A DNA stretch of 64,000 bases, from NCBI GenBank assembly GCA_001296005.1, contig LJHR01000022.1, positions 1 to 64,000 of the forward strand. The letters are read 5' to 3'. How positions within the stretch are numbered: the stretch's first letter is position 1; each line of letters begins with the position of its first letter. The notes beneath the pieces are model-generated. The model worked only from the letters and a program-made list of their open reading frames with translations, did not search any database and had not been told where the DNA came from. The position numbers and the translations under genes were made by a program. This DNA is from an alpha proteobacterium AAP38. Lineage in GTDB: Bacteria; Pseudomonadota; Alphaproteobacteria; Azospirillales; Azospirillaceae. Below, piece by piece: positions 1 through 64,000 of this stretch.

Positions 1-2469
1 GGGGGGGGGCCGCTGCTGCTGGTCGTGGATAATGGCTGGGCGGCGGCGCGGGATTGGCCGGCGCGACTGTCGGCCATGGACAATCTGATCGATCAGGCCG
101 ACCGGCAGGGACGGACCGTCACCCTGCTGGCCACCGCCCCCTCCCCCAATGGCGACGACCCCGCACTGGCCGGCCCCATGCCGGCCAATGCCGCCAAGCG
201 GGTGGCGCAGACCATGGCGCCCCATCCCTGGCCTGTGGACCGGGCCGCCGCCTTGCAGACACTGAGGCAGGCGTTCAAGCCGCAGGGATCGCCCTATATC
301 GTCTGGCTCAGCGATGGGGTCGTCACGGCCAGCCCGGCGGGCATCGCCGATCCCGCCGCCGCCGATCTGGTGACCCACCTGCGCCGTCTGGGCGCACTGG
401 AAGTACGCGGCGACGGGCAGGAACGCCCGGCCCTGCTGATCCGTCAGCCCGTGCTGGACGGCGCCAGCCTGCGCGTGCCCATCGAACGGTCGGAAACCAG
501 CCTGCCCCTGCCCATCACCCTGCGGGCGCAAGGTGCGGATGGCCGGCTGCTGGGGGCTGCTACCGCCACCCTGCCCACCGGCGAAAGCCGGGTGGAGGTG
601 CCGCTGGATCTGCCCACTGAACTGCGCAACGAGCTGGCCAGCCTGCGCCTGGAAGGCCAGGACACAGCCGGTGCCGTGCTGCTGACCGATGAGCGCTGGC
701 GGCGCCGGCCCGTGGGGCTGGTCTCCGGCCGGGCGGCGGGCGAACAGCCGCTTCTGTCTGATCTCTATTACCTGGAACGCGCCCTTTCCCCTTATGCCGA
801 ACTGCGCAAAGGCGAGATCGGGGAGTTGCTGGACCGCACCCTGTCGGTCCTGATCCTGGCCGATGTCGGGTCGCTGACCGAAGTGGAGATCGCGCGGCTG
901 CAAAGCTGGATTGAGGGTGGCGGCGTCCTGCTGCGCTTTGCCGGCCCGCGTCTGGCGCAAAATGCCGACGCTTTGGTCCCGGTGCCACTGCGCGCCGGGG
1001 GCCGGGCGTTGGGCGGGGCCCTGTCCTGGGACAATCCCGCCGGCCTGTCGCCCTTTGCCGATGACAGCCCCTTTCACGGCCTGACCGTGCCCGCCGATGT
1101 GACGGTGAAGCGACAGGTCCTGGCCGAACCCGGCATTGATCTGGCGTCCCGCACCTGGGCCCGGCTGGCCGATGGCACGCCGCTGGTCACCGCCGAACGG
1201 CGTGGACGCGGCGCCCTGGTCCTGGTCCATACCAGTGCCGGGCCGGACTGGTCCAACTTGGCCCTGTCAGGGCTTTATGTGGATATGCTGCGCCGGGTGG
1301 TCGCCCTTTCCGCCGGTGTTGAGGGCGGGGAGGCGGCGGGCATGCTGGCCCCGCGCGCCATCCTGGACGGGTTCGGGCGGCTGGCCGATCCGGCGGGAAC
1401 CACCTTCCCTCTGGCCGCCACCGATCTGGGCGGGCCAATCAGCCCGCGTCATCCGCCGGGATATTACGGTCCCGCCGAATCGCCCCGCGCCCTGAACCTG
1501 TCGCCCGCCATCCCGGCCATGACCACGCCCGATGCGCTGCTGGCGGGCGTGCCCAAGGGGTTGTACGCTGCCGGCGGTGAAACTGAGTTGAAGCCGACCT
1601 TGCTGACCATGGCGCTGATCCTGGGCCTGATCGATCTGCTGATCGCGCTGTCGCTGCGCGGGCTTCTGCCGCGCCTGCCGGGCCTGGGCCGGGGTGCCGC
1701 CGCCGGTCTGGCCCTGCTGCTGGCAGGCGGGCTGGCCATGGGCGACGCACGGGCCGACGATGCCCGCGCCATCGAGGCGACGGCCCAGAACTGGCTGGCC
1801 TATGTCCGTACCGGCGACGGGGCCGTGGACGGGGTCAGCAAGGCTGGCCTGGAAGGGCTGGGCCGGGTCCTGGCCGACCGCACGGCGGTGGAGGTGGCGG
1901 GTGCCATGCCCGTCGATCTGGACAATGACGAACTGTCCTTCTTCCCCCTGATCTACTGGCCCGTGACGGAGGGGCAGACCAACCTGTCCGACGCGGCGCG
2001 CAACCGCCTGAACGCCTATATGCGCCAGGGCGGCATGGTCTTGATCGATACCCGTACGCCCAGCGCCGCTGGCGATGGGCCGGGTGGGCCGGGGCTGGAG
2101 GCGCTGCTGCGCGGGCTGGATATCCCGCCGCTGGCCCCTGTCGGTCCCGAACATGTGCTGACCAAGGCCTTCTACCTGCTGGGGGAATTCCCCGGACGCT
2201 ATGCCGGCGGCGAACTGTGGGCCGAGGCGCGGGAGGATAATGCCAGCAATGACGGCGTCTCTGCCGTCCTGATCGGGTCCAATGACTGGGCCGCCGCCTG
2301 GGCCATGGATGAACGGGGCCGCCCCCTCTATCCCGTTGTTCCGGGACCGGAACGACAGAGGGAGATTGCCTATCGTGTCGGTATCAATATGGTTATGTAT
2401 GCCCTGACCGGCAATTATAAGGCCGATCAGGTGCATGTGCCCGCCATCCTGGAAAGGCTGGGCCAATGA
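1..2469 (+). CDS. DUF4159 domain membrane protein (5' end outside window)
   Basis: The frame is open through base 1 (a GTG at 25 is internal), so the N-terminus is missing. The visible 820 or so residues begin with a von Willebrand A-like strand (PLLLVVDNGWAAARDW) and run through a long periplasm-like region. Two hydrophobic segments lie near visible residues 525-580. The C-terminal 200 residues match DUF4159, with motifs such as GGMVLIDTRT and a final NMVMYALTGNYKADQVH. In alphaproteobacteria this family normally follows a MoxR AAA ATPase and a DUF58 protein; those would lie to the left, outside the window. The stop overlaps the start of the next gene (ATGA), so the two are translationally coupled. 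The biochemical role is unknown; a chaperone or envelope-assembly role with MoxR is inference. Confidence 0.8.
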   Translation, partial: GGGPLLLVVDNGWAAARDWPARLSAMDNLIDQADRQGRTVTLLATAPSPNGDDPALAGPMPANAAKRVAQTMAPHPWPVDRAAALQTLRQAFKPQGSPYIVWLSDGVVTASPAGIADPAAADLVTHLRRLGALEVRGDGQERPALLIRQPVLDGASLRVPIERSETSLPLPITLRAQGADGRLLGAATATLPTGESRVEVPLDLPTELRNELASLRLEGQDTAGAVLLTDERWRRRPVGLVSGRAAGEQPLLSDLYYLERALSPYAELRKGEIGELLDRTLSVLILADVGSLTEVEIARLQSWIEGGGVLLRFAGPRLAQNADALVPVPLRAGGRALGGALSWDNPAGLSPFADDSPFHGLTVPADVTVKRQVLAEPGIDLASRTWARLADGTPLVTAERRGRGALVLVHTSAGPDWSNLALSGLYVDMLRRVVALSAGVEGGEAAGMLAPRAILDGFGRLADPAGTTFPLAATDLGGPISPRHPPGYYGPAESPRALNLSPAIPAMTTPDALLAGVPKGLYAAGGETELKPTLLTMALILGLIDLLIALSLRGLLPRLPGLGRGAAAGLALLLAGGLAMGDARADDARAIEATAQNWLAYVRTGDGAVDGVSKAGLEGLGRVLADRTAVEVAGAMPVDLDNDELSFFPLIYWPVTEGQTNLSDAARNRLNAYMRQGGMVLIDTRTPSAAGDGPGGPGLEALLRGLDIPPLAPVGPEHVLTKAFYLLGEFPGRYAGGELWAEAREDNASNDGVSAVLIGSNDWAAAWAMDERGRPLYPVVPGPERQREIAYRVGINMVMYALTGNYKADQVHVPAILERLGQ

Positions 2470-4550
2470 TCGGGCAGGACATTGCCTTTGCCCCGCTGAT
2501 CCCCTGGGCCGCCCTGATCCCGCTGGCCTTGCTGGCGGTGCTGATCGCCGGTTACGGGTTGTACCGCCGGGCGCGCGGCGGCTGGTGGCGCCTGGGTGGG
2601 CTGCTGGTTCTGGTCCTGGCCCTGTCCAACCCGTCGCTGGTGACCGAGAAGCGGGAGCCGATCAAGGATGTGGCCGTGGTCGTCATCGACCAGTCGCCCA
2701 GCCAGAAGATCGGCGACCGCACCGCCCGCACCGAGAAGGCAGCCGCCGCGATCCAGGAGAAGCTGTCACGCTTTCCCGACCTGGAGGTGCGGGTGGTGCG
2801 CGCCGGCGGTGGGACCGGCGGTGAAGCGGAGGTGGAGGAAACCCGCCTGATGGAGGCGATGACGCGGGCAGTGTCGGATGTGCCGCGCGGTCGGCTGGCC
2901 GGGGCCATCCTGATTACCGACGGGCAGGTGCATGACGTGGCATCCACCCTGCCCTCGCTGGCCGATTTCGGGCCGGTCCATGCCCTGCTGACGGGTGACA
3001 AGGATGAGGGCGACCGCCGCCTGACCATCGTACAGGCGCCCAGCTTCGGCATTGTCGGCAAGGACATCACCTTCACCATCCGCATCGATGACCTGCCCGC
3101 CGCTGCCGACGGAGAGGTGGCATCCGTCACCCTGCGCCAGGACGGGCAGGACCCGATCGGCATGGCCGTGCCTGTGGGACAGGAGGTGCCGATCACCCTG
3201 CCCCTGAACCATGGCGGGCTGAACATCGTTGAACTGACGGCAGAGGCCGGGCGGCGCGAACTGACGCTGGCCAATAACCGCGCTGCTGTCGTGGTCAATG
3301 GCGTGCGCGACCGGCTGCGCGTGCTTCTGGTGTCGGGCGAGCCGCATGCGGGGGAGCGCACTTGGCGCAACCTGTTGAAGGCCGATCCCGCCGTCGATCT
3401 GGTGCATTTCACCATTCTGCGTCCGCCGGAGAAGAATGACGGCACGCCCATCCGCGAGCTGTCGCTGATCGCCTTTCCGATCCGCGAGCTGTTTGAGATG
3501 AAGCTGTCGGAATTCGACCTGATCATCTTCGACCGCTACAAGAAGCGCGGCGTCATCAACAACATGTACCTAGCCAATATCGCCGAGTATGTGGAGCGTG
3601 GCGGCGCCTTCCTGGAAGCCAGTGGCCCAACCTTCGCGACGCCCATGTCGCTCTACCGCTCCCCCATCGGCACCATATTGCCCGCCGAACCCACGGGCCG
3701 CGTGCTGGAGGAGCCGTTCAAGCCGACGGTGACAGAGGTGGGCAAGCGCCATCCCGTGACGGCGGGCCTGACCGACGCTGCCGACGGGGTTGGTCCCTGG
3801 GGCCGTTGGATGCGGCAGATCGACGTGACCGCCGACAAGGGCGCCACCGTCATGTCGGGGGCGGAGGGCCGGCCCCTGCTGATCCTGGACCGGGTGGGCC
3901 AGGGCCGCGTGGCGCAGCTTTCATCCGATCATTTCTGGCTCTGGTCACGCGGCTATGAAAGCGGGGGACCGCAGGCCGAACTGCTGCGCCGTCTGGCCCA
4001 CTGGCTGATGAAGGAGCCGGAGCTGGAAGAGAATGACCTGCGCACCGCCGTGGATGGCAGCCGCATCACCATCACCCGCCGGTCACTGGAACCCGACACC
4101 AGGCCCGTCACCGTCACCTCCCCCGCCGATCAGGCAACGCAGGTGGAGATGCGGGATAGCGGCACGGGTCAGGCCGTGGGCACCCTGATCGCGTCCGAAC
4201 CCGGCATCTGGCGGGTGAGCGATGGGGAGAAGTCAGCGGTAGCGGTTGTGGGTGCCGTGAACCCGCCGGAACTGGCCGATGTCCGTTCTACCCCCGACCC
4301 GTTGCAACCGGCGTTGAAGGCCACCGGTGGCGGTTATTATTGGCTGGAAGGGGACGGGTCTTCCGTGCCCATCATTCGCCGCGTCCGCCCCGACCGCGAC
4401 GCCGCCGGTTCCGGCTGGCTGGGCCTGCGCGGCAATGGTGACCATGTCGTCACCGGCGTGACGCAGACCCCGCTGCTGCCGGCCTTGCCGGTGCTGCTGC
4501 TGGCCATGGGCATGCTGGTGCTGGCCTGGCGGCGGGAGGGGCGCGGGTAG
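2466..4550 (+). CDS. Membrane-anchored protein with VWA-like and glutamine-amidotransferase-like regions
   Basis: This 694-residue protein is coupled to the DUF4159 gene by a 4-base overlap. Two N-terminal membrane helices (about residues 10-30 and 42-56) precede a VWA-like strand, VAVVVIDQSPSQ. A long soluble region follows. It includes a class-I amidotransferase-like fold segment (RVLLVSGEPHAGERTWRNLL, later LIIFDRYKKRG and GGAFLEASGP) and one C-terminal helix (LPVLLLAMGMLVLAW). The topology matches the protein that usually ends MoxR-DUF58-DUF4159 operons. The amidotransferase segment shows no Cys nucleophile, so it is probably structural. No experimentally defined function is known to me. 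The gene ends about 90 bp before a convergent gene. Confidence 0.75.
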   Translation: MIGQDIAFAPLIPWAALIPLALLAVLIAGYGLYRRARGGWWRLGGLLVLVLALSNPSLVTEKREPIKDVAVVVIDQSPSQKIGDRTARTEKAAAAIQEKLSRFPDLEVRVVRAGGGTGGEAEVEETRLMEAMTRAVSDVPRGRLAGAILITDGQVHDVASTLPSLADFGPVHALLTGDKDEGDRRLTIVQAPSFGIVGKDITFTIRIDDLPAAADGEVASVTLRQDGQDPIGMAVPVGQEVPITLPLNHGGLNIVELTAEAGRRELTLANNRAAVVVNGVRDRLRVLLVSGEPHAGERTWRNLLKADPAVDLVHFTILRPPEKNDGTPIRELSLIAFPIRELFEMKLSEFDLIIFDRYKKRGVINNMYLANIAEYVERGGAFLEASGPTFATPMSLYRSPIGTILPAEPTGRVLEEPFKPTVTEVGKRHPVTAGLTDAADGVGPWGRWMRQIDVTADKGATVMSGAEGRPLLILDRVGQGRVAQLSSDHFWLWSRGYESGGPQAELLRRLAHWLMKEPELEENDLRTAVDGSRITITRRSLEPDTRPVTVTSPADQATQVEMRDSGTGQAVGTLIASEPGIWRVSDGEKSAVAVVGAVNPPELADVRSTPDPLQPALKATGGGYYWLEGDGSSVPIIRRVRPDRDAAGSGWLGLRGNGDHVVTGVTQTPLLPALPVLLLAMGMLVLAWRREGRG

Positions 4551-4640
4551 GCACGGGCCAGACCATCGGTCCCGATTTCGCGCCCCGTGCAACAAGGTGA
4601 AACAGTTTTTCATAGGGTGTTTCATCCACCACATGAATGG

Positions 4641-5825
4641 TCAGCCCGCCGTCTGCTTCTTCGCCAGCCTGGGTTCGCCGAACAGGTAGCCCTGGCCGAA
4701 ATCGATATAGAGGTCGAGCAGTTCCAGAAGCTGGGCTTCCGTCTCCACCTTTTCCACGATCAGGTCGATATTGTTGCGGTCCAGCTGCTGGCGCAGTTCA
4801 CGCACGGCGCGCGGGTCGGCAAAGCGGCTGTCGGGGTCGAGCAGGCGGGCGGCGTCCAGCTTCACGAAGCGGATTTCGTGGCGGGCCAGCTCGTTCCAAT
4901 CCAGATCCAGACTGACCACCTGATCCATGGAAAAATGGAACCCCAGACGCCGCAACCCGTCCAGAAAGCCGGTGGCGAACAGGCCGCCCTGCATCAGATC
5001 ATCCTGCGACAGTTCGAACACCAGCTTGGTCGCCAGGTTCGGGCTTTGCCCCATATAGGTGACGAATTCCCGCATGAAGGCGGCATCGTTCAGGGTGGCG
5101 GCGGAGATGTTGCAGAAAAAGCCGACATTCTGGTGCCGCTTCTCCGTCTCGCGCAGCAGCTGGATACAGCGGAACAGCAGCAGATTATCGATGGTGGCGA
5201 TCAACCCCGCCTCTGCCGCCACGCCCAGATATTGTTCGGGCAGCATGTAGCGCGGCTTGCCATCGGCATCGACCCCGGCCCGGATACGGGAAAACAGCTC
5301 ATAATAACGATGCTTGCGCTGAGGCAAGCTGACGACGGGCTGCAGGAAGATATCCACATGATCGGTGCGCAACGCCGTGCGGACATGGTCCAGGACGGCA
5401 TCGGGATCGGCCGGCAGGGGTTGCGGTGCGAACAGGGGGCCGGCATCAGGTCCGGCGGCCGGGCGCGGGCCGGATGCAGGCAGGCGGTGGGCCAGCCGTT
5501 CCAGCACGCGCGCTTCGGACAATACCGCCGCCACCTCCGGCGGGTCGGCGGGCAGGGCGCCGGAATGGCCGCGCAGGGCATCCAGTTCCAGGCGCATCTC
5601 CTCCGCCACCGCCTCCAGGTCCCAAATGCGGGATTCCAGGCGGCTGCGTTCATCCTGGCGCGCCCAGAATTCATGCAGTAGCCCGCCAAAGGTCAGGATG
5701 GCGATGCCGAACAGCAAGGCCGTATGCCCGTCCATGCCGCCGACCGACAGGGGCAGGGTCAGCGCCACGACCAGGGCCAGGGCGACATAGACGGCGGCAA
5801 ACACCAGATGGCGGAACCAGTTCAT
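4641..5825 (-). CDS. TipF-like membrane EAL-domain protein, degenerate catalytic motifs
   Basis: The 394 residues have two membrane helices (about 7-26 and 36-51), a charged coiled coil (52-86), a Pro-rich linker, and an EAL domain (about 153-390). This is the architecture of Caulobacter TipF, a c-di-GMP-binding flagellar positioning factor. Of the EAL catalytic set, E176 (ELF in place of EAL), N239, E271, K322, E361 and the QGYLFG loop are kept. The DDFG metal-binding pair reads DQVV, so the second Asp is Gln302. Binding without hydrolysis of c-di-GMP is therefore likely (inference). The start is ATG 5825 on the minus strand. No flagellar genes are adjacent. An active phosphodiesterase remains possible but is less likely. 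Confidence 0.72.
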   Translation of the reverse strand: MNWFRHLVFAAVYVALALVVALTLPLSVGGMDGHTALLFGIAILTFGGLLHEFWARQDERSRLESRIWDLEAVAEEMRLELDALRGHSGALPADPPEVAAVLSEARVLERLAHRLPASGPRPAAGPDAGPLFAPQPLPADPDAVLDHVRTALRTDHVDIFLQPVVSLPQRKHRYYELFSRIRAGVDADGKPRYMLPEQYLGVAAEAGLIATIDNLLLFRCIQLLRETEKRHQNVGFFCNISAATLNDAAFMREFVTYMGQSPNLATKLVFELSQDDLMQGGLFATGFLDGLRRLGFHFSMDQVVSLDLDWNELARHEIRFVKLDAARLLDPDSRFADPRAVRELRQQLDRNNIDLIVEKVETEAQLLELLDLYIDFGQGYLFGEPRLAKKQTAG

Positions 5826-5845
5826 GCGCGCACCTCCCTAAACCG

Positions 5846-5863
5846 TTCCCTCAGGCGCCGGCC
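5846..5863 (-). repeat. Fragment of the hairpin-rich dispersed repeat (copy D)
   Basis: Read on the minus strand this is GGCCGGCGCCTGAGGGAA, identical over its last 14 bases to the 3' end of the repeat copies at 27397-27472 and 48712-48790. It sits just after the pyrD stop. The upstream hairpins of the full repeat are absent, so it is either a truncated copy or a short chance match. Confidence 0.4.
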
Positions 5864-5868
5864 TTCAA

Positions 5869-6930
5869 TCAGCCCTTGCGATGTGCCGCCCCGACCGCGT
5901 CGGCAACATGGGCATAGCCGTCATCGGTCAGGCGTTGCGCCAGTTCCGCTTTGATCCGGCCCACCAGAGCCGGACCCTGATAGGCCATGGCGGAGTAGAA
6001 CTGCACCAAACTGGCACCGGCCCGGATCTTGGCATAGGCATCGGCACCAGACGACACACCCCCCACACCCACCAGCGGCAGTTTTCCGCCCAGCAACTGA
6101 TAGAACTCGCCCAGCACCTTGGTGGAGGGTTCCAGCAGGGGGCGGCCCGACAGGCCACCGGCCTCTGCCGCCAGGACGGGCGGGATAGCCGCCGGGCGGG
6201 CCAGTGTGGTGTTGGAGACGATCAGGCCATCAATACCACTGTCCAGAACGACGGCGGCGATGTCGGCCTTATCCTCGTCCGTCAGGTCGGGAGCGACCTT
6301 CAGCAGCAGGGGCGGCGTGGCCCCCGTCTCTGCGCGTGCCGCCAGACATTGACCCAGAAGATCGGCCAGCGCGTCGCGCGATTGTAGGGTGCGCAGGCCC
6401 GGCGTGTTGGGGGAAGAGACATTGACGACCAGATATTTGGCCAGATGCGCCACGCGGCGGATGCAGGCGATATAGTCGCTGGCCGCGTCCACCGTATCCT
6501 TGTTCTTGCCGACATTGGCGCCAACAATACCGGGCCGTCCTGCCCGCGCCGACAGTCGGGCGGCATAAACGTCCAGGCCCTGGTTATTGAAACCGAAGCG
6601 GTTGATCACGGCCTGGGCGGTGGGCACGCGGAACAGGCGCGGCTTGGGATTGCCATCCTGCGGGCGCGGGGTAACGGTGCCGCATTCGACAAAACCGAAG
6701 CCCAGCTTCAGCATGGCGTCCGGCACCTCGGCATTCTTGTCGAAGCCGGCGGCAAGACCGATGGGATTGGAAAAATCCAGGCCGAAGACGCGGGTGGCCA
6801 GCACATCCGGGTCACGCCGTGACCCGCCGGGGACCAGACCCGTTTTCAGGGCCGCGATGGTCAGGTTGTGGGCCTGTTCGGCATCCATCGCCATCAGGAA
6901 CGGGCGGGCCAGGGGATAGAGATCGACCAT
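5869..6930 (-). CDS. pyrD: Dihydroorotate dehydrogenase (quinone), class 2
   Basis: About 353 residues. Oxidises dihydroorotate to orotate in pyrimidine synthesis, passing electrons to quinone at the inner membrane. The N-terminal helices (YPLARPFLMAMDAEQAHNL) are the membrane-association domain of class 2 enzymes. The TIM barrel shows FNPIGLAAGFDKNAE-type FMN contacts (LDFSNPIGLAAGFDKNAE), NRFGFNNQG, VVNVSSPNTPGLR with the class 2 catalytic Ser, and VGVGGVSSG near the end. A GTG at 6933 and an ATG at 6930 are both possible starts; both overlap the stop of the upstream DUF952 gene, so the two genes form an operon. Confidence 0.95.
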   Translation of the reverse strand: MVDLYPLARPFLMAMDAEQAHNLTIAALKTGLVPGGSRRDPDVLATRVFGLDFSNPIGLAAGFDKNAEVPDAMLKLGFGFVECGTVTPRPQDGNPKPRLFRVPTAQAVINRFGFNNQGLDVYAARLSARAGRPGIVGANVGKNKDTVDAASDYIACIRRVAHLAKYLVVNVSSPNTPGLRTLQSRDALADLLGQCLAARAETGATPPLLLKVAPDLTDEDKADIAAVVLDSGIDGLIVSNTTLARPAAIPPVLAAEAGGLSGRPLLEPSTKVLGEFYQLLGGKLPLVGVGGVSSGADAYAKIRAGASLVQFYSAMAYQGPALVGRIKAELAQRLTDDGYAHVADAVGAAHRKG

Positions 6931-7289
6931 CACAGCCCCCCGCCGGCCACATGCGCCGGCATGACATGCAACCCATCATCGCCCAGCGGCAGCGGATCGA
7001 CGCGGATGACGGCACTGGGGAGCAGCGGGCCATAGAGATGGGGGAAAAGCTGCCCCCCGCGCGAGGCCTCCCACTTCAACGCCGCACCGCAGGCATCGGG
7101 ATCGACGGTCAGCAGCAGCAGGCCCGTCTGCCCCGTCCGGTGCTTGGCCGCACTTTCCGGCAATTGCGCGCCTGTGGAGAAATGGATGAAGCCATCGGCC
7201 TTGTCCTGGGACGATCCGTCATAACGGCCAAGGGCCTGGGCCGTCTGCCATTCATCGGCGCGGCACATATGGAAGATGGGGGATGCCAT
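6930..7289 (-). CDS. DUF952 family protein
   Basis: 119 residues. It carries the family hallmarks IFHMCRADEW near the N-terminus, DGFIHFSTGAQL around residue 35, and a C-terminal FPHLYGPL. DUF952 proteins are small single-domain cytosolic proteins; structural work links the fold to ADP-ribosyl-binding or transferase-like folds, but no reaction is established. Its stop overlaps the pyrD start, so it leads a two-gene unit. The gene begins about 250 bp from the divergent small gene at 7546. Confidence 0.8.
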   Translation of the reverse strand: MASPIFHMCRADEWQTAQALGRYDGSSQDKADGFIHFSTGAQLPESAAKHRTGQTGLLLLTVDPDACGAALKWEASRGGQLFPHLYGPLLPSAVIRVDPLPLGDDGLHVMPAHVAGGGL

Positions 7290-7545
7290 GGTTTTCGTTC
7301 AAAAGACAAAAGGATGGACGCCACCCTAATCTGAAAGCGGGGCGACTGCCAGCACGGCCATGATCCGTGCCAGGAATGCCATCGGCGCGAAAGACCGCGC
7401 GAAAGGTTATGTATTGGATGAATACCCCAAACTATACGTCTGAACAGTGGTGCCGGGCCGAAAGCTGCGCCAGTATTTGAACATCCACAGGGCGGGCCGA
7501 TGTTGCGACCAGCGGCCCACCCCACCAGGGTCAGGAGTAACCGCC

Positions 7546-7767
7546 ATGAAGGACGCGGCCCGCATGTTCCAGGACGTCAATGAAAGCATGCTCAGTGAGC
7601 GGATGCGTTTCGCTTTGAATGAAGTGGAACAAATGGGAATTCGCGGCCTGACCGCCGTACCCGTGAAGCCGACGCAGGAGATGCTGACGGCCGGTGCCCG
7701 TGCCGGGAATATCAGTATCGAGACGGTGATGGCTGTCTATACAGCCATGCTGCGCGCCGCTGACTGA
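7546..7767 (+). CDS. Small conserved hypothetical protein, 73 aa
   Basis: Starts at ATG 7546, preceded by AGGAG at 7533-7537 with good spacing; a longer reading from 7447 lacks such a site. The product is helical with no membrane segment or Cys. The C-terminal half (PVKPTQEMLTAGARAGNIS followed by a hydrophobic helix VMAVYTAML) looks like a small helical domain that I have seen in uncharacterised bacterial and phage proteins, but I cannot name it. It lies just outside the phage block, on the opposite strand, and is followed by a strong terminator. Confidence 0.6.
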   Translation: MKDAARMFQDVNESMLSERMRFALNEVEQMGIRGLTAVPVKPTQEMLTAGARAGNISIETVMAVYTAMLRAAD

Positions 7768-7836
7768 ACGGCTTTTACTTCTGTTTTTCTGCTTTCTGCT
7801 TCTTCGTATCTCTTTTTTGTTCCCAGAGGAAAACTG

Positions 7837-7878
7837 ATGCCGTCCCTTCTTCTCCGTGAAGGGACGGCATTTCTTTTT
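7837..7878. terminator. Rho-independent terminator
   Basis: A perfect 13-bp stem (7837-7849 with 7858-7870) and an 8-nt loop are followed on the plus strand by TTCTTTTT. It ends the 73-aa gene and also marks the left edge of the phage block. The pyrimidine-rich stretch 7775-7815 before it contains no gene. Confidence 0.85.
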
Positions 7879-8312
7879 CAGGCGCGGTAAAAGCTGAACC
7901 CCGCGAGGCTTGCCGTCGGCGTCAGGGATGATGCCCAGTCGGGCAGCGGCTGGGCATCATCCAGGAAATGATCGGCCCCGCCGACAAGGCCATCCGCCCC
8001 GGCCATGGCCCGGCGCGCCACGCGCAAGGCGGCGGCAAAGGCCGGATCAGTGCTGTCCACGGCTTGCATCTCTGCATGGCGCGGATCATTGGGGTCCCAG
8101 GCCGCGAACAGGGCCGGATCACGCACGAGATCGGCCAATGTCCGGCCCGGCGACCGGTAACGGCGGTTGATGGCTGTGGCGGCCAGCGCCTCCATGGCAC
8201 GAATGCCCCGATCACGGCCATGAGCCCAGATGGCACGGGCCAGCGCATCCAGCGCGGCATCGGGACCGGCGGGTGTGGGCTCGGTTACCGGGGTCAGTGA
8301 CGGTCGTGTCAT
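7878..8312 (-). CDS. SleB-like cell wall hydrolase family protein lacking the catalytic Glu
   Basis: About 144 residues from ATG 8312 (an adjacent ATG at 8315 is also possible; AGGAG spacing favours 8312). The fold markers of the SleB/hydrolase_2 family are present: a helix ending AATAINRRY, FAAWDPNDPRHAEMQ (family: FSCWN-NDP), GGADHFLD, PDWA and C-terminal FSFYRA. The family motif WGEARGE reads WAHGRDR, so the catalytic Glu is replaced by His. It is the last gene of the phage block, where lysis genes normally sit. It could be a structural or inactive relative, or use another acid residue. Confidence 0.6.
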   Translation of the reverse strand: MTRPSLTPVTEPTPAGPDAALDALARAIWAHGRDRGIRAMEALAATAINRRYRSPGRTLADLVRDPALFAAWDPNDPRHAEMQAVDSTDPAFAAALRVARRAMAGADGLVGGADHFLDDAQPLPDWASSLTPTASLAGFSFYRA

Positions 8313-8332
8313 CATCCTCTCCTGTTCTGCAT

Positions 8333-9820
8333 CTACAGATCGAAATCGGTCTGGGCCTGGATCGGCCCGGTCTGGCGGGTATGGTCGGGGCGTTGGCGGG
8401 CGCACGCGGCGATGGCGCCGGCCAGGGCATCCAGACCATCATCATGGGACCGCCCGCGCGGTCGCCATTCCCGCATCTCCCGACCCAGAGGGCCGGCAAT
8501 GACGCTGTCATGGGCGTAAAGCAGGTTGGCGTGCAGCGGGCCGTCGATGCTGCCCAGGATGCGGTCAAGTTTGGCCCGCACCGACCGTTCCTCCCGCACC
8601 GTGACCTTACCCAACTCCCGTTCGCGCAGGGTCCGGCGCAGGGCTTCGGGCAGGAAGGCACCGACGCCGTTGACCTCCAGATGGATCAGGCCGACACCTG
8701 TTTCAGCCACCAGGGCTGCCAGTTCGCGGCATTGCGCGGCGCCTGCCTCTTCCTCCGACCCCGACGGCACAGTCAGGTACAGGGCGCGGTGGATGAAGAA
8801 CCTTCCCTCCCCATCCTCCCCCAGCAGGACAGCGACGGACCCGTCCCCTGCCTTGCGCCGCTTCTTGTCGCGCAGGCCCAGGGCCGGGTCCCACCAGACG
8901 CGCAAGGACCGCAGCCGGTGGGGACCCAGAACAAAGCCGGGCCTTGCCAACATCGGCGGTTCCAGGCCCCAGCCATAGGGGATCAGCCGGTCGGCATCCA
9001 ACCGCCCATCCTCCAGCGAAACGGGCTTCAGCAGCATCTGGCTGGCGAATTTATTGACACTGCTGCGCCGGCGGATGCGCTCAATCGCTTCTGGCGGGAA
9101 CCGGTCTGGCCAGGCGCTGTCACCATCCCCGGTGAAGATCGGCTTTTCTAGCCGGTCGAACCCATCGAGAAAGGGCACCTCCTCCCCCTCCTCCACACAG
9201 GGGCGACGGCTATAGATCGACTGAAACGAATGCGGTGTGCCGATATAGAGCTGGGTTCCGCCCGGTGACAGGACATAGGCGATCTCTCCCAGCCTTTGCC
9301 GCAACTCCAGCCGCTTTTCCGCGGTACCGCAGGTGTTGGGCACTTCCACATCGTCACAGACCACGATGTCGGCATGGCTGCCCGTGACATTGGCGGTGAT
9401 GCCCTTGGCCACCATGGAGGGGTCGCGGCCCACCTTGTCGCGGGAGATGGCGAATTCTTCGGCCCCCCAAAGTTCGGGTTTCGCGGGCTTCATGCCCTGG
9501 CACAGCGGGTGGCGTTCCACGATGCGCTTGACCGTGCGCACCATCTTCTTGGCCAGATGCGTATCGGCGGCCAGCACCATGACGCGGCGATTGGCATCCA
9601 GATACAAAAGCCAGGCGCAGAACAGCCCGATCAACGTGGATTTGCCGCTGTCACGGAAGGCCAGCAACAGCAACTCCCGCGATCCCGCCCGCCAGCGGCT
9701 TTCCAGCCAGCCGGCCATATCGGCGTGCAGGGCCGGGGTGGTCATGCCCTGCTCAAGGTTCCAGCGATCCAGAAAGCCGATAAAGTCGTCCTTCTTCTCC
9801 TCCCCGGCGGTGCCCATCAC
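8333..9820 (-). CDS. Phage terminase large subunit
   Basis: 495 residues. The N-terminal ATPase has a Walker A-like FRDSGKST (about residues 55-62) and a Walker B IVVCDD (about 152-157). The C-terminal nuclease domain has acidic positions in VWWDPALGL, LIHLEVNG and DDGLDALAGAI. Overall it resembles the T7 gp19 type of DNA-packaging motor. The start overlaps the tailspike stop by 4 bases. The partner small terminase and the portal it would dock on are not in the window. No frameshift or key-residue loss is evident. Confidence 0.85.
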   Translation of the reverse strand: MMGTAGEEKKDDFIGFLDRWNLEQGMTTPALHADMAGWLESRWRAGSRELLLLAFRDSGKSTLIGLFCAWLLYLDANRRVMVLAADTHLAKKMVRTVKRIVERHPLCQGMKPAKPELWGAEEFAISRDKVGRDPSMVAKGITANVTGSHADIVVCDDVEVPNTCGTAEKRLELRQRLGEIAYVLSPGGTQLYIGTPHSFQSIYSRRPCVEEGEEVPFLDGFDRLEKPIFTGDGDSAWPDRFPPEAIERIRRRSSVNKFASQMLLKPVSLEDGRLDADRLIPYGWGLEPPMLARPGFVLGPHRLRSLRVWWDPALGLRDKKRRKAGDGSVAVLLGEDGEGRFFIHRALYLTVPSGSEEEAGAAQCRELAALVAETGVGLIHLEVNGVGAFLPEALRRTLRERELGKVTVREERSVRAKLDRILGSIDGPLHANLLYAHDSVIAGPLGREMREWRPRGRSHDDGLDALAGAIAACARQRPDHTRQTGPIQAQTDFDL

Positions 9821-12183
9821 GTTCGCCCGAGAATGTGCCAGGCGGCACCGTTGGACAGCAGGGTCATGCCGTCATACTGCGCCGTCAGGGTCTTGGGCCC
9901 ACCATCGGGGCCGCCGCTGCCGTCACCGCTGGTGACATTCACGATGTTGGTGGACGGATCGGTCTTCTTCACGGTCAGGCGCGTGCCACTATTGGCAGCC
10001 GCTGGGGCCGGCAGGCGCAGCTCCACCACGCCGGCATAGGCGGAGACAAGATAATGTTCGGCGCCCAGGTCGGGCTGGAACAGGCCCGCCGCCTCATGGA
10101 AATGCACCGTTGCCGGCATGCGGCTGGCCGATGTCACCCACCAGGCGGCACCGTTGGAGAAAACCGTCACCTGTTCGAACTGCCGCGCCAGTTTCCACAC
10201 CCGGCCATCGGGGCCGGTGCCGGTGGCCGCCGTGACGCTGACCATGGCGTCGGATGTGTCGGATTTCTTGATAGTAATGCGCCGGCCCACGGCCTGCGTG
10301 GCCGATGGGTTGGGCAGGCGCACCTCAACCGGGCCATCGCCGCCACTGATCAGGTACAGGTCCTTCATCAGGTCGGGTTCGAACAGGCCGGCAGTATCGC
10401 GGAATTCGGCATTGCCCGGCTGTCCGGTGCGCGCCGTTACCCACCATCCCGCCCCGTTGGACACGACGCTGACATGGTCGTAACGACTGCACAGCAAGAC
10501 AGGCCGCCCGTCCGGCCCCGGCCCGCCCAGTTCGGTGACGGTAACCGGGTTGGCGGAACTGTCGGTCTTCTTGATGGTCAGGATGCGGCCATTGGCCGTG
10601 TCGGCCTTGGGCAGGCGGAATTCCACAGCCCCGCCAAAGGCCGAGACCAGATGCGTGATGGAGGAAAGGTCGGCATTGACCAGCCCGCCGCTGACCGGCT
10701 CGACATAATTCGTGTCAACGCTGAACCCCTCCACCCGCAGGTCGGTGACATGGGTTTCCTTCAACAGGTTGCGCAGCGGGTAGCCGGCATTGATCGCCGT
10801 ATAGGCGCGGGATGAGGAGGTGTCCCAGATCGGCTGCCCGCCGGTCGCGCTGAACAGGTTGACGATGCTGGTGTTCTGGCTGCCATTGTCGATGCGGATG
10901 CCGGGCAGGGCGCCCAGGCTTTCGGCGTAGAAATTCACGATCAGGTTTTGATCCGTGGCCGCGCCCAGCCGGAGACAGGCCTGTCCACCCGGATGCAGAT
11001 TGGCCTCGCAATCGGTGAAGCTGTTGTTGAAGCGCCCGGCGGAAATGAAGAAGCCGCAGCCGCTGATGGGGGCGGACAGGGAATAGACGCGCACATCCTG
11101 GAACTTGTTAGCATTGGGCGTGTCGCCGTCGCCTTCGACCGTCAACAACACGCCCTGGGCCTGGGGCCGCGCGATCAGGATGCGGGCCACATGGTTCCAG
11201 TAACAGGGCCGGTTGGTGTCGTGATAGCCGTCCAGGACGATGCCGTTGATGCTGTCCCAGATGGACAGATTCTCCACAACATTCTTCACGCACGGCCCAT
11301 CACGCCCGAACAGCTTGACGCCTGTGGCACCACCCACGATGCGCAGGTCGCGCAGGCTGGCGTAGCCGTCCACTATCTCGACCGCATTAAACATACTGGG
11401 ATATGTGGGCAGGTTGACGGGGTCGTAGGCGGCGGCGCGGGCCTGGATGACACTGCCCTCCCCCTCGCCATACAGGGTCTGGCCATGGGACAGGACGATG
11501 GGCGCGCTGGTGCGGTAGGTGCCGGCGGGCAGGAAGACGGAACGGTGGGCGGCGAGCGCGGCCAGGATGGCGCCGGTATCATCCGTCACCCCATCGCCAA
11601 CGGCCCCGAAATCCCGCACCGTCACGACATCGCGCAGCTTGTCCGCCACGGCACGGGTAACGGCCCCGGGCCCGTGGGCGGCAACGGTGGCTGCGGTAGG
11701 CAGGCTTTCCAGGGCCAGGGCCATGGGATTGCCCGACGCATCAAAGCCCAGCGCAGCCCCTGCCCGCACGGCCCGGTCGGGCAGCAGGGAAGAGGCGGGC
11801 AGGTCGGTGGGGGCGGTGCGCAGCATGCGGGCCTGATCGGCGGCCAGTTGCTGCACCATGGATGTCAGGCGGTTCAGCTGTTCATTCAGGCTACGGGCCG
11901 CCAGCGGCCCGCTTTCCAGGAAATCCGCCTGCCGGTCCAGCACGACACGGCGCTCAATGGTGACCAGGGTGCCGGCGGGCGGTGCCGCATCCATCTGCAC
12001 CGCCCCACCCGCCGGATCCCCCAGCCCTTCCAGCGTGTAACCGCTGGTCCAGGGGGCGGCGTCCAGATAGAGCGACAGGTCGGAGGGGGCGTAGATCGGG
12101 AAGGTGAAGGCAAAACGGCTGGCCACCCCGTCGGCGACAAATTGCGCGACAGGGCTGGCCGCCGGGATCGGGGCGGTGGGCAT
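9817..12183 (-). CDS. Phage tailspike/tail fibre with pectate-lyase-like helix and three C-terminal repeats
   Basis: 788 residues from ATG 12183 (AAGAGG upstream). The N-terminal 120 residues resemble the T7 gp17 tail-attachment domain (FVADGVASRFAFTFPIY, VTIERRVVLDRQADF). After a helical stretch comes a right-handed beta-helix start of the pectate-lyase superfamily (VTVRDFGAVGDGVTDDT, later VFLPAGTYRTS). The last 290 residues or so are three related units of about 95 residues sharing LRLP, TIKKTD/S, GPDG and SNGAAWW motifs. Such proteins bind or cleave host surface polysaccharide. It is encoded between the internal protein and the terminase, as in T7. Confidence 0.82.
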   Translation of the reverse strand: MPTAPIPAASPVAQFVADGVASRFAFTFPIYAPSDLSLYLDAAPWTSGYTLEGLGDPAGGAVQMDAAPPAGTLVTIERRVVLDRQADFLESGPLAARSLNEQLNRLTSMVQQLAADQARMLRTAPTDLPASSLLPDRAVRAGAALGFDASGNPMALALESLPTAATVAAHGPGAVTRAVADKLRDVVTVRDFGAVGDGVTDDTGAILAALAAHRSVFLPAGTYRTSAPIVLSHGQTLYGEGEGSVIQARAAAYDPVNLPTYPSMFNAVEIVDGYASLRDLRIVGGATGVKLFGRDGPCVKNVVENLSIWDSINGIVLDGYHDTNRPCYWNHVARILIARPQAQGVLLTVEGDGDTPNANKFQDVRVYSLSAPISGCGFFISAGRFNNSFTDCEANLHPGGQACLRLGAATDQNLIVNFYAESLGALPGIRIDNGSQNTSIVNLFSATGGQPIWDTSSSRAYTAINAGYPLRNLLKETHVTDLRVEGFSVDTNYVEPVSGGLVNADLSSITHLVSAFGGAVEFRLPKADTANGRILTIKKTDSSANPVTVTELGGPGPDGRPVLLCSRYDHVSVVSNGAGWWVTARTGQPGNAEFRDTAGLFEPDLMKDLYLISGGDGPVEVRLPNPSATQAVGRRITIKKSDTSDAMVSVTAATGTGPDGRVWKLARQFEQVTVFSNGAAWWVTSASRMPATVHFHEAAGLFQPDLGAEHYLVSAYAGVVELRLPAPAAANSGTRLTVKKTDPSTNIVNVTSGDGSGGPDGGPKTLTAQYDGMTLLSNGAAWHILGRT
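9820..10700 (-). repeat. Three tandem coding repeats in the tailspike gene
   Basis: The 3' third of the tailspike gene encodes three homologous blocks. Their conserved core runs LVSAFGGAVEFRLP (first), LISGGDGPVEVRLP (second) and LVSAYAGVVELRLP (third). Each then has a TIKK/TVKK strand, a GPDG turn and a SNGA-W strand. The first two are followed by FRDTAGLFEPD and FHEAAGLFQPD linkers. The units have diverged at DNA level, so the duplication is not recent. Confidence 0.7.
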
Positions 12184-12218
12184 GGGGGCCTCTTGATCTC
12201 GGGGTGTCGTTGTGGGGC

Positions 12219-12298
12219 GTCGCATGCGCTACGCTTATGCGACCTACGACGGGTCGTGGGCTTCGTAGGTCGCATAAGAGCGAATGCCCGCATGCGAC
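12219..12298. repeat. Head-to-head pair of REP-like palindromic units
   Basis: Two copies of a unit starting TCGTAGGTCGCATAAG and ending CGCATGCGAC face each other: one on the minus strand (12249-12219), one on the plus strand (12263-12298). Together they form a perfect 16-bp stem (12234-12249 with 12263-12278) and an outer 10-bp stem (12219-12228 with 12289-12298). Each unit alone can also fold (GTCGCAT with ATGCGAC). It resembles REP/BIME elements of other proteobacteria and sits in the only sizeable gap between the internal-protein and tailspike genes. Confidence 0.75.
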
Positions 12299-12312
12299 AT
12301 CCGTCCGGCTGG

Positions 12313-12870
12313 TCACAAACCCCGCGCCAGACGTTCCAGACGCTGGCGTTCCTGCTGGCGCGTCAGGTCCAGGAGATTGCGGCGTTTGAGCGCCGTCTCC
12401 TCCTCCGACAGGCCCGCCAGTTTGAGGGCGTCCAGGCGGGCAGCATCGTCGCGCGCCTCGGCGGCGGCGCGTTCCCGGCCCAGAATGACCGCCTCGCCCG
12501 ATCCATCGGCACTGCTGATGCCCTGCGCACCCAGGGATGCCCTCAGGCTGCCGGTTTCCTGACGGAGGTCGCGGCGGCGGCGGCGTTCGTCGATCTCGCT
12601 TTGGGCCTGGATGCGCGCTGCCGTGCGGGCGTTGCGTTGTTGCAGATCGTCCAGATCCGCCGCTTGCCGGGCCGCCAGATCGGCATTGTCGGCAGCCTCT
12701 TCGGCCTCCAGAACGCGGCGTTCGCTTTTCCGGCGCCGGGATTTGGTGATGCCCAGCAGGTCCTTGGCCGTGTTGGTGGTGCCGACCAGCCTGTCCGCCG
12801 AACTGATCAGACTGTTGCCGACACCGGAATGGCCCAGAACCATCAGGGCCGGGGTGGTGATGCCGCCCAT
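12313..12870 (-). CDS. Short phage internal/virion-associated coiled-coil protein
   Basis: 185 residues. A small-residue N-terminus (VLGHSGVGNSLISSADRL) is followed by a long charged helix, rich in Arg, Glu and Ala, from about residue 45 to the end, predicted as coiled coil. It lies between tail tubular protein B and the tailspike, the position of T7 gp13-gp16 internal virion proteins, and its size is near that of gp14. Its start overlaps the preceding stop by one base (TAATG). I recognise no family; a role in the virion is inferred from position only. Confidence 0.55.
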   Translation of the reverse strand: MGGITTPALMVLGHSGVGNSLISSADRLVGTTNTAKDLLGITKSRRRKSERRVLEAEEAADNADLAARQAADLDDLQQRNARTAARIQAQSEIDERRRRRDLRQETGSLRASLGAQGISSADGSGEAVILGRERAAAEARDDAARLDALKLAGLSEEETALKRRNLLDLTRQQERQRLERLARGL

Positions 12871-14765
12871 TATTCGTTCACCTTCAGCTCATGGGTTACG
12901 GACAGGAGGGTGAAGGGCAGCGGCCTTTCCTCTACGATGCGCCAGGGGGGGCCGGCGCGGCTGGTCTGCCAGCCGGTGGCCGTCAGGCGCCGGTCGCCGG
13001 TGAAGCCGGGGGCCGGTTCCATGGCCAGCGCGGGGCCGGCGGTGCGCCGTAACGGCACCTCCACCGGCCCCCGCCCCAGGTCGGCGCGCAGCGCGGGCGT
13101 ATCCTTCAACCGGAAGGTCACCGCCAGCAGGCGCGCACGCCGTCCCTGTCCTTCCGCCGCCAGCAAGTTGGGCGGCATGGGTTCAATCTCATGGGTAAAG
13201 GCCAGTCCTGCCTGCACCCGTGTCGCCGGGCGGGGCAGGCGGATACGGCCCGCCGCGACGGGGTCCACGGCCATGACGGCGCCATCGGCCAGCAGTGCCA
13301 CCTCCCGGCCATCCAGATGATCCAGCCCGGCCCAACGGGCGGTGGGGCTGTCCACCGACCCGGAAAGGCCGGCATCGACATGCATTGCGTCGTCCCAGAC
13401 CTCCACAGCCACACGGCCATCGCGGTCCACCAGCCAGTAGAGATGGCGGCCCACCAGGGCCGTGGACAGGATGCGGCCGGCCGTGACCAGCCGCACCCAG
13501 GCGCGGATCTGTTCATTGCGGTAGAGGGTCAGCACCGCCAGGGTCCCGTCCGCCTGCACCGCCAGCAGCAGCCGGCGGCGGCGGTCATATTCCATATCGA
13601 CGGTGCCGGGCAGGATGGGCCGCGTGGTCAGGGTCAGGTCGGCGGCGGAATAGGATTGTTCCAGATCGGTCCACAGGAAATCGCGGATTGACCCGTCGCC
13701 TGCCGCGAACAGGGTCCCGCCCTCAATCTCCTGCGGCGGGATAGCGCGGTCGGACGGGCTGCCGATACGGGTTTGCCGGTCCAGGCGGATGGCGGCGGGT
13801 GTCAGGGGTACGCCCGTCACGGCCCATTCCCCGCCCGTGGTGAAGACCTGCAGATGCCGCCCGGAATAAACGGCGCGGATGGGGTTCACCTCATCCGACA
13901 GGATGGCGAATTCGATGGCGCTGTCATCCTCCCCCTCGCCCAGATCGAAATTGAACAGGTCGCCGGATTTTGACAGCCAGAGGCGGTTGGGCAGGTCGCG
14001 CGACCCGCCAATGACCAGCCGGTCCTGATGGAATGCCACGCAAAGCGGCCAGCCACGCTGCGGGCTGAACGCCGCCTCGTCCCAATCGGCAGTGGGGTTG
14101 GTGTGGGGCAGGCTGTCGGCCAGGTCGATCTCCGCCTCAATCGCTGACCGCACCGCCGCGATGCGCCCCGGCTTGCGGTGGATGCGCCAGGGCGCCCCCT
14201 CATGCGCCGGCATGAAGACGGGGGCGGAGGCGCGCAGCCGCACCCTTCCCGTCAGACCCGACGGGGTCAACGTGATGGCGGCATCGGCAAAGCGGAAGAA
14301 GGGGATGCGGGGCCGCCCCTCCTCGTCGGCAAACACCCAGGGCTCGACCGTCCAGTGGCCGGGACCGCGCCGGCTGATGCGGCGCGGCTCCACATCGGGA
14401 TGGCAGACCAGCAGCACATCCCCGCTCTGTGCCCAGGTCAGGTTGGCAAGCTGTGCCAGGGTCCAGGGGGCGGGCAAGGTCGCCTGCAGGGCATCATCGC
14501 CGAACACCGACACCTGACGGTCGGTCAAGACCAGCAGGTGCGTCTGCTCACTGCTGAAGGTAAAGGGGATCAGGCGGCCCGGCCCCGACACGGTGGCGAT
14601 GAAGCCCGTGCCGGGCCGGCGCGTGATGCCGCCCGTCGGTTCGATCAGAACGTTGGTCAGGGTCAGCGCCCCGTTTTCAAAGGCGGCAAGATCGCCCCTT
14701 CCCAGCAAGTCGGGGCTGACGCAGCCGCCGGTGAAGCTGGTCTTCACAGCTTTCAGGCGGGTCAT
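12870..14765 (-). CDS. Tail tubular protein B / nozzle-like phage protein (T7 gp12-like)
   Basis: 631 residues, beta-rich. The N-terminus (SFTGGCVSPDLLGRGDLAAF then GGITRRPGTGFIA) is the signature of podovirus nozzle proteins that build the distal tail. Further markers are LLVLTDRQVSVF, WAQSGDVLLVCHPD and RLVIGGSRDLPNRLWLSKSG followed by FNFDLGEGEDDSAIEF. It is coupled by a 4-base overlap to tail tubular protein A upstream. Length is shorter than T7 gp12 (about 790) but in the range of prophage relatives. Confidence 0.8.
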   Translation of the reverse strand: MTRLKAVKTSFTGGCVSPDLLGRGDLAAFENGALTLTNVLIEPTGGITRRPGTGFIATVSGPGRLIPFTFSSEQTHLLVLTDRQVSVFGDDALQATLPAPWTLAQLANLTWAQSGDVLLVCHPDVEPRRISRRGPGHWTVEPWVFADEEGRPRIPFFRFADAAITLTPSGLTGRVRLRASAPVFMPAHEGAPWRIHRKPGRIAAVRSAIEAEIDLADSLPHTNPTADWDEAAFSPQRGWPLCVAFHQDRLVIGGSRDLPNRLWLSKSGDLFNFDLGEGEDDSAIEFAILSDEVNPIRAVYSGRHLQVFTTGGEWAVTGVPLTPAAIRLDRQTRIGSPSDRAIPPQEIEGGTLFAAGDGSIRDFLWTDLEQSYSAADLTLTTRPILPGTVDMEYDRRRRLLLAVQADGTLAVLTLYRNEQIRAWVRLVTAGRILSTALVGRHLYWLVDRDGRVAVEVWDDAMHVDAGLSGSVDSPTARWAGLDHLDGREVALLADGAVMAVDPVAAGRIRLPRPATRVQAGLAFTHEIEPMPPNLLAAEGQGRRARLLAVTFRLKDTPALRADLGRGPVEVPLRRTAGPALAMEPAPGFTGDRRLTATGWQTSRAGPPWRIVEERPLPFTLLSVTHELKVNE

Positions 14766-15334
14766 GACAGGCGGGCCTCAATCAGGGTGAAATCGGTGAA
14801 CCCGTCCTGGCTGTCCTGCGAGGCATCGGTCAGGCGGGCGCGGCGGAACTCGGCCTCGGCCTGCTTCTGGAGAACCTCTGCCCGCGACGTATTCTCCGTC
14901 AGCGGCACACAGAATTCCGCCGCCAGCCGGGCAATCAGGGCCGCATCGAAGAAGGCGGGGAAGCCACCTTCCGCGACACGCGCCACATAGGTCAGGGTGA
15001 CCGCATCGGCATCGGTCAGCAGGTCCTTGCCCTGGATACGGTAGGGAAGACCCCGCCCCCGCCCACCGCTGCCCAGCGACAAGGCCCGCAGGAAATCATC
15101 CGGCAGGGCGAAACCATGGGCAAAATCGGCGGGCGGCGGATCGGCCCGCCGGACCAGCGGCACCTGCCGTGTGGCAAAGCTCCAGCCATGGGCGGCCAGC
15201 AGGGCATCGCGGGTGGGGGCATACAGGGCAGCGGCCAGTTCCGCTTCGGCGGTGCCGTCCTGAAACGACGTGATCGGGTTCGCCCCGATCTTCAACAATG
15301 CACGGGCGCACAGCCCGACAGCGGAATAGGCCAT
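14762..15334 (-). CDS. Tail tubular protein A (T7 gp11-like)
   Basis: 190 residues from ATG 15334 with GGAG five bases upstream. It is a helical adaptor (gatekeeper) protein that in podoviruses sits between portal and nozzle. Family marks: ALLKIGANPITSF near the N-terminus, then YAPTRDALLAAHGWSFATR and FALPDDFLRAL. T7 gp11 is 196 residues, so the gene looks full length. Its natural docking partner, the portal ring, is not encoded in the block. Confidence 0.8.
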   Translation of the reverse strand: MAYSAVGLCARALLKIGANPITSFQDGTAEAELAAALYAPTRDALLAAHGWSFATRQVPLVRRADPPPADFAHGFALPDDFLRALSLGSGGRGRGLPYRIQGKDLLTDADAVTLTYVARVAEGGFPAFFDAALIARLAAEFCVPLTENTSRAEVLQKQAEAEFRRARLTDASQDSQDGFTDFTLIEARLS

Positions 15335-15375
15335 GGGGGACTCCATTGGGTTGCCTGCTTTCCCGCCCCTCTCCC

Positions 15376-15401
15376 GTCATCCCGGTGCAAGCCTGGATGA
15401 C
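15376..15401. repeat. Single GTCATCCCGG-type palindromic unit
   Basis: GTCATCC (15376-15382) pairs with GGATGAC (15395-15401) around a CGG..CCT inner arm. It resembles one arm of the 127-bp element at 39394-39520. It lies between tail tubular A and the small gene at 15427 and may act as a weak transcription attenuator. Confidence 0.55.
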
Positions 15402-15426
15402 GAAGAAGAGAGCGAGCGGCGACGGA

Positions 15427-15696
15427 TCAATCGGTATCCGCCGCGCCCACCTGGGTCAGGTCGGCGGTGTCGATCACGCCGCCGCTATTGGCATTGACCA
15501 GCAGGATGCCGGCGACAGGCGTGGTGCCCACACCGGTATTGGCCAGGACCATGTCGCCCAGGCGCATCATGTGGCTGGCAGGGTTGAAGTAACCGGCGAC
15601 ACGCACCGCCGTGTGAGCATCCGGCGTGGCGTAATGCCAAAGCGTGAAGCCATTGGCATAGGCAAGGACCGACAGGTCGCGGGGCTGAAAGGCCAT
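15427..15696 (-). CDS. Small phage protein after the capsid gene, 89 aa
   Basis: Starts at ATG 15696 with AAGGAG upstream, 5 bases after the capsid stop; longer readings would run inside the capsid gene. It has a mixed beta composition (FTLWHYATPD, MMRLGDMVLANT, GILLVNANSGGVI) with no Cys or membrane segment. Position directly after the capsid gene suggests a decoration or head-completion protein (inference only). Confidence 0.6.
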   Translation of the reverse strand: MAFQPRDLSVLAYANGFTLWHYATPDAHTAVRVAGYFNPASHMMRLGDMVLANTGVGTTPVAGILLVNANSGGVIDTADLTQVGAADTD

Positions 15697-15701
15697 GGCG
15701 A

Positions 15702-16520
15702 TTACTCCTTGCAGCGCAGGGTGACGACGCCGGTGGCGTCGATCAGGGCGGCCCCCTGCGACATCATGTTGTTGACGAAATGGGCGGCGCGGTCGCCGTG
15801 CCAGGTGATGTCGCTGGTCACATCGGCCCCGCTGGCATGGCCCACGGCAGTCTTGTGGTACCAGTGGCAGAGGCGGACATTGCCGGACCCCAGCGTCAGG
15901 CCCGAATGCGGCATCCACAGCGTGCCCAGCCAGCGCTTGGCCTGGGTCCCGCGCCAGGGCAGCTCGCCATCGCCGACATAGTCGGAATTGGCAAACTCCT
16001 CGATCCCCAGCAACTGGCTCCACTGTTTCCAGCCGACCACGGCGTAACGCTGCCCATCATCGGGCACGTCGGCACCGCCCAGCATTTCAAACGCCGCCAG
16101 GACCTTGTCCTTGGTCAGGCCGTCCGTATCGCCGCCGGCATAGCGGGCACCGGTATCCAGCCGACCGATGATCAGCTCGTCCGTCTTGCGGCCCAGCGCA
16201 TAGGCGCCGGCATTGGCGATGACGCTGCGTTCGTCGATATTGGTCTTCAGCTCATCCAGCTTGTCGACCCAGTCGCCGGCATAATAATCGGCCAGGCTGC
16301 ATTCGACGGTGCCATGGTCCAGGTTCATGACCGGGACATTGCCATGGCGCGACTTGGTGCTGGCCACGCCCTTGCCAACCTTCTGAAAGACCGTGCTGGC
16401 GCCCTTCACATTGTTCTTGGAGCGCACAGTGGCGCGCAGCTTCGAACCTAAGCGCTGATAAGCCTCATGCACCTCGCGTTCATACTGCTTCACGAACGAT
16501 TTCTCGATGTCGGTGGACAT
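15702..16520 (-). CDS. Phage major capsid protein
   Basis: 272 residues. The N-terminus (VKQYEREVHEAYQRLGSKLR, then VKGASTVFQKVGKG) is typical of coat proteins in podovirus-type prophages. The middle (ADYYAGDWVDKLD, IANAGAYALGRKTDELI) and C-terminus (HFVNNMMSQGAALID) fit an HK97-fold coat. It is the first gene of the minus-strand block and the shortest plausible size for this class (T7 gp10A is 345). No separate scaffold or prohead protease is encoded nearby. Confidence 0.8.
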   Translation of the reverse strand: MSTDIEKSFVKQYEREVHEAYQRLGSKLRATVRSKNNVKGASTVFQKVGKGVASTKSRHGNVPVMNLDHGTVECSLADYYAGDWVDKLDELKTNIDERSVIANAGAYALGRKTDELIIGRLDTGARYAGGDTDGLTKDKVLAAFEMLGGADVPDDGQRYAVVGWKQWSQLLGIEEFANSDYVGDGELPWRGTQAKRWLGTLWMPHSGLTLGSGNVRLCHWYHKTAVGHASGADVTSDITWHGDRAAHFVNNMMSQGAALIDATGVVTLRCKE

Positions 16521-16755
16521 CCTGGGACCTCATTCCTGTCATGATGGCAGCCGTCGCGGTTGCCGGAACAGGGTCCGGCCGCATGTCGGGCAGCGATGGG
16601 GGAAAGGCCCGAAGAAACACGGGCCCGCGCCGACCCTTGTGAGGCAAGGGTTGCCGGCAGCGGGACCCGTGATCAGGCCATGGGAGGGGGGACGATGGAC
16701 CAGGACCCGCGCCCGGCGGAACAGCCGGAATAGAGTTCGGGCCTTGGTGGAAAGA
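16521..16755 (-). promoter_or_regulatory. Leader of the capsid operon with two hairpins
   Basis: About 230 untranslated bases separate the predicted promoter from the capsid start. On the minus strand they contain a 7-bp hairpin (16633-16639 with 16645-16651), then GGCCCG..CGGGCC (16606-16611 with 16620-16625) followed by TTTCCCCC. The second resembles a weak intrinsic terminator and could act as an attenuator. A 78-codon frame (16775-16539) crosses this area but I do not accept it as a gene. Confidence 0.3.
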
Positions 16756-16785
16756 GTTATAGGATTAAAATCCACAACTCGTCAA
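16756..16785 (-). promoter_or_regulatory. Sigma-70-type promoter for the capsid operon
   Basis: On the minus strand, TTGACG (16785-16780) is followed after 18 bases by TATAAC (16761-16756). It lies in the most AT-rich stretch of the surroundings and points at the capsid gene. A host-type promoter here would free the block from any phage RNA polymerase. Confidence 0.55.
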
Positions 16786-16848
16786 TATAAAATCAACGTG
16801 AATACTAGTGCATTACTTTGTATTGAAACGATACACTGCTATAGCCTT

Positions 16849-18240
16849 TCAGGCTGGAAAGCGCAGTTCAACCTTCAGGCCTGGTGTGGTCACATCATTG
16901 CGCGCATCGGACAGGGCCAGGGCGGCATCATGCAGGCGGGCGACGGCAGCAACCAGGGACAGACCCAGCCCGTGGCCCGGCGTGCCGCGATGCGCCTCCA
17001 GCCGGACAAATCGCTCCAGCACCTTCTCGCGCTGATCGGCGGGAATGCCCGGCCCCTGATCGGCCACCGACAGGAGGGGACGCCCGGCATCGGTACCGGC
17101 CATCACCCGGATGTGGCCCTGTTCGGGGCTGTATTTCACGGCGTTCTCGATCAGGTTGCTGATCAACTGCGCCAGCAATTGCCGGCTACCGCTGACCATC
17201 ACCGGCAGGGGCGCCTCCACATCCATGGACAGGCCCCGTTCCTCGGCCAGCGGGGTGTAAAGCTCCGCCACCTCCGCCGCCAGGGCTGCCAGATCGACCG
17301 GTTCAAAATCAGTCCGCGCCCGGCCCGTTTCCGCCGCCGCGATGGTCAGGATGGCGTTGAACACGCCCAGCAGCCGGTCGATCTCGGCAATCGCCTGTTC
17401 CAGGGTGGTGAACTGCGCGTCAGACAGGGTTTCATCGCGTTGCGCGAGTTCCAGCCGGGCGCGCAGACGCGACAGCGGCGTGCGCAGATCATGGGCGACA
17501 TTGTCGGTGACCTGCCGCATGCCCAGCATCAGGCGCCCGATCTCATCCAGCATGCGGTTCAGCTTGGTCACCAGCCGGTCGATTTCATCCCCCGATCCCG
17601 TCACCTGCATACGGTCGGCAAAGGAGCCGGCGGTGATGCGGTCGATGGTGCGGTTGATGCTCTCGATACGTTCGGCCACGCGCCGGCTCATATAGATGGC
17701 GCCCGCCATGCCCACCGCGAAGGCCAGCGACACTGCCCAGATCAGGCCCGTCAACAACTGCCCGCGCAGCAGATAGCGGTCGGTCATGTCATGCCCGACC
17801 AGCAGCCAGCCGATCCCCTCGATCGGCAGGATGACGGCCACGGCTTGGCGCTTGCGGCCCGGATCCTTGCGCGATTTGATGTCGAATTCCACCCAGCCGG
17901 AACCAGGGTCCCCCGACGGCCAGCTGGCCAGATTGCCGGCGATGATATCGCGGGCGGGCGTGGTCAGGGCATAGATCATGTCCGTGCGCCCGTCCGAGGC
18001 GCGTTCCGAAATGACCCGCAGCAGGCCGATGCGCCCACGTTCATTCAGGACATTGCTCAGTTCCTCCACCTCCCGCAGCACGGTTTCTTCCGTGTGGCGG
18101 TTGATGAAGCCGGCGGTGAACCAATAGACAACGCCCAGCACCACCATCACCGACAAGGTGAACAGGCCCAGATGGAAGGCCGCCAGCCGGAAGCTGGTGG
18201 TGCGCAGGAAATTAAGGTTAAACCGGCTCACGGATGACAT
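16849..18240 (-). CDS. HAMP sensor histidine kinase of an OmpR-type two-component system
   Basis: 463 residues. Membrane helices (about 20-43 and 162-183) flank a periplasmic sensor of about 115 residues; a HAMP linker follows (185-235). The dimerisation helix has the phosphoacceptor H250 in NVAHDLRTPLS. The ATPase domain has SNLIENAVKYSP (N box), VADQGPGIP (G1) and GHGLGLSLVAAVA (G2). It overlaps the response regulator gene upstream by 23 bases. Stimulus unknown; the divergent degP-like gene suggests envelope stress, by analogy with Cpx-type systems. Confidence 0.9.
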   Translation of the reverse strand: MSSVSRFNLNFLRTTSFRLAAFHLGLFTLSVMVVLGVVYWFTAGFINRHTEETVLREVEELSNVLNERGRIGLLRVISERASDGRTDMIYALTTPARDIIAGNLASWPSGDPGSGWVEFDIKSRKDPGRKRQAVAVILPIEGIGWLLVGHDMTDRYLLRGQLLTGLIWAVSLAFAVGMAGAIYMSRRVAERIESINRTIDRITAGSFADRMQVTGSGDEIDRLVTKLNRMLDEIGRLMLGMRQVTDNVAHDLRTPLSRLRARLELAQRDETLSDAQFTTLEQAIAEIDRLLGVFNAILTIAAAETGRARTDFEPVDLAALAAEVAELYTPLAEERGLSMDVEAPLPVMVSGSRQLLAQLISNLIENAVKYSPEQGHIRVMAGTDAGRPLLSVADQGPGIPADQREKVLERFVRLEAHRGTPGHGLGLSLVAAVARLHDAALALSDARNDVTTPGLKVELRFPA

Positions 18241-18901
18241 AGCCCGCCCCGCGTACCGTATGGATCAGGGCCACCGGATGATCCTTGTCGATCTTCTGGC
18301 GCAGGCGGGCGATATGCACGTCGATGACATTGGTCTGCGGATCGAAATGATAGTCCCAGACATTTTCCAGCAGCATGGTGCGGGTCACGACATTGCCGGC
18401 ATTGCGGATGAGATATTCCAGCAACTGGAACTCACGCGGCAGCAGATCGACCGGCTTTCCGGCCCGCTTCACGGTGCGGGCCAGCAGGTCCATCTCCAGA
18501 TCGGCGATCTGCAACCGGGTCACAGGTGCCGATCCGCCGCCCTTGGCCCGGCGCTGCATCACCTCCAGCCTGGCCAGCAGTTCGGCAAAGGCAAAGGGCT
18601 TGGTCAGGTAATCATCGGCCCCGGCGCGCAGGCCCTTCACCCGGTCATCGACGCTTCCCAGTGCCGACAGCACCAGGGCCGGCGTGTCATTGCCGGTGGC
18701 GCGCAGCACCTCCAGCAGCGACAACCCGTCCCGGCCCGGCAGCATCCGGTCTACGATCAAGCCATCATAAGGTTCGGATGCCGCCAGAAACAGCCCGTCG
18801 CGGCCATTATCGGCATGATCGACCACATGGCCGGCCTCTTTCAGGCCCTTGACCAGGTAATCAGCGGTGGCGCGGTCGTCTTCGATGACAAGGATCTTCA
18901 T
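18218..18901 (-). CDS. OmpR/PhoB-family response regulator
   Basis: 227 residues. Receiver domain 1-115 with the acidic pocket (IEDD), phosphoacceptor D51 (LIVDRMLPGRDGL), and conserved K101 (YLTKPF). Winged-helix DNA-binding domain about 130-225 (LLPREFQLLEYLIRNAG, RTMLLENVWDYHFDPQTN, VDVHIARLRQKID, TVRGAGYVI). It is first in the operon, co-translated with the kinase, and divergent from the degP-like gene. The palindromes at 19279-19368 are candidate binding sites. Confidence 0.92.
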   Translation of the reverse strand: MKILVIEDDRATADYLVKGLKEAGHVVDHADNGRDGLFLAASEPYDGLIVDRMLPGRDGLSLLEVLRATGNDTPALVLSALGSVDDRVKGLRAGADDYLTKPFAFAELLARLEVMQRRAKGGGSAPVTRLQIADLEMDLLARTVKRAGKPVDLLPREFQLLEYLIRNAGNVVTRTMLLENVWDYHFDPQTNVIDVHIARLRQKIDKDHPVALIHTVRGAGYVIREPV

Positions 18902-18992
18902 GATGCACGCATCCTAAACCCGGACGGGTTCGCTTGGGAACTCGCCAAACAACGCTACCGATAAAGCACAGGCAGCGGCGTCGCCGCTGCAT

Positions 18993-19048
18993 GCCGGCGA
19001 CCGCCAGCCCGCCGCACGTGCGTCGTAAGCGCCCGGCGCCTGGGGGAA
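18993..19048 (+). repeat. Hairpin-rich dispersed repeat, copy A (short form)
   Basis: Matches copies B (27397-27472) and C (48712-48790): a GGCGACCGCC arm, the GCCGCACGTGCG..CGTAAGC arm, and the terminal GCCCGGCGCCTGGGGGAA. Relative to B and C it lacks the middle CCGCGGATGCGG-type hairpin. It lies in the 560-bp divergent gap between the response regulator and degP-like genes. Confidence 0.65.
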
Positions 19049-19063
19049 CAGACAAAAAGATAT

Positions 19064-19089
19064 GGCCGGGCGGTGGGGGCCGCCCGGCC
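19064..19089 (-). terminator. GC-rich stem-loop with minus-strand U tract
   Basis: A perfect 10-bp stem (19064-19073 with 19080-19089) with a 6-nt loop. On the minus strand it is followed shortly by ATATCTTTTTG. No gene on that strand is known to end here, so it may terminate an unannotated short transcript or protect the regulator gene from read-through. Confidence 0.5.
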
Positions 19090-19278
19090 ACAGGGGACGA
19101 GAGAGACTACGATGTACTAACCGAGGGAGAGAGGATGGTGGCGGGGACCGGAGAGTGGGGAAGCGGTCCCCGCCGACCTCTCATGATGGACCGGCGGGGC
19201 GGGGGGGTGTGGGGCTTGGTGCCCCGTCGATCCATGTCTGCACCCTAATCCAGGCCCGCTGACAGCCACATTTCGGGA

Positions 19279-19368
19279 AGATGAACAAAGTTTCATCTGT
19301 CGGCGCTTGAAACCGGGGCGTGCCGGACCCACCGTCATCCGTCGGCATGGATGACAGAATTTTCATCC
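19279..19368. promoter_or_regulatory. Two TTTCATC palindromes upstream of the degP-like gene
   Basis: AGATGAA-N6-TTCATCT (19279-19298) and GGATGA-N8-TCATCC (19349-19368) share half-sites and lie 90-180 bases before the degP-like start. Paired palindromes in the intergenic space of a two-component system are typical regulator-binding sites. Assignment to this regulator is inference. Confidence 0.4.
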
Positions 19369-19459
19369 GCCTGTCAGTTGCCTGTGGGCGGACACCGGTC
19401 AAGCTGTGACCATCGAAAGCGCCGCCGGACCGAATGGCGGCCAAGGCAGAAGAAAGACA

Positions 19460-20956
19460 ATGGAGACCATGATGTCGCTTGCCACCGCACGGAATTTCCG
19501 CCGCAATCTGGCCATGGCCCTGCTTGCCGGCACCGCCCTGCTGGCCCCGGCGACCATCCAGACCGCCGCGGCGGCTCCTGCCGAAGTGCTGGCCAATGGC
19601 GGTGTCGCCGATCTGGTGGAGCGCGTGTCGCCCGCCGTCGTGACCATCACCGCCGCCCAGACGGCCCCAACCCGCACCGCCGCCCGCGACCTGCCGCCGG
19701 GGTTCGAGGAATTTCTGCGCCGCTTCGGCGTGCCGGGCCTGCCGGGCCAGGGTGGCGGCGGCCAGGGTCGTGGCGGCCAGGGTCGTGGCGCACCGGTGGC
19801 CCGTGCGCTGGGTTCCGGCTTCGTGTTCGACGCGTCCGGTTATGTCGTCACCAACCGGCATGTCATTGCCGACGCCGATCAGGTGACCGTGGCCTTCAGC
19901 GACGGGACCGAACGCGAGGCAGAGGTGATCGGCGAGGATGAACGCACCGATCTGGCCGTCCTCAAGGTCAAGACCGACAAGCCCCTGCCCGCCCTGAAAT
20001 TCGCCGACAGCGACAAGGTGCGCGTGGGCGATGTGGCGGTGGCCGTGGGCAATCCGTTCGGCCTGGGCGGTACCGTCACCGCCGGCATCGTATCGGCCAG
20101 GAGCCGCGATATCGGGTCGGGTCCGTATGACGACTACTTGCAGCTGGATGCGTCGATCAATTCCGGCAATTCCGGCGGCCCGACCTTCAACATGGCCGGT
20201 GACGTGATCGGCATCAACACGGCCATCTTCACGCCCAATGGCGGCTCCGTGGGTATCGGCTTTGCCATCCCCTCGAACCTGGCCAAGCCGGTTGTCGAGG
20301 CGCTGAAGCGTGACGGCAAGGTGGAACGTGGCTGGCTGGGCGTCAACTTGCAGGGCGTGACCAAGGAACTGGCCGATGGTCTGGGCCTGTCGAAGGAGGG
20401 CGGTGCCCTGATTGCCGCCGTGGAACCGAAAAGCCCGGCGGAGAAGGCCGGGTTGAAGCCCGGTGACGTCGTCCTGTCCGCCGGCGGCAAGCCCATCAAG
20501 GATACCCGCGATCTGGCCCGTCAGGTGGGCATGGTGAAGCCCGGCACCAAGCTGGACATGGCCCTGTGGCGCGACGGCAAGGAAAAGACCATCGCCGTCA
20601 CCGTCGAACAGGCCCCCGGCCAGCCGCAGCAGCGTCTGGCCAAGGCCGAGGCGCAGAAGCAGGATGGCGAGGAAGTGGCCGGCCTGAAACTGTCCGGCCT
20701 GACCGACCAGTGGCGTCAGCGTCTGCGCCTGCCCGGCGATGCCGCCGGTGTCGTGGTGCTGGATGTGGGTGACGGGGTGGAGGGGCTGCGCCCCGGCGAC
20801 CTGATCACCTCGGTCAATAACAGCGCCGTCACCAGCCCCGCCGATGTGGCAGCCCAGGTGAAGGCCGCCTCTAAGGCCGGTCGCAAGAACGCCCTGGTAC
20901 AGGTTCGCCGTGGCGAGACGACGGCCTTCCTGACCATCCCGGTGGATATGGGCTGA
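19460..20956 (+). CDS. Periplasmic serine protease, DegP/HtrA family
   Basis: 498 residues from ATG 19460 (ATG 19469 is an alternative with GGAG in front). A signal peptide (about 1-38, ending TAAAAPAEV) directs export. The trypsin-like domain has the full triad: H134 (NRHVI), D164 (ERTDLAVLKV), S238 (SGNSGGP). A Gly/Gln-rich loop (about 96-112) replaces the LA-loop region. Two PDZ domains follow (about 275-370 and 405-495). It degrades or refolds misfolded envelope proteins. Divergence from an OmpR-type system suggests stress control. A strong terminator follows. Confidence 0.93.
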   Translation: METMMSLATARNFRRNLAMALLAGTALLAPATIQTAAAAPAEVLANGGVADLVERVSPAVVTITAAQTAPTRTAARDLPPGFEEFLRRFGVPGLPGQGGGGQGRGGQGRGAPVARALGSGFVFDASGYVVTNRHVIADADQVTVAFSDGTEREAEVIGEDERTDLAVLKVKTDKPLPALKFADSDKVRVGDVAVAVGNPFGLGGTVTAGIVSARSRDIGSGPYDDYLQLDASINSGNSGGPTFNMAGDVIGINTAIFTPNGGSVGIGFAIPSNLAKPVVEALKRDGKVERGWLGVNLQGVTKELADGLGLSKEGGALIAAVEPKSPAEKAGLKPGDVVLSAGGKPIKDTRDLARQVGMVKPGTKLDMALWRDGKEKTIAVTVEQAPGQPQQRLAKAEAQKQDGEEVAGLKLSGLTDQWRQRLRLPGDAAGVVVLDVGDGVEGLRPGDLITSVNNSAVTSPADVAAQVKAASKAGRKNALVQVRRGETTAFLTIPVDMG

Positions 20957-20980
20957 TCAGCGATACCGGTCAAAGAAAAA

Positions 20981-21008
20981 GGGGAGCGGATTTCCGCTCC
21001 CCTTTTTT
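20981..21008 (+). terminator. Rho-independent terminator of the degP-like gene
   Basis: A perfect 10-bp stem (20981-20990 with 20993-21002) with a tight loop is followed by six T. A run of A before the stem lets it also work for the convergent RND pump transcript. Confidence 0.9.
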
Positions 21009-21027
21009 GTTGTCTGCTGGAGCTGGC

Positions 21028-21176
21028 GTTGCTCCCTCACCCTCCCAAACGCTGCCGCGTTCGGGCCCCTGCCTCTCCCTGCCAAGCGGGCGAGGGTTTA
21101 AAACTCTGCCCCTCGCCCACTAAGGTGGGAGAGGGAGGGGCACGGCGGCGTCAGCCGACGGGAGGGTGAGGGCAAC
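21028..21176. repeat. MITE-like palindromic element, copy 1
   Basis: About 149 bp with imperfect terminal inverted repeats of about 18 bp (GTTGCTCCCTCACCCTCCC at the left, its complement at the right). The inner arms read CCCTCTCCC..GGGAGAGGG and CGAGGG..CCCTCG. A second copy lies at 53370-53510. It carries no gene and sits in a convergent gap. Confidence 0.75.
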
Positions 21177-21191
21177 CCCACTTCAATCTCC

Positions 21192-24100
21192 TCACTCCGC
21201 CGGCACCTGCGGCGGTGCATTGTGCAGACGCTCCTCCTCCTCGATCTTGCGGCGGATGATGCCGATGGGCTGCACGCCCCTGGCGAACATGCTGTACAGC
21301 ACGGGCGTGATGAACAAGGACAGGGCCGTACCCACCGTCACGCCACCCACGATGACCCAGCCGATGGCCATGCGGCTTTCGGCACCGGCTCCATGCGCCA
21401 GGGCCAGGGGCAGCGCACCGAAGACGGTCGCGATGGAGGTCATCAGGATGGGGCGCAGGCGCAGGCGCGAGGCCTCCACCACTGCTTCCAGCAACTCATA
21501 CCCTTCCTCGCGCAGCTGATTGGCGAACTCCACAATCATGATGGCGTTCTTGGCGATCAGGCCGATCAGCATGATCAGGCCGATCTGGGTATAGGTGTTC
21601 AGCGACATGCCCGTGATGGAGATGGCCAGGATGCCCCCCAGACCGGCGGGCAGCACCGAACCCAGGATCATAGCCGGCAGGCGGAAATTCTCGAACTGTG
21701 CCGCCAGCACCAGGAAAGCCACCAGCATGGCCATGCCGAAGGCGAACCAGATGGCGCTGCTGGCTTCCAGCTGCAACCGCGCGGCCCCTTCGAAATTGAT
21801 CCGCGCCTCTGCCGGCAGCACTTCGGCGGCGGCCTGCCGCACCTCGCGGATGGCATCGCCCATCACGGCACCTTCGGTCAGGTTGGCCGTGATGGTGATG
21901 GAACGCAGGCGGTTATAGCGGTTCAGTTCGGTGGCACCGGCCACGTCGCGCACCTGGATCAGGTTGGCCAGCGGGATCAGTTGCCCCGTGGTGGTGCCCG
22001 TCGTGGAGCGCACGAAGATGTTGGACAGGTCGCGCGGATTGGCGCGGTCCTGTGCCTCGGCCCGCAGCACCACATCATATTCCTCACCCCGATCCAGGTA
22101 ACGGGTCACCAGCTTCTCACCCAGCATGGTTTCCAGGGTGGTGCCGATGGTGGTGACCGGTACGCCCAGATCGGCGGCGCGATTACGGTCCACCGTCACA
22201 TAAAGCTGCGGCTTGGTTTCGTCATAGTCGGCGGAGAAGCCGGTGAGGCCCGGATATTGCTGCAACCGCTCGATCAGGGCGTCGCGCCATTCGGCCAACT
22301 CCTCGAACGTATTGCCGCCGATCACGACCTGCAGCTGGTTGGCCGAGGCACCGCCGCCCAGACCAGAGGGCAGGATGGGCACGATACGGGAACCGGGCAT
22401 GGCCGACAGTTGCGGGCGCAGCTCATTCACCATCTGCGGCACGGTGCGGTCGCTGACGCGTTCGGCCCAGGGCGGCGTGCGCATAACCACCATGGCACGA
22501 TTCACGCCCGAACTGCCGCCAAAGCCGGGATTAACGATGGTCAGGATACTGTCCACCTCGCCCGACTTCAGATAGGGCTGCAACAACCCTTCCACCCGCG
22601 CCACCTCCTGCATGGTGTAATCCATGCTGGCACCTTCCGGCCCGGTGATGGAAATGCGCGCCACGCCACGGTCTTCCACGGGCGCCAGCTCGCTGGGCAG
22701 GGTGCGGCCCAGCACCGCCGTCAGGACCAGGGCGCCGGCCATCAGGGCCATGACCAGCATGCGGGCCGAAAGGGCTTGGCGCAGCAGGGCCGTATAGCCA
22801 CGGGTCAGCATGTCCAAAAACGCCTCGGACAGGCGGAACAGGCCGCGCGCTTCCTGATGCCCGCGCAACAGCTTTGACGACAGCATCGGCGACAGGGTCA
22901 ACGCCACGATGCAGGAGAAGGCGATGGCCGCCATCAGCGCGATGGCAAATTCCCGGAACAGGCGGCCCTGATCACCGGGCAGCATGGACAAGGGCGCGAT
23001 CACGGCGATCAGCACGGCGGTAGTGGCGATCACGGCAAAGCCGATCTGCCGCGCCCCGCGATAGGCCGCCAGCAGCGGCGGCTCCCCTTCCTCAATCCGG
23101 CGGGAGATGTTTTCCACCACGATGATGGCATCATCCACGACCAGACCGACGGCCAGCACGAAGGCCAGCAGTGTCAGCACATTGATGGAGAAGCCCAGCG
23201 CCGCCATCACGCCGAAGGCCGCGACCAGCGATACAGGAATGGCGATGACGGGGATCAGGGTGGCACGTAAGGTGCGCAGGAACACCCAGACCACCAGCAC
23301 CACCAGTCCGATGGCCACGGCGATGGCATGGAACACTTCATAGACAGACTGGCTGACGAAGGTGGAATCGTCCTGACGGACCTCCAGCTTCATCCCCGGC
23401 GACAGGTTCTGACGGAACTCGCCCAGCAGCTTGCGCACGCCTTCGGACACTTCCATCGTGTTGGCGGTCGATTGGCGGATGATGCCCAGACCGATGGCGC
23501 TGCCGCCATTGATACGGAAATCGCCACGGTCGTCACGGGCTGCCACCTCTACCCGCGCGACATCGCCCAGGCGAATCCAGTTGGCCCCGTCCTGACGCAC
23601 CAGGATGGAGGAGAATTGTTCGGGGCGGTTCAGGCGCGTGTCGGTCCGCACCGTGAATTCACGCTGGCTGCTTTCGATACGCCCGGCGGGCAGTTCGGCA
23701 TTTTCGCGCCGGATCGAGGCTTCGATATCCTGCACCGTCACCCGGCGTGCTGCCATGGCGTTACGGTCCAGCCAGACGCGCATGGCAAAATCACGCCGCC
23801 CACCGATACGCACCGAGGCCACGCCCGGCACCGTGCCCAGCGCGTCCAGATAATAGCGGCGCACGAAATCGGTCAGTTCCAACTGGTTCATGCGGTCGGA
23901 CGACAGCGTGATCCACATGATCGGGTTGCTGTCGGCATCGACCTTGCTAATCTCCGGCAGTTCGGCTTCTTCGGGCAGGCTGTCGCTGATGCGGCCCACG
24001 CGGTCGCGCACATCATTGCTGGCGGCGTCGATATCGCGGTCGATCTCGAACTCCACCGACACGGACGAGCTGCCTTCGCGGGAGCGGGAGCGGATGGTCT

Positions 24101-24332
24101 TCACACCCTCGATGCCGTTGATGACGCCTTCGATGCGTTCCGTGATCTCATTATCCACCACCTCGGCGCTGGCGCCGGGATAGGTGGTGCTGATCGACAC
24201 GATGGGATAATCGATCTTCGGCAGCTCGCGCACCGGCAGCTTTTCATATCCCAGCACACCAAACACGACCAGCATGGCGCTGATCACGAAGGCGAGCACG
24301 GGACGCTGGATCGAAATGTCGGAGATCACCAT
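21192..24332 (-). CDS. RND-family multidrug efflux transporter (AcrB/MexB type)
   Basis: 1046 residues, full length for an HAE-1-type inner-membrane pump. The N-terminus (FVISAMLVVFGVLGYEKLPV) starts TM1. The proton-relay acid pair is present in TM4 (VGLVVDDAIIVVENI). Two large periplasmic loops contain the porter domains, and the C-terminal half repeats the 6-helix pattern (GLIMLIGLIAKNAIMIVEFA). The adaptor gene is just upstream on the same strand. No outer-membrane TolC-like gene is nearby, so it probably uses a shared one. Confidence 0.95.
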   Translation of the reverse strand: MVISDISIQRPVLAFVISAMLVVFGVLGYEKLPVRELPKIDYPIVSISTTYPGASAEVVDNEITERIEGVINGIEGVKTIRSRSREGSSSVSVEFEIDRDIDAASNDVRDRVGRISDSLPEEAELPEISKVDADSNPIMWITLSSDRMNQLELTDFVRRYYLDALGTVPGVASVRIGGRRDFAMRVWLDRNAMAARRVTVQDIEASIRRENAELPAGRIESSQREFTVRTDTRLNRPEQFSSILVRQDGANWIRLGDVARVEVAARDDRGDFRINGGSAIGLGIIRQSTANTMEVSEGVRKLLGEFRQNLSPGMKLEVRQDDSTFVSQSVYEVFHAIAVAIGLVVLVVWVFLRTLRATLIPVIAIPVSLVAAFGVMAALGFSINVLTLLAFVLAVGLVVDDAIIVVENISRRIEEGEPPLLAAYRGARQIGFAVIATTAVLIAVIAPLSMLPGDQGRLFREFAIALMAAIAFSCIVALTLSPMLSSKLLRGHQEARGLFRLSEAFLDMLTRGYTALLRQALSARMLVMALMAGALVLTAVLGRTLPSELAPVEDRGVARISITGPEGASMDYTMQEVARVEGLLQPYLKSGEVDSILTIVNPGFGGSSGVNRAMVVMRTPPWAERVSDRTVPQMVNELRPQLSAMPGSRIVPILPSGLGGGASANQLQVVIGGNTFEELAEWRDALIERLQQYPGLTGFSADYDETKPQLYVTVDRNRAADLGVPVTTIGTTLETMLGEKLVTRYLDRGEEYDVVLRAEAQDRANPRDLSNIFVRSTTGTTTGQLIPLANLIQVRDVAGATELNRYNRLRSITITANLTEGAVMGDAIREVRQAAAEVLPAEARINFEGAARLQLEASSAIWFAFGMAMLVAFLVLAAQFENFRLPAMILGSVLPAGLGGILAISITGMSLNTYTQIGLIMLIGLIAKNAIMIVEFANQLREEGYELLEAVVEASRLRLRPILMTSIATVFGALPLALAHGAGAESRMAIGWVIVGGVTVGTALSLFITPVLYSMFARGVQPIGIIRRKIEEEERLHNAPPQVPAE

Positions 24333-24442
24333 GGTGAGGTTCCCAGGCGTGTCGCTGTCATGTCCATGTCGATGCCGCCCCGGCGGACCGGATGATCGGG
24401 GCGGCAGAGAGGTGGCCGCGAACGGCCACCATCAAATCGCCT

Positions 24443-25549
24443 TCAAGGCGTCGGTCGGGCGGCCGACTGCGTGCCGGTGGCGGCAGGTGCGCTGACGATC
24501 TCGGCCTGGACGGGCACGCCGTCACGCACCTTCTGCACGCCGCGCGTGATGACCAGTTCACCACCGGACAGGCCTTCGGCCACTTCCACCACGCCGCGCG
24601 ACCGGGCGCCGATAGTGACCGGGCGGCGTTCCACCTTGCCCGAGGCCACCAGGAACACGAACTGCCGGTCACCCACGGGCACCAGCGATTCCTCCGGCAC
24701 CAGCACGACATTGACGCGGTTATCCAGCGTCAACCGTACGGTCATGAACAGGCCGGGGCGCAGACGCCCGTCGGCATTGTCGATCTGCGCCACGGCGGCG
24801 ACGGTGCGGGTGACGGGATCGATACGGGTATCGATGGCCGACACCTTGCCCAGGAAGGACTGATCCGGATACAGCGTGGTCTGGGCCGCGATCTCCATCC
24901 CGTCACGCAGATAGCGCAGGGAGGATTCGGGCACGGTGAATTCCAGCTTCACGGTGCGGGTATCGTCCAGCGTGGTCACCGGATCGGCCGGACGGACCAG
25001 GGCGCCGGGGCTGACCTGCCGCAGGCCGGTGTAGCCGGTGAAGGGTGCCCGGATGGTCAGGTCGGCCAGACGTGCCTGCACCGCCCGCACCTCTGCATCA
25101 TTGCCGGCCAGTTGCAGCGACAATTCATCGACACGGGCCTGGGCCACATTCTGCTTCACCAGCAATGCCCGCGCCCGGTCCAGCAACTGTGCCGCATTGC
25201 GGCGCCCGGCTTCGGCCACCGCCAGATTGGCCCGCACCTCGCGGTCGTCCAGTTCGATCAGGACGGCACCGGCCTGGACCAGCTGACCTTCGGTGAAGTT
25301 GATGGATTTGACGAGACCGGCTGTCTTGGCCGTCACCGTCACCGCCTCATTCGCGCGCAAGGTGCCCACGGCGTCAAAGGTGACGGCGATGTCACCCCGG
25401 GTCACATGAGTGGCGACGACATTCACGGGGCGGGCGCCCGCCTGCTGCTGTGCGGCGGGTTTGGCACCGTCGCGACCGGTCATGTACCAGACGCCGCCGC
25501 CAATGGCGACGATGGCAACAGCCGTGGCAATCTGAATTGGCAGGCGCAT
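24443..25549 (-). CDS. RND efflux periplasmic adaptor (membrane fusion protein)
   Basis: 368 residues from ATG 25549 (AGGA upstream; a longer frame to 25609 has no support). An N-terminal signal-anchor helix (IQIATAVAIVAIGGGVWYM) precedes the barrel-sandwich half (VNVVATHVTRGDIAVTFDAVG). A helical hairpin comes next (about 105-160), then the second lipoyl half (LADLTIRAPFTGYTGLRQVS) and the membrane-proximal barrels. It links the RND pump at 21192 to an outer-membrane channel. The 110-base gap to the pump gene holds nothing I recognise. Confidence 0.93.
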   Translation of the reverse strand: MRLPIQIATAVAIVAIGGGVWYMTGRDGAKPAAQQQAGARPVNVVATHVTRGDIAVTFDAVGTLRANEAVTVTAKTAGLVKSINFTEGQLVQAGAVLIELDDREVRANLAVAEAGRRNAAQLLDRARALLVKQNVAQARVDELSLQLAGNDAEVRAVQARLADLTIRAPFTGYTGLRQVSPGALVRPADPVTTLDDTRTVKLEFTVPESSLRYLRDGMEIAAQTTLYPDQSFLGKVSAIDTRIDPVTRTVAAVAQIDNADGRLRPGLFMTVRLTLDNRVNVVLVPEESLVPVGDRQFVFLVASGKVERRPVTIGARSRGVVEVAEGLSGGELVITRGVQKVRDGVPVQAEIVSAPAATGTQSAARPTP

Positions 25550-26000
25550 TTTCCTGTCCGATCTTGTCGGCGCAGCCGCAAAGGGTGCGGCGCTACCGGT
25601 CCATGTCATTGAAAAGCCATTCTATCCCACAGTGGAGACGGCAAGCTTCGTTAATTGTTTTTGTCAGGCATCCGCAGCCGTCCCTTAAGACGACTTTCGG
25701 CGGCAAACCCCGGTCCAGGATACCGACACCCACCAACTAGAGCGGACGGCCCAATCCTCCAACCCCCCAATTGTTACGCAACTGTAACCGGCAGCGGTAG
25801 GGGACAAACTTTTACATTTGAAGGAAAAGCCATGCGAAAACAGCGGGGAAGCTGCCTGTGAACGGCGATGCCGGACCCTTTGTCCGGGGTCGCGTGCCGG
25901 ATCAGAGGCCGTCGCAAACCAGACTTATCCACAAGCAGTACCGGCAAAGCGTGGGAAGCGGACAGATATCATCGCGCGAATGTCCCACCAGACCGGTATA
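25550..26000. other. Gene-poor interval with a possible leader peptide
   Basis: About 450 bases without a convincing gene. It holds a palindrome GTTAC-N6-GTAAC (25773-25788), a GAAGGA site, and a nine-codon frame ATG 25832 to TGA (MRKQRGSCL). A CCGGAC..GTCCGG hairpin follows at about 25873-25890. The order operator, ribosome site, tiny frame, hairpin is reminiscent of a regulatory leader, but the only downstream plus-strand gene starts near 26445. Confidence 0.3.
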
Positions 26001-26327
26001 TCAGGCAGCGCTGCTATTCTGGGAACGGCGGGACATGACCTCTGCCAGGAAGGCGCGGTCGACAGCCGGATAACGCGACGGCATTTCCCGTTCGATCCGG
26101 TCCATCAGATCCTCCGCCGCCATCCGCCCGTTATACTCGACATAGAGCAGATACCAGGCAGCGAAGGTGCGACCGGTGATGCGCGGGTCCTGATCATCGC
26201 GAAGTTCAGGCAGAACCCAATAGCCAAAACGCCCATCGGCCCGTTCACCGACGAACGGCAGCTTGGTCACCGGCAGACGGTATGCTGCGGATTGATGGTT
26301 CATGTTGGGCTGTGCCGGTTTCGACAT
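26001..26327 (-). CDS. Conserved-looking hypothetical protein, about 100 aa
   Basis: 108 residues from ATG 26327 or 100 from ATG 26303; neither has a clear ribosome site. It is soluble, with an aromatic-rich middle (FGYWVLPELRDDQDP, TFAAWYLLYVEYNGR) and a helical C-terminus (AEDLMDRIEREMPSRYPAVD). I do not recognise the family. It is divergent from the CAP-domain gene across a 120-base AT-rich gap with a palindrome, which suggests joint regulation. Confidence 0.6.
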   Translation of the reverse strand: MSKPAQPNMNHQSAAYRLPVTKLPFVGERADGRFGYWVLPELRDDQDPRITGRTFAAWYLLYVEYNGRMAAEDLMDRIEREMPSRYPAVDRAFLAEVMSRRSQNSSAA

Positions 26328-26383
26328 GATGCGATGGCGTTCGAATACGGGGGGGATGCGGACGGGGTTAGACTTTGTTAAAC

Positions 26384-26415
26384 TGTCGTTTACAAGTAAT
26401 CGGTAAGAAACGACA
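26384..26415. promoter_or_regulatory. Palindrome between divergent genes
   Basis: TGTCGTTT (26384-26391) and AAACGACA (26408-26415) form an 8-bp inverted repeat around 16 bases, in an AT-rich gap that must hold the promoters of both flanking genes. A TATATA stretch at about 26425-26430 is a possible -10 for the plus-strand gene. Confidence 0.35.
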
Positions 26416-26444
26416 ATTAACTACTATATACGGTGGGAATCGGG

Positions 26445-27386
26445 ATGCAATGCCTGTTCAGGTTAGGGGATGATCGCCCGGTTGTCACATGTGCGGATGG
26501 TTATGTCCGAACGGATGGGGTGGGACGACGGGGTCTGCTGGCGGGTGCGATTGCCCTGTTTCTGGCCCCCGCAGCCCGCGCAGCTGTTGCCGATGCGGCA
26601 ACATTGGTGAAGGCTAATAGCCTGCCCAGCGCGGCGATGGCTGCCTATCTCGATCAGTTTCAGGATTTTCAGCGGGAATCCGGCGCCCCCATCACAGGCG
26701 ACCCGTTATTCCAGGCGGAAATGGCGGCGGCGCGGGCGACGGGCGCCACGCGTCTGGCGGAAGGCGCCTCCTTCCTGCGTGATGATGCGGAACTGAGCTG
26801 GATTGCGCGCCATTATGCCGCACAGCTAGCGGCGGGTGCCCCCTTCGCGCATGAGGATGCGGGCGGACGTCATCCGGGTGACCGCATCGCCCTGCTGCAC
26901 CGGCGCATGGTGGGGGTGAATGCCGAAAACCTGTTCACCAACAGCGTCTTCGACCCCGACCGGGCAGAGGCGGCGGGGCGGCTGGCCGTGGATAATCTGA
27001 TGCAATCGCCGGGGCACCGGGCCAACATCCTTGACCCGCGCTGGACCCATGCCGGATGCGGTGCGGCGGCAGGACGGGAAGGGTTCTTCCTGGTGCAGCT
27101 GTTCGCTGAACGCGCAGCATTGCTGATGGAGGCGATGCCCGTGCGCCTGTCCCCCGGCACGCCCCTTCCCGCCGGCTGTCAGCAGGCCGCCGAGGGGACC
27201 TTCAGCGGCCTGGCGCTGGTGCCCTTGGACCGTGAGGTGGCGGCGGAGGATTTCATGCGGCCAGGATCAGCAACAGCACCGACCCGCAGGGGACCGCACC
27301 GCAGCTTCTTCGCCCGCACGCAGGAAATGACGGCCCGGACGGCGAAATTCACCATCCATCCGGGCCCGATGCTACTGGTCAACTGA
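26445..27386 (+). CDS. Secreted CAP (SCP/PR-1) domain protein
   Basis: About 313 residues from ATG 26445 (GTG starts at 26433 or further in are possible). A twin-arginine-like signal (VGRRGLLAGAIALFLAP) ends in a likely cleavage site ARAAVA. The CAP domain spans about 60-230. It has a WIARHYAAQLAAG helix, FAHEDAGG (family H), GVNAENLF (family E) and DNLMQSPGHRANILD, with AGCGAA later, close to the YkwD-type bacterial consensus. The 90-residue tail has no recognisable domain. Function of bacterial CAP proteins is mostly unknown. Confidence 0.8.
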   Translation: MQCLFRLGDDRPVVTCADGYVRTDGVGRRGLLAGAIALFLAPAARAAVADAATLVKANSLPSAAMAAYLDQFQDFQRESGAPITGDPLFQAEMAAARATGATRLAEGASFLRDDAELSWIARHYAAQLAAGAPFAHEDAGGRHPGDRIALLHRRMVGVNAENLFTNSVFDPDRAEAAGRLAVDNLMQSPGHRANILDPRWTHAGCGAAAGREGFFLVQLFAERAALLMEAMPVRLSPGTPLPAGCQQAAEGTFSGLALVPLDREVAAEDFMRPGSATAPTRRGPHRSFFARTQEMTARTAKFTIHPGPMLLVN

Positions 27387-27396
27387 GAATCCAACA

Positions 27397-27472
27397 GGCC
27401 GGCGACCGCCGGTCCGCCGCCCATGCGGCGTAAGCCAAGCCGCCGGATGGCGGCGCCCGGCGCCTGAGGGAA
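27397..27472 (+). repeat. Hairpin-rich dispersed repeat, copy B
   Basis: Directly after the CAP gene stop. Four GC-rich arms follow one another: GGCGACCGCC, GCCGCCCATGCGGC, CCGCCGGATGGCGG and GCGCCCGGCGC, ending CTGAGGGAA. The order and sequence match copy C (48712-48790) and, with one arm missing, copy A. Confidence 0.7.
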
Positions 27473-27499
27473 CGTGCAAGTTAGGGAACGTGCAAGTTA
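27468..27499. repeat. 16-bp tandem duplication spanning a stop codon
   Basis: GGGAACGTGCAAGTTA occurs twice in direct succession (27468-27483, 27484-27499). The first copy begins inside the tail of repeat copy B. The second ends with the stop codon of the CHCC zinc-finger gene. Confidence 0.85.
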
Positions 27500-27685
27500 A
27501 TGCCCGTGGCCGCCGCCGGCGGCCTTGCCGGCTTCGGTCTGCACATAATGGCGGCCACAATAGGGGCAATCGACATTGCCCTTGGGCGACAGGGTCAGAT
27601 AGACCAGCGGGTGGCCCAGCGCACCGCCGCCGCCATCGCAGCCGACGGTGTCTTCGTCGATATAGATGGTCTCGGCCGGCTGCAT
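27497..27685 (-). CDS. CHCC-type zinc-finger protein (NDUFS6-like)
   Basis: 62 residues from ATG 27685 with AGGAA upstream. The pattern C-x8-H-x14-C-x2-C (VGCDGGGGALGHPLVYL then CPYCGRHYV) defines the zf-CHCC family. Alphaproteobacterial members are homologues of the mitochondrial complex I accessory subunit NDUFS6. A role in complex I assembly or a moonlighting zinc role is family inference. A Gly/His tail (AAGGGHGH) closes the protein. Confidence 0.88.
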   Translation of the reverse strand: MQPAETIYIDEDTVGCDGGGGALGHPLVYLTLSPKGNVDCPYCGRHYVQTEAGKAAGGGHGH

Positions 27686-27894
27686 GTCTGTCGTTCCTTG
27701 AAGCTTACTGTTCGGATCCCGATATCCGGGGTGCGGCGCATCATACTCCGGCGCGCGGTTTGCGCAAGAGAGCCGGCCCCGCCCCTGTCCGGCCCCTGCC
27801 CTTCGGCAAATTGACCGGCGGCGGCGGTGGGTGTACGCCAGACCCATGTCCCGCGACAAAACAATGTCGCCCACCCATCGGGAACCCATCCCCC

Positions 27895-28881
27895 ATGCCT
27901 GACAGCCTGAACCGCCCCGCCGATACCTCTGCCACCGGCCATGCCCCCGCCGCCGCGGTGGAGATCAAGGATCTGCGCAAGACCTATCGCGGCACGCCCA
28001 AATCCCCGCCGAAAGAGGCGCTGAAGGGCATTTCGCTGACCATTCCACGCGGGTCGATCTATGGTCTGCTGGGCCCCAATGGGGCGGGCAAAAGCACGAC
28101 GATCAACATCCTGGCCGGTCTGGTGAACAAGACCAGCGGCAAGGCCAGCATCTGGGGCATCGATATCGATGAACAGCCCCGGTCGGCCCGCGCCGCCATC
28201 GGCGTGGTCCCGCAGGAACTGAACCTGGACCCGTTCTTCACCCCGCGTGAGATCCTGGACCTGCAAGCCGGCCTCTATGGCGTGCCCAAGTCGGAACGCC
28301 AGACCGATGCCCTGCTGGAAGCCGTGGGCCTGAAGGACAAGGCCAATGCCTATGCCCGCACCCTGTCGGGCGGCATGCGCCGCCGTCTGATGGTGGCCAA
28401 GGCCATGGTGCATGCCCCGCCGGTCCTGGTTCTGGACGAACCGACCGCCGGCGTGGACGTGGAACTGCGGCAAAGCCTGTGGGCCCATGTGCGCGAGTTG
28501 AACAAGGCCGGCACTACCATCGTCCTGACCACCCACTACCTTGAGGAAGCGCAGGAGTTGTGTGACACGATCGCCATCGTGAACCATGGTCAGGTCGTGG
28601 CCTGCGAATCGACAGAAAAGCTGCTGGGCCGTATCGACAGCAAGGAAATGGTGGTCACGCTGGATGCCGACCTGACGGAAGTGCCCGAGGCCTTCCGTGG
28701 CTTCGACGCCAAGCTGGACGGTACCCGCCGCCTGACCATCCATTACAAGCCCAGCCAGACCCGCGTCGCCGATCTGCTGGGCGCCATGGCGGCGGCGGGT
28801 CTGGCCGTGAAGGACCTGTCCATGGTCGAAAGCGACCTGGAGGATGTGTTCCTGGAAATGACCCGCGCGCCCGCCGCCTGA
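27895..28881 (+). CDS. ABC transporter ATP-binding protein (ABC-2 type)
   Basis: 328 residues from ATG 27895; a longer frame from 27490 overlaps the CHCC gene and is rejected. Walker A GPNGAGKST, Q-loop VVPQELNLD, signature LSGGMRRRL, Walker B VLVLDEPTAGVD, and switch His (LTTHYLEEA) are all present. A C-terminal regulatory region of about 90 residues follows. The sequence resembles YadG/drug-exporter ATPases. The permease usually encoded next door is absent; the next gene is a deacetylase. It must therefore pair with a permease elsewhere. Confidence 0.9.
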   Translation: MPDSLNRPADTSATGHAPAAAVEIKDLRKTYRGTPKSPPKEALKGISLTIPRGSIYGLLGPNGAGKSTTINILAGLVNKTSGKASIWGIDIDEQPRSARAAIGVVPQELNLDPFFTPREILDLQAGLYGVPKSERQTDALLEAVGLKDKANAYARTLSGGMRRRLMVAKAMVHAPPVLVLDEPTAGVDVELRQSLWAHVRELNKAGTTIVLTTHYLEEAQELCDTIAIVNHGQVVACESTEKLLGRIDSKEMVVTLDADLTEVPEAFRGFDAKLDGTRRLTIHYKPSQTRVADLLGAMAAAGLAVKDLSMVESDLEDVFLEMTRAPAA

Positions 28882-28891
28882 GGGTCTTTCC

Positions 28892-29731
28892 ATGCAGCCC
28901 CGCGCCATCCGCGTCATTGCCGATGACTACGCCCTGTCACCGGGCGTTTCGGAGGGCATCCTGACGCTGGCGCGGGCCGGGCGCCTGTCGGGAACCGGTG
29001 CCATGGTGCCGGGTCCGCGCTGGCGCGAAGATGCCAGACGCCTGCTGGACACGCCCGCCGGGTTCCAGACCGGTGTGCATCTGACCCTGACGGGCGGCCT
29101 GTCACCCCTGGGCCCGATGCCGGCCCTTTGCCCCGATGGCCGGTTCCCGACATTGGGCCGGTGGCTGGCCATGGCCCATGCTGGGCTGCTGTCGTCGGGG
29201 CCGGCGCAACGGGACCTGTCGGCAGAGATCGCGCGGCAGTTGGATGCGTTCGAAGGGGCGATGGGCCGGGCCCCGCATTTCGTGGACGGGCATCAGCATC
29301 TGCATCTTCTGCCCGGCATCCGGCCCTTGCTGCTGGACGCCATCGCCCGCCGCTATCCGCCCAGTTCCGTCTGGCTGCGCAATTGTGCGGAACCGGCGGG
29401 GCGCATCGTGCGGCGCGGCGTGACGGGGGCCAAGGCCCTGTTCATCGCGCTGCTGTCGCGGGGTCTGGCCCGTCAGGCCGCATCCCGTGCCATTCCCACA
29501 AATGCCGGCTTCAGCGGCATTTACGGGTTTGACGGCGACTTTCCCGCCTTGATGGAGCGTTTCCTTTTCGAATTGCCGGCAGGGGCCCTGGTGATGGTTC
29601 ACCCCGCCCTGCCCGACCAGGAACTGGCCGCCCTGGACCCGGTCGTGGCCGCGCGGCAGGCGGAAATGTCGTACCTTGCAGGGCAAGAATGGCCAGCCGC
29701 GCTATTCCGAGCCGGGCTGCGGCTTGGATAA
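28892..29731 (+). CDS. YdjC/ChbG-family carbohydrate deacetylase-like protein
   Basis: 279 residues, 10 bases after the ABC ATPase stop, so probably in one operon. The family's metal site is visible: Asp pair in VIADDYALS, His in TGVHLTLTGG, and His pair in DGHQHLHLLPG. Enzymes of this fold remove acetyl groups from N-acetylated sugars; the hopanoid-linked HpnK belongs to the same family. The substrate here is unknown. A late segment (NAGFSGIYGF, ALVMVHPALPD) also fits the family. Confidence 0.85.
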   Translation: MQPRAIRVIADDYALSPGVSEGILTLARAGRLSGTGAMVPGPRWREDARRLLDTPAGFQTGVHLTLTGGLSPLGPMPALCPDGRFPTLGRWLAMAHAGLLSSGPAQRDLSAEIARQLDAFEGAMGRAPHFVDGHQHLHLLPGIRPLLLDAIARRYPPSSVWLRNCAEPAGRIVRRGVTGAKALFIALLSRGLARQAASRAIPTNAGFSGIYGFDGDFPALMERFLFELPAGALVMVHPALPDQELAALDPVVAARQAEMSYLAGQEWPAALFRAGLRLG

Positions 29732-29765
29732 CGTGATCTTATGGCTTTCGGATAGGTTCAGGCCC

Positions 29766-29832
29766 GCGACAAGCGCGCCCAACGGTGGTACAATCCTCCA
29801 TGATTCGCTGATTTCAATACAGTCGCGAATCA
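29766..29832 (+). promoter_or_regulatory. Promoter and hairpin before the coiled-coil gene pair
   Basis: GCGACA (29766-29771), 17 bases, then TACAAT (29789-29794) is a fair sigma-70 match. The expected start site falls at the base of a stem TGATTCGC (29801-29808) with GCGAATCA (29825-29832). The hairpin would open the leader of the pair or serve as an operator. Confidence 0.4.
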
Positions 29833-29868
29833 GCGTTTGACCGGCAGCGCGGGATTGCCACATTGGAA

Positions 29869-30399
29869 ATGAATACCGTTCTTTTTGTGATCGGCATATT
29901 GGCCGCCATCGGCGCGGTCAGCATCGCGCTTGTGCGTCAGGTTCTCTATTATTCCCGCCGCGCCCATATCACCCGCGTGACGGAGCAGAACCGCGAACTG
30001 CACCGCAAGCAGGAAGAACTGACCAAGACCTATCGCGACGGTCAGGAGGGCGTGCGTCAGGCAGAGGTGGAGCGCAAGGCCGCCGCCACGCAGCTGGCCG
30101 ATGCCCAGCGCCGCCTGAAGATCGCCAAGGAAGATAATTACGTCCTCATCCATGAGGTGAACGAGCAGACGGGTTCGCGCCGCCTGTTCGTCGTGGCCAT
30201 GACGCTGGGCAGCACCCTGACGCTGGGCCAGAACATCGTGAAGGACTGCAAGTTCCGCAACGTGAAGCATTTCATCGAAATCTGGGCCGACAATGCCGAC
30301 GATGCCAACCGCATCGCCCGGACCAACTTCCCGCCCGACAATGGCTTCATCCTGTCCAAGGCCGTGCCGGCCAATCCGGCCGCCATCGCGGCGGAGTAA
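29869..30399 (+). CDS. Membrane-anchored coiled-coil protein, gene 1 of a pair
   Basis: 176 residues from ATG 29869 (a TTG at 29863 is possible). One N-terminal helix (VLFVIGILAAIGAVSIALV) is followed by a basic turn and a coiled coil (about 35-85, rich in Glu/Gln/Lys/Arg). A small C-terminal domain (about 100-165: LFVVAMTLGSTLTLGQ, HFIEIWADNADDANRIA) looks alpha/beta. I recognise no family. It is followed after 5 bases by a gene of the same design, so the two proteins probably work together at the inner membrane. Confidence 0.65.
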   Translation: MNTVLFVIGILAAIGAVSIALVRQVLYYSRRAHITRVTEQNRELHRKQEELTKTYRDGQEGVRQAEVERKAAATQLADAQRRLKIAKEDNYVLIHEVNEQTGSRRLFVVAMTLGSTLTLGQNIVKDCKFRNVKHFIEIWADNADDANRIARTNFPPDNGFILSKAVPANPAAIAAE

Positions 30400-30404
30400 G
30401 GCCC

Positions 30405-30926
30405 ATGCTGCTCCAGGTCGGTGTCATCCTCGTCGTTCTGGTTTCCATCGCCTATGCCGCGGCAGTGATGCGCCGCATCGAGTCCGATGTCGTGCAGTAT
30501 CAGCGCGACCTGCGCGCCGTGGAGGAGGACCAACACAAGCTGGAAGTGGCGTGCAACACGCTGCGCGGCCTGTGCAATCAGGTGGGCGAGGAGATGGCGA
30601 AGCTGCGCGCCGACATCACGGAAGTGACGGACGCCCGCGCCCAGTTGGAGGCGGAGATCAACGCCCTGTCGGAAGCGCCCAAACAGCGGCTCTACATGTT
30701 TGACAAGGGAACCATCGGCCATGGCAAATTGTGGGAAGTGCTGATCACCAATGCCGGCGGCAACGAAAGCAGCGTGGCGGGTGATCAGGCCGTGGAATGG
30801 GCCAATGGCCGTACCTATATTGTACCAGGAACGACTGATCGCGATGCCAAGTTCCGGGCGGAACCAAAGTTCCTGCCCTCAATGGGATATCGGATCATGA
30901 AGGTTGAACGGTTCCGGCGCGCCTGA
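30405..30926 (+). CDS. Membrane-anchored coiled-coil protein, gene 2 of a pair
   Basis: 173 residues. An N-terminal helix (LLQVGVILVVLVSIAYAAAV) precedes a long coiled coil (about 22-92, with C50 and C57 inside) and a beta-like C-terminal domain (about 95-173: RLYMFDKGTIGHGKLWEVLI, ANGRTYIVPG). It starts 5 bases after gene 1, and both share topology but not sequence. The function is unknown to me. A structural or tethering role is plausible; nothing suggests an enzyme. Confidence 0.65.
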   Translation: MLLQVGVILVVLVSIAYAAAVMRRIESDVVQYQRDLRAVEEDQHKLEVACNTLRGLCNQVGEEMAKLRADITEVTDARAQLEAEINALSEAPKQRLYMFDKGTIGHGKLWEVLITNAGGNESSVAGDQAVEWANGRTYIVPGTTDRDAKFRAEPKFLPSMGYRIMKVERFRRA

Positions 30927-30985
30927 CGTCAATCCTTGTCCTTGGGAGATGACGCCACCCCACGCCGGACGGGGAGGGAGGCGTC

Positions 30986-32449
30986 ATGGCCGATGCGGTC
31001 ATCGAGTTCCCGACAGGGCAGGTGCGTCAGCGTCTATCGGGCGCCGCCGACAAGCGCCTGCACACCGCCTTTGCCCAGTTGCGCGCCGGCTGGCGCCGCG
31101 ATGCCGGCCTGTCGCCCGAACGGCGTGATGAGGCGCTGGACCATCTGGGCCGCGCCTTGGTGAAATATCAGGCGGCCCTGGTGGAGGCCGTGTCGCAGGA
31201 TTTCGGCAGCCGGTCCCCGCATGAGACGCGGCTGGCCGATATCCATGCCAGCCTGTCGGCCATCCGGTTCGCCCAGCGGCATTTCCGCCGCTGGATGCGG
31301 CCCCGCCGCGTGGGCGTGGCCCTGCCCTTCCTGCCGGGCCGCGCACGGGTACAGAGGGTGCCCCTGGGCGTGGTGGGGATCATCAGCCCCTGGAACTATC
31401 CCATCCAACTGGCGCTGGTGCCGCTGGCCGCAGCCATTGCCGCCGGTAACCGCGTGTTGCTGAAGCCGTCGGAACGCACCCCGCGCACCAGCAGCCTGCT
31501 GGAACGGTTGCTGGCGGAGGTGTTCGACCCGTCAGAGGTAGCGGTGGTGACGGGGGATGTGGACATGGCGCAGGCCGTCACCCACCTGCCCCTGGACCAT
31601 CTGCTGTTCACCGGATCCACCGGGGCGGGGCGGCAGGTGATGCGGGCGGCGTCCGATGCGCTGGTCCCCGTCACCCTGGAACTGGGCGGCAAGTCGCCCG
31701 CCATCATCGGCCCCGGCTATGATCTGGAACAGGCGGCGGAGCGCATTGCCGTCGGCAAGCTGCTGAATGCCGGCCAGACCTGTATCGCACCCGATTACGT
31801 GCTGGTGCCGCGCGGGCGGGAACTGGAGTTTGTGGAGTATTTTGAGCGCGCGGTGACGCGGCTTTACCCCAGGCTGGGCGACAATCCCGACTACACATCC
31901 ATCATCAGCGACGCCCAGTATGAGCGGCTGCTGGGCCTGATCGACGATGCCAGACGGCGCGGCGCCCATGCGCGCTTCATCAATCCGGCGGGCGAGGCGC
32001 TGGAACCGGCGCGGCGCAAGCTGGCCCCCACCCTGCTGTGGCAGGTGCCCGAAGAGGCCGACATCATGCGGCAGGAGATTTTCGGACCCGTCCTGCCCAT
32101 CCTGCCCTATACGGCGCTGGAGGAGACGGTGGGCATCGTGAACAGCCGGCCCCGCCCCCTGGCACTCTACCTGTTCAGCCATCGTACGCTGGATGTGGAT
32201 TTCGTGCTGGCCCGTATACGGGCCGGCGGCGTGACACTGAACGATACCTTGCTGCACGCGGCCCAGGATGCGCTGCCCTTTGGCGGCATCGGGGAAAGCG
32301 GCATGGGCGCCTATCACGGGGAGGCCGGGTTCCGGACCTTCAGCCATGAACAGCCCGTTTTCAAGGCCAGCCGGTTCAGCGCGGCCCGCCTGATCCGTCC
32401 GCCCTATGGTGACCGGATCGACCAGATCCTGCGCTGGCTGATCCGGTGA
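30986..32449 (+). CDS. Coniferyl-aldehyde-type aldehyde dehydrogenase
   Basis: 487 residues, a full-length NAD(P)-dependent aldehyde dehydrogenase. Key sites: SPWNYPIQL and LKPSERTPRT (coenzyme), FTGSTGAGRQV, catalytic Glu in LELGGKSP, and nucleophile Cys in NAGQTCIAPDYV. The C-terminal FGGIGESGMGAYHGEAGF and YGDR end are typical of the CalB/ALDH3-like group, which lacks the N-terminal extension of other classes. It oxidises aromatic or medium-chain aldehydes; the true substrate is not deducible. GGGAGG at about 30974 serves as ribosome site. Confidence 0.88.
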   Translation: MADAVIEFPTGQVRQRLSGAADKRLHTAFAQLRAGWRRDAGLSPERRDEALDHLGRALVKYQAALVEAVSQDFGSRSPHETRLADIHASLSAIRFAQRHFRRWMRPRRVGVALPFLPGRARVQRVPLGVVGIISPWNYPIQLALVPLAAAIAAGNRVLLKPSERTPRTSSLLERLLAEVFDPSEVAVVTGDVDMAQAVTHLPLDHLLFTGSTGAGRQVMRAASDALVPVTLELGGKSPAIIGPGYDLEQAAERIAVGKLLNAGQTCIAPDYVLVPRGRELEFVEYFERAVTRLYPRLGDNPDYTSIISDAQYERLLGLIDDARRRGAHARFINPAGEALEPARRKLAPTLLWQVPEEADIMRQEIFGPVLPILPYTALEETVGIVNSRPRPLALYLFSHRTLDVDFVLARIRAGGVTLNDTLLHAAQDALPFGGIGESGMGAYHGEAGFRTFSHEQPVFKASRFSAARLIRPPYGDRIDQILRWLIR

Positions 32450-32489
32450 CCGCTTTCGCCGGAACCGGGATTGCGATAATCAGGAAGGC

Positions 32490-33266
32490 ATGGATATCGC
32501 CTCCCCCACCCTGTTGACCGCCGCCGATCCGGCGCCCGTCCGCATCCTGAACCCGACCGCATCCAGTCCCCTGCTGCTGGTCTGTGACCATGCCGGCAAG
32601 GCCGTGCCGGTGGCCCTGCACGGGCTGGGGGTGCCGGAAGCAGAACTGGACCGGCATATCGGCTGGGATATCGGGGCGGCGGCAGTGACGGAGGGGCTGG
32701 TCCGGCGTCTGGACGCGCGGGCCGTGCTGTCGGTCTATTCCCGGCTGGTTGTGGATTGCAACCGCTGGCCCGACAGCCCGACCCTGATGCCCGCCATCAG
32801 CGACGGTACGCCGGTCCCTGCCAACCAGGATCTATCCGACACGGCGCGGGCCCTGCGCATGGAGGCCCTGTACCAGCCCTATCACGACGCCATCACGGCG
32901 GAACGCGCGCGCATACAGGCAGAGGGGCAGGTACCCGTCCTGATCTCCATCCACAGCTTCACGCCGCAGATGAACGGGTTCCAGCGGCCCTGGCAGGTGG
33001 GCGTGCTGTGGAACCGCGACGGGCGGCTGGCCCTGCCCATGCTGGCGGCATTGCGGGCCGAAGGTGACCTGACCGTCGGCGACAACGAACCCTACAGCGC
33101 GCGCACCGGCACCGATTTCACCATCATCCACCATGGGGAGGCGGCGAACCTGCCCGTGCTGATGCTGGAGATCCGTCAGGACCTGATCGCAGATGCAGCG
33201 GGCGCCGATGCCTGGGCGGCACGGCTGGCCCGGCTGCTCCCGGTCGTCATCGCGGGGCTGACCTAA
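32490..33266 (+). CDS. N-formylglutamate amidohydrolase family protein
   Basis: 258 residues. Family marks: LLVCDHAGKAVP, HIGWDIGAAAV, RLVVDCNRWPDSPTL, and ISIHSFTPQMNG with the metal-binding His. The C-terminal part has TIIHHGEAANLPVLMLEIRQD. True HutG acts in histidine breakdown, but no hut genes are nearby, and many members of this family have other or unknown roles. The gene is 40 bases after the aldehyde dehydrogenase and may be co-transcribed. Confidence 0.85.
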   Translation: MDIASPTLLTAADPAPVRILNPTASSPLLLVCDHAGKAVPVALHGLGVPEAELDRHIGWDIGAAAVTEGLVRRLDARAVLSVYSRLVVDCNRWPDSPTLMPAISDGTPVPANQDLSDTARALRMEALYQPYHDAITAERARIQAEGQVPVLISIHSFTPQMNGFQRPWQVGVLWNRDGRLALPMLAALRAEGDLTVGDNEPYSARTGTDFTIIHHGEAANLPVLMLEIRQDLIADAAGADAWAARLARLLPVVIAGLT

Positions 33267-33272
33267 TTTCGG

Positions 33273-33449
33273 TCAGCGCGCGGCCTCAAACTCCTCCAGC
33301 AGGGCGCCGACATCCAGCGCCTGCAAAGCGGCGAGCGCCTGGTTCAGATCGTCAGCGCAACGGCGCAGCTGCTGCGCATGGAAGCTGATATTGGCGGCGT
33401 GGGTGGCGATGTGACCGTGGGGCAGACGGGTGCGCATATCGATGACCAT
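33273..33449 (-). CDS. Small hypothetical protein, 58 aa
   Basis: From ATG 33449 with AGGGGG upstream; a longer frame to 33539 lacks a ribosome site. The product is helical (HAANISFHAQQLRRCADDLN, then ALQALDVGALLEEFE) with an acidic C-terminus and no membrane segment. It converges with the amidohydrolase gene, only 6 bases away. No family recognised. Confidence 0.5.
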   Translation of the reverse strand: MVIDMRTRLPHGHIATHAANISFHAQQLRRCADDLNQALAALQALDVGALLEEFEAAR

Positions 33450-33656
33450 TTGGGTCCCCCTGTAAGAGCCGAGTCCGATACTTTTGGTTATATGTTCTTG
33501 TCTTGACCCTATTGATGCACGACCCGACGATTGTATCAATCAGAAAAGTAACACCTAGTAATAGGTTAAAATTTTAGATGGTTTCCTTTAAAACCGGGTC
33601 GGGATACACCATTTGCGTCGACACGTTCGACCAACCAATCCCAGGGAAGCCTGACC

Positions 33657-33950
33657 ATGGACGACCAGACCCGTATCGAGCTTGAAGCCGCGGCTTTCCG
33701 CCGTTTGGTGGCGCATTTGCAGACCCGCACCGATGTCCAGAATATCGATCTGATGAATCTGGCGGGTTTCTGCCGGAACTGCCTGTCGAAATGGTACCGC
33801 GCCGCCGCCGATGAAAAAGGCGTGGCCGTCAGCGATGCCGAGGCGCGCGAGCATGTCTATGGCATGCCGTACGATGAATGGAAGGCTAAGCACCAGCGTG
33901 AGGCCACCGCCGAACAGAAGGCCGCGTTCCAGCAGGCCAATGCCCACTGA
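33657..33950 (+). CDS. DUF1244 family protein
   Basis: 97 residues, all-helical. The family core is visible: AAFRRLVAHLQTRTDVQNI, DLMNLAGFCRNCLSKWYR, and EHVYGMPYDEWKAKHQ. DUF1244 proteins are common in proteobacteria and homodimeric in solved structures, but have no known reaction. AT-rich DNA (33540-33600) before it probably holds the promoter. Confidence 0.88.
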   Translation: MDDQTRIELEAAAFRRLVAHLQTRTDVQNIDLMNLAGFCRNCLSKWYRAAADEKGVAVSDAEAREHVYGMPYDEWKAKHQREATAEQKAAFQQANAH

Positions 33951-34039
33951 TATCAGCGGCATGGGCGGCGTGGCGGTAGTCACCGCCGTACATTTATGGC
34001 CGTTGGTAAGAGAATCGGGCCGGGTTCCGCGCAAACAAA

Positions 34040-34069
34040 AACCCCGCTGTCCAGCTGGACAGCGGGGTT
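34040..34069. terminator. Bidirectional terminator
   Basis: A perfect 13-bp stem (34040-34052 with 34057-34069) with an AGCT loop. On the minus strand it is followed by a TTTTTGTTT tract, serving the DJ-1-like gene; on the plus strand TTCTTC follows, serving the DUF1244 gene. Confidence 0.85.
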
Positions 34070-34100
34070 CTTCGTCACCAGGACAAGCCTGCCTGAAATA

Positions 34101-34670
34101 TCAGGCGGCAGCCTTGCGCTGTTCGACGGCGGCGGTGAAGTTCCGCAGCATGGCATCGATCAGGCCGGACATGTCCTCATTGCTCTTGGCCGTCAGCAGG
34201 AAGCGGTCCTGAACGATCTCGTCGTCCGACCACTTGGCGCCGGCGGCTTCCAGGGCGGCGCGGGCGCTGTCGGCGCCGGTCACGGTGCGGCCCTTGATAC
34301 GCTCCACCAGGGCCAGCAGCTCAACGCCCTTGCCGAAGGCAACGATGCCCTTGCCGCTGTCGACGAAGCTGCCGATGATACGGCGGGTATGCGGGTTGGT
34401 CGCCAGCTTGGCCACCGAACGGTCGCCGCCCGGCAGGACCAGCAGGTCGAAATCGGCGGCCAGCACTTCACCGACATGACGGTCGGTCGGGAAATAATGG
34501 CCCCAGGCGGCGCCGTGCCAGCCATTCACCAGGCCCTGCTCGGGCGAAATCACCTTCGGCTTGGCGCCGGCCTTCAGCAGGGCGCGCTGCGGCTCGGTCA
34601 TCTCCAGCTCTTCGAAGCCATTGGCCACGAGAATGGCGATGTTCTTTCCGGCAAGCAGTTGTTCAGTCAA
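34101..34670 (-). CDS. DJ-1/PfpI family protein lacking the nucleophilic Cys
   Basis: About 189 residues, probably from TTG 34670, which has AGGAG eight bases upstream; a frame to 34886 exists but has no such site. Fold marks: GKNIAILVANGFEELEM with the conserved Glu, FDLLVLPGGD, and GKGIVAFGKGVELLA. The last is the nucleophile elbow, where the usual ICHGP reads FGKGV: Cys is Gly and His is Lys. Protease, deglycase or chaperone activity that needs this Cys should be absent. Deglycase-type function is therefore doubtful. Confidence 0.75.
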   Translation of the reverse strand: MTEQLLAGKNIAILVANGFEELEMTEPQRALLKAGAKPKVISPEQGLVNGWHGAAWGHYFPTDRHVGEVLAADFDLLVLPGGDRSVAKLATNPHTRRIIGSFVDSGKGIVAFGKGVELLALVERIKGRTVTGADSARAALEAAGAKWSDDEIVQDRFLLTAKSNEDMSGLIDAMLRNFTAAVEQRKAAA

Positions 34671-35101
34671 GGTCTCGTCTCCTTCTGGTTGGTCCGCCCC
34701 GTCCGGCACCGGCCGGGCCGGTGCGATCCGATAGGCGGTGAACGCGCCGGCCGGGCCGGAACGTTCGGAAATTCCATGCTGAAAGCGGCGCTCGATCCCG
34801 GTGATCCCCCGTGCGCGGTAGGGGCCGTGGTGCGTCAGGCACCGGTGGCCACAGGGTCCAGGTACGCCACAAGCCATCCGCGCCAACCCGTCATCGCGGG
34901 TTCGGTCGGGCTTTGGGCCCCCTGGGTTCCCGCACGGGACCCGGGGGCGGGTTACGTCTTTTCATGCATAGGGCGCTAATTGGCCCTTCGCGCACGCAAC
35001 GTCAATCCGCATTTCCGACAATCCAGCCATCCAAGGGCGGCGGAGGCGGCGAATCGGTAGGGGACGAGCGTACGCAAAGGAGATGGAGACGCCCTGCGGG
35101 G
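34671..35101. other. GC-rich noncoding interval with hairpins
   Basis: About 430 bases without a convincing gene. It contains GCACCGG..CCGGTGC-type stems near 34695-34713 and a long stem around 34913-34953 (CCCCC..GGGGG arms with GGGTTCCC/GGGACCC inside). CGGGTTACGTCTTTTC follows on the plus strand. The last could terminate a short plus-strand transcript; no such gene is identified. Confidence 0.35.
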
Positions 35102-35740
35102 TCAGTACCAGGGCTGGGCCAGCCCCTCCTGTTCGAACGCCCGGATGACGGCAGGAAGGGCGGCGGTACGCGCCGCATGGGCACCGATATTGGGCAGCAG
35201 GCGCGGCGGGCGCCCCGCAAAATTACGGCCCCAGCGCGTCAGCATCAGTAGCATGAAATCCACGATCCCCGGCCTGTCGCCTGTCAGCCAGTCACGCCCC
35301 GCCAGCGCCGTGTCCAACAGGTCGAACAGTTCCCCTGCCCGAACCTCCGCCGCCTGTTTCACGCTGTCGGCAAGGGCCGGGTCCGCGATCTGCCGCTCGG
35401 GGTAATAATAGGCCAGATAGGCGACCTGCACCGAATTGGTCAGGTGGATCAGCCATTGATAGGCCAGCGCCCGTTCCACCGTACCCACGGGCGGCATCAG
35501 GCCCGCGTCGGGATGGCGGTCGGCCAGATGCAACAGGATGGCCGCCGTCTCGAAGATCGGCTGTTCCCCATCCACCAGCACCGGCACGCGGCCCGTGGGG
35601 TTCAGGCGCAGATAGGCGGCACCGTAATGTTCCTTCGCGCCCGTGTCCACCAGCACCATTTTATAGGGCGCGCCGATGGTTTCCAGGGCCATATGCGGGG
35701 CCAGATTGGCCATGCCGGCATTGCCATAAAGCCTGTACAT
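35102..35740 (-). CDS. Glutathione S-transferase family protein
   Basis: 212 residues. The thioredoxin-like N-terminal domain (1-80) has the cis-Pro loop GRVPVLVDGEQPIFETAAIL with the glutathione-binding E-T/S pair. The helical C-terminal domain (about 88-200) has the family N-capping Asp (PGIVDFMLLM). The predicted catalytic residue near the N-terminus is in YGNAGMANL. Substrate unknown. The gene is divergent from mtgA. Confidence 0.88.
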   Translation of the reverse strand: MYRLYGNAGMANLAPHMALETIGAPYKMVLVDTGAKEHYGAAYLRLNPTGRVPVLVDGEQPIFETAAILLHLADRHPDAGLMPPVGTVERALAYQWLIHLTNSVQVAYLAYYYPERQIADPALADSVKQAAEVRAGELFDLLDTALAGRDWLTGDRPGIVDFMLLMLTRWGRNFAGRPPRLLPNIGAHAARTAALPAVIRAFEQEGLAQPWY

Positions 35741-35849
35741 CGCGGATCATCCTTGGCAGCGAAAACGGGTGCCCGTCTTTTTACGGTGCTTTATGCCCCC
35801 TGTCTGCGCCAAGATGCGGACCGAAAAGGACGAAGGAGGTCTGGCCCGG

Positions 35850-36551
35850 ATGGCCCAGGACAAGCGATGGAACATGCGGCGCATCGCGCGGGTGACGGCC
35901 ATGGGCCTCGCCGGGTTGGTCGGCTTTTCTATCCTGTGGGTCCTGGCCTATGCCGTGCTGCCTGTGCCGGCCACACCGCTGATGGTGATCCGCACCCTGG
36001 GCGGGGCCGACTGGAACCATTCCTGGCGGTCCATGGACCGGATCAGCCCGCATCTGGCCCGCGCCGTCATCGGGGCGGAGGATAGCCGCTTCTGCGACCA
36101 TATGGGTGTGGACCTGGACGCCGTCGAGAAAGCGCTGGAACGCAACCAGACCCATCAGCGTGTGCGCGGCGGCAGCACCATCAGTCAGCAAGTGGCCAAG
36201 AATGCCTTTCTGTGGCCCGACCGGTCCTGGCTGCGCAAGGGCGTGGAACTGTGGTTCACGATGCTGGTGGAGACCTTCTGGTCCAAGCGCCGCATCCTGG
36301 AGGTCTATCTCAACATCGTGGAATGGGCCCCCGGCACCTATGGCGCGGAGGCGGCGTCGCGATACTGGTTCGGCAAGGGGGCCGAGGCCTTGACCCCGCG
36401 TGAGGCAGCACTTCTGGCCGCCATCCTGCCAAGCCCCCTGAAATGGAAGGCGAATCCGCCCGGTCGCTATGTCGCGGGCCGCGCCGGCACCTTGCAGCAA
36501 CGGATGGAGATTGTGCGCCGCGACGGGCTGGATGATTGCGCGCTGCCGTGA
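35850..36551 (+). CDS. mtgA: Monofunctional peptidoglycan transglycosylase
   Basis: 233 residues from ATG 35850, preceded by AGGAGGT at 35835-35841. One N-terminal anchor helix (VTAMGLAGLVGFSILWVLAY). The GT51 domain has the catalytic Glu in VIGAEDSRFCDHMGVD. RGGSTISQQVAKNAFLW and KRRILEVYLNIVEWAPGTYG follow, all hallmark motifs. It polymerises lipid II into glycan strands in the periplasm without a transpeptidase domain. Full length compared with the family (about 230-245). Confidence 0.95.
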   Translation: MAQDKRWNMRRIARVTAMGLAGLVGFSILWVLAYAVLPVPATPLMVIRTLGGADWNHSWRSMDRISPHLARAVIGAEDSRFCDHMGVDLDAVEKALERNQTHQRVRGGSTISQQVAKNAFLWPDRSWLRKGVELWFTMLVETFWSKRRILEVYLNIVEWAPGTYGAEAASRYWFGKGAEALTPREAALLAAILPSPLKWKANPPGRYVAGRAGTLQQRMEIVRRDGLDDCALP

Positions 36552-36564
36552 AGGGGACTGCGAT

Positions 36565-36951
36565 CTACCGCGCCAACCCCTTGACGGCCAGCGCATCCAG
36601 ATAGGTCTGCCACAGGCCACCCTGTTCCCTGCCCAGGCGGTGCAGCAGGGTCCAGCTATAGATGCCGCTGTCGTGGCCGTCGTCAAAGGTCAGGCGGACG
36701 GCGTAGTTGCCCACGGGATCGACGCGGGTGATGGCGACATGACGTTTGCCAGTCACCAGCTGTTTTTGTGCTGGCGTGTGGCCCTGCACCTCTGCCGACG
36801 GGCTTTCCACGCGCAGAAACTCTGCCGGCAGGTCGAAACGGCTACCATCATCGAAACTGACGGACAGCACGCGCTCGGCCCGGTTCAGGCGCAGTTCGGT
36901 GGGCCAGTGGCTGCTGCCGCCAGCCTCGCTGGCGAAACGTTCCTCGCTCAT
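36565..36951 (-). CDS. DUF971 / gamma-butyrobetaine hydroxylase-like N-terminal domain protein
   Basis: 128 residues. The domain spans about 15-115: WPTELRLNRAERVLSVSFDDG, FDLPAEFLRVESPSAEVQGH, VGNYAVRLTFDDGHDSGIYSW. Stand-alone proteins of this type are thought to act in iron-sulfur or related cofactor delivery, but this is not firmly established. It directly abuts the Trm112-like gene and ends 13 bases from convergent mtgA. Confidence 0.85.
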   Translation of the reverse strand: MSEERFASEAGGSSHWPTELRLNRAERVLSVSFDDGSRFDLPAEFLRVESPSAEVQGHTPAQKQLVTGKRHVAITRVDPVGNYAVRLTFDDGHDSGIYSWTLLHRLGREQGGLWQTYLDALAVKGLAR

Positions 36952-37161
36952 TCAGGCGGCATCGTCCAGGCGACGCGCTTCATCCACCAGCATGATGGGA
37001 ATGCCGTCACGGATGGGATAGGCCAGCTTGGCCTGATCAGAGATCAGTTCCTGGGCGGCGGCGTCATAGCGCAGGGGCGCCTTGGTCAGCGGGCAGACCA
37101 GGATCTCCAGCAGGCGCGGATCGACGCGGGCGCTGTCGGTCTGAGTGGGGGCGTCGGTCAT
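36952..37161 (-). CDS. Trm112/YcaR family small protein
   Basis: 69 residues from ATG 37161. The core [20 protein letters not shown] and [17 protein letters not shown] is characteristic. The bacterial family keeps one CPLTK motif and usually lacks the full zinc site of eukaryotic Trm112, as here (single Cys). Bacterial relatives are small partners, possibly of methyltransferases. It lies in the ybbN-LON-Trm112-DUF971 operon common in alphaproteobacteria. Confidence 0.9.
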
Positions 37162-37204
37162 CGTGGATACTCCGGGTTTGAGGCAAGCCTCAACGTCAAA
37201 AAGA

Positions 37205-37870
37205 TCAATGGCGGGCGCCGCCACCTTCATTGTCGCCGCCCTGATGGACGGCCATTTCAACCAGCGCCAGCAACAGCTTGGCACGGGCATTCAGGTCGGG
37301 GCTTTCCAGCAGGGCCTGCTTTTCCGGCGCATCGAAGGGACAGATCATGGCCAGCGAAGTGATCAGCCGGTCCAATGGCGCCTGGGCGATGCTGTCCCAA
37401 TTGGCGCTGATCCCCTGCTGCTTGAAATAGGCGCGCAGGGTGCCGTCCAGGCTGGTGCGGTCCAGATCGCAGGGGGCATCCTCGTGCAGGTCGGCGGCGA
37501 AAGCTGACCAGTCGGCGATGATGCGGCGATATCCACGCGTGGTCGGCACCTCGCCCGCGATACGGAACCGGCTGATCCCCGTCAGGGTGATCAGGAAGCG
37601 GCCATCCTCGGTCTCGCTGAAGCTGGTGATGCGCCCGACGCAGCCGGTATCGTAAAGGGGCGGGTGGTTGCCCATCCCGCCATCACGCGGCTGGATCATG
37701 CCGATCAGCCGGTTCGATGCCAGCGCGTCCTGCACCATGTTCAGATAGCGCGGCTCAAAGATATTGAGCGGCAGCTTGCCACGCGGCAGCAGAAGCACTC
37801 CCGTCAACGGAAAGACGGGGATGGTGTCCGGCAACTGATCATGGGGCAGGTCGAACGGGTTCTGGCTCAT
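37205..37870 (-). CDS. LON substrate-binding-domain protein
   Basis: 221 residues. The N-terminal LON domain ([53 protein letters not shown]) spans most of the protein; there is no ATPase or protease domain. The C-terminal helical part ([19 protein letters not shown]) matches stand-alone members. The start overlaps the ybbN-like stop by 4 bases. These proteins are presumed to recognise substrates or act as chaperones; no reaction is known. Confidence 0.9.
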
Positions 37871-38787
37871 GCGAACAGCAGCGACGACAGTTTACGGCGG
37901 GCCTGGATGACCAGCTTGTCCATGGGGCCCAGCGCCTCGAACATCTTCAGAAGCTGGGTGCGGGCGGCCTTCTCATTCCATTCCCGGTCGCGCTTCACGA
38001 TCTCCAGCAGAGCTTCCACCGCCTCCTCATTACGCCCGGCGGCGAAGAGCGCCACCGCGTAATCGTAACGGGCCTGATGGTTGGCCGGGTCGGCGGTGAC
38101 CGCAGCCTTCAGATCATCCAGGGGGCCGGCATTGGCGGCCTGTTCGGACAGTTCGATCTGCGATTTCACGGCGGCCAGATCGGCGGACTTGGCGATGGCG
38201 GCGGGTGCATCGGCGAGCATACCCTTGGCAGCGTCGGCTTCCCCCACGGCCAGCAGGCAGCGGATGACGCCAGCATAGGCGGCGGCGTTCTCCGGCTCCT
38301 CGGCCAGCACTTCCTGATAGACAGCGGCAGCCCCCTGCGCATCACCGGCATCCAGCAGGCCCTTGGCCTCGGCCAGGATGGCGGCGATGTCGATGGCGCC
38401 GGTGCCGCCCGACAGCTTCACCAGACGTTCGATGAAGGCCTTGATCTGGCTTTCCGGCAGAGCGCCCTGGAACCCGTCCACGGGGCGGCCCTGGAAAAAG
38501 GCATAGACGGTGGGGATCGACTGTACCCGCAGCTGGCCCGCCACGGCGGGATGCTTGTCGGTGTCGATCTTCACCAGCTTCACGGCACCCTTGGCGGCGG
38601 TCACGGCCTTTTCCAGGATGGGACCCAGCGTCTTGCAGGGGCCGCACCAGGTGGCCCAGAAATCGACGATGACGGGCACTTCCTGCGACGCCTCGATGAC
38701 ATCGGCCATGAAACCGGCGTCGCTGCCATCCTTGATCAGGTCGGTGGCGGCGGGCTTTGGCTGGGGCGAAGGCGTGGGCGAGAACAT
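37867..38787 (-). CDS. Thioredoxin-TPR co-chaperone, YbbN/CnoX-like
   Basis: 306 residues from ATG 38787 (an upstream ATG at 38820 has a weaker site). The thioredoxin domain comes first (VIVDFWATWCGPCKTLGPIL, then VQSIPTVYAFFQGRPVDGF). It keeps both active-site Cys. Four TPR-like helical pairs follow to the end. YbbN/CnoX hands substrates to GroEL and DnaK and protects them from oxidation. The intact WCGPC is as in many alphaproteobacterial members; E. coli CnoX has lost redox activity. Confidence 0.92.
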   Translation of the reverse strand: MFSPTPSPQPKPAATDLIKDGSDAGFMADVIEASQEVPVIVDFWATWCGPCKTLGPILEKAVTAAKGAVKLVKIDTDKHPAVAGQLRVQSIPTVYAFFQGRPVDGFQGALPESQIKAFIERLVKLSGGTGAIDIAAILAEAKGLLDAGDAQGAAAVYQEVLAEEPENAAAYAGVIRCLLAVGEADAAKGMLADAPAAIAKSADLAAVKSQIELSEQAANAGPLDDLKAAVTADPANHQARYDYAVALFAAGRNEEAVEALLEIVKRDREWNEKAARTQLLKMFEALGPMDKLVIQARRKLSSLLFA

Positions 38788-38954
38788 GGGTTCTTGTTCC
38801 TGGATCGGGTGATCATGCATGGCCCCGCGATGCGGGGATCGTCACTGGCTTATATAGATCGGCCATGGCCCTGCGGCAAACCTCCCGATGGGGTGCCATG
38901 CATCAAGGATGGGGTGCTTTCGCAGAAAACCATACAGGCATGGAAAAAAAGTCC

Positions 38955-38982
38955 TTGCATGGCAAAGTTTGATGGCTATATT
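38955..38982 (+). promoter_or_regulatory. Promoter of the tRNA-Gly pair
   Basis: TTGCAT (38955-38960), 16 bases, TATATT (38977-38982), about 45 bases before the first tRNA-Gly. It is an AT-rich patch in otherwise GC-rich DNA. Confidence 0.65.
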
Positions 38983-39026
38983 CCGCGCTCACCGCCGGGG
39001 ACGACCCGGACGGACATCGGAAATGG

Positions 39027-39101
39027 GCGGGCGTAGCTCAGGGGTAGAGCACAACCTTGCCAAGGTTGGGGTCGAGGGTTCGAATCCCTTCGCCCGCTCC
39101 A
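39027..39101 (+). tRNA. tRNA-Gly (GCC), copy 1
   Basis: 75 nt including an encoded CCA. Acceptor GCGGGCG pairs with CGCCCGC. The anticodon arm CAACC-TTGCCAA-GGTTG gives anticodon GCC at 39059-39061, and the T loop is GGTTCGAATCC. Identical to copy 2. Confidence 0.98.
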
Positions 39102-39143
39102 GTTCCGATAACCCACTGCCGCAAGGCAGGCCTGTCTGGTAAT

Positions 39144-39218
39144 GCGGGCGTAGCTCAGGGGTAGAGCACAACCTTGCCAAGGTTGGGGTCGAGGGTTCGA
39201 ATCCCTTCGCCCGCTCCA
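39144..39218 (+). tRNA. tRNA-Gly (GCC), copy 2
   Basis: Exact 75-nt duplicate of the gene 42 bases upstream, with encoded CCA. The two are probably processed from one transcript ending at the terminator at 39244-39265. Confidence 0.98.
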
Positions 39219-39243
39219 GACAAAACTATGATAATGCAGCAAA

Positions 39244-39265
39244 GGCCGCCTCCGGGCGGCCTTTT
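39244..39265 (+). terminator. Terminator of the tRNA-Gly operon
   Basis: GGCCGCC (39244-39250), TCCG loop, GGCGGCC (39255-39261), then TTTT. It lies 25 bases after the second tRNA. Confidence 0.85.
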
Positions 39266-39393
39266 GCGTTTGGGGCACTGGCCATCCCCTGACGATTCCC
39301 AGGACCGACGTAGCGGTAGAATCGGGCCTAGTGGCATCCGTCGCGCGGATTACGCGCACGCCAGTGCGGACACGCAATGACCGATCGCCTATT

Positions 39394-39520
39394 CCTTCGT
39401 CATCCCGGCGGAAGCCGGGACCCAGGGGTCAAGCGACCGATCGTTCAGCGAAGATGATCGAAGCTGCGTCCAGGGTTTCCTGTGGCCCCCGGGGCCCGGC
39501 TTCCGCCGGGATGACGAAGG
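39394..39520. repeat. 127-bp MITE-like element with perfect 26-bp inverted ends
   Basis: The arms at 39394-39419 and 39495-39520 are exact reverse complements over 26 bases and begin CCTTCGTCATCCCGGCGG. The 75-bp interior has no coding potential. This palindrome type (GTCATCCCGGCG..AAGCCGGGA) recurs in many alphaproteobacterial genomes; a related single unit is at 15376-15401. Confidence 0.8.
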
Positions 39521-39582
39521 GTAGCGCTGCAATCTAAATCTGACAGCCCCCGACCCGCAGGCCAAACCAAGCCCCAAAAGCA

Positions 39583-39613
39583 AAACCCCCGCCGGGCGGA
39601 CCGGCAGGGGTTT
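39583..39613 (-). terminator. Terminator of rpmG
   Basis: An 11-bp stem with one mismatch (39583-39593 with 39603-39613). On the minus strand it is followed by TTTTGCTTTTGG. It lies 55 bases after the rpmG stop. Confidence 0.8.
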
Positions 39614-39668
39614 ATGCTTCGTCAGGGCCGTGGCCCCGATCCAAAAGAGGATCATCCCGAAAGGGAGA

Positions 39669-39836
39669 TCACTTCATCTTGGATTCCTTGAAGGCGACGT
39701 GCTTGCGAGCAACCGGATCATACTTGTTGAATTCCAGCTTCTCGGTCGTCTTACGGGGATTCTTCTTCTTCACATAGAAGTAGCCCGTGTCAGCGGTGCT
39801 AACCAGCTTGATCAGCACGGTGTTCTGCTTAGCCAT
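39669..39836 (-). CDS. rpmG: 50S ribosomal protein L33
   Basis: 55 residues from ATG 39836. The sequence starts [20 protein letters not shown] and continues [20 protein letters not shown], with the basic end [10 protein letters not shown]. It is the zinc-free form (no CxxC pairs), as is usual in alphaproteobacteria. The gene is monocistronic, with its own promoter at 39938-39965 and terminator at 39583-39613. Confidence 0.97.
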
Positions 39837-39937
39837 GATACCCTACCTGCGTCTGACTTGCGGCCACCGCAAGGACGCGCGGCCGATGAGTATAAACCAA
39901 GTCCATCGGAGGAAGACCCCCGGCGGCACAGCGGCGG

Positions 39938-39965
39938 AATCTACGCATCCGCCCCCGTCTGTCAA
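39938..39965 (-). promoter_or_regulatory. Sigma-70 promoter of rpmG
   Basis: On the minus strand, a consensus TTGACA (39965-39960), 16 bases, then TAGATT (39943-39938). It places transcription about 95 bases before the L33 start. It lies between the S41 protease end and rpmG. Confidence 0.7.
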
Positions 39966-39976
39966 GGACAAAGACC

Positions 39977-41530
39977 CTACCTCTCCGCAACGTTGATGTG
40001 CCGTGATGCGAGGGCTTGGCGGTAAAGCCCCACATCCTCCACCAGGGCACGGGCCAGCGATACCGTTACGGCGGCGGATGCCACGCTGTCGGCGGGCTTT
40101 GGCGGACAGGTGGCGCGCAGTTGCGCCAGCGCCTCGGCATCGTCGGGGGCGGCCAGCCGCTGACGTGACCTTGTTGCCTGTTCGCCCCGGTCGCCCTGCG
40201 CCGCGGCGGCCAGCAGCGACTGCACATTCACGCCCGCCTGCGAGGTGCAGAGGCTGGGCAGCACGCCCTGGCCGTCAAAGCTATATCCGCTGGGCGCGTA
40301 AATCCGGCTCCAGGTGATGAACAGTTCCCCGCCATTGGGCAGTTGCGTCACATGCTGCACGCTGCCCTTGCCATAAGAAGAGGAGCCGACGATCAGGGCG
40401 CGGCCCGCATCCTGCAGTGCCGCCGCCACAATCTCCGCCGATGACGCCGTCTGCCCGTCGATCAAGACGACCAGCGGCAGGTCGGGGAAAAGGGTGGTCG
40501 GCTTCTGCGCCTCAAACCACTGGATGGAGCTGGGGTTGCGGCCCCGCGTGGTGATGATTCGGCCTTGCGGCACGAACAGGTTGACCACGCCCACCGCCTG
40601 CACCATCACCCCGCCGGGATTACCACGCAGATCCATGACGACGCCACGCACCGGCCCCCGGTCCAGATAGCGCTGGATGGCCTGACGCACATTATCCTGG
40701 GTGGCATTGTTGAACCGCTCGACCCGAACGGTCACGACGCCATCATTGAGGACGGCCTGAACCGTATTGGGTACCAGATGCCGGCGGCGGATGGTGACAT
40801 TGCGCGGGCGCTGGTCGCTGGGACCCAGCTTCATTTCCACCCAGCTGCCCTCCGGCCCCTGGATCAGGGCTGACAGCCTTTCATAAGGCAGGCCGAGGGT
40901 GCGGGTGCCGGCCACTTCGAATATCCGGTCGCCGACCTTGACACCGGCTGCCGCTGCCGGCCCGTCGGGCACCATGTCGGAAATCTCGTAAAAGCCATCG
41001 ACATTGCGGATGCCGACGCCGATCCCGTCATACCCCTCGCGCTGGGTGCGCTCCCCCTGCGCCCGGTTGGGCTCGGCATAGCGGGAATAGGGGTCCAGAT
41101 CGGTCATCATGCCGTCGAACATGTCGCGCCAGACCTGTTCCCGGTCCTTGGCGGCGATGGCGGGAGAGGCCGCGGCGATGGCCCGCAGCATCTCCGCCGT
41201 CGCGTTGGCCCAGCGTTCGGGGATCATGTCACCCGGCAGCACCACACGCGCCAGTTCCACGCCCTCGCGCGTCAGCAGCAGGTGCCCCGGCACCGACACG
41301 ACGCCCAGGGTCCGGTCCGATGCCGCCACACGGCGCAGCCCATCGCCCAGCAGGGCCGGCATGTTGGGCTGTTTCAGGGCATTGTCGATGATGGGGCGGA
41401 AGGCGACAGAGAAAAGCTGTTCGGCGGTCAGGTTGGCGGCGGCGGGCAATATCTGCTGTTCAGCCCGCGCGGTGACGGCACCGCCCAGAAGACCCAGGAC
41501 CAGCAGCATCGAGCCAAGCCGTGATGCCAT
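39977..41530 (-). CDS. S41-family carboxyl-terminal processing protease
   Basis: 517 residues from ATG 41530 (GGGGGA upstream); a frame to 41680 is not supported. A signal peptide (MLLVLGLLGGAVTARAEQQ) exports it. A PDZ domain (about 185-265: GIGVGIRNVDGFYEISDMVP, GVKVGDRIFEVAG) precedes the peptidase core. The core has VVMDLRGNPGG, the catalytic Ser in IDGQTASSAEIVAAAL and the catalytic Lys in SSYGKGSVQHV. The C-terminal 100 residues are helical. Periplasmic processing of envelope proteins is likely; substrate unknown. Confidence 0.9.
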   Translation of the reverse strand: MASRLGSMLLVLGLLGGAVTARAEQQILPAAANLTAEQLFSVAFRPIIDNALKQPNMPALLGDGLRRVAASDRTLGVVSVPGHLLLTREGVELARVVLPGDMIPERWANATAEMLRAIAAASPAIAAKDREQVWRDMFDGMMTDLDPYSRYAEPNRAQGERTQREGYDGIGVGIRNVDGFYEISDMVPDGPAAAAGVKVGDRIFEVAGTRTLGLPYERLSALIQGPEGSWVEMKLGPSDQRPRNVTIRRRHLVPNTVQAVLNDGVVTVRVERFNNATQDNVRQAIQRYLDRGPVRGVVMDLRGNPGGVMVQAVGVVNLFVPQGRIITTRGRNPSSIQWFEAQKPTTLFPDLPLVVLIDGQTASSAEIVAAALQDAGRALIVGSSSYGKGSVQHVTQLPNGGELFITWSRIYAPSGYSFDGQGVLPSLCTSQAGVNVQSLLAAAAQGDRGEQATRSRQRLAAPDDAEALAQLRATCPPKPADSVASAAVTVSLARALVEDVGLYRQALASRHINVAER

Positions 41531-41750
41531 GCGCGTTTCCCCCGTCGGGCATCGTCTCAATGGCGATGCTTCCCTATGGACAGAGTGCCGCAGCCAGGGG
41601 GGACCGTAAAGCCCGTGCATATCCCAAAAGGCTAGTTCTGCCCTGGAATCCGGGGTGTCAGCCCCATAACCACGCCTCACAGCTGTTTACAGCGCCCGCT
41701 TCCCGGCGCATGGGTTGTATCGACCTGAAATGCAATGGCTGGGTGGGACG

Positions 41751-41972
41751 ATGGCTGACGAACCGGTGAAGGGACCCGCATCCTATTTTCCATCGATCGA
41801 GAAGAAATATGGCCGTCCCATCGCGGACTGGCTGGATCTGGTCAAACAGCGCCTGCCCGCCAAACATATGGAACTGGTCGCCCTGCTGAAGACGGAGCAT
41901 GGCATGGGCCATGGTCATGCCAACGCCATCGTCGCCTATGCGCTGGCCGTCCCGCCTGTCCAAAAGGAATGA
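41751..41972 (+). CDS. DUF4287 family small protein
   Basis: 73 residues from ATG 41751 (GGTGGGACG before it). The sequence ASYFPSIEKKYGRPIADWLD, then ELVALLKTEHGMGHGHANAI, is the DUF4287 helical domain found in many proteobacteria and actinobacteria, where it often precedes a second DNA-binding-like domain. Here it stands alone. No function is established. Confidence 0.85.
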   Translation: MADEPVKGPASYFPSIEKKYGRPIADWLDLVKQRLPAKHMELVALLKTEHGMGHGHANAIVAYALAVPPVQKE

Positions 41973-42080
41973 ATCTGCGGGGCAACAGGCGGAACTTTTC
42001 GGACTGCCATCACCAGGGCGCATTTGACAGGCAGGCTGGAAAGGCGTGAATAAGCCCAAACTTGGTAGGGCGCCTGTGCC

Positions 42081-43112
42081 ATGTCCCCCAGATATTGGTT
42101 AATTCCGCTGTTGGCGGTGCCGTTGGCCGCACTGGTGGCCTTGGGCCGGGCACCGGCGGGTGTGGATGCGTCCGCGCGCTATCTGCGCATCGCGGCCGAT
42201 CCGTCGGGGGAACGCGGGTTCGATGTCGGCTCTGCCCTGGCCTCCATCCTGTCGCGCCCGCCGGGTATGCCGGCCTGCAAGGATGATGACCGCGCCTGTG
42301 GCGTGCAAGGGCTGGTGGCACTGACGCAGAGCCTGCCCGACCGCCGCGACATTGTGGAGGCGGTGGCATCGGGTGCCGTTGAAACCGGGCTGGCGCCTGC
42401 CGACCGCATCTATGCCGCCCGCTGCTTCCCCGCCCCCGGTGCCAGGCCGGCGGAACTGACCATCCTGGGCGAGATCTATAACGAATCGCTGCATGTTCTG
42501 GTCCGTGCCGAAACCGGCCTGACCGATATCGCACAGCTGAAGGGCCGGCGCGTCGCCATCGGCGTGGCGGGCAGCGATGAACGCCGTCTGGCCGAACGCA
42601 TCCTGTCCGCCTACGGAATGCGCCGGCAACAGGTGCGGGCGGTGGAGATCGGTGGCGAACAGGCGGCCTTGGCGCTGGCCGATGGTCGTGTCGATGCGCT
42701 GTTCCGAATCGCCGCCGCACCGGACCCGGTGGTGGCCATGGCCGTGACGGCGGGTGCGCGGCTGCTGCCCGTCACGGGTGATCCGGCGGGCCGCCTGTCA
42801 GGCCTGCACCCGTTCGGTGCGCCCGGTACCATTGCCGCCGGAACCTATGGCCCCGACCAGGGCGAGGTGGCGACCATGATGCAGCCCGTGGCCTGGATCG
42901 CCGGCCCGTCCCTGGACCCCAAGCTGGCGGCACAACTGACGGCGGCGCTGGCCAGCCGCGCGAATCGGGAGGCGCTGCACAGGCAGGACCCGGATATGGT
43001 GCTGCTACGCCCTGCGGCATTTCGCATGTCGGCCCCCCTGCACCCGGCGGCGGGAACACGCTATGGTGTGGATCCCATTGCCATGGCCTGCCCCGGCCAA
43101 AAGCCCCGGTGA
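42081..43112 (+). CDS. TAXI-type (TRAP-associated) extracytoplasmic solute-binding protein
   Basis: 343 residues. An N-terminal signal or anchor (YWLIPLLAVPLAALVALG) is followed by a two-lobe periplasmic-binding fold: YLRIAADPSGERGFDVGSALA, ELTILGEIYNESLHVLVR, LKGRRVAIGVAGSDERRLAERIL, and ALALADGRVDALFRIAAAP. These are the TAXI/NMT1-like landmarks. No TRAP membrane subunits are adjacent, so it is an orphan binding protein or belongs to a signalling role. The ligand cannot be told. Confidence 0.78.
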   Translation: MSPRYWLIPLLAVPLAALVALGRAPAGVDASARYLRIAADPSGERGFDVGSALASILSRPPGMPACKDDDRACGVQGLVALTQSLPDRRDIVEAVASGAVETGLAPADRIYAARCFPAPGARPAELTILGEIYNESLHVLVRAETGLTDIAQLKGRRVAIGVAGSDERRLAERILSAYGMRRQQVRAVEIGGEQAALALADGRVDALFRIAAAPDPVVAMAVTAGARLLPVTGDPAGRLSGLHPFGAPGTIAAGTYGPDQGEVATMMQPVAWIAGPSLDPKLAAQLTAALASRANREALHRQDPDMVLLRPAAFRMSAPLHPAAGTRYGVDPIAMACPGQKPR

Positions 43113-43124
43113 GTATCCGCGCCC

Positions 43125-44450
43125 ATGTTCCTGCCGCAGGAGATTATCCGCCGCAAACGTGACGGGCATGCCCTGTCGGCGGACGATATTGCTGCCTTCA
43201 TCGCGGGCCTGACCGACGGATCGGTGTCGGAAGGCCAGGCGGCGGCCTTTGCCATGGCGGTCTGGTTCCAGGGCATGGATGCCGGCGAGCGCGTGGCCCT
43301 GCTGCGGGCCATGACCGGGTCGGGGACGATTTTAGACTGGTCGCGCGAAGGTTTGGGCGGTCCGGTTCTGGATAAACATTCCACGGGCGGGGTGGGGGAC
43401 AAGGTCAGCCTGCTGTTGGCCCCCATCATCGCGGCCTGCGGCGGCTATGTGCCCATGATCTCTGGTCGGGGGCTGGGCCATACGGGCGGCACGCTCGACA
43501 AGATGGAAGCCATCCAAGGCTATGATGCGCAACCGGACCTGCACCGGCTGAAAACCGTCGTGCGGCGGGTCGGCTGCGCCATTGTCGGGGCCACGGATGA
43601 AATCGCCCCTGCCGACCGCCGGCTTTATGCGATTCGCGATGTCACCGCGACGGTGGAAAGCATCCACCTGATCACCGCCTCCATCCTGTCCAAGAAGCTG
43701 GCCGCCGGCCTGAATGCCCTGGTCCTGGATGTGAAGTTCGGATCGGGTGCCTTCATGGAAAGCCGGGAGGATGCCGCCGGACTGGCGGAAATGCTGGTTC
43801 GCACCGCTAGCGATACCGGCCTGCCCACCCGCGCCCTGCTGACCGATATGGGACAGGTGCTGGGTCACAGTGCCGGCAATGCCCTGGAACTGCGCGAATG
43901 CCTGTCGATCCTGGCTGGTGGGGCGGCGGAAACGCGGCTGTGGCGGGTGACGCGGGCCTTGTGCGTGGAACTGCTGATCCTGTCTGGGCTGACCACCGAT
44001 GCCGCGAGCGCCGGAAAGCTGGTGGATCAGGCCATTGCCACCGGAGCCGCGGCGGACCGGTTCGCCCGCATGGTGGCGGTGCTGGGTGGGCCGCCCGACC
44101 TGATCGAACGGCCCGACCGGCATCTGACCTCCGCCCCCGTCATCGTGCCGGTCTTCGCCGACCGGCCCGGCATTGTCACGGGGCAGGATGTGCGGGCGCT
44201 TGGCCTGGCCGTCGTGGCGCTGGGCGGCGGGCGCACCCGGCCCCAGGATGCGGTTGATCCGCGTGTCGGGCTGGATCAGGTGGCGCCCATCGGGGCGGCG
44301 GTGGGGCCGAATCAGCCGCTCTGCTTCGTGCATGCGGCGGACAGGGCTGCGGCGGATGCGGTGGTATGCAGCGTCAGGAACGCTTATGTGATTGGCGAAA
44401 CCGTCGACGCGGCCGCCGATCCGGTGGCCGGAATGATCGGCGGGTCCTGA
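43125..44450 (+). CDS. deoA: Thymidine phosphorylase
   Basis: 441 residues, full length. Cleaves thymidine with phosphate to thymine and deoxyribose 1-phosphate. The family signature is present: [20 protein letters not shown] at the N-terminus, [19 protein letters not shown] (phosphate site), [16 protein letters not shown], and a nucleoside-site segment [31 protein letters not shown] also fits. It starts 12 bases after the TAXI gene, so the three genes to panD may share a transcript. Confidence 0.95.
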
Positions 44451-44482
44451 GGATCGTGCCAGACCGACCGGAGCAGCCCCTT

Positions 44483-44941
44483 ATGATCAAGATTGTCCGC
44501 GCCAAGTTCCACGGCATCCGCGTCACCGGTGCCGATCTGGACTATCACGGGTCCATCACCCTGGACCCGGAACAGTGCGCGCTGGCCGGTATCTATCCGC
44601 TGGAATTCGTGGAGATCTGGAACAAGAGCAGCGGGGCGCGGATTTCCACCTATGTGATCTTTGGCGAGCCGGGGTCCAAGGCCTGCATCTTGAACGGTGC
44701 TGCCGCCCGCACTTGCCAGAAGGGGGATGAGGTGATCATCGCCGCATCCGCCAGCATCACCCCGGACCAGCTTTATTCGATCAAGCCCAAGGTCCTGACC
44801 TTCAAGCCCGACAATTCCGTGGACCGCGTCCTGGAATATGATGTGTTCAAGGGGCCGGAACGGGAGTTTGATTTCCGCACGCTGGACATCACCGACGGGC
44901 GCGACGGGGCGGTGGAACTGTCGGTGCCGGTGAAGGTTTGA
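44483..44941 (+). CDS. panD: Aspartate 1-decarboxylase with a C-terminal extension
   Basis: 152 residues from ATG 44483. It makes beta-alanine for pantothenate. The self-cleavage site Gly23-Ser24 ([11 protein letters not shown]) that creates the pyruvoyl group is intact. So are the Lys-x-His (AKFHG), Trp and Arg ([17 protein letters not shown]) and Asn (ILNGAAART) active-site residues. E. coli PanD is 126 residues; this one carries about 30 more at the C-terminus (ending [10 protein letters not shown]). The extension might be an extra subunit contact. Assigned by motif reading. Confidence 0.88.
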
Positions 44942-44984
44942 TAGCGACCGGATGCGGGCCTGAACCCGCATCCGATATCCACCC

Positions 44985-45956
44985 TCAGAACGCCGCGTAA
45001 ACCTCGTCCAGTTCAGTGTCGTTGAAGCTGTAGGTGGCGTTGCAGAACTCGCACGTCACGGCGACAAGGCCGTCCACGCGCAGTTCATCGAGGTCGCCCC
45101 GATCCAGGCTGCGCAGCACGTCCGTCACCCGCTCGCGGGAGCAGCGGCAGCCGGGGCGCAGTTCCCGGCGCTCGTAAATGCGCGGGCTTTCCTCGTGGAA
45201 CAGGCGGTAGATCAGCTCATTTACCGTCAGGGCCGGGTCCAGAAGCTCATGTGCCGTCACCGTCTCCAGCATGACGCCGGCGCGGTGCCAGTCTTCCTCG
45301 CGCACGCCGGCCTGATGCTCGCTGAACACACCCGCATTTTCCGGCGGCAGGGCCTGCAGCATGATGGCCCCGCCCACCCATTTGCCATCCGCATCCTTGG
45401 ACACGAAGCTCTTGATGCTGGCGGCCAGCTGTTCGGACTGCCGGAAATAATGGCGCACGGCATCGGCCAGCGTGGCCCCGCGCAGTTCCACGATGCCCTG
45501 ATAGCGCTCGGTGTGCTCCCCCTGATCGACCGTGAAGGCGACATAGCCGGAACCCAGCATCGCGCCAAGATCGGGCTGGAAGCCCTTATGCCGGCGCTGT
45601 TCGGCCAGACGGTCGGCATCAAAGCGGGCGTAGCCGCGCAGATCACCGACCGAGGTGACGTCCGACACCGTATAGGCGACAGGGCCGTCACCCTTGGTCT
45701 GCAAGGTGAAGATACCGTCATATTTCAGGCCGGACGCCAGGGTGGCAGCCAGCAGGATGGTATCGGCCAGCAGGGGCGCCAGCTCGTCCGGGTAATCATG
45801 CCGCCTGATGATCTCATCCAGGGCCGGGCCCAGCCGGATCAGCCGCCCCCGGAAGGAGCTGCTGTCCAGCTGGAACGGCTGGCAGATATCAAATTCGGCG
45901 GTCACGGCATCGGTATCGTGGCGGGGCTGGCCCGCCACGGGGGGAACGGAATTCAT
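44985..45956 (-). CDS. hslO: Redox-regulated chaperone Hsp33
   Basis: 323 residues. The N-terminal chaperone domain ([36 protein letters not shown]) is followed by the C-terminal redox switch. The zinc-binding Cys set is complete: GCRCSRERV and [12 protein letters not shown]. Oxidation releases zinc and turns on holdase activity. The start overlaps the argF stop (ATGA), the usual alphaproteobacterial order argD-argF-hslO. Confidence 0.95.
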
Positions 45957-46867
45957 CGGTTCAGGCACCAGGTCAGAATGCCCTTCTGGGCGTGCATACG
46001 GTTTTCTGCCTCGTCCCACACGGCCGACTGCGGACCATCAATGACGCTGGACGTCACCTCTTCCTCGCGGTGTGCGGGCAGACAATGCATGAATATGGCG
46101 TCTTTTTTCGCCAGACCCATGATCCGATCGTTTACCTGATATGGCTTCAGCAGATTGTGGCGGCGATGCGCGTCCTTATTGTGCATCGACACCCAGGTGT
46201 CCGTGACCAGGGCATCGGCACACGCCGCCGCCTCTTCCACATCGCGATGGACGGTCACGCGGCCCTTGTTGGCCTTGATCCATTCCAAGGTCTGGTGCGA
46301 GGGCGACAGTTCCGGCGGGCAGGCGATGCGCAGTTCGAAATCGAACGCCACAGAAGCGTGGATGAAGCTTTCGCAGACATTGTTGGCATCGCCGGTCCAG
46401 CAGAAGACCGCATCCTTGATCGGGCCCTTGCGTTCCTCGTATGTCAGGATGTCGGCCATGATCTGGACCGGGTGCGAGCTGTCGGTCAGGCCGTTGATGA
46501 CGGGGACGGTCGCCGCCTCCGCCATCTCCTGCAGCTTCGTCTCATGGTCGGTGCGCAGCATGATGATGTCGACATAGCGCGACAGCACGCGCGCCGTGTC
46601 GCCGATGGTCTCGCCATGGCCCAGCTGGATTTCCTTGCCGGTCAGGCAGATGACCTCGCCACCCAGCTGACGCATGCCTACCTCGAACGACACGCGGGTA
46701 CGCGTGCTGGGCTTTTCGAAGATCAGGGCCAGCGTCTTGCCCAGCAGGGGGCGCTCGGCCCCCTGACCACGCTTCATGAAGGCGGCGCGGGACAGCATCT
46801 CGCGCAGCTCATCGATGGAATGGTTATGGATATCCAGGAAATGGCGGGGGGACTTCTGCATGGTCAT
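45953..46867 (-). CDS. argF: Ornithine carbamoyltransferase
   Basis: 304 residues. Condenses ornithine and carbamoyl phosphate to citrulline. [13 protein letters not shown] holds the carbamoyl-phosphate site, [20 protein letters not shown] the next, and MHCLPAHR the ornithine-side Cys loop. The start overlaps the argD stop by 4 bases and the end overlaps hslO, so the three are tightly co-translated. Confidence 0.96.
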
Positions 46868-48036
46868 TGCGCCAGCTCCTGGCAGGTCTTGTCGATGATC
46901 GAAACGGCTTCGGCGATTTCTGCGTCGCCAATGGTCAGGGGCGGCAGGATGCGGATGACATTCTCCGCCGCCGGAACGGTCAGCAGTCCGTTCTCACGCA
47001 GGCGGGTCACCACCTCGCCATTCGGCTTCACGCATTTCAGGCCCAGCATCAGCCCCTTGCCACGCGCTTCGGCCAGGATGGTCGGGTACTTGGCAACCAG
47101 GGCCTCCAGTTCCGCCTTCAGTTTGTCGCCGGTGACGGTCACCTGCTCCAGGAAGCCGGGGGCCGTGATGACATCCAGAACGGCGTTGGCGACGGCCATG
47201 GCCAGCGGGTTGCCGCCGAAGGTGGAGCCGTGGGTGCCCGGCACCATGCCCTTGGCTGCCTTCTCGCTGACCAGGCAGGCGCCGACGGGGAAGCCGCCGC
47301 CGATACCCTTGGCGATGGGCATGACGTCCGGGGTGACGCCGGCCCATTCATGGGCAAACATCTTGCCGGTACGGCCCACGCCCGTCTGAATCTCATCGAA
47401 CACCAGCAGCAGGCCAAACTCGTCTGCGGTATCGCGCAGGGCCTTCAGATACTCATCGCTGCCCACCACGATCCCGCCTTCGCCCAGGATGGGTTCCACC
47501 ACGATGGCGGCCGTCTGGGGCGTGATGGCATTGCGCAGCTCGTTCATATTGCCGAACGGTACTTGATCGAACGCGTCCAGCAGGGGACCGAATCCGCCGA
47601 CCATCTTTTCCGACTTGGCAGCCGCAATGGCCGTTGTGGACCGGCCATGGAAGGCCCCGCCGACCACGATGAAGCGGGTCTTTTCCGGGTGGCCGGTATC
47701 ATGCTGATACTTGCGCACCGTCTTGACCGCGCATTCAAACGCTTCCACGCCCGAATTCGTGAAGAACATCGTGTCGGCGAAGGTCAGGTCGCACAGCCGC
47801 TTGGCCAGCTGTTCCTGGCCCGCAACCCGAAACAGGTTGGAGGTATGCCACAGCTTGCCCGCCTGCTCGGTCAGCTTTTCCACCAGATAGGGGTGCGCGT
47901 GACCAAGGGCGTTCACCGCGATGCCGGCGGTGAAATCCAGGAATCGTCGGCCTGTTGTGTCCCAGATATGGGCGCCTTCACCCCGCTCGAACACGATGTC
48001 GATGCGGGAATAGGTGGGCATCACAACAGGGATCAC
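46864..48036 (-). CDS. argD: Acetylornithine aminotransferase
   Basis: 390 residues from GTG 48036 (GGAG eight bases upstream; N-terminus [14 protein letters not shown] as in relatives). A class-III aminotransferase: [52 protein letters not shown], and the PLP Lys in [14 protein letters not shown]. It transfers the amino group from glutamate to N-acetylglutamate semialdehyde. First gene of the argD-argF-hslO operon. Confidence 0.95.
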
Positions 48037-48288
48037 GGCTGCAACTCCATGGAGCCATCGTCCAAAGCGCCACGAACCCGATGTCCGGGCGCCGGAACCG
48101 GGGACTATTGGGCCCCTGGTTCCCCCTGTCAACGCACCCCCATGCATCCCTAACGTGACATGGGCAAGAAGCGTTGCGGATTTAACCCTTTCAGCTTATG
48201 AATGAAACCGAAATGACGGGCCGTTTCCTTTAGGGTCCGTTCGACGATTGCGACCGTCCCCCGGTCCCCTGGCGGAGTTGTTCAACCG

Positions 48289-48705
48289 ATGCCCAACGAT
48301 ATCCTGGACCCGCGTAGTTTCCAGCGTCCCGGCCTGCATGGCATTGCCGAAGCGGCGGTTGAAAGCGGGCCCGTCACCGGGGGCATCACCACCATCTCTG
48401 CCGAGGCGCGCATCGAAGGCGCCAAGATTTCGCACTGCCACACGCTGCATGTGGCGGGCCGTCTGGTCGATGTCACTCTAAACGAGATCAAGATCCTGGA
48501 AATCGCCGAGGGCGGGCATTTCGAAGGCGTGGCCAAGGTCGAACAGATGCGCGTCAATGGCCGCGCAACGGGCACCATCGAAGTATCGGGCATCCTGTCG
48601 GTGGGTGAGACGGGGCAGATTGACGGCACCATCCGTTACGGCCGCATCAACATCGCCGATGGCGGCAGCGTGACCGGTACCCTGCAGACCGGTAAGGCTC
48701 CGTAA
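48289..48705 (+). CDS. Bactofilin-family cytoskeletal protein
   Basis: 138 residues. The central beta-helix (about 28-125) shows the periodic small-Gly pattern of bactofilins: GGITTISAEARIEGAKI, HVAGRLVDVTLNEIKILEIA, GGHFEGVAKVEQMRVNGRAT, and GTIRYGRINIADGGSVTG. Short flexible tails flank it. Bactofilins polymerise without nucleotide and localise cell-wall or stalk machinery. No M23 peptidase partner gene is adjacent. The gene converges with the DUF2889 gene. Confidence 0.9.
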   Translation: MPNDILDPRSFQRPGLHGIAEAAVESGPVTGGITTISAEARIEGAKISHCHTLHVAGRLVDVTLNEIKILEIAEGGHFEGVAKVEQMRVNGRATGTIEVSGILSVGETGQIDGTIRYGRINIADGGSVTGTLQTGKAP

Positions 48706-48711
48706 TTAGTT

Positions 48712-48790
48712 TTCCCTCAGGCGCCGGGCGCCCGCATCCGCGGGCTTGGGCTTGACGCCGCATGTGCGGCGCGGCGGCAGTCGCCGCCGT
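48712..48790 (-). repeat. Hairpin-rich dispersed repeat, copy C
   Basis: Read on the minus strand: GGCGGCGACTGCCGCC, GCCGCACATGCGGC, GTCAAGCCCAAG, CCGCGGATGCGGG and GCGCCCGGCGCCTGAGGGAA. It shares arm order and end with copy B. It lies after the DUF2889 gene and before the bactofilin end. Confidence 0.7.
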
Positions 48791-48793
48791 GCA

Positions 48794-48816
48794 ATCGGTC
48801 AAAACATCTGACCGAT
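48794..48816 (-). terminator. Stem-loop after the DUF2889 gene
   Basis: ATCGGTCA (48794-48801) pairs perfectly with TGACCGAT (48809-48816); loop 7 nt. It begins 5 bases after the stop of the minus-strand gene. There is no long U tract, and repeat copy C follows immediately. Confidence 0.5.
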
Positions 48817-48820
48817 TTAC

Positions 48821-49408
48821 TCATTGCGGCTTTGCAACCGCGAATTCCGGCCATTCCCGCGCCACGACCTCTCCGTCTGTGGCCCAGACGTGACAGGTGT
48901 CCAGCATGGGCGGGCGGCGGCGGGGCGGCGGGGTTTCGCCGCGCTCGACCATGGCGGCGCGGGCCTTCTTGTCCAGGTCTTCCAGATAAGGCGCGATGGT
49001 CTGAAAGGCCGTTGTCGCGACCGGGCCCAGCAGTTCCACCATATGGGTACAGCCTTCCACCCCGCCCAGCCGTTCCTTGACGGCGGCGGTCCAGCCGCTG
49101 GCGATGGACAGGCCCACCAGCCGCTGAAAATTCTCCGTGATCGATGGGCACATCCGATAGGGTGCTGCATCCGTCACGGCGGCGACGGCCTTCACCGTCA
49201 GCCGGTTATCCAGCGTCAGCCGTACCCACATCTCATGAATGGGATCACCGCTGGGCACCGTGCGGCCATCGCGCTGAAAATCATAGGATTTACGGTCGGT
49301 AATATGGCCTTCGATATCCCACAGCCCATCGGCCCGGCGATAGCCTTTGCAGGTCACCTGACGCGTATGCAACGGCTCCCGCGCGGCGTCCGGGGGTGGC
49401 AGGGGCAT
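48821..49408 (-). CDS. DUF2889 family protein
   Basis: 195 residues from ATG 49408 (GGAG seven bases upstream). The family core is clear: HTRQVTCKGYRRADGLWDIE, GHITDRKSYDF, IHEMWVRLTLDNRLTVKAV, and a C-terminal GCTHMVELLGPVATTAFQT. DUF2889 proteins occur beside diverse catabolic genes; no activity is known. The CTHMVELLGPVA segment is the most conserved part of the family. Confidence 0.85.
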   Translation of the reverse strand: MPLPPPDAAREPLHTRQVTCKGYRRADGLWDIEGHITDRKSYDFQRDGRTVPSGDPIHEMWVRLTLDNRLTVKAVAAVTDAAPYRMCPSITENFQRLVGLSIASGWTAAVKERLGGVEGCTHMVELLGPVATTAFQTIAPYLEDLDKKARAAMVERGETPPPRRRPPMLDTCHVWATDGEVVAREWPEFAVAKPQ

Positions 49409-49598
49409 GGCAGGCTCCATGGGTGAGGGCGATGGGGCTGCATCTTGGGCCGGGCCATGGCCGTGGGTCAAGAGGCGGGCTTACGTTTTGGGAAGCCGCC
49501 CCGCGTCCGGCATGGAAGGGCTACCGCATCGTCCCTTCGCGCCGCCGCCATTCCGCGTTAAACCTGCCGAAAGCCCTTTTTATCTGGAGCCCTGAACC

Positions 49599-50315
49599 AT
49601 GCGCCCCACCGACCGCGTTTTCGTCGCCCTGGATATGCCGGAGATTGAGGGGGCAAAGGCCATGGCTGCACAGGTTGCGGGCCTGGTCGGGGGCGTGAAG
49701 CTGGGTCTGGAATTCTTCATGGCGCAGGGGCCCGCCGGTATCCGCGATGTCATCGCGGCGGGCGATCTGCCTTTGTTCCTGGACCTGAAGCTCCACGATA
49801 TTCCCAACACGGTGGCGGGTGCGGTCCGTTCCGTCGCGCCGCTGGCGCCGACATTCCTGACCATCCATGCCGGTGGCGGACCCGCCATGATCCGCGCCGC
49901 CGCCGATGCCGCGCGGGAGGAGGCGGAACGGTTGGGGCTGCCCCGCATGCGCATCCTGGCGGTCACTGTCCTGACCAGCCTGTCGGACGAGGACTTGACC
50001 GCCGTGGGGCAGGCCGTGCCCGCCGTGACCCAAGTTCGCCGTCTGGCCCGGGTAGCCCATGCCAATGGCGCGGACGGCATCGTCTGCTCGCCCGCCGAGG
50101 TCGCGCTGCTGCGCCGAGATCTGCCTGCCGATTTCACGCTGATGGTGCCCGGCATCCGCCCGACCTGGGCGGCGGCCAATGACCAGAAGCGGGTGATGGG
50201 CCCGCGCGATGCGGTGGCCGCGGGTGCCGACCATCTGGTCATCGGGCGTCCCATCACGGCGGATGCCGACCCCGCCGCCGCCGCCCGGCGTATTGCGGAG
50301 GAGTTGGGCGCATGA
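49599..50315 (+). CDS. pyrF: Orotidine 5'-phosphate decarboxylase
   Basis: 238 residues. Last step of UMP synthesis. The catalytic D-x-K-x-x-D array is intact (FLDLKLHDIPNTV). Phosphate-site elements VPGIRPTWAA and HLVIGRPITADADP are present. The start ATG 49599 follows GGAG. Its end overlaps trpF by 4 bases. Confidence 0.96.
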   Translation: MRPTDRVFVALDMPEIEGAKAMAAQVAGLVGGVKLGLEFFMAQGPAGIRDVIAAGDLPLFLDLKLHDIPNTVAGAVRSVAPLAPTFLTIHAGGGPAMIRAAADAAREEAERLGLPRMRILAVTVLTSLSDEDLTAVGQAVPAVTQVRRLARVAHANGADGIVCSPAEVALLRRDLPADFTLMVPGIRPTWAAANDQKRVMGPRDAVAAGADHLVIGRPITADADPAAAARRIAEELGA

Positions 50316-50962
50316 GTGCGGTGAAGGCCAAGATCTGCGGGATCAGCACACCGGAGACGATGCAGGCGGCCCTTGATGCCGGCGCTCGCTGGGTCGGGCT
50401 GGTGTTCTTCCCGAAATCGCCGCGCAACGTCTCCATCGCCACCGCTGCCGAACTGTCGCGCATGGTCGGCACGGGTACCCGCGTCGTGGGCCTGTTCGTG
50501 GACCCGACGGATGACCTGTTGGACGATGTCACGGGCCAAGTGCCGCTGGACCTGATCCAGTTGCACGGGGGCGAGACGCCGGAGCGGGTGGCCGCCATCC
50601 GCGCGCGTTTCAACCTACCGGTTATGAAGGCGTTGAAGGTGGGCGACGCTGCCGACCTTGATGCCGCCACGGCCTATGAGCCGGTGGTGGACATGCTTCT
50701 GTTCGATGCCAAGCCGCCCAAGGGTGCCGTTCTGCCCGGTGGCAATGGGGTTGCCTTCGACTGGTCCTTGCTGACGGGCCGTGACTGGCAGAAACCCTGG
50801 ATGTTGTCGGGCGGGTTGGACCCCGCCAATGTCGCCGATGCCATCCGGGCCACGGGCGCCAAGGCCGTCGATGTCTCATCGGGGGTGGAGGATGCGCCGG
50901 GCCGCAAAAGTCCGGATTTGATCCGGGCCTTTCTGTCGGCGGTGACCTCAACAGGAGCGTAA
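50312..50962 (+). CDS. trpF: Phosphoribosylanthranilate isomerase
   Basis: 216 residues. An Amadori rearrangement in tryptophan synthesis. The general base Cys is in AKICGISTPE, the general acid Asp in FVDPTDDLL, and VDVSSGVEDAPGRKSPDLI forms the phosphate end of the barrel. It overlaps pyrF. trpB, which usually follows in related genomes, is not here; a GNAT gene follows instead. Confidence 0.95.
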   Translation: MSAVKAKICGISTPETMQAALDAGARWVGLVFFPKSPRNVSIATAAELSRMVGTGTRVVGLFVDPTDDLLDDVTGQVPLDLIQLHGGETPERVAAIRARFNLPVMKALKVGDAADLDAATAYEPVVDMLLFDAKPPKGAVLPGGNGVAFDWSLLTGRDWQKPWMLSGGLDPANVADAIRATGAKAVDVSSGVEDAPGRKSPDLIRAFLSAVTSTGA

Positions 50963-50966
50963 AGCT

Positions 50967-51521
50967 ATGAGCCAGCCTGCCTTCACCCCACCGCCCGGCG
51001 GCACGCCTGCCGCCTTTGGCCCACCGGGCCTGTGGCTGCGGGCGCGGCAGCTGGATGATGCGGCGGCGATGGCGGCCATGGCCTCCATGCCCAAGTTCCG
51101 CCACGGCACCCTGCGCCCGCCCTTCCCCAGCGTGGAAGGGACGCGGGCCTGGATGGAAAAGGGTGGGGCCGATGATTTGCAGGTCGTCGCCATCCTGGAC
51201 GGGCGGCTTGTCGGGTCCGCCGGACTGTTCCGCCAGGGCGGGCGGCGGCGGCATGTGGCCGATCTGGCCATTGGCGTTCATGATGACGCCCAGGGTATGG
51301 GGGTGGGCAAGTCCCTGATGCATGCCCTGATCGATGCCGCCGACCGTTGGCTGGACCTGCACCGTATCGAACTGACGGTGTTTGCCGATAATGACGGGGC
51401 CATCCGCCTGTATCGGCATTTCGGCTTTGTCGAGGAAGGGCGCCTGCGCGATTACGCCTTCCGCGATGGGGGCTATATCGATGCCCTGGCCATGGGACGA
51501 ATCCGACCCAAACGGCCATAA
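50967..51521 (+). CDS. GNAT-family N-acetyltransferase
   Basis: 184 residues. The acetyl-CoA-binding motif A is clear: LAIGVHDDAQGMGVGKSLMH (Q/R-x-x-G-x-G/A). The N-terminal and C-terminal parts (RIELTVFADNDGAIRLYRHF, GFVEEGRLRDYAFRDG) fit RimI/RimJ-like or diamine/L-amino-acid acetyltransferases. The substrate cannot be told. It starts 4 bases after trpF and ends the operon at a strong terminator. Confidence 0.9.
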   Translation: MSQPAFTPPPGGTPAAFGPPGLWLRARQLDDAAAMAAMASMPKFRHGTLRPPFPSVEGTRAWMEKGGADDLQVVAILDGRLVGSAGLFRQGGRRRHVADLAIGVHDDAQGMGVGKSLMHALIDAADRWLDLHRIELTVFADNDGAIRLYRHFGFVEEGRLRDYAFRDGGYIDALAMGRIRPKRP

Positions 51522-51531
51522 TCCCCAAAAG

Positions 51532-51563
51532 AAAAACCCCGCCGGTCGCCCAGCGGGGTTTTT
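51532..51563. terminator. Bidirectional terminator
   Basis: Stem AAAAACCCCGC (51532-51542) with GCGGGGTTTTT (51553-51563), loop 10 nt. The A and T tails let it stop both the pyrF-trpF-GNAT transcript and the convergent small gene. Confidence 0.9.
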
Positions 51564-51593
51564 CATAGGCATGCCCGAAAGCCGGCGGGACGA

Positions 51594-51836
51594 TTACTCG
51601 TCGTCGCCTTCCTCGGCGTCGGCTTCGATCTGGTCAGCCAGATCGCGCAGCATGTCGGCAACGTCGGTGTGGCTGGTCTCTTCCACGGCCTGGTTGACGG
51701 CGGCTTCGATCATGGCGATGGCGACATAACCGGAAAGGGCGCCGCCCTCCTTCATGGCTGCTTCCAGGTGCTTTTCGGCCACATCGAGGGCCTTTTCGAA
51801 AAGCTGCTCGGCAGCGCTGGTATTGGGTTCGGACAT
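51594..51836 (-). CDS. Acidic helical hypothetical protein, 80 aa
   Basis: From ATG 51836 with GGAAGGGAG upstream; a frame to 51956 is not needed. The product is strongly acidic and helical (AEQLFEKALDVAEKHLEAAM, then MLRDLADQIEADAEEGDDE) with no Cys. I do not recognise a family. It may be an antitoxin-, anti-sigma- or adaptor-like small protein, but nothing in the context shows which. Monocistronic, ending at the terminator at 51532. Confidence 0.6.
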   Translation of the reverse strand: MSEPNTSAAEQLFEKALDVAEKHLEAAMKEGGALSGYVAIAMIEAAVNQAVEETSHTDVADMLRDLADQIEADAEEGDDE

Positions 51837-52031
51837 GGGTTCGGCTCCCTTCCGGGCAAGAATAAATGATGCCCACCTTCTAGCATCCTTTCGCGTACAC
51901 TTCTTGCCAAATCCGCACGGCCCCCCTATGCCCTGATAAGGATTGATCCAGGCCACGGACGCCCCATGGCGGCCTTTTATTTCGCAATCGAAATAAAACC
52001 GGCCAGATTATAATATTTCGGAACCGTACCA

Positions 52032-53360
52032 ATGCCACCCCGCAGACAAGCCCCCCGCCGCCCCGCCCAGCGTCCCGCCCCCGAACCGCCCACGCGCGGC
52101 CCGGTAGAGGTCTCCATCACCCGTGTCGGCGGGCGCGGTGACGGGTTAGCGGAATGGCAGGGCCACCGGCTTTATGTGCCGCAGACGCTGGTCGGTGACC
52201 GGCTGATGGTGAAGTTCGGGGCCCATCGTGGCGATGGCTGGGAAGGAGTTCCCGTCTCCCTGCTGGAGGAAGGCAAGGGCCGCACCGATCCGGCCTGCAC
52301 CCATTTCGGCAGCTGCGGCGGCTGTGTCGCACAGCATATGGATGATGCGACCTATGAGACATGGAAGCTGGAGGCGCTGACCACCGTCCTGTCGCGCTGC
52401 GGCCTGCTGGGCGATGGCGTCACGCTGCATCCCGTGGCCCGCACGCCCGTGGGCAGCCGGCGGCGCGCCGTCATGAATGCCGTGCGCCGGGGCAACCGGG
52501 TGTGGCTGGGCTTTAACGAGGCGCATTCCCACCGGCTAGTCGATCTGTCGGACTGTACCGTCCTGGCACCGAAGCTGCTGGCGGTGGTCGCCCCGCTGCG
52601 TGATGCGCTGGCCCCGCTGCTGGCTGATGGTCAATCGATCGATGTAGCGCTGACCCTGCTGGATGACGGGGTGGATCTGGTGCTGGAAGGTCTGTCGCGG
52701 CCCGACCTGCGCACCCTGGAACATCTGACGGACTTCGCGGCTTCCCATGATCTGGCCCGCCTGTCCTGGCGCGCGCGGGAGGGCCAGCCGGCCGAGCCTA
52801 TTGCGTTCCGCCGTACGGGCCTGCTGGGCTTCGGTGCCGTCAGCGTTTCCCCCGCGCCCGGCGCCTTCCTTCAGGCCAGCAAGCAGGGCGAACAGGCCCT
52901 GGTCGCGGCTACCCTGGCCGGGGTGGGCGAAGCAGAAATGATCGCCGACCTGTTCGCGGGCAGCGGCACCTTCACCTTCCCCCTGGCCACCAAGGCCAAG
53001 GTGCATGCGGTCGAAGGCGATCCCACGGCCTATAACAGCCTGATGGGCGGGGCGCGGCAGTTGGGCGGCAAGGTGACGGCGGAAAAGCGCGACCTGTTCC
53101 GCGATCCGCTGACCCCCTATGACCTGAACCGGTTCCAGGCCGTCGTGTTCGACCCGCCGCGCGCCGGCGCGCAGGCGCAGGCGGCAGAGATCGCTGCCTC
53201 TACCGTGCCCGCCGTCGTGGGCGTGTCGTGCAACCCCGTCAGCTTCGCGCGTGATGCCGAACTGCTGATCCAGGGTGGCTACCGCCTGACCGATATCTGG
53301 CCCGTGGATCAGTTCCTGTGGTCGGCCCATATGGAACTGGTCGGCTGGTTCCGGCGCTAG
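52032..53360 (+). CDS. RNA (uracil-5-)-methyltransferase, RlmD/RumA-like
   Basis: 442 residues. After a basic tail, a TRAM domain (VEVSITRVGGRGDGLAEWQG) and the iron-sulfur motif CTHFGSCGGC (about 89-98) are seen. A Rossmann methyltransferase domain follows with DLFAGSGTFTFPLA (SAM site), VFDPPRAGA, and the catalytic Cys in VVGVSCNPVSFARD. It methylates uridine in 23S rRNA or tRNA; which position cannot be told from sequence alone. The first 25 residues are Pro/Arg-rich. Confidence 0.9.
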   Translation: MPPRRQAPRRPAQRPAPEPPTRGPVEVSITRVGGRGDGLAEWQGHRLYVPQTLVGDRLMVKFGAHRGDGWEGVPVSLLEEGKGRTDPACTHFGSCGGCVAQHMDDATYETWKLEALTTVLSRCGLLGDGVTLHPVARTPVGSRRRAVMNAVRRGNRVWLGFNEAHSHRLVDLSDCTVLAPKLLAVVAPLRDALAPLLADGQSIDVALTLLDDGVDLVLEGLSRPDLRTLEHLTDFAASHDLARLSWRAREGQPAEPIAFRRTGLLGFGAVSVSPAPGAFLQASKQGEQALVAATLAGVGEAEMIADLFAGSGTFTFPLATKAKVHAVEGDPTAYNSLMGGARQLGGKVTAEKRDLFRDPLTPYDLNRFQAVVFDPPRAGAQAQAAEIAASTVPAVVGVSCNPVSFARDAELLIQGGYRLTDIWPVDQFLWSAHMELVGWFRR

Positions 53361-53369
53361 GGTTGCGTC

Positions 53370-53510
53370 GTTCCCTCACCCTCCCAAGCCTTCCGGCTTG
53401 GGCCCCTCCCTCTCCCGCAAGCGGGCGAGGGGCTAAATTTCACCCCTCGCCCACGAACGTGGGAGAGGGAGGGGCCCATTGGTGGCAGCCAATGGAAGGG
53501 TGAGGGTAAC
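53370..53510. repeat. MITE-like palindromic element, copy 2
   Basis: Shares ends (GTTCCCTCACCCTCCC; complement of GGGTGAGGGTAAC) and internal CCCTCTCCC, GGGCGAGGGG, CCCCTCGCCC and GGGAGAGGGA arms with 21028-21176. Like copy 1 it lies between two converging genes. Confidence 0.75.
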
Positions 53511-53530
53511 CCCACCGTCGCAAACAACCC

Positions 53531-54442
53531 TTACGCCGCCTTGTGCCCCTCCCCCTGGGTGCCCAGGGTGAAGACGCGGTCGGTGGGCAGGACCTCTGTC
53601 GGGCCGACGGGCGGCAGCTCACGCAGCCTTGCATAGAGCGGGGTGAAATCCACCGCCGTGGCGTTCATCAGCTGTTCGTAGCTGTCCAGCACGAAATAGG
53701 TCTGCTGATAGTCATCGATCCGGTACTGGGTACGCATCACGCGTTCCAGATCGAAGCCGATGCGATTGGGCGACGGGCTTTCGATGCAAAACTGCGTCTC
53801 CCCGCGCGATGACAGCATGCCGGCGCCATAGGCGCGCAAGCCGTCCTTGGTGTTGATCAGGCCGAATTCGACCATGTACCAGTAGAGCCGGGCCAGATGT
53901 TCCTGGCCGTTGAGCGCAATGGCCTTGGCCCCGCCGATACCGTAGGCCTGAAGATAATCGGCAAAGACCGGATGGGTCAGCAGCGGCACATGGCCGAAGA
54001 AATCATGGAACACATCCGGCTCAACCAGATAATCCATCTCTTCGGGCTTGCGGATCCAGTTGGTGACCGGGAAGCGCCGGGCAGCCAGATGTTCAAAGAA
54101 TTCTCGCTCCGGGATCAGGCCCGGCACCGCCACCAGGGTCCAGCCTGTGGCCTTGTCCAGCACCTCTGACGCGCGGCGGAAATCCGGGATACCGTTACGC
54201 ACATCCAGGCGGGTCAAGCCTTCCAGGAATTCCGGGGCGGCATAGCGCGGCAGCAGGGCCGATTGCCGGTCATAAAGCGTCCGCCACATGGCGTGGTCGG
54301 CGCTGGTATAGGCGTCCCAGCCCTGGTCGATGGTGAAGTCAGGCTGTACATGGCTGTAATCGCCGCGCAGCGCCGTGTCGGTCTTGCCGCTGTCGGTGAC
54401 GCGCGAGGCAAAGTCGCTGGCGGGCGCGTTGGTCTGGTTCAT
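53531..54442 (-). CDS. phhA: Phenylalanine 4-monooxygenase
   Basis: 303 residues. Hydroxylates phenylalanine to tyrosine with tetrahydrobiopterin. The non-heme iron ligands fall in FHDFFGHVPLLTHPVFADYL (two His) and YWYMVEFGLI (Glu). Other marks are RNGIPDFRRASEVLDKATGW and YFVLDSYEQL. No pterin-carbinolamine dehydratase gene is adjacent. With the Lrp-type regulator and hppD it forms a Phe/Tyr catabolic region. Confidence 0.95.
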   Translation of the reverse strand: MNQTNAPASDFASRVTDSGKTDTALRGDYSHVQPDFTIDQGWDAYTSADHAMWRTLYDRQSALLPRYAAPEFLEGLTRLDVRNGIPDFRRASEVLDKATGWTLVAVPGLIPEREFFEHLAARRFPVTNWIRKPEEMDYLVEPDVFHDFFGHVPLLTHPVFADYLQAYGIGGAKAIALNGQEHLARLYWYMVEFGLINTKDGLRAYGAGMLSSRGETQFCIESPSPNRIGFDLERVMRTQYRIDDYQQTYFVLDSYEQLMNATAVDFTPLYARLRELPPVGPTEVLPTDRVFTLGTQGEGHKAA

Positions 54443-54589
54443 GGCTTCCTCCCCAAATCATGTGGGAATTGTTGGAAACCATGATAGCGCCGGGGCGGGG
54501 GCATTTCCTTGCGGATATGCCGTGGTAGTGGGTGTCTTGCGCAATTCCTGTGTCAGATCAGGACGGCCTTGCGCCATATCCTGCCTTGA

Positions 54590-55066
54590 TCAGGTTGGTT
54601 TCGGCAATGGCACGGCGGTGGAGTGCTTGACCACATCCAGCACAAAGCTGGACCGCACCTCCTTCACCCCCTTGATCGACAGAAGTTTGCGCATCGACAG
54701 GTCGGCGAAACTGTCCAGATCCTCCACGATAACCTGCAACAGGTAATCCATGGTGCCGGTCATCACGAAGCAGGAGATCACTTCGGGCAGCAGCAGGATG
54801 CCGCGCCGGAAATCGGCGTCACCTTCGGCATTCTGGTCGATCTTCACCTCCACAAAGGCGACCACACCCATGCCCAGCTTCTTGCGGTCCAGGATGGCGG
54901 TATAGCCCTGGATATAGCCCTGTTCCTCCAGGTCGCGCACCCGGCGCAGACAGGGGCTGGGCGACAATCCCACCTGATCGGCCAGATCGACATTGGACAG
55001 GCGGCCATTGCGCTGCAATGCAGCAAGTATGCGGATATCTGCCGCGTCCAAACCAACGCTGCCCAT
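54590..55066 (-). CDS. Lrp/AsnC-family transcriptional regulator
   Basis: 158 residues from ATG 55066 (GGGG upstream). The N-terminal helix-turn-helix (LDAADIRILAALQRNGRLSN, VDLADQVGLSPSPCLRRVRD) is followed by the RAM ligand-binding domain (VVAFVEVKIDQN, EVISCFVMTGTMDYLLQVIV). It lies between phhA and divergent hppD, so it probably senses an aromatic amino acid and controls both. The 140-base gap to hppD should hold its sites. Confidence 0.9.
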   Translation of the reverse strand: MGSVGLDAADIRILAALQRNGRLSNVDLADQVGLSPSPCLRRVRDLEEQGYIQGYTAILDRKKLGMGVVAFVEVKIDQNAEGDADFRRGILLLPEVISCFVMTGTMDYLLQVIVEDLDSFADLSMRKLLSIKGVKEVRSSFVLDVVKHSTAVPLPKPT

Positions 55067-55208
55067 ATTCTGCCCCTGATTGGTGGATTGGCGCAATTTC
55101 TCACCCAACACTGCCAGATTCCGGGGACAGTTCGCAAGGACATGCCCCGGCCTTCGGCCCTATCATGGAAACAATTCCCCAACCGATAGATTTTCACAGG
55201 AGATCAAG

Positions 55209-56324
55209 ATGGCGGACGGCGGCACAGCGCGCGTGGAAAACGGCCAGATCGTGGGCGATCTGTGGGACAATCCCATGGGCACCGACGGCTTTGAATTCGT
55301 GGAATATACGGCTGAGGATACGGCGGCGCTGGACAGCCTGTTCACCGTCCTGGGCTTCACCAAGGTGGCCCGCCACCGGTCGAAGAATGTGACCCTGTAT
55401 CGCCAGGGCGGCATCAACTTCATCGTCAATGGCGAAAAGGACAGCATGGCGCAGCAGTTTGCGCGCGACCATGGGCCCAGCGCCTGCGCCATGGCCTTCC
55501 GCGTGAAGGATGCCGCGTTTGCCCATCGCCGCGCCCTGGAACTGGGCGCCAAGGATGTGAAGGGTTCTGTCGGCCCGATGGAACTGAACATTCCCGCCAT
55601 CGAAGGCATCGGCGGCAGCCTGATCTATCTGGTGGACCGCCATCGGTCCGCTGCCTCCATCTATGATATCGACTTCGTGCCCGTTGATGGCGTGGATCAG
55701 AACCCGGTCGGCTGTGGTCTGGTGGAGGTTGATCACCTGACCCACAATGTCCATCGCGGCCGCATGGATCATTGGTACGATTTCTATGCCAAGCTGTTCA
55801 GCTTCCGGCAGATCCGCTACTTCGACATCGAAGGCAAGTTGACCGGTCTGAAAAGCCGAGCGCTGACCGCACCCTGCGGCAAGATTCGTATTCCGATCAA
55901 TGAGAGTGCCGGCGTCGAAGGCCGTGTCGACCAGATCGAGGAATATCTGCGCGAATATAAGGGCGAAGGCATCCAGCATATCGCCCTGTCGACCAACGAC
56001 ATCATCAAGACCTTTGACGCGCTGAAGGCCAACGGCGTCACCTTCATGACGCCGCCGCCCGGCACCTATTATGACATGCTGGAAGAGCGTCTGCCCGGCC
56101 ATGGCCAGCCGACGGAAGAGCTGCGGGCCCGTGGCATCCTGCTGGATGGCGCGCCCGGCGGCGGTCTGCTGTTGCAGATCTTCACCAGCACGGTGATCGG
56201 CCCGATCTTCTTTGAGATCATCCAGCGCAAGGGCGATGACGGCTTCGGCGAGGGCAATTTCCGCGCCCTGTTCGAAAGCATCGAGCGCGATCAGGTCGAA
56301 CGCGGCGTGCTGTCGGCCGAGTGA
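55209..56324 (+). CDS. hppD: 4-hydroxyphenylpyruvate dioxygenase
   Basis: 371 residues from ATG 55209 (GGAG upstream). Converts 4-hydroxyphenylpyruvate to homogentisate. The iron facial triad is intact: His in [14 protein letters not shown], His in [11 protein letters not shown], and Glu in [20 protein letters not shown]. The C-terminal [13 protein letters not shown] is typical. Homogentisate dioxygenase is not in the window. Confidence 0.96.
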
Positions 56325-56402
56325 TCGGCCTATAGATAGGGTGCATGGGATGAGGGGTGGTCTTCCGGGGCCACCCCTTTTTCTTTATGCACGGCCCCCG
56401 CC

Positions 56403-57190
56403 TCAGTCAAACGCAAACGCATCCATGGCCAGGATGGCCCGGTCGGTACTGCTGTGCAGCAGGCGGGCCGGGATGCCCGGTGTGGCGGCACCCAGCGCGC
56501 TGTAGAGGGGCCAGAGATGTTCGGGCGTGGGGTGGTTGCGCCGCGCCTCTGGTGCCAGCCGGTCCCAGGCCAGAAGATCACCCTGGCGGCCTTCCAGCAG
56601 CGCCTGACGCATCCAGTCGGCAAAGACTGTCACCCCCAGGCGGGCGACGGCACATCGGGGTCCTGGCCCCGGAATTCCATCAGATTATGGCTGAAGCTGC
56701 CTGATCCCAGGATCAGCACCCCCTCGTCCCGCAGGGGGCGCAGGGCCGCGCCCACGGTGGCGTGGTGGGCGGCGGACAGGTGCGGCTGTACCGACAGTTG
56801 GGTGACGGGGATATCGGCATCGGGCCAGGCGAGGCTGAGCGGCGTCCAAGCGCCGTGGTCCAGCCCACGGTCGGCTACCAGTGCCGGCTCCAATCCCTGT
56901 GCCGCCAGAAGGCCCGCCGCACGTTCCGCCAGGGCCGGCGCACCGGGGGCGGGATACTGCATGGCAAACAGGGCCGGCGGGAAGCCCCGGAAGTCATGGA
57001 TGGTCGCGGGACGGGGCGACAGGGACAGGGCGGGCCGTGTCGTCTCCCAATGGGCCGAGACGGCCAGAATGGCCTTTGGCCGCTCCACCATGCCGCCCAG
57101 CCCCTTCAGGAAGCGGTGGGCGGGGGCTTCGGGTTCCAGGGCCAGCATGGGCGAGCCATGGGAGATAAAGATGGAAGGCAATCGGGCCAT
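56403..57190 (-). pseudogene. Extradiol ring-cleavage (LigB/YgiD-type) dioxygenase, frameshifted
   Basis: Two frames make one protein of about 261 residues. 57190-56630 gives the N-terminal 186 residues with the metal-site motifs [20 protein letters not shown] and [13 protein letters not shown]. 56633-56403 gives the C-terminal part (FADWMRQALLEGRQGDLLAW, RRNHPTPEHLWPLYSALGAA, ILAMDAFAFD). The break is at a run of five G near 56632-56636 (TGG GGG TGA); one extra G would restore the frame. It is either a recent one-base deletion or a sequencing error. The intact enzyme would cleave catechols or DOPA. Confidence 0.8.
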
Positions 57191-57308
57191 CGGGCCACCT
57201 GTCTGTCGTGATTGATCGATTGCCCTTCACATGGGCATGGCGGCGGCGGCGGGGAAGCCCGACCTTCGCCGGCGGCGGCGGGTGATGCCGCAGGCCAGAA
57301 ATGCGAAA

Positions 57309-57328
57309 GGCCGGCTTTGCAGCCGGCC
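57309..57328 (-). terminator. Terminator of tRNA-Ile
   Basis: GGCCGGC (57309-57315) pairs with GCCGGCC (57322-57328), loop 6. On the minus strand TTTCGCATTT follows. It lies about 50 bases after the tRNA 3' end. Confidence 0.7.
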
Positions 57329-57378
57329 CTTGTCGCACTGGAAGCTTTCGCTTCAACGATTTCACATCCGGGAGGGGA

Positions 57379-57454
57379 TGGTGGGCGCGGGTGGAATCGA
57401 ACCACCGACCTCTCGCTTATCAGGCGAGTGCTCTAACCCCTGAGCTACGCGCCC
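57379..57454 (-). tRNA. tRNA-Ile (GAT)
   Basis: 76 nt including an encoded CCA. GGGCGCG pairs with CGCGCCC. The anticodon arm CTCGC-CTGATAA-GCGAG gives GAT. The T loop is GGTTCGATTCC. It stands alone, not in an rRNA operon. Confidence 0.97.
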
Positions 57455-57469
57455 CTCTCGTGGAGCGCG

Positions 57470-57498
57470 GTGATAGAGAGCTGCGGGCCGGGTGTCAA
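57470..57498 (-). promoter_or_regulatory. Sigma-70 promoter of tRNA-Ile
   Basis: On the minus strand TTGACA (57498-57493), 17 bases, TATCAC (57475-57470), about 15 bases before the tRNA. A run of T upstream (GAATTTTTTTCG) resembles an UP element. Confidence 0.8.
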
Positions 57499-57712
57499 GC
57501 GCTTTCGTTCGAAAAAAATTCATCGCCCCGTATGTGGTGCCCATCGGATGGCGGGGAGCCTGCGGAAATCCAGGGTCCTGCCCGGTAGCCGCGTTGCCCC
57601 TGCCCCGCACTTGGTGTTACCACTGATGGGATAGTTCGCCGGAGGCCGCAAATGCCTTTCCGGCCATAGGTTTCGGCCTGTACAGGCGATATTCGGACCA
57701 GGGGCGGTGCAG

Positions 57713-59698
57713 GTGGCGGGGAAGGGCTGGCGAACGGCATTGTCGGGGGCGGCGCATGCGGACCGCATGCTGATTCTTGCCCTGTTGGCCGGCGTCATGC
57801 TGGGGGCCGTCCTGTTATGGTCGCATGCCAGCGAGCGTATCCGCGCCTTTGAAACGGCGATGAATGGCCAGATCCGCACCCGCGCCGGTTCGCTGGATAT
57901 GCAGATGCGGGTGGCGGTCGGCCATCTGGAGGCGCTGCGTCAGCGCGCCGAATTCTTCTATGCCGAATTTCCCGCGCCCGAGGATGTGCCCGCCAGCAGC
58001 CTTCTGACCGCGTTCCTGGCCAGCAATCCGCGTGGCGATGCCAGGCAGGGCTATTCCCTGGACCGGCTGCCCCCACCCTATCTGGTGGATCAGATCGGCA
58101 ATATCGCGGCCCTGCCGTCCGGCGATATACCCGCCAATCCCGTACTGTCCCGCCCAGACGAGGCCGGATGGCGGCAGGAGGCGGCCATGGCCGTGCAGCT
58201 TCTGCCGCTGATGGCCGTCACGCAGAAGGTGGTGCCGGAGGCGCGGCGGCTGGTCTATGCCTCCCTGTCGGGCATGCTGGCCATCCACCCCTGGGTGGAA
58301 AGCCGTCAGGCCGATCTGCTGTCGCAGGTGGGCACGCTGCCGGCCTTCGTGAATGCCGCCCCCGCCGCCAATCCGATGGCCGGGCCTGTCTGGACACTGT
58401 CGGGCCGTGAAGGCGATTTCCCCGACAGCGCCATGCTGGCCCTGCCCCTGACCCTGCAGGGGCGCTATGCGGGGGCACTGGGCATCGATATCCCCGTCGC
58501 CGGCCTGCGTGATGCGCTGGGCGCGGTGCAGCGGGTGGAAAGCATGCTGCTGCTGGTGGATCAGGCGGGCAATGTCATCACCGGCTCCTCCCGCAATCAG
58601 GAAAAGCCGCTGCCCCGCAGCATCATCGACATCCTGCCGTCCGGCGCCAGCCTGGAGGCCGGGCCCGATGGCATGATCAGCCACGGCTTCTTCAACAGCC
58701 ATATTGTGGCGATCCCGTTGAAGCAGGCGCCCTGGCGCGTTGTCTATGTCGCCCCCCCTGGTGCCTCCCTGCTGCCGATCCTCACGGATGTACTGATCTC
58801 TGTCGCAGGTTTCGTGGCGGCGGTTCTGGTGGTGGTGTTCGTGGCGCGGCGTCTGATGCTGCGGGCGCTGGCCGTGCGCGACACGGCCGCCGTGGCGGAA
58901 CGCGAGGCGCGCGCAGAAGCCGAACGCGCCCTGGCCGACCTGCGCGCCGCCCATGATGAACTGGACTTCCTGAACCGGGAGAAGACACGCTTCTTCTCCC
59001 TGATCTCGCATGATCTGCGCGGGCCGTTCAATTCCATGCTGGGCATGACCCAGGAACTGGCCGATCACGCGCCAAAGATGAAGCCGGAAGAGGTGGCGGA
59101 TTTCGCCCGCACCGTCCATGAAATGGCGCGCAAGGTGTTCGAGCTGCTGGAGAACCTGCTGCAATGGTCGCGGGTGCAGATGTCGGGCACGCCGTTCGCC
59201 CCCACCATCTTCCCCATGCGCGAGGTGGTGAGCGATTCCATCCGCGATGTAGCGTCCGCCGCCCAGGCCAAGGAGATTACCATCCTGGATGCCGCCGGTG
59301 ACCGCTGGGTCCTGGCCGACCGCACCATGATCCTGGCGGTGCTGCGCAATCTGATGATGAATGCCGTGAAGTTCAGCCACCAGGGCGGCGTAGTGCATGT
59401 GACCAGCCGCGCCCTGGGCGACCGGCTGGAGGTGGCTGTCACCGATAAGGGGGTCGGCATGGAGCCGGCGCAGCTGGAACTGGCCCTGCGCGGCGGTCCC
59501 AAGGCCAGCCGACCGGGAACGCAGGGCGAAACCGGTACCGGCCTGGGCCTGACGCTGGTCCGCGATCTGGTCCTGCGCCATGGCGGCGAACTGAAACTGG
59601 AAAGCAATCCTGGCCGCGGCACCATCGCCAGCTTCACCATTCCGCTTTCCACCGACCCGGCAGAGACACGGCGCCTGATGCAGCGCGCGGCGGATTAA
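57713..59698 (+). CDS. Orphan sensor histidine kinase with double-Cache-like sensor
   Basis: About 661 residues from GTG 57713 (AGGGG eight bases upstream; GTG 57707 also possible). Membrane helices (about 18-38 and 353-378) flank a periplasmic sensor of about 310 residues with a Cache-like end (LLLVDQAGNVITG, IVAIPLKQAPWRVVYVAPP). A coiled coil (about 390-420) leads to the H box FSLISHDLRGPFNSM (His about 433). The ATPase domain has LRNLMMNAVKFSHQGG, VAVTDKGVGM and GTGLGLTLVRDLV. No response regulator is adjacent. Confidence 0.9.
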   Translation: MAGKGWRTALSGAAHADRMLILALLAGVMLGAVLLWSHASERIRAFETAMNGQIRTRAGSLDMQMRVAVGHLEALRQRAEFFYAEFPAPEDVPASSLLTAFLASNPRGDARQGYSLDRLPPPYLVDQIGNIAALPSGDIPANPVLSRPDEAGWRQEAAMAVQLLPLMAVTQKVVPEARRLVYASLSGMLAIHPWVESRQADLLSQVGTLPAFVNAAPAANPMAGPVWTLSGREGDFPDSAMLALPLTLQGRYAGALGIDIPVAGLRDALGAVQRVESMLLLVDQAGNVITGSSRNQEKPLPRSIIDILPSGASLEAGPDGMISHGFFNSHIVAIPLKQAPWRVVYVAPPGASLLPILTDVLISVAGFVAAVLVVVFVARRLMLRALAVRDTAAVAEREARAEAERALADLRAAHDELDFLNREKTRFFSLISHDLRGPFNSMLGMTQELADHAPKMKPEEVADFARTVHEMARKVFELLENLLQWSRVQMSGTPFAPTIFPMREVVSDSIRDVASAAQAKEITILDAAGDRWVLADRTMILAVLRNLMMNAVKFSHQGGVVHVTSRALGDRLEVAVTDKGVGMEPAQLELALRGGPKASRPGTQGETGTGLGLTLVRDLVLRHGGELKLESNPGRGTIASFTIPLSTDPAETRRLMQRAAD

Positions 59699-59707
59699 CC
59701 TTATCGC

Positions 59708-60004
59708 TTAGACGCTTAGGTCCAGCTTGTCGCCGCGTCCGCGCGGGGGCTGCTGGTTGGTGCGGGCCTCCACGGCGGCGGCTTCATTGTCGAAGGCGCG
59801 GCCCACAAAGCTGCTGCCGGTGCCTTCGCGTGCCGCCTCCCCCCGCGCCACGGCGGTGGCGGCGCGGCGGGTCTGGGTTTCGGTGGGCTTAGCCACCTTT
59901 TGTGCCAACAGGCCAGCCGTCGCCAGCGCCGCATTGTTCTGCGGGTTGGTGGGGGCCGGTTGCGCGGTGGGCAGCGGCGGTGCTGGCTGCGACGGGATGA
60001 TCAT
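59708..60004 (-). CDS. Small Pro/Ala-rich hypothetical protein, 98 aa
   Basis: Starts with a Pro-rich tail (PSQPAPPLPTAQPAPTNPQ) followed by Ala/Thr/Arg-rich, probably disordered sequence. No signal peptide, Cys or membrane segment is seen. The reading frame ends 10 bases after the kinase stop on the other strand. Coding nature is supported only by length and codon pattern. It might be a flagellar or motility-associated disordered protein, but nothing proves this. Confidence 0.45.
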   Translation of the reverse strand: MIIPSQPAPPLPTAQPAPTNPQNNAALATAGLLAQKVAKPTETQTRRAATAVARGEAAREGTGSSFVGRAFDNEAAAVEARTNQQPPRGRGDKLDLSV

Positions 60005-60035
60005 GTTTTATCAGATCGCCGCTCCGCCGCCGGAG

Positions 60036-60827
60036 TCAAGAGGCAAGCGCGGATTTTTCCTTAACGGAAATGATCAGCATCGTGTCCAGGGTGAAGCTGC
60101 CATCCGGCTGGATGGCGAAATGCTCCTTCACCTCCGCCGCCGACCCAGCCTGCAAAGACAGAAGGGCCGGGCGATGGCTAGCCGGGGTGTTGATCCGGTC
60201 CACCCAGGACTGGAAACTCAGCGGCAGGCGGAAGGTCTGCGGCACTTGCGGCGTCAGGCCGGCGGCGGACAGCAGCGACCGCCATTCGGCCAGGCTGTAG
60301 TTGCGCACATGGCTGGGGTCGCGCACCATTTCGATGGTCTGGAGGTAGGTGTCCAGCAAGGGATCGGCAGGCGCGTACACATCCATCATCACGCAGATGC
60401 CGCCGGGCCGCAGCACGCGTGCCGCCTCGGCCATGGCGGGGGCGACATGGCGCCAGTGATGGGCGCTGTACCGGCTGACCACCATGTCGAAGCTGGCATC
60501 GGCAAAGGGCAGAACTTCTGCCCGGCCCTGACGGGTGGTGATGTTGGCAAGCCCGCGTTGCGCGGCACCTGCCGCCACCGCCGTCAGCATGGCATCCGAC
60601 AGATCATAGGCGGTGACCCGTTCCGCGAAGGGGGCGGCGTGGAAGCTGACATGCCCGCCGCCGCAGCCAAGATCGAGGAAATCCGCCACAGGTGCGGCCC
60701 GCAGCAGCGATTGCAGCGCCGTAAGGTCGGGGCCGGCGGCATGGGTGGGGCTGTTGACATAGGCATCGGCACGGGGACCGAACTGCTGTGTGACAAGGTC
60801 ATGCTGGCTGTCGGGCTGGGCATTCAT
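60036..60827 (-). CDS. Class I SAM-dependent methyltransferase, UbiE-like
   Basis: 263 residues from ATG 60827 (AGGAA upstream). Motif I is FLDLGCGGGHVSFH; motif II FDMVVSRYSAHHW; a post-motif LRPGGICVMMDVYAP is also present. The C-terminal third (LPLSFQSWVDRINTP) fits YcgJ/UbiE-type small-molecule methyltransferases. It is divergent from the XRE regulator gene across an 82-base gap with a palindrome, so that regulator probably controls it. The substrate is unknown. Confidence 0.88.
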   Translation of the reverse strand: MNAQPDSQHDLVTQQFGPRADAYVNSPTHAAGPDLTALQSLLRAAPVADFLDLGCGGGHVSFHAAPFAERVTAYDLSDAMLTAVAAGAAQRGLANITTRQGRAEVLPFADASFDMVVSRYSAHHWRHVAPAMAEAARVLRPGGICVMMDVYAPADPLLDTYLQTIEMVRDPSHVRNYSLAEWRSLLSAAGLTPQVPQTFRLPLSFQSWVDRINTPASHRPALLSLQAGSAAEVKEHFAIQPDGSFTLDTMLIISVKEKSALAS

Positions 60828-60891
60828 GGCCGGGGTTCCTGTCGTCGGGTGGGGTTCCTCCTGATTACGCCCGACCAAAGGGGGGTACAAG

Positions 60892-60903
60892 ATAAGCACT
60901 TAT
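60892..60903. promoter_or_regulatory. Palindromic operator between methyltransferase and regulator
   Basis: ATAAG-CA-CTTAT (60892-60903) lies just before the regulator start at 60910 and 65 bases from the methyltransferase start. A short outer GGGTA..TACCC pair (about 60883 and 60916) frames it. Typical position for self- and divergent-gene repression. Confidence 0.55.
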
Positions 60904-60909
60904 ACTGGT

Positions 60910-61734
60910 ATGAATACCCCTATGAAGTTGCCCATCCCGCCCTTTGAGGATCCCGCCGCCGACCAGCGTCACCTGCTGGGTGCCTTTCTGCGCGACCGGC
61001 GCGGGCGGCTGGACCCGGCGGTGCTGGGGCTGGCCGTGACGGGGCGGCGGCGCACCGCCGGCCTGCGGCGGGAGGAAGTGGCCGCCGATGCCGGGATCAG
61101 CGCCACTTGGCTGACCTGGCTGGAACAGGGGCGTGATATCCAGGCCTCGCCCCAGGCGCTGGACCGGCTGGCCCGCACCCTGCGCCTGACGGGGGCGGAA
61201 CGGGCCTATCTGTTCCAGCTTTCGGGCCGTCGCGACCCACGGCAGCCCGATCCCGGACAGGATGATGGCGGGACCTGTGCCCGCCTGCGCGATGCGGTGG
61301 CCGCTATCGCGGTACCGGCCTATGCGCTGGATCACCGCCTGGACCTGCTGGCGTGGAACGTGGCGGCGGCGGACCTGTTCGCGGGCTGGTTGGACGGGCC
61401 GGGTCCGCATAATCTGCTGCGCTATCTGTTCCTGGACCCGGCGGCGAAGAAGCTGCTGGTGGATTGGCCAGGCCGCGCGGCCCGCGTGCTAGCCGAATTC
61501 CGGGTCGATCATGGCCGGCATTTGGCTGATACGGGGCTGACCGCCCTGATCGCCGAACTGCGCGCCGGCAGTGCCGAATTCGCCGCCCGCTGGGCCGGGG
61601 CCGATATAAGGGGGCGGGAAGGGGGCGAACGGCTGTTTCAACATCCCGTCCATGGCCTTCGGCGCTATCGTCAGATGACCCTGTCGGTTGAAACCAGACC
61701 CGACCTGCGTCTGGTCATGCTGCTACCGGATTAG
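60910..61734 (+). CDS. XRE-family regulator with MmyB-like ligand-binding domain
   Basis: 274 residues. The N-terminal HTH_31 (about 20-95: LLGAFLRDRRGRLDPAVLGL, RRRTAGLRREEVAADAGIS, WLTWLEQGRDIQASPQALD) is followed by the MmyB PAS-like domain. That domain has PAYALDHRLDLLAWNVAAAD, LLRYLFLDPAAKKLLVDW and VHGLRRYRQMTLSVE. Such regulators bind fatty-acid-like ligands and commonly control an adjacent divergent gene, here the methyltransferase. Confidence 0.92.
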   Translation: MNTPMKLPIPPFEDPAADQRHLLGAFLRDRRGRLDPAVLGLAVTGRRRTAGLRREEVAADAGISATWLTWLEQGRDIQASPQALDRLARTLRLTGAERAYLFQLSGRRDPRQPDPGQDDGGTCARLRDAVAAIAVPAYALDHRLDLLAWNVAAADLFAGWLDGPGPHNLLRYLFLDPAAKKLLVDWPGRAARVLAEFRVDHGRHLADTGLTALIAELRAGSAEFAARWAGADIRGREGGERLFQHPVHGLRRYRQMTLSVETRPDLRLVMLLPD

Positions 61735-61737
61735 AAT

Positions 61738-61768
61738 CTGTCAGGTGTTTTTTATGAACACCTGACAG
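61738..61768. terminator. Bidirectional stem-loop between converging genes
   Basis: A perfect 12-bp stem CTGTCAGGTGTT (61738-61749) with AACACCTGACAG (61757-61768); loop TTTTATG. It fills the gap between the regulator and glycosidase stops. No long T run follows on either side. Confidence 0.7.
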
Positions 61769-61791
61769 ACCGTAGCCGCAGATTAAGCCCT

Positions 61792-64000
61792 CTATACCCC
61801 GATCCAGACCTTTGACGCCTGCGCCCGGGCCTTGCGCTCGGCCTCTTCCACCTGCGGCATGCCGCCATCGGCGGTGGGGAACTCCCGCACGGGTTCCCCG
61901 GTGCGGTTCATGCGGGCATAGTAGGGCACGGCGCGCAGGGCATGGCCGTCACGCCACGCCCCCTCAATGGCCATGACACCCCCCAGCAGATCACCCCGCC
62001 ACACTGCCGACAACGGCCCACCGCCGATGGGGCCAGCGATGTTGGGCTGATCGGCGGTTTCGACGGAGTAGACCAGGGGGCCATAGCGCAGGGCCACCTG
62101 CCCCCGCGTCGCCTCCACTTCCGCCCGCGCCGTCACCCGTTGCACCGCCAGGGGAAGCTCGAACGTCACCTTATCCCCGCGCTTCCATTGCCGCTCAATC
62201 ACGGCATAGCCATTGCGGATAATGGGCGTCACCGGCTTGCCATTGACGGACAGCGCTGACAGGCCCCTGATCGCCGGGCCGGCGCTATAGAGCGTGCTGG
62301 TCGCCCGGTCGGGCACGCGGACATGCAGGGCGAAGCGGGCCTTGCGGGCAGGATTGACGGTGACCGCCACCGCCCCGGCCCAGGGATAGTCCGTCACCTG
62401 CACCATCTCCACCTCGGTGCCGGCCACCTTGCCCACATTGATCCGGCTGCCCACGAACAGGTTGACGTACAGCGCGTCCGCCTGTTTCGCATAGGCCCAG
62501 GTGGGCATCATCAGCAGGGTGCGGGGGATGTTACCCACACAGCAGGGGCAGACATGCCATTTCGCCCGCTCCGTGCCTGCCAGCGGGTTGGTGTAGCAGA
62601 AGCTTTTCCCCTCCAGATCCACGCCGCCCAGCAGGGCATTATACATCGTCTCCTCATAGAGATCGGCGTAGCGGGCATCGTGATAGGCAAGGTTCATCTT
62701 GTACTGGAAGAAGACCAGCCCGCAGGACGAACAGCTTTCGCAATAGGCATCATGGCGCATGCCGTAATCGGCGCCGAACCCTTCCGCCGTATCGCCGCTG
62801 CCGACCCCGCCGGTGACATAGTATTTGCGGTTGACCATATTGTCCCAGAGCGAGGCAACCGCACTCTGGTAATCCACATCACCCGTTTCCGCCGCGATAT
62901 CGGCCATCCCCGAGTAGAAATAGACGGCGCGGACGGCATGGCCCACGGCCTCATACTGTTTCACGGCGGGCAGGTGGCTCTGATCATAGCGGGCGCCGCC
63001 CCGGCGCTGATCGGTCAGGAAGCGGGCCAGCGCCACATAGGCATCGCCGCGTCCCCCGCCCTCCACATCATTGACGAAGCGACCGAAACGGACCAGCGCC
63101 TGCTCCATCTGCTGGTGCCCGTCATACCAGGGTTTCTTGCCCGGCCCGATATTGGCGACCCAGCAATCCGACAGTTTCTTGGCTGCATCATACAGGCGGC
63201 GGTCGCGCCCGCCTGTCAGGGTGTAATGGTTGATGGCCGATTCGATGAAGTAACCCGCGACATAGCCTTCATGGTCGGCCCGGTTGCGCGGCGACCAACG
63301 CTCGGCCCACTTGGCACGGTCGGCCAGGGTATAGGCCGTCTGCAAATACCCGTCCGGTTCCTGTGCCGCCAGGATGATGGGTATCCAGCGTTCCAGGGTG
63401 GCGCGCATCTGCGCTTGTGCGGCTAGCATGCCCTCATCGCCCTGCGGATCGACCATCAGGGCCAGACAGATGGATTCCACCGTCTGGTGGACCCAGGCGT
63501 TGGAAAAGACATAGCCCAGATGGGGACCGTGCGGCTGCCCCCGCAGGGCCTTGGCGGCCTCCACGAAATTATCGATGCCGCCCTGGCCCGTGGGCAGGTC
63601 GGCGCGTTCGCAATAGGCGATGCAATGCGGGATCCAGTTGACAATCAGGGAACGCGCCCGTGCCCGCCAGAGCGGGCTGGAGAGCGCATAGGGCGTCGTA
63701 TAGACGACATCCAGCCGTTTGGTCGGCGGCGGCGCTACGACACGGACGCGCAGTTCATCCGATGCCTCGCGCCCGGCGGCGGTGCCGGTCAGGCGCAGCG
63801 TGTAGTCACCGATCTCAGAAAAGCGGGCCGTGGTCTCCGCTGCCGTAGGGTCGGCAAAGCTGACCTCACCCGGCCCGCTAACCTTGCTCCAGCGCAGATC
63901 ATCGCCCGGCCCCCGGCGCAGCCAACCGGCGCGCGCCGCCAGATATGTCGCCCCACCCATCACGACCGTCCGGTCGATCCCCGCCTCCACTACCGGCGGA
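61792..64000 (-). CDS. GH127/DUF1680 beta-L-arabinofuranosidase-like glycosidase (5' end outside window)
   Basis: The frame stays open through base 64000 (PPVVEAG before the GTG at 63990), so the N-terminus is missing. The visible 735 residues start with a PKD-like domain (LRWSKVSGPGEVSFADP, GDYTLRLTG; about 1-90). The (alpha/alpha)6 catalytic domain follows (about 100-500). Family zinc-site elements are present: CESCSSCGLVFFQ with the Glu/Cys and WHVCPCCVGNIPRTLL with the Cys pair. C-terminal beta domains finish it. It would remove L-arabinofuranose or a related sugar from plant glycans. Export is likely but the signal is outside the window. Confidence 0.85.
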   Translation of the reverse strand, partial: PPVVEAGIDRTVVMGGATYLAARAGWLRRGPGDDLRWSKVSGPGEVSFADPTAAETTARFSEIGDYTLRLTGTAAGREASDELRVRVVAPPPTKRLDVVYTTPYALSSPLWRARARSLIVNWIPHCIAYCERADLPTGQGGIDNFVEAAKALRGQPHGPHLGYVFSNAWVHQTVESICLALMVDPQGDEGMLAAQAQMRATLERWIPIILAAQEPDGYLQTAYTLADRAKWAERWSPRNRADHEGYVAGYFIESAINHYTLTGGRDRRLYDAAKKLSDCWVANIGPGKKPWYDGHQQMEQALVRFGRFVNDVEGGGRGDAYVALARFLTDQRRGGARYDQSHLPAVKQYEAVGHAVRAVYFYSGMADIAAETGDVDYQSAVASLWDNMVNRKYYVTGGVGSGDTAEGFGADYGMRHDAYCESCSSCGLVFFQYKMNLAYHDARYADLYEETMYNALLGGVDLEGKSFCYTNPLAGTERAKWHVCPCCVGNIPRTLLMMPTWAYAKQADALYVNLFVGSRINVGKVAGTEVEMVQVTDYPWAGAVAVTVNPARKARFALHVRVPDRATSTLYSAGPAIRGLSALSVNGKPVTPIIRNGYAVIERQWKRGDKVTFELPLAVQRVTARAEVEATRGQVALRYGPLVYSVETADQPNIAGPIGGGPLSAVWRGDLLGGVMAIEGAWRDGHALRAVPYYARMNRTGEPVREFPTADGGMPQVEEAERKARAQASKVWIGV

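Follow-up and report, generated by a model that had tools for sequence, protein, structure and literature searches.

The window, a stretch of 64,000 nucleotides from the alphaproteobacterium AAP38, carries on its minus strand, at positions 7878-16520, a block of eight phage-type genes, and a check of the open reading frames confirmed that all eight are present and that each frame is open (Table 1). This agrees with an earlier sequence-only reading, which had described eight minus-strand genes in the late order of phage T7, several of them overlapping start to stop; the overlaps are indeed real, and the gp12-type gene overlaps both of its neighbours in this way. The coat protein is 78-99% identical across the family and the tailspike 50-95%; the 185-aa internal protein evolves faster, and searches with domain and PHROG profiles assigned it to no confident family. 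Inspection of the large terminase (TerL) by eye recovered a Walker A motif (RDSGKST), a Walker B motif (IVVCDD) and candidate acidic residues of the nuclease. The hydrolase frame probably begins later than its GTG at 8405, and an ATG near 8315 suits the relatives better. In gene content, the block and its flanks hold no portal, scaffold, integrase or replication gene. The genes on the upstream side of the coat (histidine kinase, response regulator and degP) are host genes, and the pyrD, DUF952 and orf7447 flank (5869..7767) also stands beside the block in G049, a genome of another family. Among the matches listed, the closest named relatives of the source genome belong to Niveispirillum (Azospirillaceae). 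The coat is present in 29 of 59 nearby genomes and nearly all of the 29 keep the block in the same order, which excludes a chance arrangement.

Table 1. Features of the phage-type block and its host flank in the window
Feature	Position	Strand	Assignment
pyrD, host flank marking the orthologous site	5869-6933	-	adjoins block in most family members
DUF952, host flank	6930-7289	-	adjoins block in most family members
orf7447, host flank	7447-7767	+	adjoins block in most family members
Cell-wall hydrolase, lysis candidate	7878..8405	-	PF07486 1.7e-4; PHROG 938 endolysin 1.8e-7
T7-type large terminase (TerL), 495 aa	8333..9820	-	NF033889 4.8e-114, above cut-off; PHROG 38 1.8e-70
Tailspike, 802 aa, pectate-lyase-like repeat	9817..12225	-	PF12708 2.8e-14; tail PHROGs
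Short internal protein, 185 aa	12313..12870	-	syntenic in family
gp12-type tail protein, 631 aa	12870..14765	-	PHROG 376 7e-123
gp11-type tail tubular protein, 194 aa	14762..15346	-	PHROG 394 2.2e-45
Small protein, 88 aa, immediately 3' of coat	15427..15696	-	PHROG 18004 1.7e-17; syntenic
Coat (major capsid protein), 272 aa	15702..16520	-	PF19821 4.2e-86; PHROG 3437
Putative coat-operon promoter, TTGACG-N18-TATAAC	16756..16785	-	kept in six closest genomes (coat-upstream alignment)

The block had been called portal-less, and a search for a portal elsewhere in the genome had been proposed. A clue was provided by genes of about 490 and about 215 aa which lie upstream of the coat in some relatives, and a profile of the ~490-aa gene found exactly one copy in the source genome, at G000:C53:9894-11333 on the minus strand. 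Portal and scaffold are thus missing from the block but not from the genome, which carries an intact T7-type portal and an intact scaffold on another contig. The portal, 500 aa in locus L092, is a Head-tail_con protein (PF12236, 5e-140). It is adjoined by a Bbp19-like protein of 90 aa (p90; PF25181, 1.7e-12), a scaffold protein of the T7 capsid-assembly family (PF05396, 4.5e-11), the small genes p130 and p235, and a divergent S24 repressor of the CI/LexA-like kind (PF00717, 2e-25), in which the Ala-Gly site and the Ser/Lys pair of the LexA/CI self-cleaving type are kept by eye. Coat, portal and T7-type TerL each occur in a single copy in the genome, as do the other genes of the second locus. 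Nowhere was a small terminase recognised, and NCBIfam profiles gave no match for the coat, the gp11/gp12 pair or p130. The same reading had noted that large internal proteins, replication genes and integration genes are missing, and we likewise saw none of them, nor a phage RNA polymerase, at either locus or in the flanks; integrase and replication genes are also absent from the undivided forms of 12-14 kb which occur in relatives.

Two assignments at the second locus were tried and not adopted. A conserved His and Cys had raised the suspicion that p235 is a permuted NlpC/P60-like cysteine protease; a fold search returned no significant match, which leaves the protease a guess. No support was found for p130 as the small terminase. 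Its model came nearest to the Q antiterminator of phage 21 (Q21), with Z of 7.7-6.2 at ranks 1-7 and 4.4 at the next rank, and gave nothing significant by Foldseek alone; the resemblance lies in a range that chance can produce for helical folds and is possibly a lead. It was also observed that in L092 (12543-18693) the S24 gene adjoins an error-prone DNA repair cassette with dnaE2 and an imuB-like gene, and G018 likewise has dnaE2 close by.

In relatives where the cluster is undivided, a divergent S24 is followed by p130, p235, portal, p90, scaffold, coat, small protein, gp11, gp12, internal protein, spike, TerL and hydrolase, and then by DUF952 and pyrD. Niveispirillum has the portal module apart from the coat, with the break between scaffold and coat; the distance between portal and coat is 153 kb in a well-assembled relative (G006) and about 4 kb, with other genes in between, in G008. 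Among genomes of the class with tabulated coordinates, portal and coat lie within 15 kb of each other in 35, are separated by 70 kb to 1.6 Mb of the same contig in six, and are on different contigs in eight, some of these perhaps through assembly breaks. With the loci 153 kb apart in G006 and distant from each other in other genomes, the system is unlikely to transfer itself as one unit. The coat side starts at the coat gene, without scaffold, at every split locus inspected other than that of G049, where the coat is cut. Combined together, these gene orders indicate that the block is one of two halves of a single ancestral cluster which was split between scaffold and coat. In the closest genomes the coat operon is immediately preceded by a histidine kinase/response regulator pair (16849-18901 in the window), which in G001 adjoins the portal module; the pair may mark where host genes entered between the halves.

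We examined how the cluster has been inherited and whether it is under selection. By a simple counting method, over comparisons which span dS up to about 1, dN/dS was about 0.04-0.2 for the core genes, TerL included (coat 0.04-0.07, gp11-type about 0.1, gp12-type 0.07-0.15, TerL 0.10-0.17); the hydrolase (0.19-0.49) and p235 (up to about 0.5) were above the core genes. The structural and packaging genes are thus under purifying selection and do not evolve neutrally, and the dS of block genes is comparable to that of the flanking host genes. Orthologous copies of the block occur across the family, beyond any single strain, and in many genera they stand beside pyrD. A tree of concatenated coat, gp11, gp12 and portal from 21 genomes recovered the well-supported clades of the rpoB tree; its deeper branches are weaker, and the two trees differ at depth in where they put the group of G034, G021, G030 and G027. 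Because the pyrD site is shared, dS is host-like and the tree agrees with the rpoB clades, we conclude that the cluster is inherited vertically at an orthologous site and was not reacquired; it evolves slowly and has a very long history of descent in the AAP38 lineage and in hundreds of related species. Of the two explanations offered earlier for the intact frames, a recent deletion is rejected, the missing half having been separated and kept, and dN/dS being low. The other, retention with a portal supplied from elsewhere, is borne out by the single-copy portal and scaffold on the other contig, the orthology of the block and the purifying selection; the host use itself is what we infer.

At least 567 loci were confirmed in a scan of named genomes, and the best 80 of these come from Azospirillum, Niveispirillum, Skermanella, Elioraea, Rhodovibrio, Telmatospirillum, Caenispirillum, Roseospira, Magnetovibrio, Odyssella-like MAGs and further taxa. 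Among 385 evenly sampled Alphaproteobacteria, 61 genomes had the coat, always at a single place per genome, and 59 of the 61 also had a portal match; two of the 61 coats (G219 and G226) score far lower than the rest and probably belong to phages. The GC content of the locus ranges from 31 to 71%, and genomes of 0.9-1.2 Mb are included. Three of the latter (L300, L301 and L318, locus GC 31-41%), probably of intracellular bacteria, keep the cluster, with the gene order altered in two. Ten of the 24 other genomes of the family are without the coat, and therefore the system is dispensable. An unannotated 5 kb contig from human faeces, filed as a phage (L031, MT838907.1), carries portal-p90-scaffold-coat-small-gp11-gp12 of the T7-like system and probably stems from a gut alphaproteobacterium.

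Some copies are interrupted. In two genera (L107/L108 of G007 and L109/L110 of G021) elements of 11-18 kb interrupt the portal gene near codons 299-309, another such element lies inside the coat gene of G026 (L056), and the coat of G049 (L060/L061) is also cut. The elements of G007 and G026 begin with tyrosine integrases, and there the gene halves overlap by 7-9 codons, like products of site-specific integration; the particle genes seem to act as attachment sites for integrating elements.

With respect to regulation, most family members have an S24 operator-like motif, TCCTAGGGAC, in the gap between S24 and p130, the gene that comes first after the repressor; the motif occurs once in the source genome. 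Its place fits a self-regulated switch. It was not found at the coat locus, and an operator common to both loci was rejected, as the motif occurs only in the S24/p130 gap; a joint regulation of the two halves is thus conjectural.

We argue, with a probability of about two in three, that the block is the coat, tail, packaging-motor and lysis half of a domesticated T7-like (podoviral) GTA-like element, unrelated to RcGTA, whose other half lies at the second locus, and that the system probably packages and passes on pieces of the host's own DNA. The gene data that point to a GTA are intact head, tail and packaging genes of phage origin, vertical descent at an orthologous position, purifying selection, and a cluster with no integration or replication genes. 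From the genes we infer particle production, random packaging of DNA and its transfer. S24 would repress the p130-portal operon until DNA damage or another stress relieves the repression, and p130, possibly a Q-like late regulator, together with host control of the putative coat-operon promoter would then turn both operons on. A short-tailed head would be assembled from the scaffold and portal of one locus and the coat of the other, and the T7-type terminase would fill it with host DNA; the wall hydrolase would aid release of the particles and the conserved tailspike would deliver the DNA to kin. Since the packaging motor is retained, a tail-only weapon is argued against, and TerL is under constraint, therefore DNA packaging is likely still the point.

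The capsid system may instead be kept for another host use with no productive gene transfer, its heads, DNA-filled or empty, killing competitors in the manner of PBSX, absorbing phages, or blocking related phages with faulty parts. Purifying selection and conservation would suit any host use, and the authors of the FpGTA study leave the same option for their element (PMC12946183). However, the full set of head, motor, tail and lysis genes is kept under constraint with the terminase included, interference with phages would not need all of the parts, and the spike is conserved within the family, not diversified; we regard this explanation as unlikely, though deserving of some weight. A prophage or satellite that is still mobile and maintained by repeated infection is very improbable. 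Homologous phages do exist, such as Pelagibacter phage Hodr (coat 48%, portal 38%), and many copies of the cluster are catalogued as viral contigs, but the orthologous position at pyrD across genera, the agreement with the rpoB tree, the host-like dS, the lack of integrase and replication genes, the single copy and the two separate loci all speak against mobility, and an active prophage was rejected on the orthologous position and the missing genes. That the block is a decaying remnant, open only through recent loss, is slightly less credible still: the element is missing from several genomes and a few of its copies are interrupted, but dN/dS is far below 1 in all core genes at dS up to about 1, the coat is intact in hundreds of loci and the second locus is intact as well.

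Beyond the window, we give even odds to a wider proposal for the domesticated T7-like element, namely that it represents a second GTA lineage, unrelated to RcGTA, ancient and widespread in Alphaproteobacteria, which would fill the role of RcGTA in orders without it and would have been divided repeatedly at the scaffold-coat boundary, leaving no single fragment able to spread the system. Surveys of alphaproteobacterial GTAs seek homologues of RcGTA, and the T7-like cluster is common in lineages reported to be free of RcGTA. If DNA is transferred, an unrecognised route of gene exchange would exist in many soil, water, plant-associated and probably intracellular bacteria, and the GTAs of Alphaproteobacteria would have T7-like phages in addition to siphoviruses as their sources. 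The repeated split is also a natural test of how domestication becomes locked in. In the literature searched, which excluded preprints and most subscription papers, we found no earlier description of the system, and papers on a Sphagnum virome and on hot springs do not describe it.

Among phages, Enterobacteria phage T7 has the same types of portal, scaffold, gp11/gp12 and terminase, whereas the cluster has a CI-like repressor and a coat of family PF19821. For coat and portal, the nearest annotated phages are Pelagibacter phage EXVC031P Hodr and phages related to HTVC010P. Hodr shares the order portal-scaffold-coat-gp11-gp12 with the cluster, but it is a complete phage of 34 kb with many extra genes, and homology is limited to the virion core.

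Among GTAs, the RcGTA family (Rhodobacter capsulatus GTA, CcGTA) is likewise a domesticated head-tail cluster of a tailed phage kept by alphaproteobacterial hosts. It differs in phage ancestry, being a siphovirus-type cluster, while the AAP38 system has portal, terminase and coat of the T7 type. A search for the RcGTA tail marker TIGR02217 found none in the source genome. The marker was present in 51 of the 385 Alphaproteobacteria and in none of the 61 coat-bearing genomes, where 8.1 would be expected (hypergeometric 8e-5, which ignores shared ancestry); the exclusion may reflect clade history alone, and in one family (f29) and one genus (g109) different genomes bear either the coat or the marker. 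A published survey reports no RcGTA-like clusters in Azospirillales, Rhodospirillales and Acetobacterales (PMC6821227). In the same bacterial family as the source genome, small GTA-like 10-kb particles that contain roughly 10 kb of host DNA are on record for Azospirillum lipoferum and strain B510 (cited in PMC3899980), and that paper ties them to a different, RcGTA-like region. Among the matches listed, the T7-like cluster is present in A. lipoferum Sp59b and A. doebereinerae, so the particle genes there deserve re-examination.

The nearest reported analogue, as judged from its published description, is FpGTA of Faecalibacterium prausnitzii, which is also a podovirus-like, GTA-like element with two separated operons and no replication genes. 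It is present in all Faecalibacterium genomes examined in that study, where particles and packaged DNA of 8-9 kb were demonstrated (PMC12946183). The host of FpGTA is Gram-positive, whereas the AAP38 system is found in many alphaproteobacterial families with vertical descent and is known from its genes. The partition is different as well: FpGTA has portal and coat together in operon I and the genes for baseplate, fibre and lysis in operon II, while the AAP38 system breaks between scaffold and coat.
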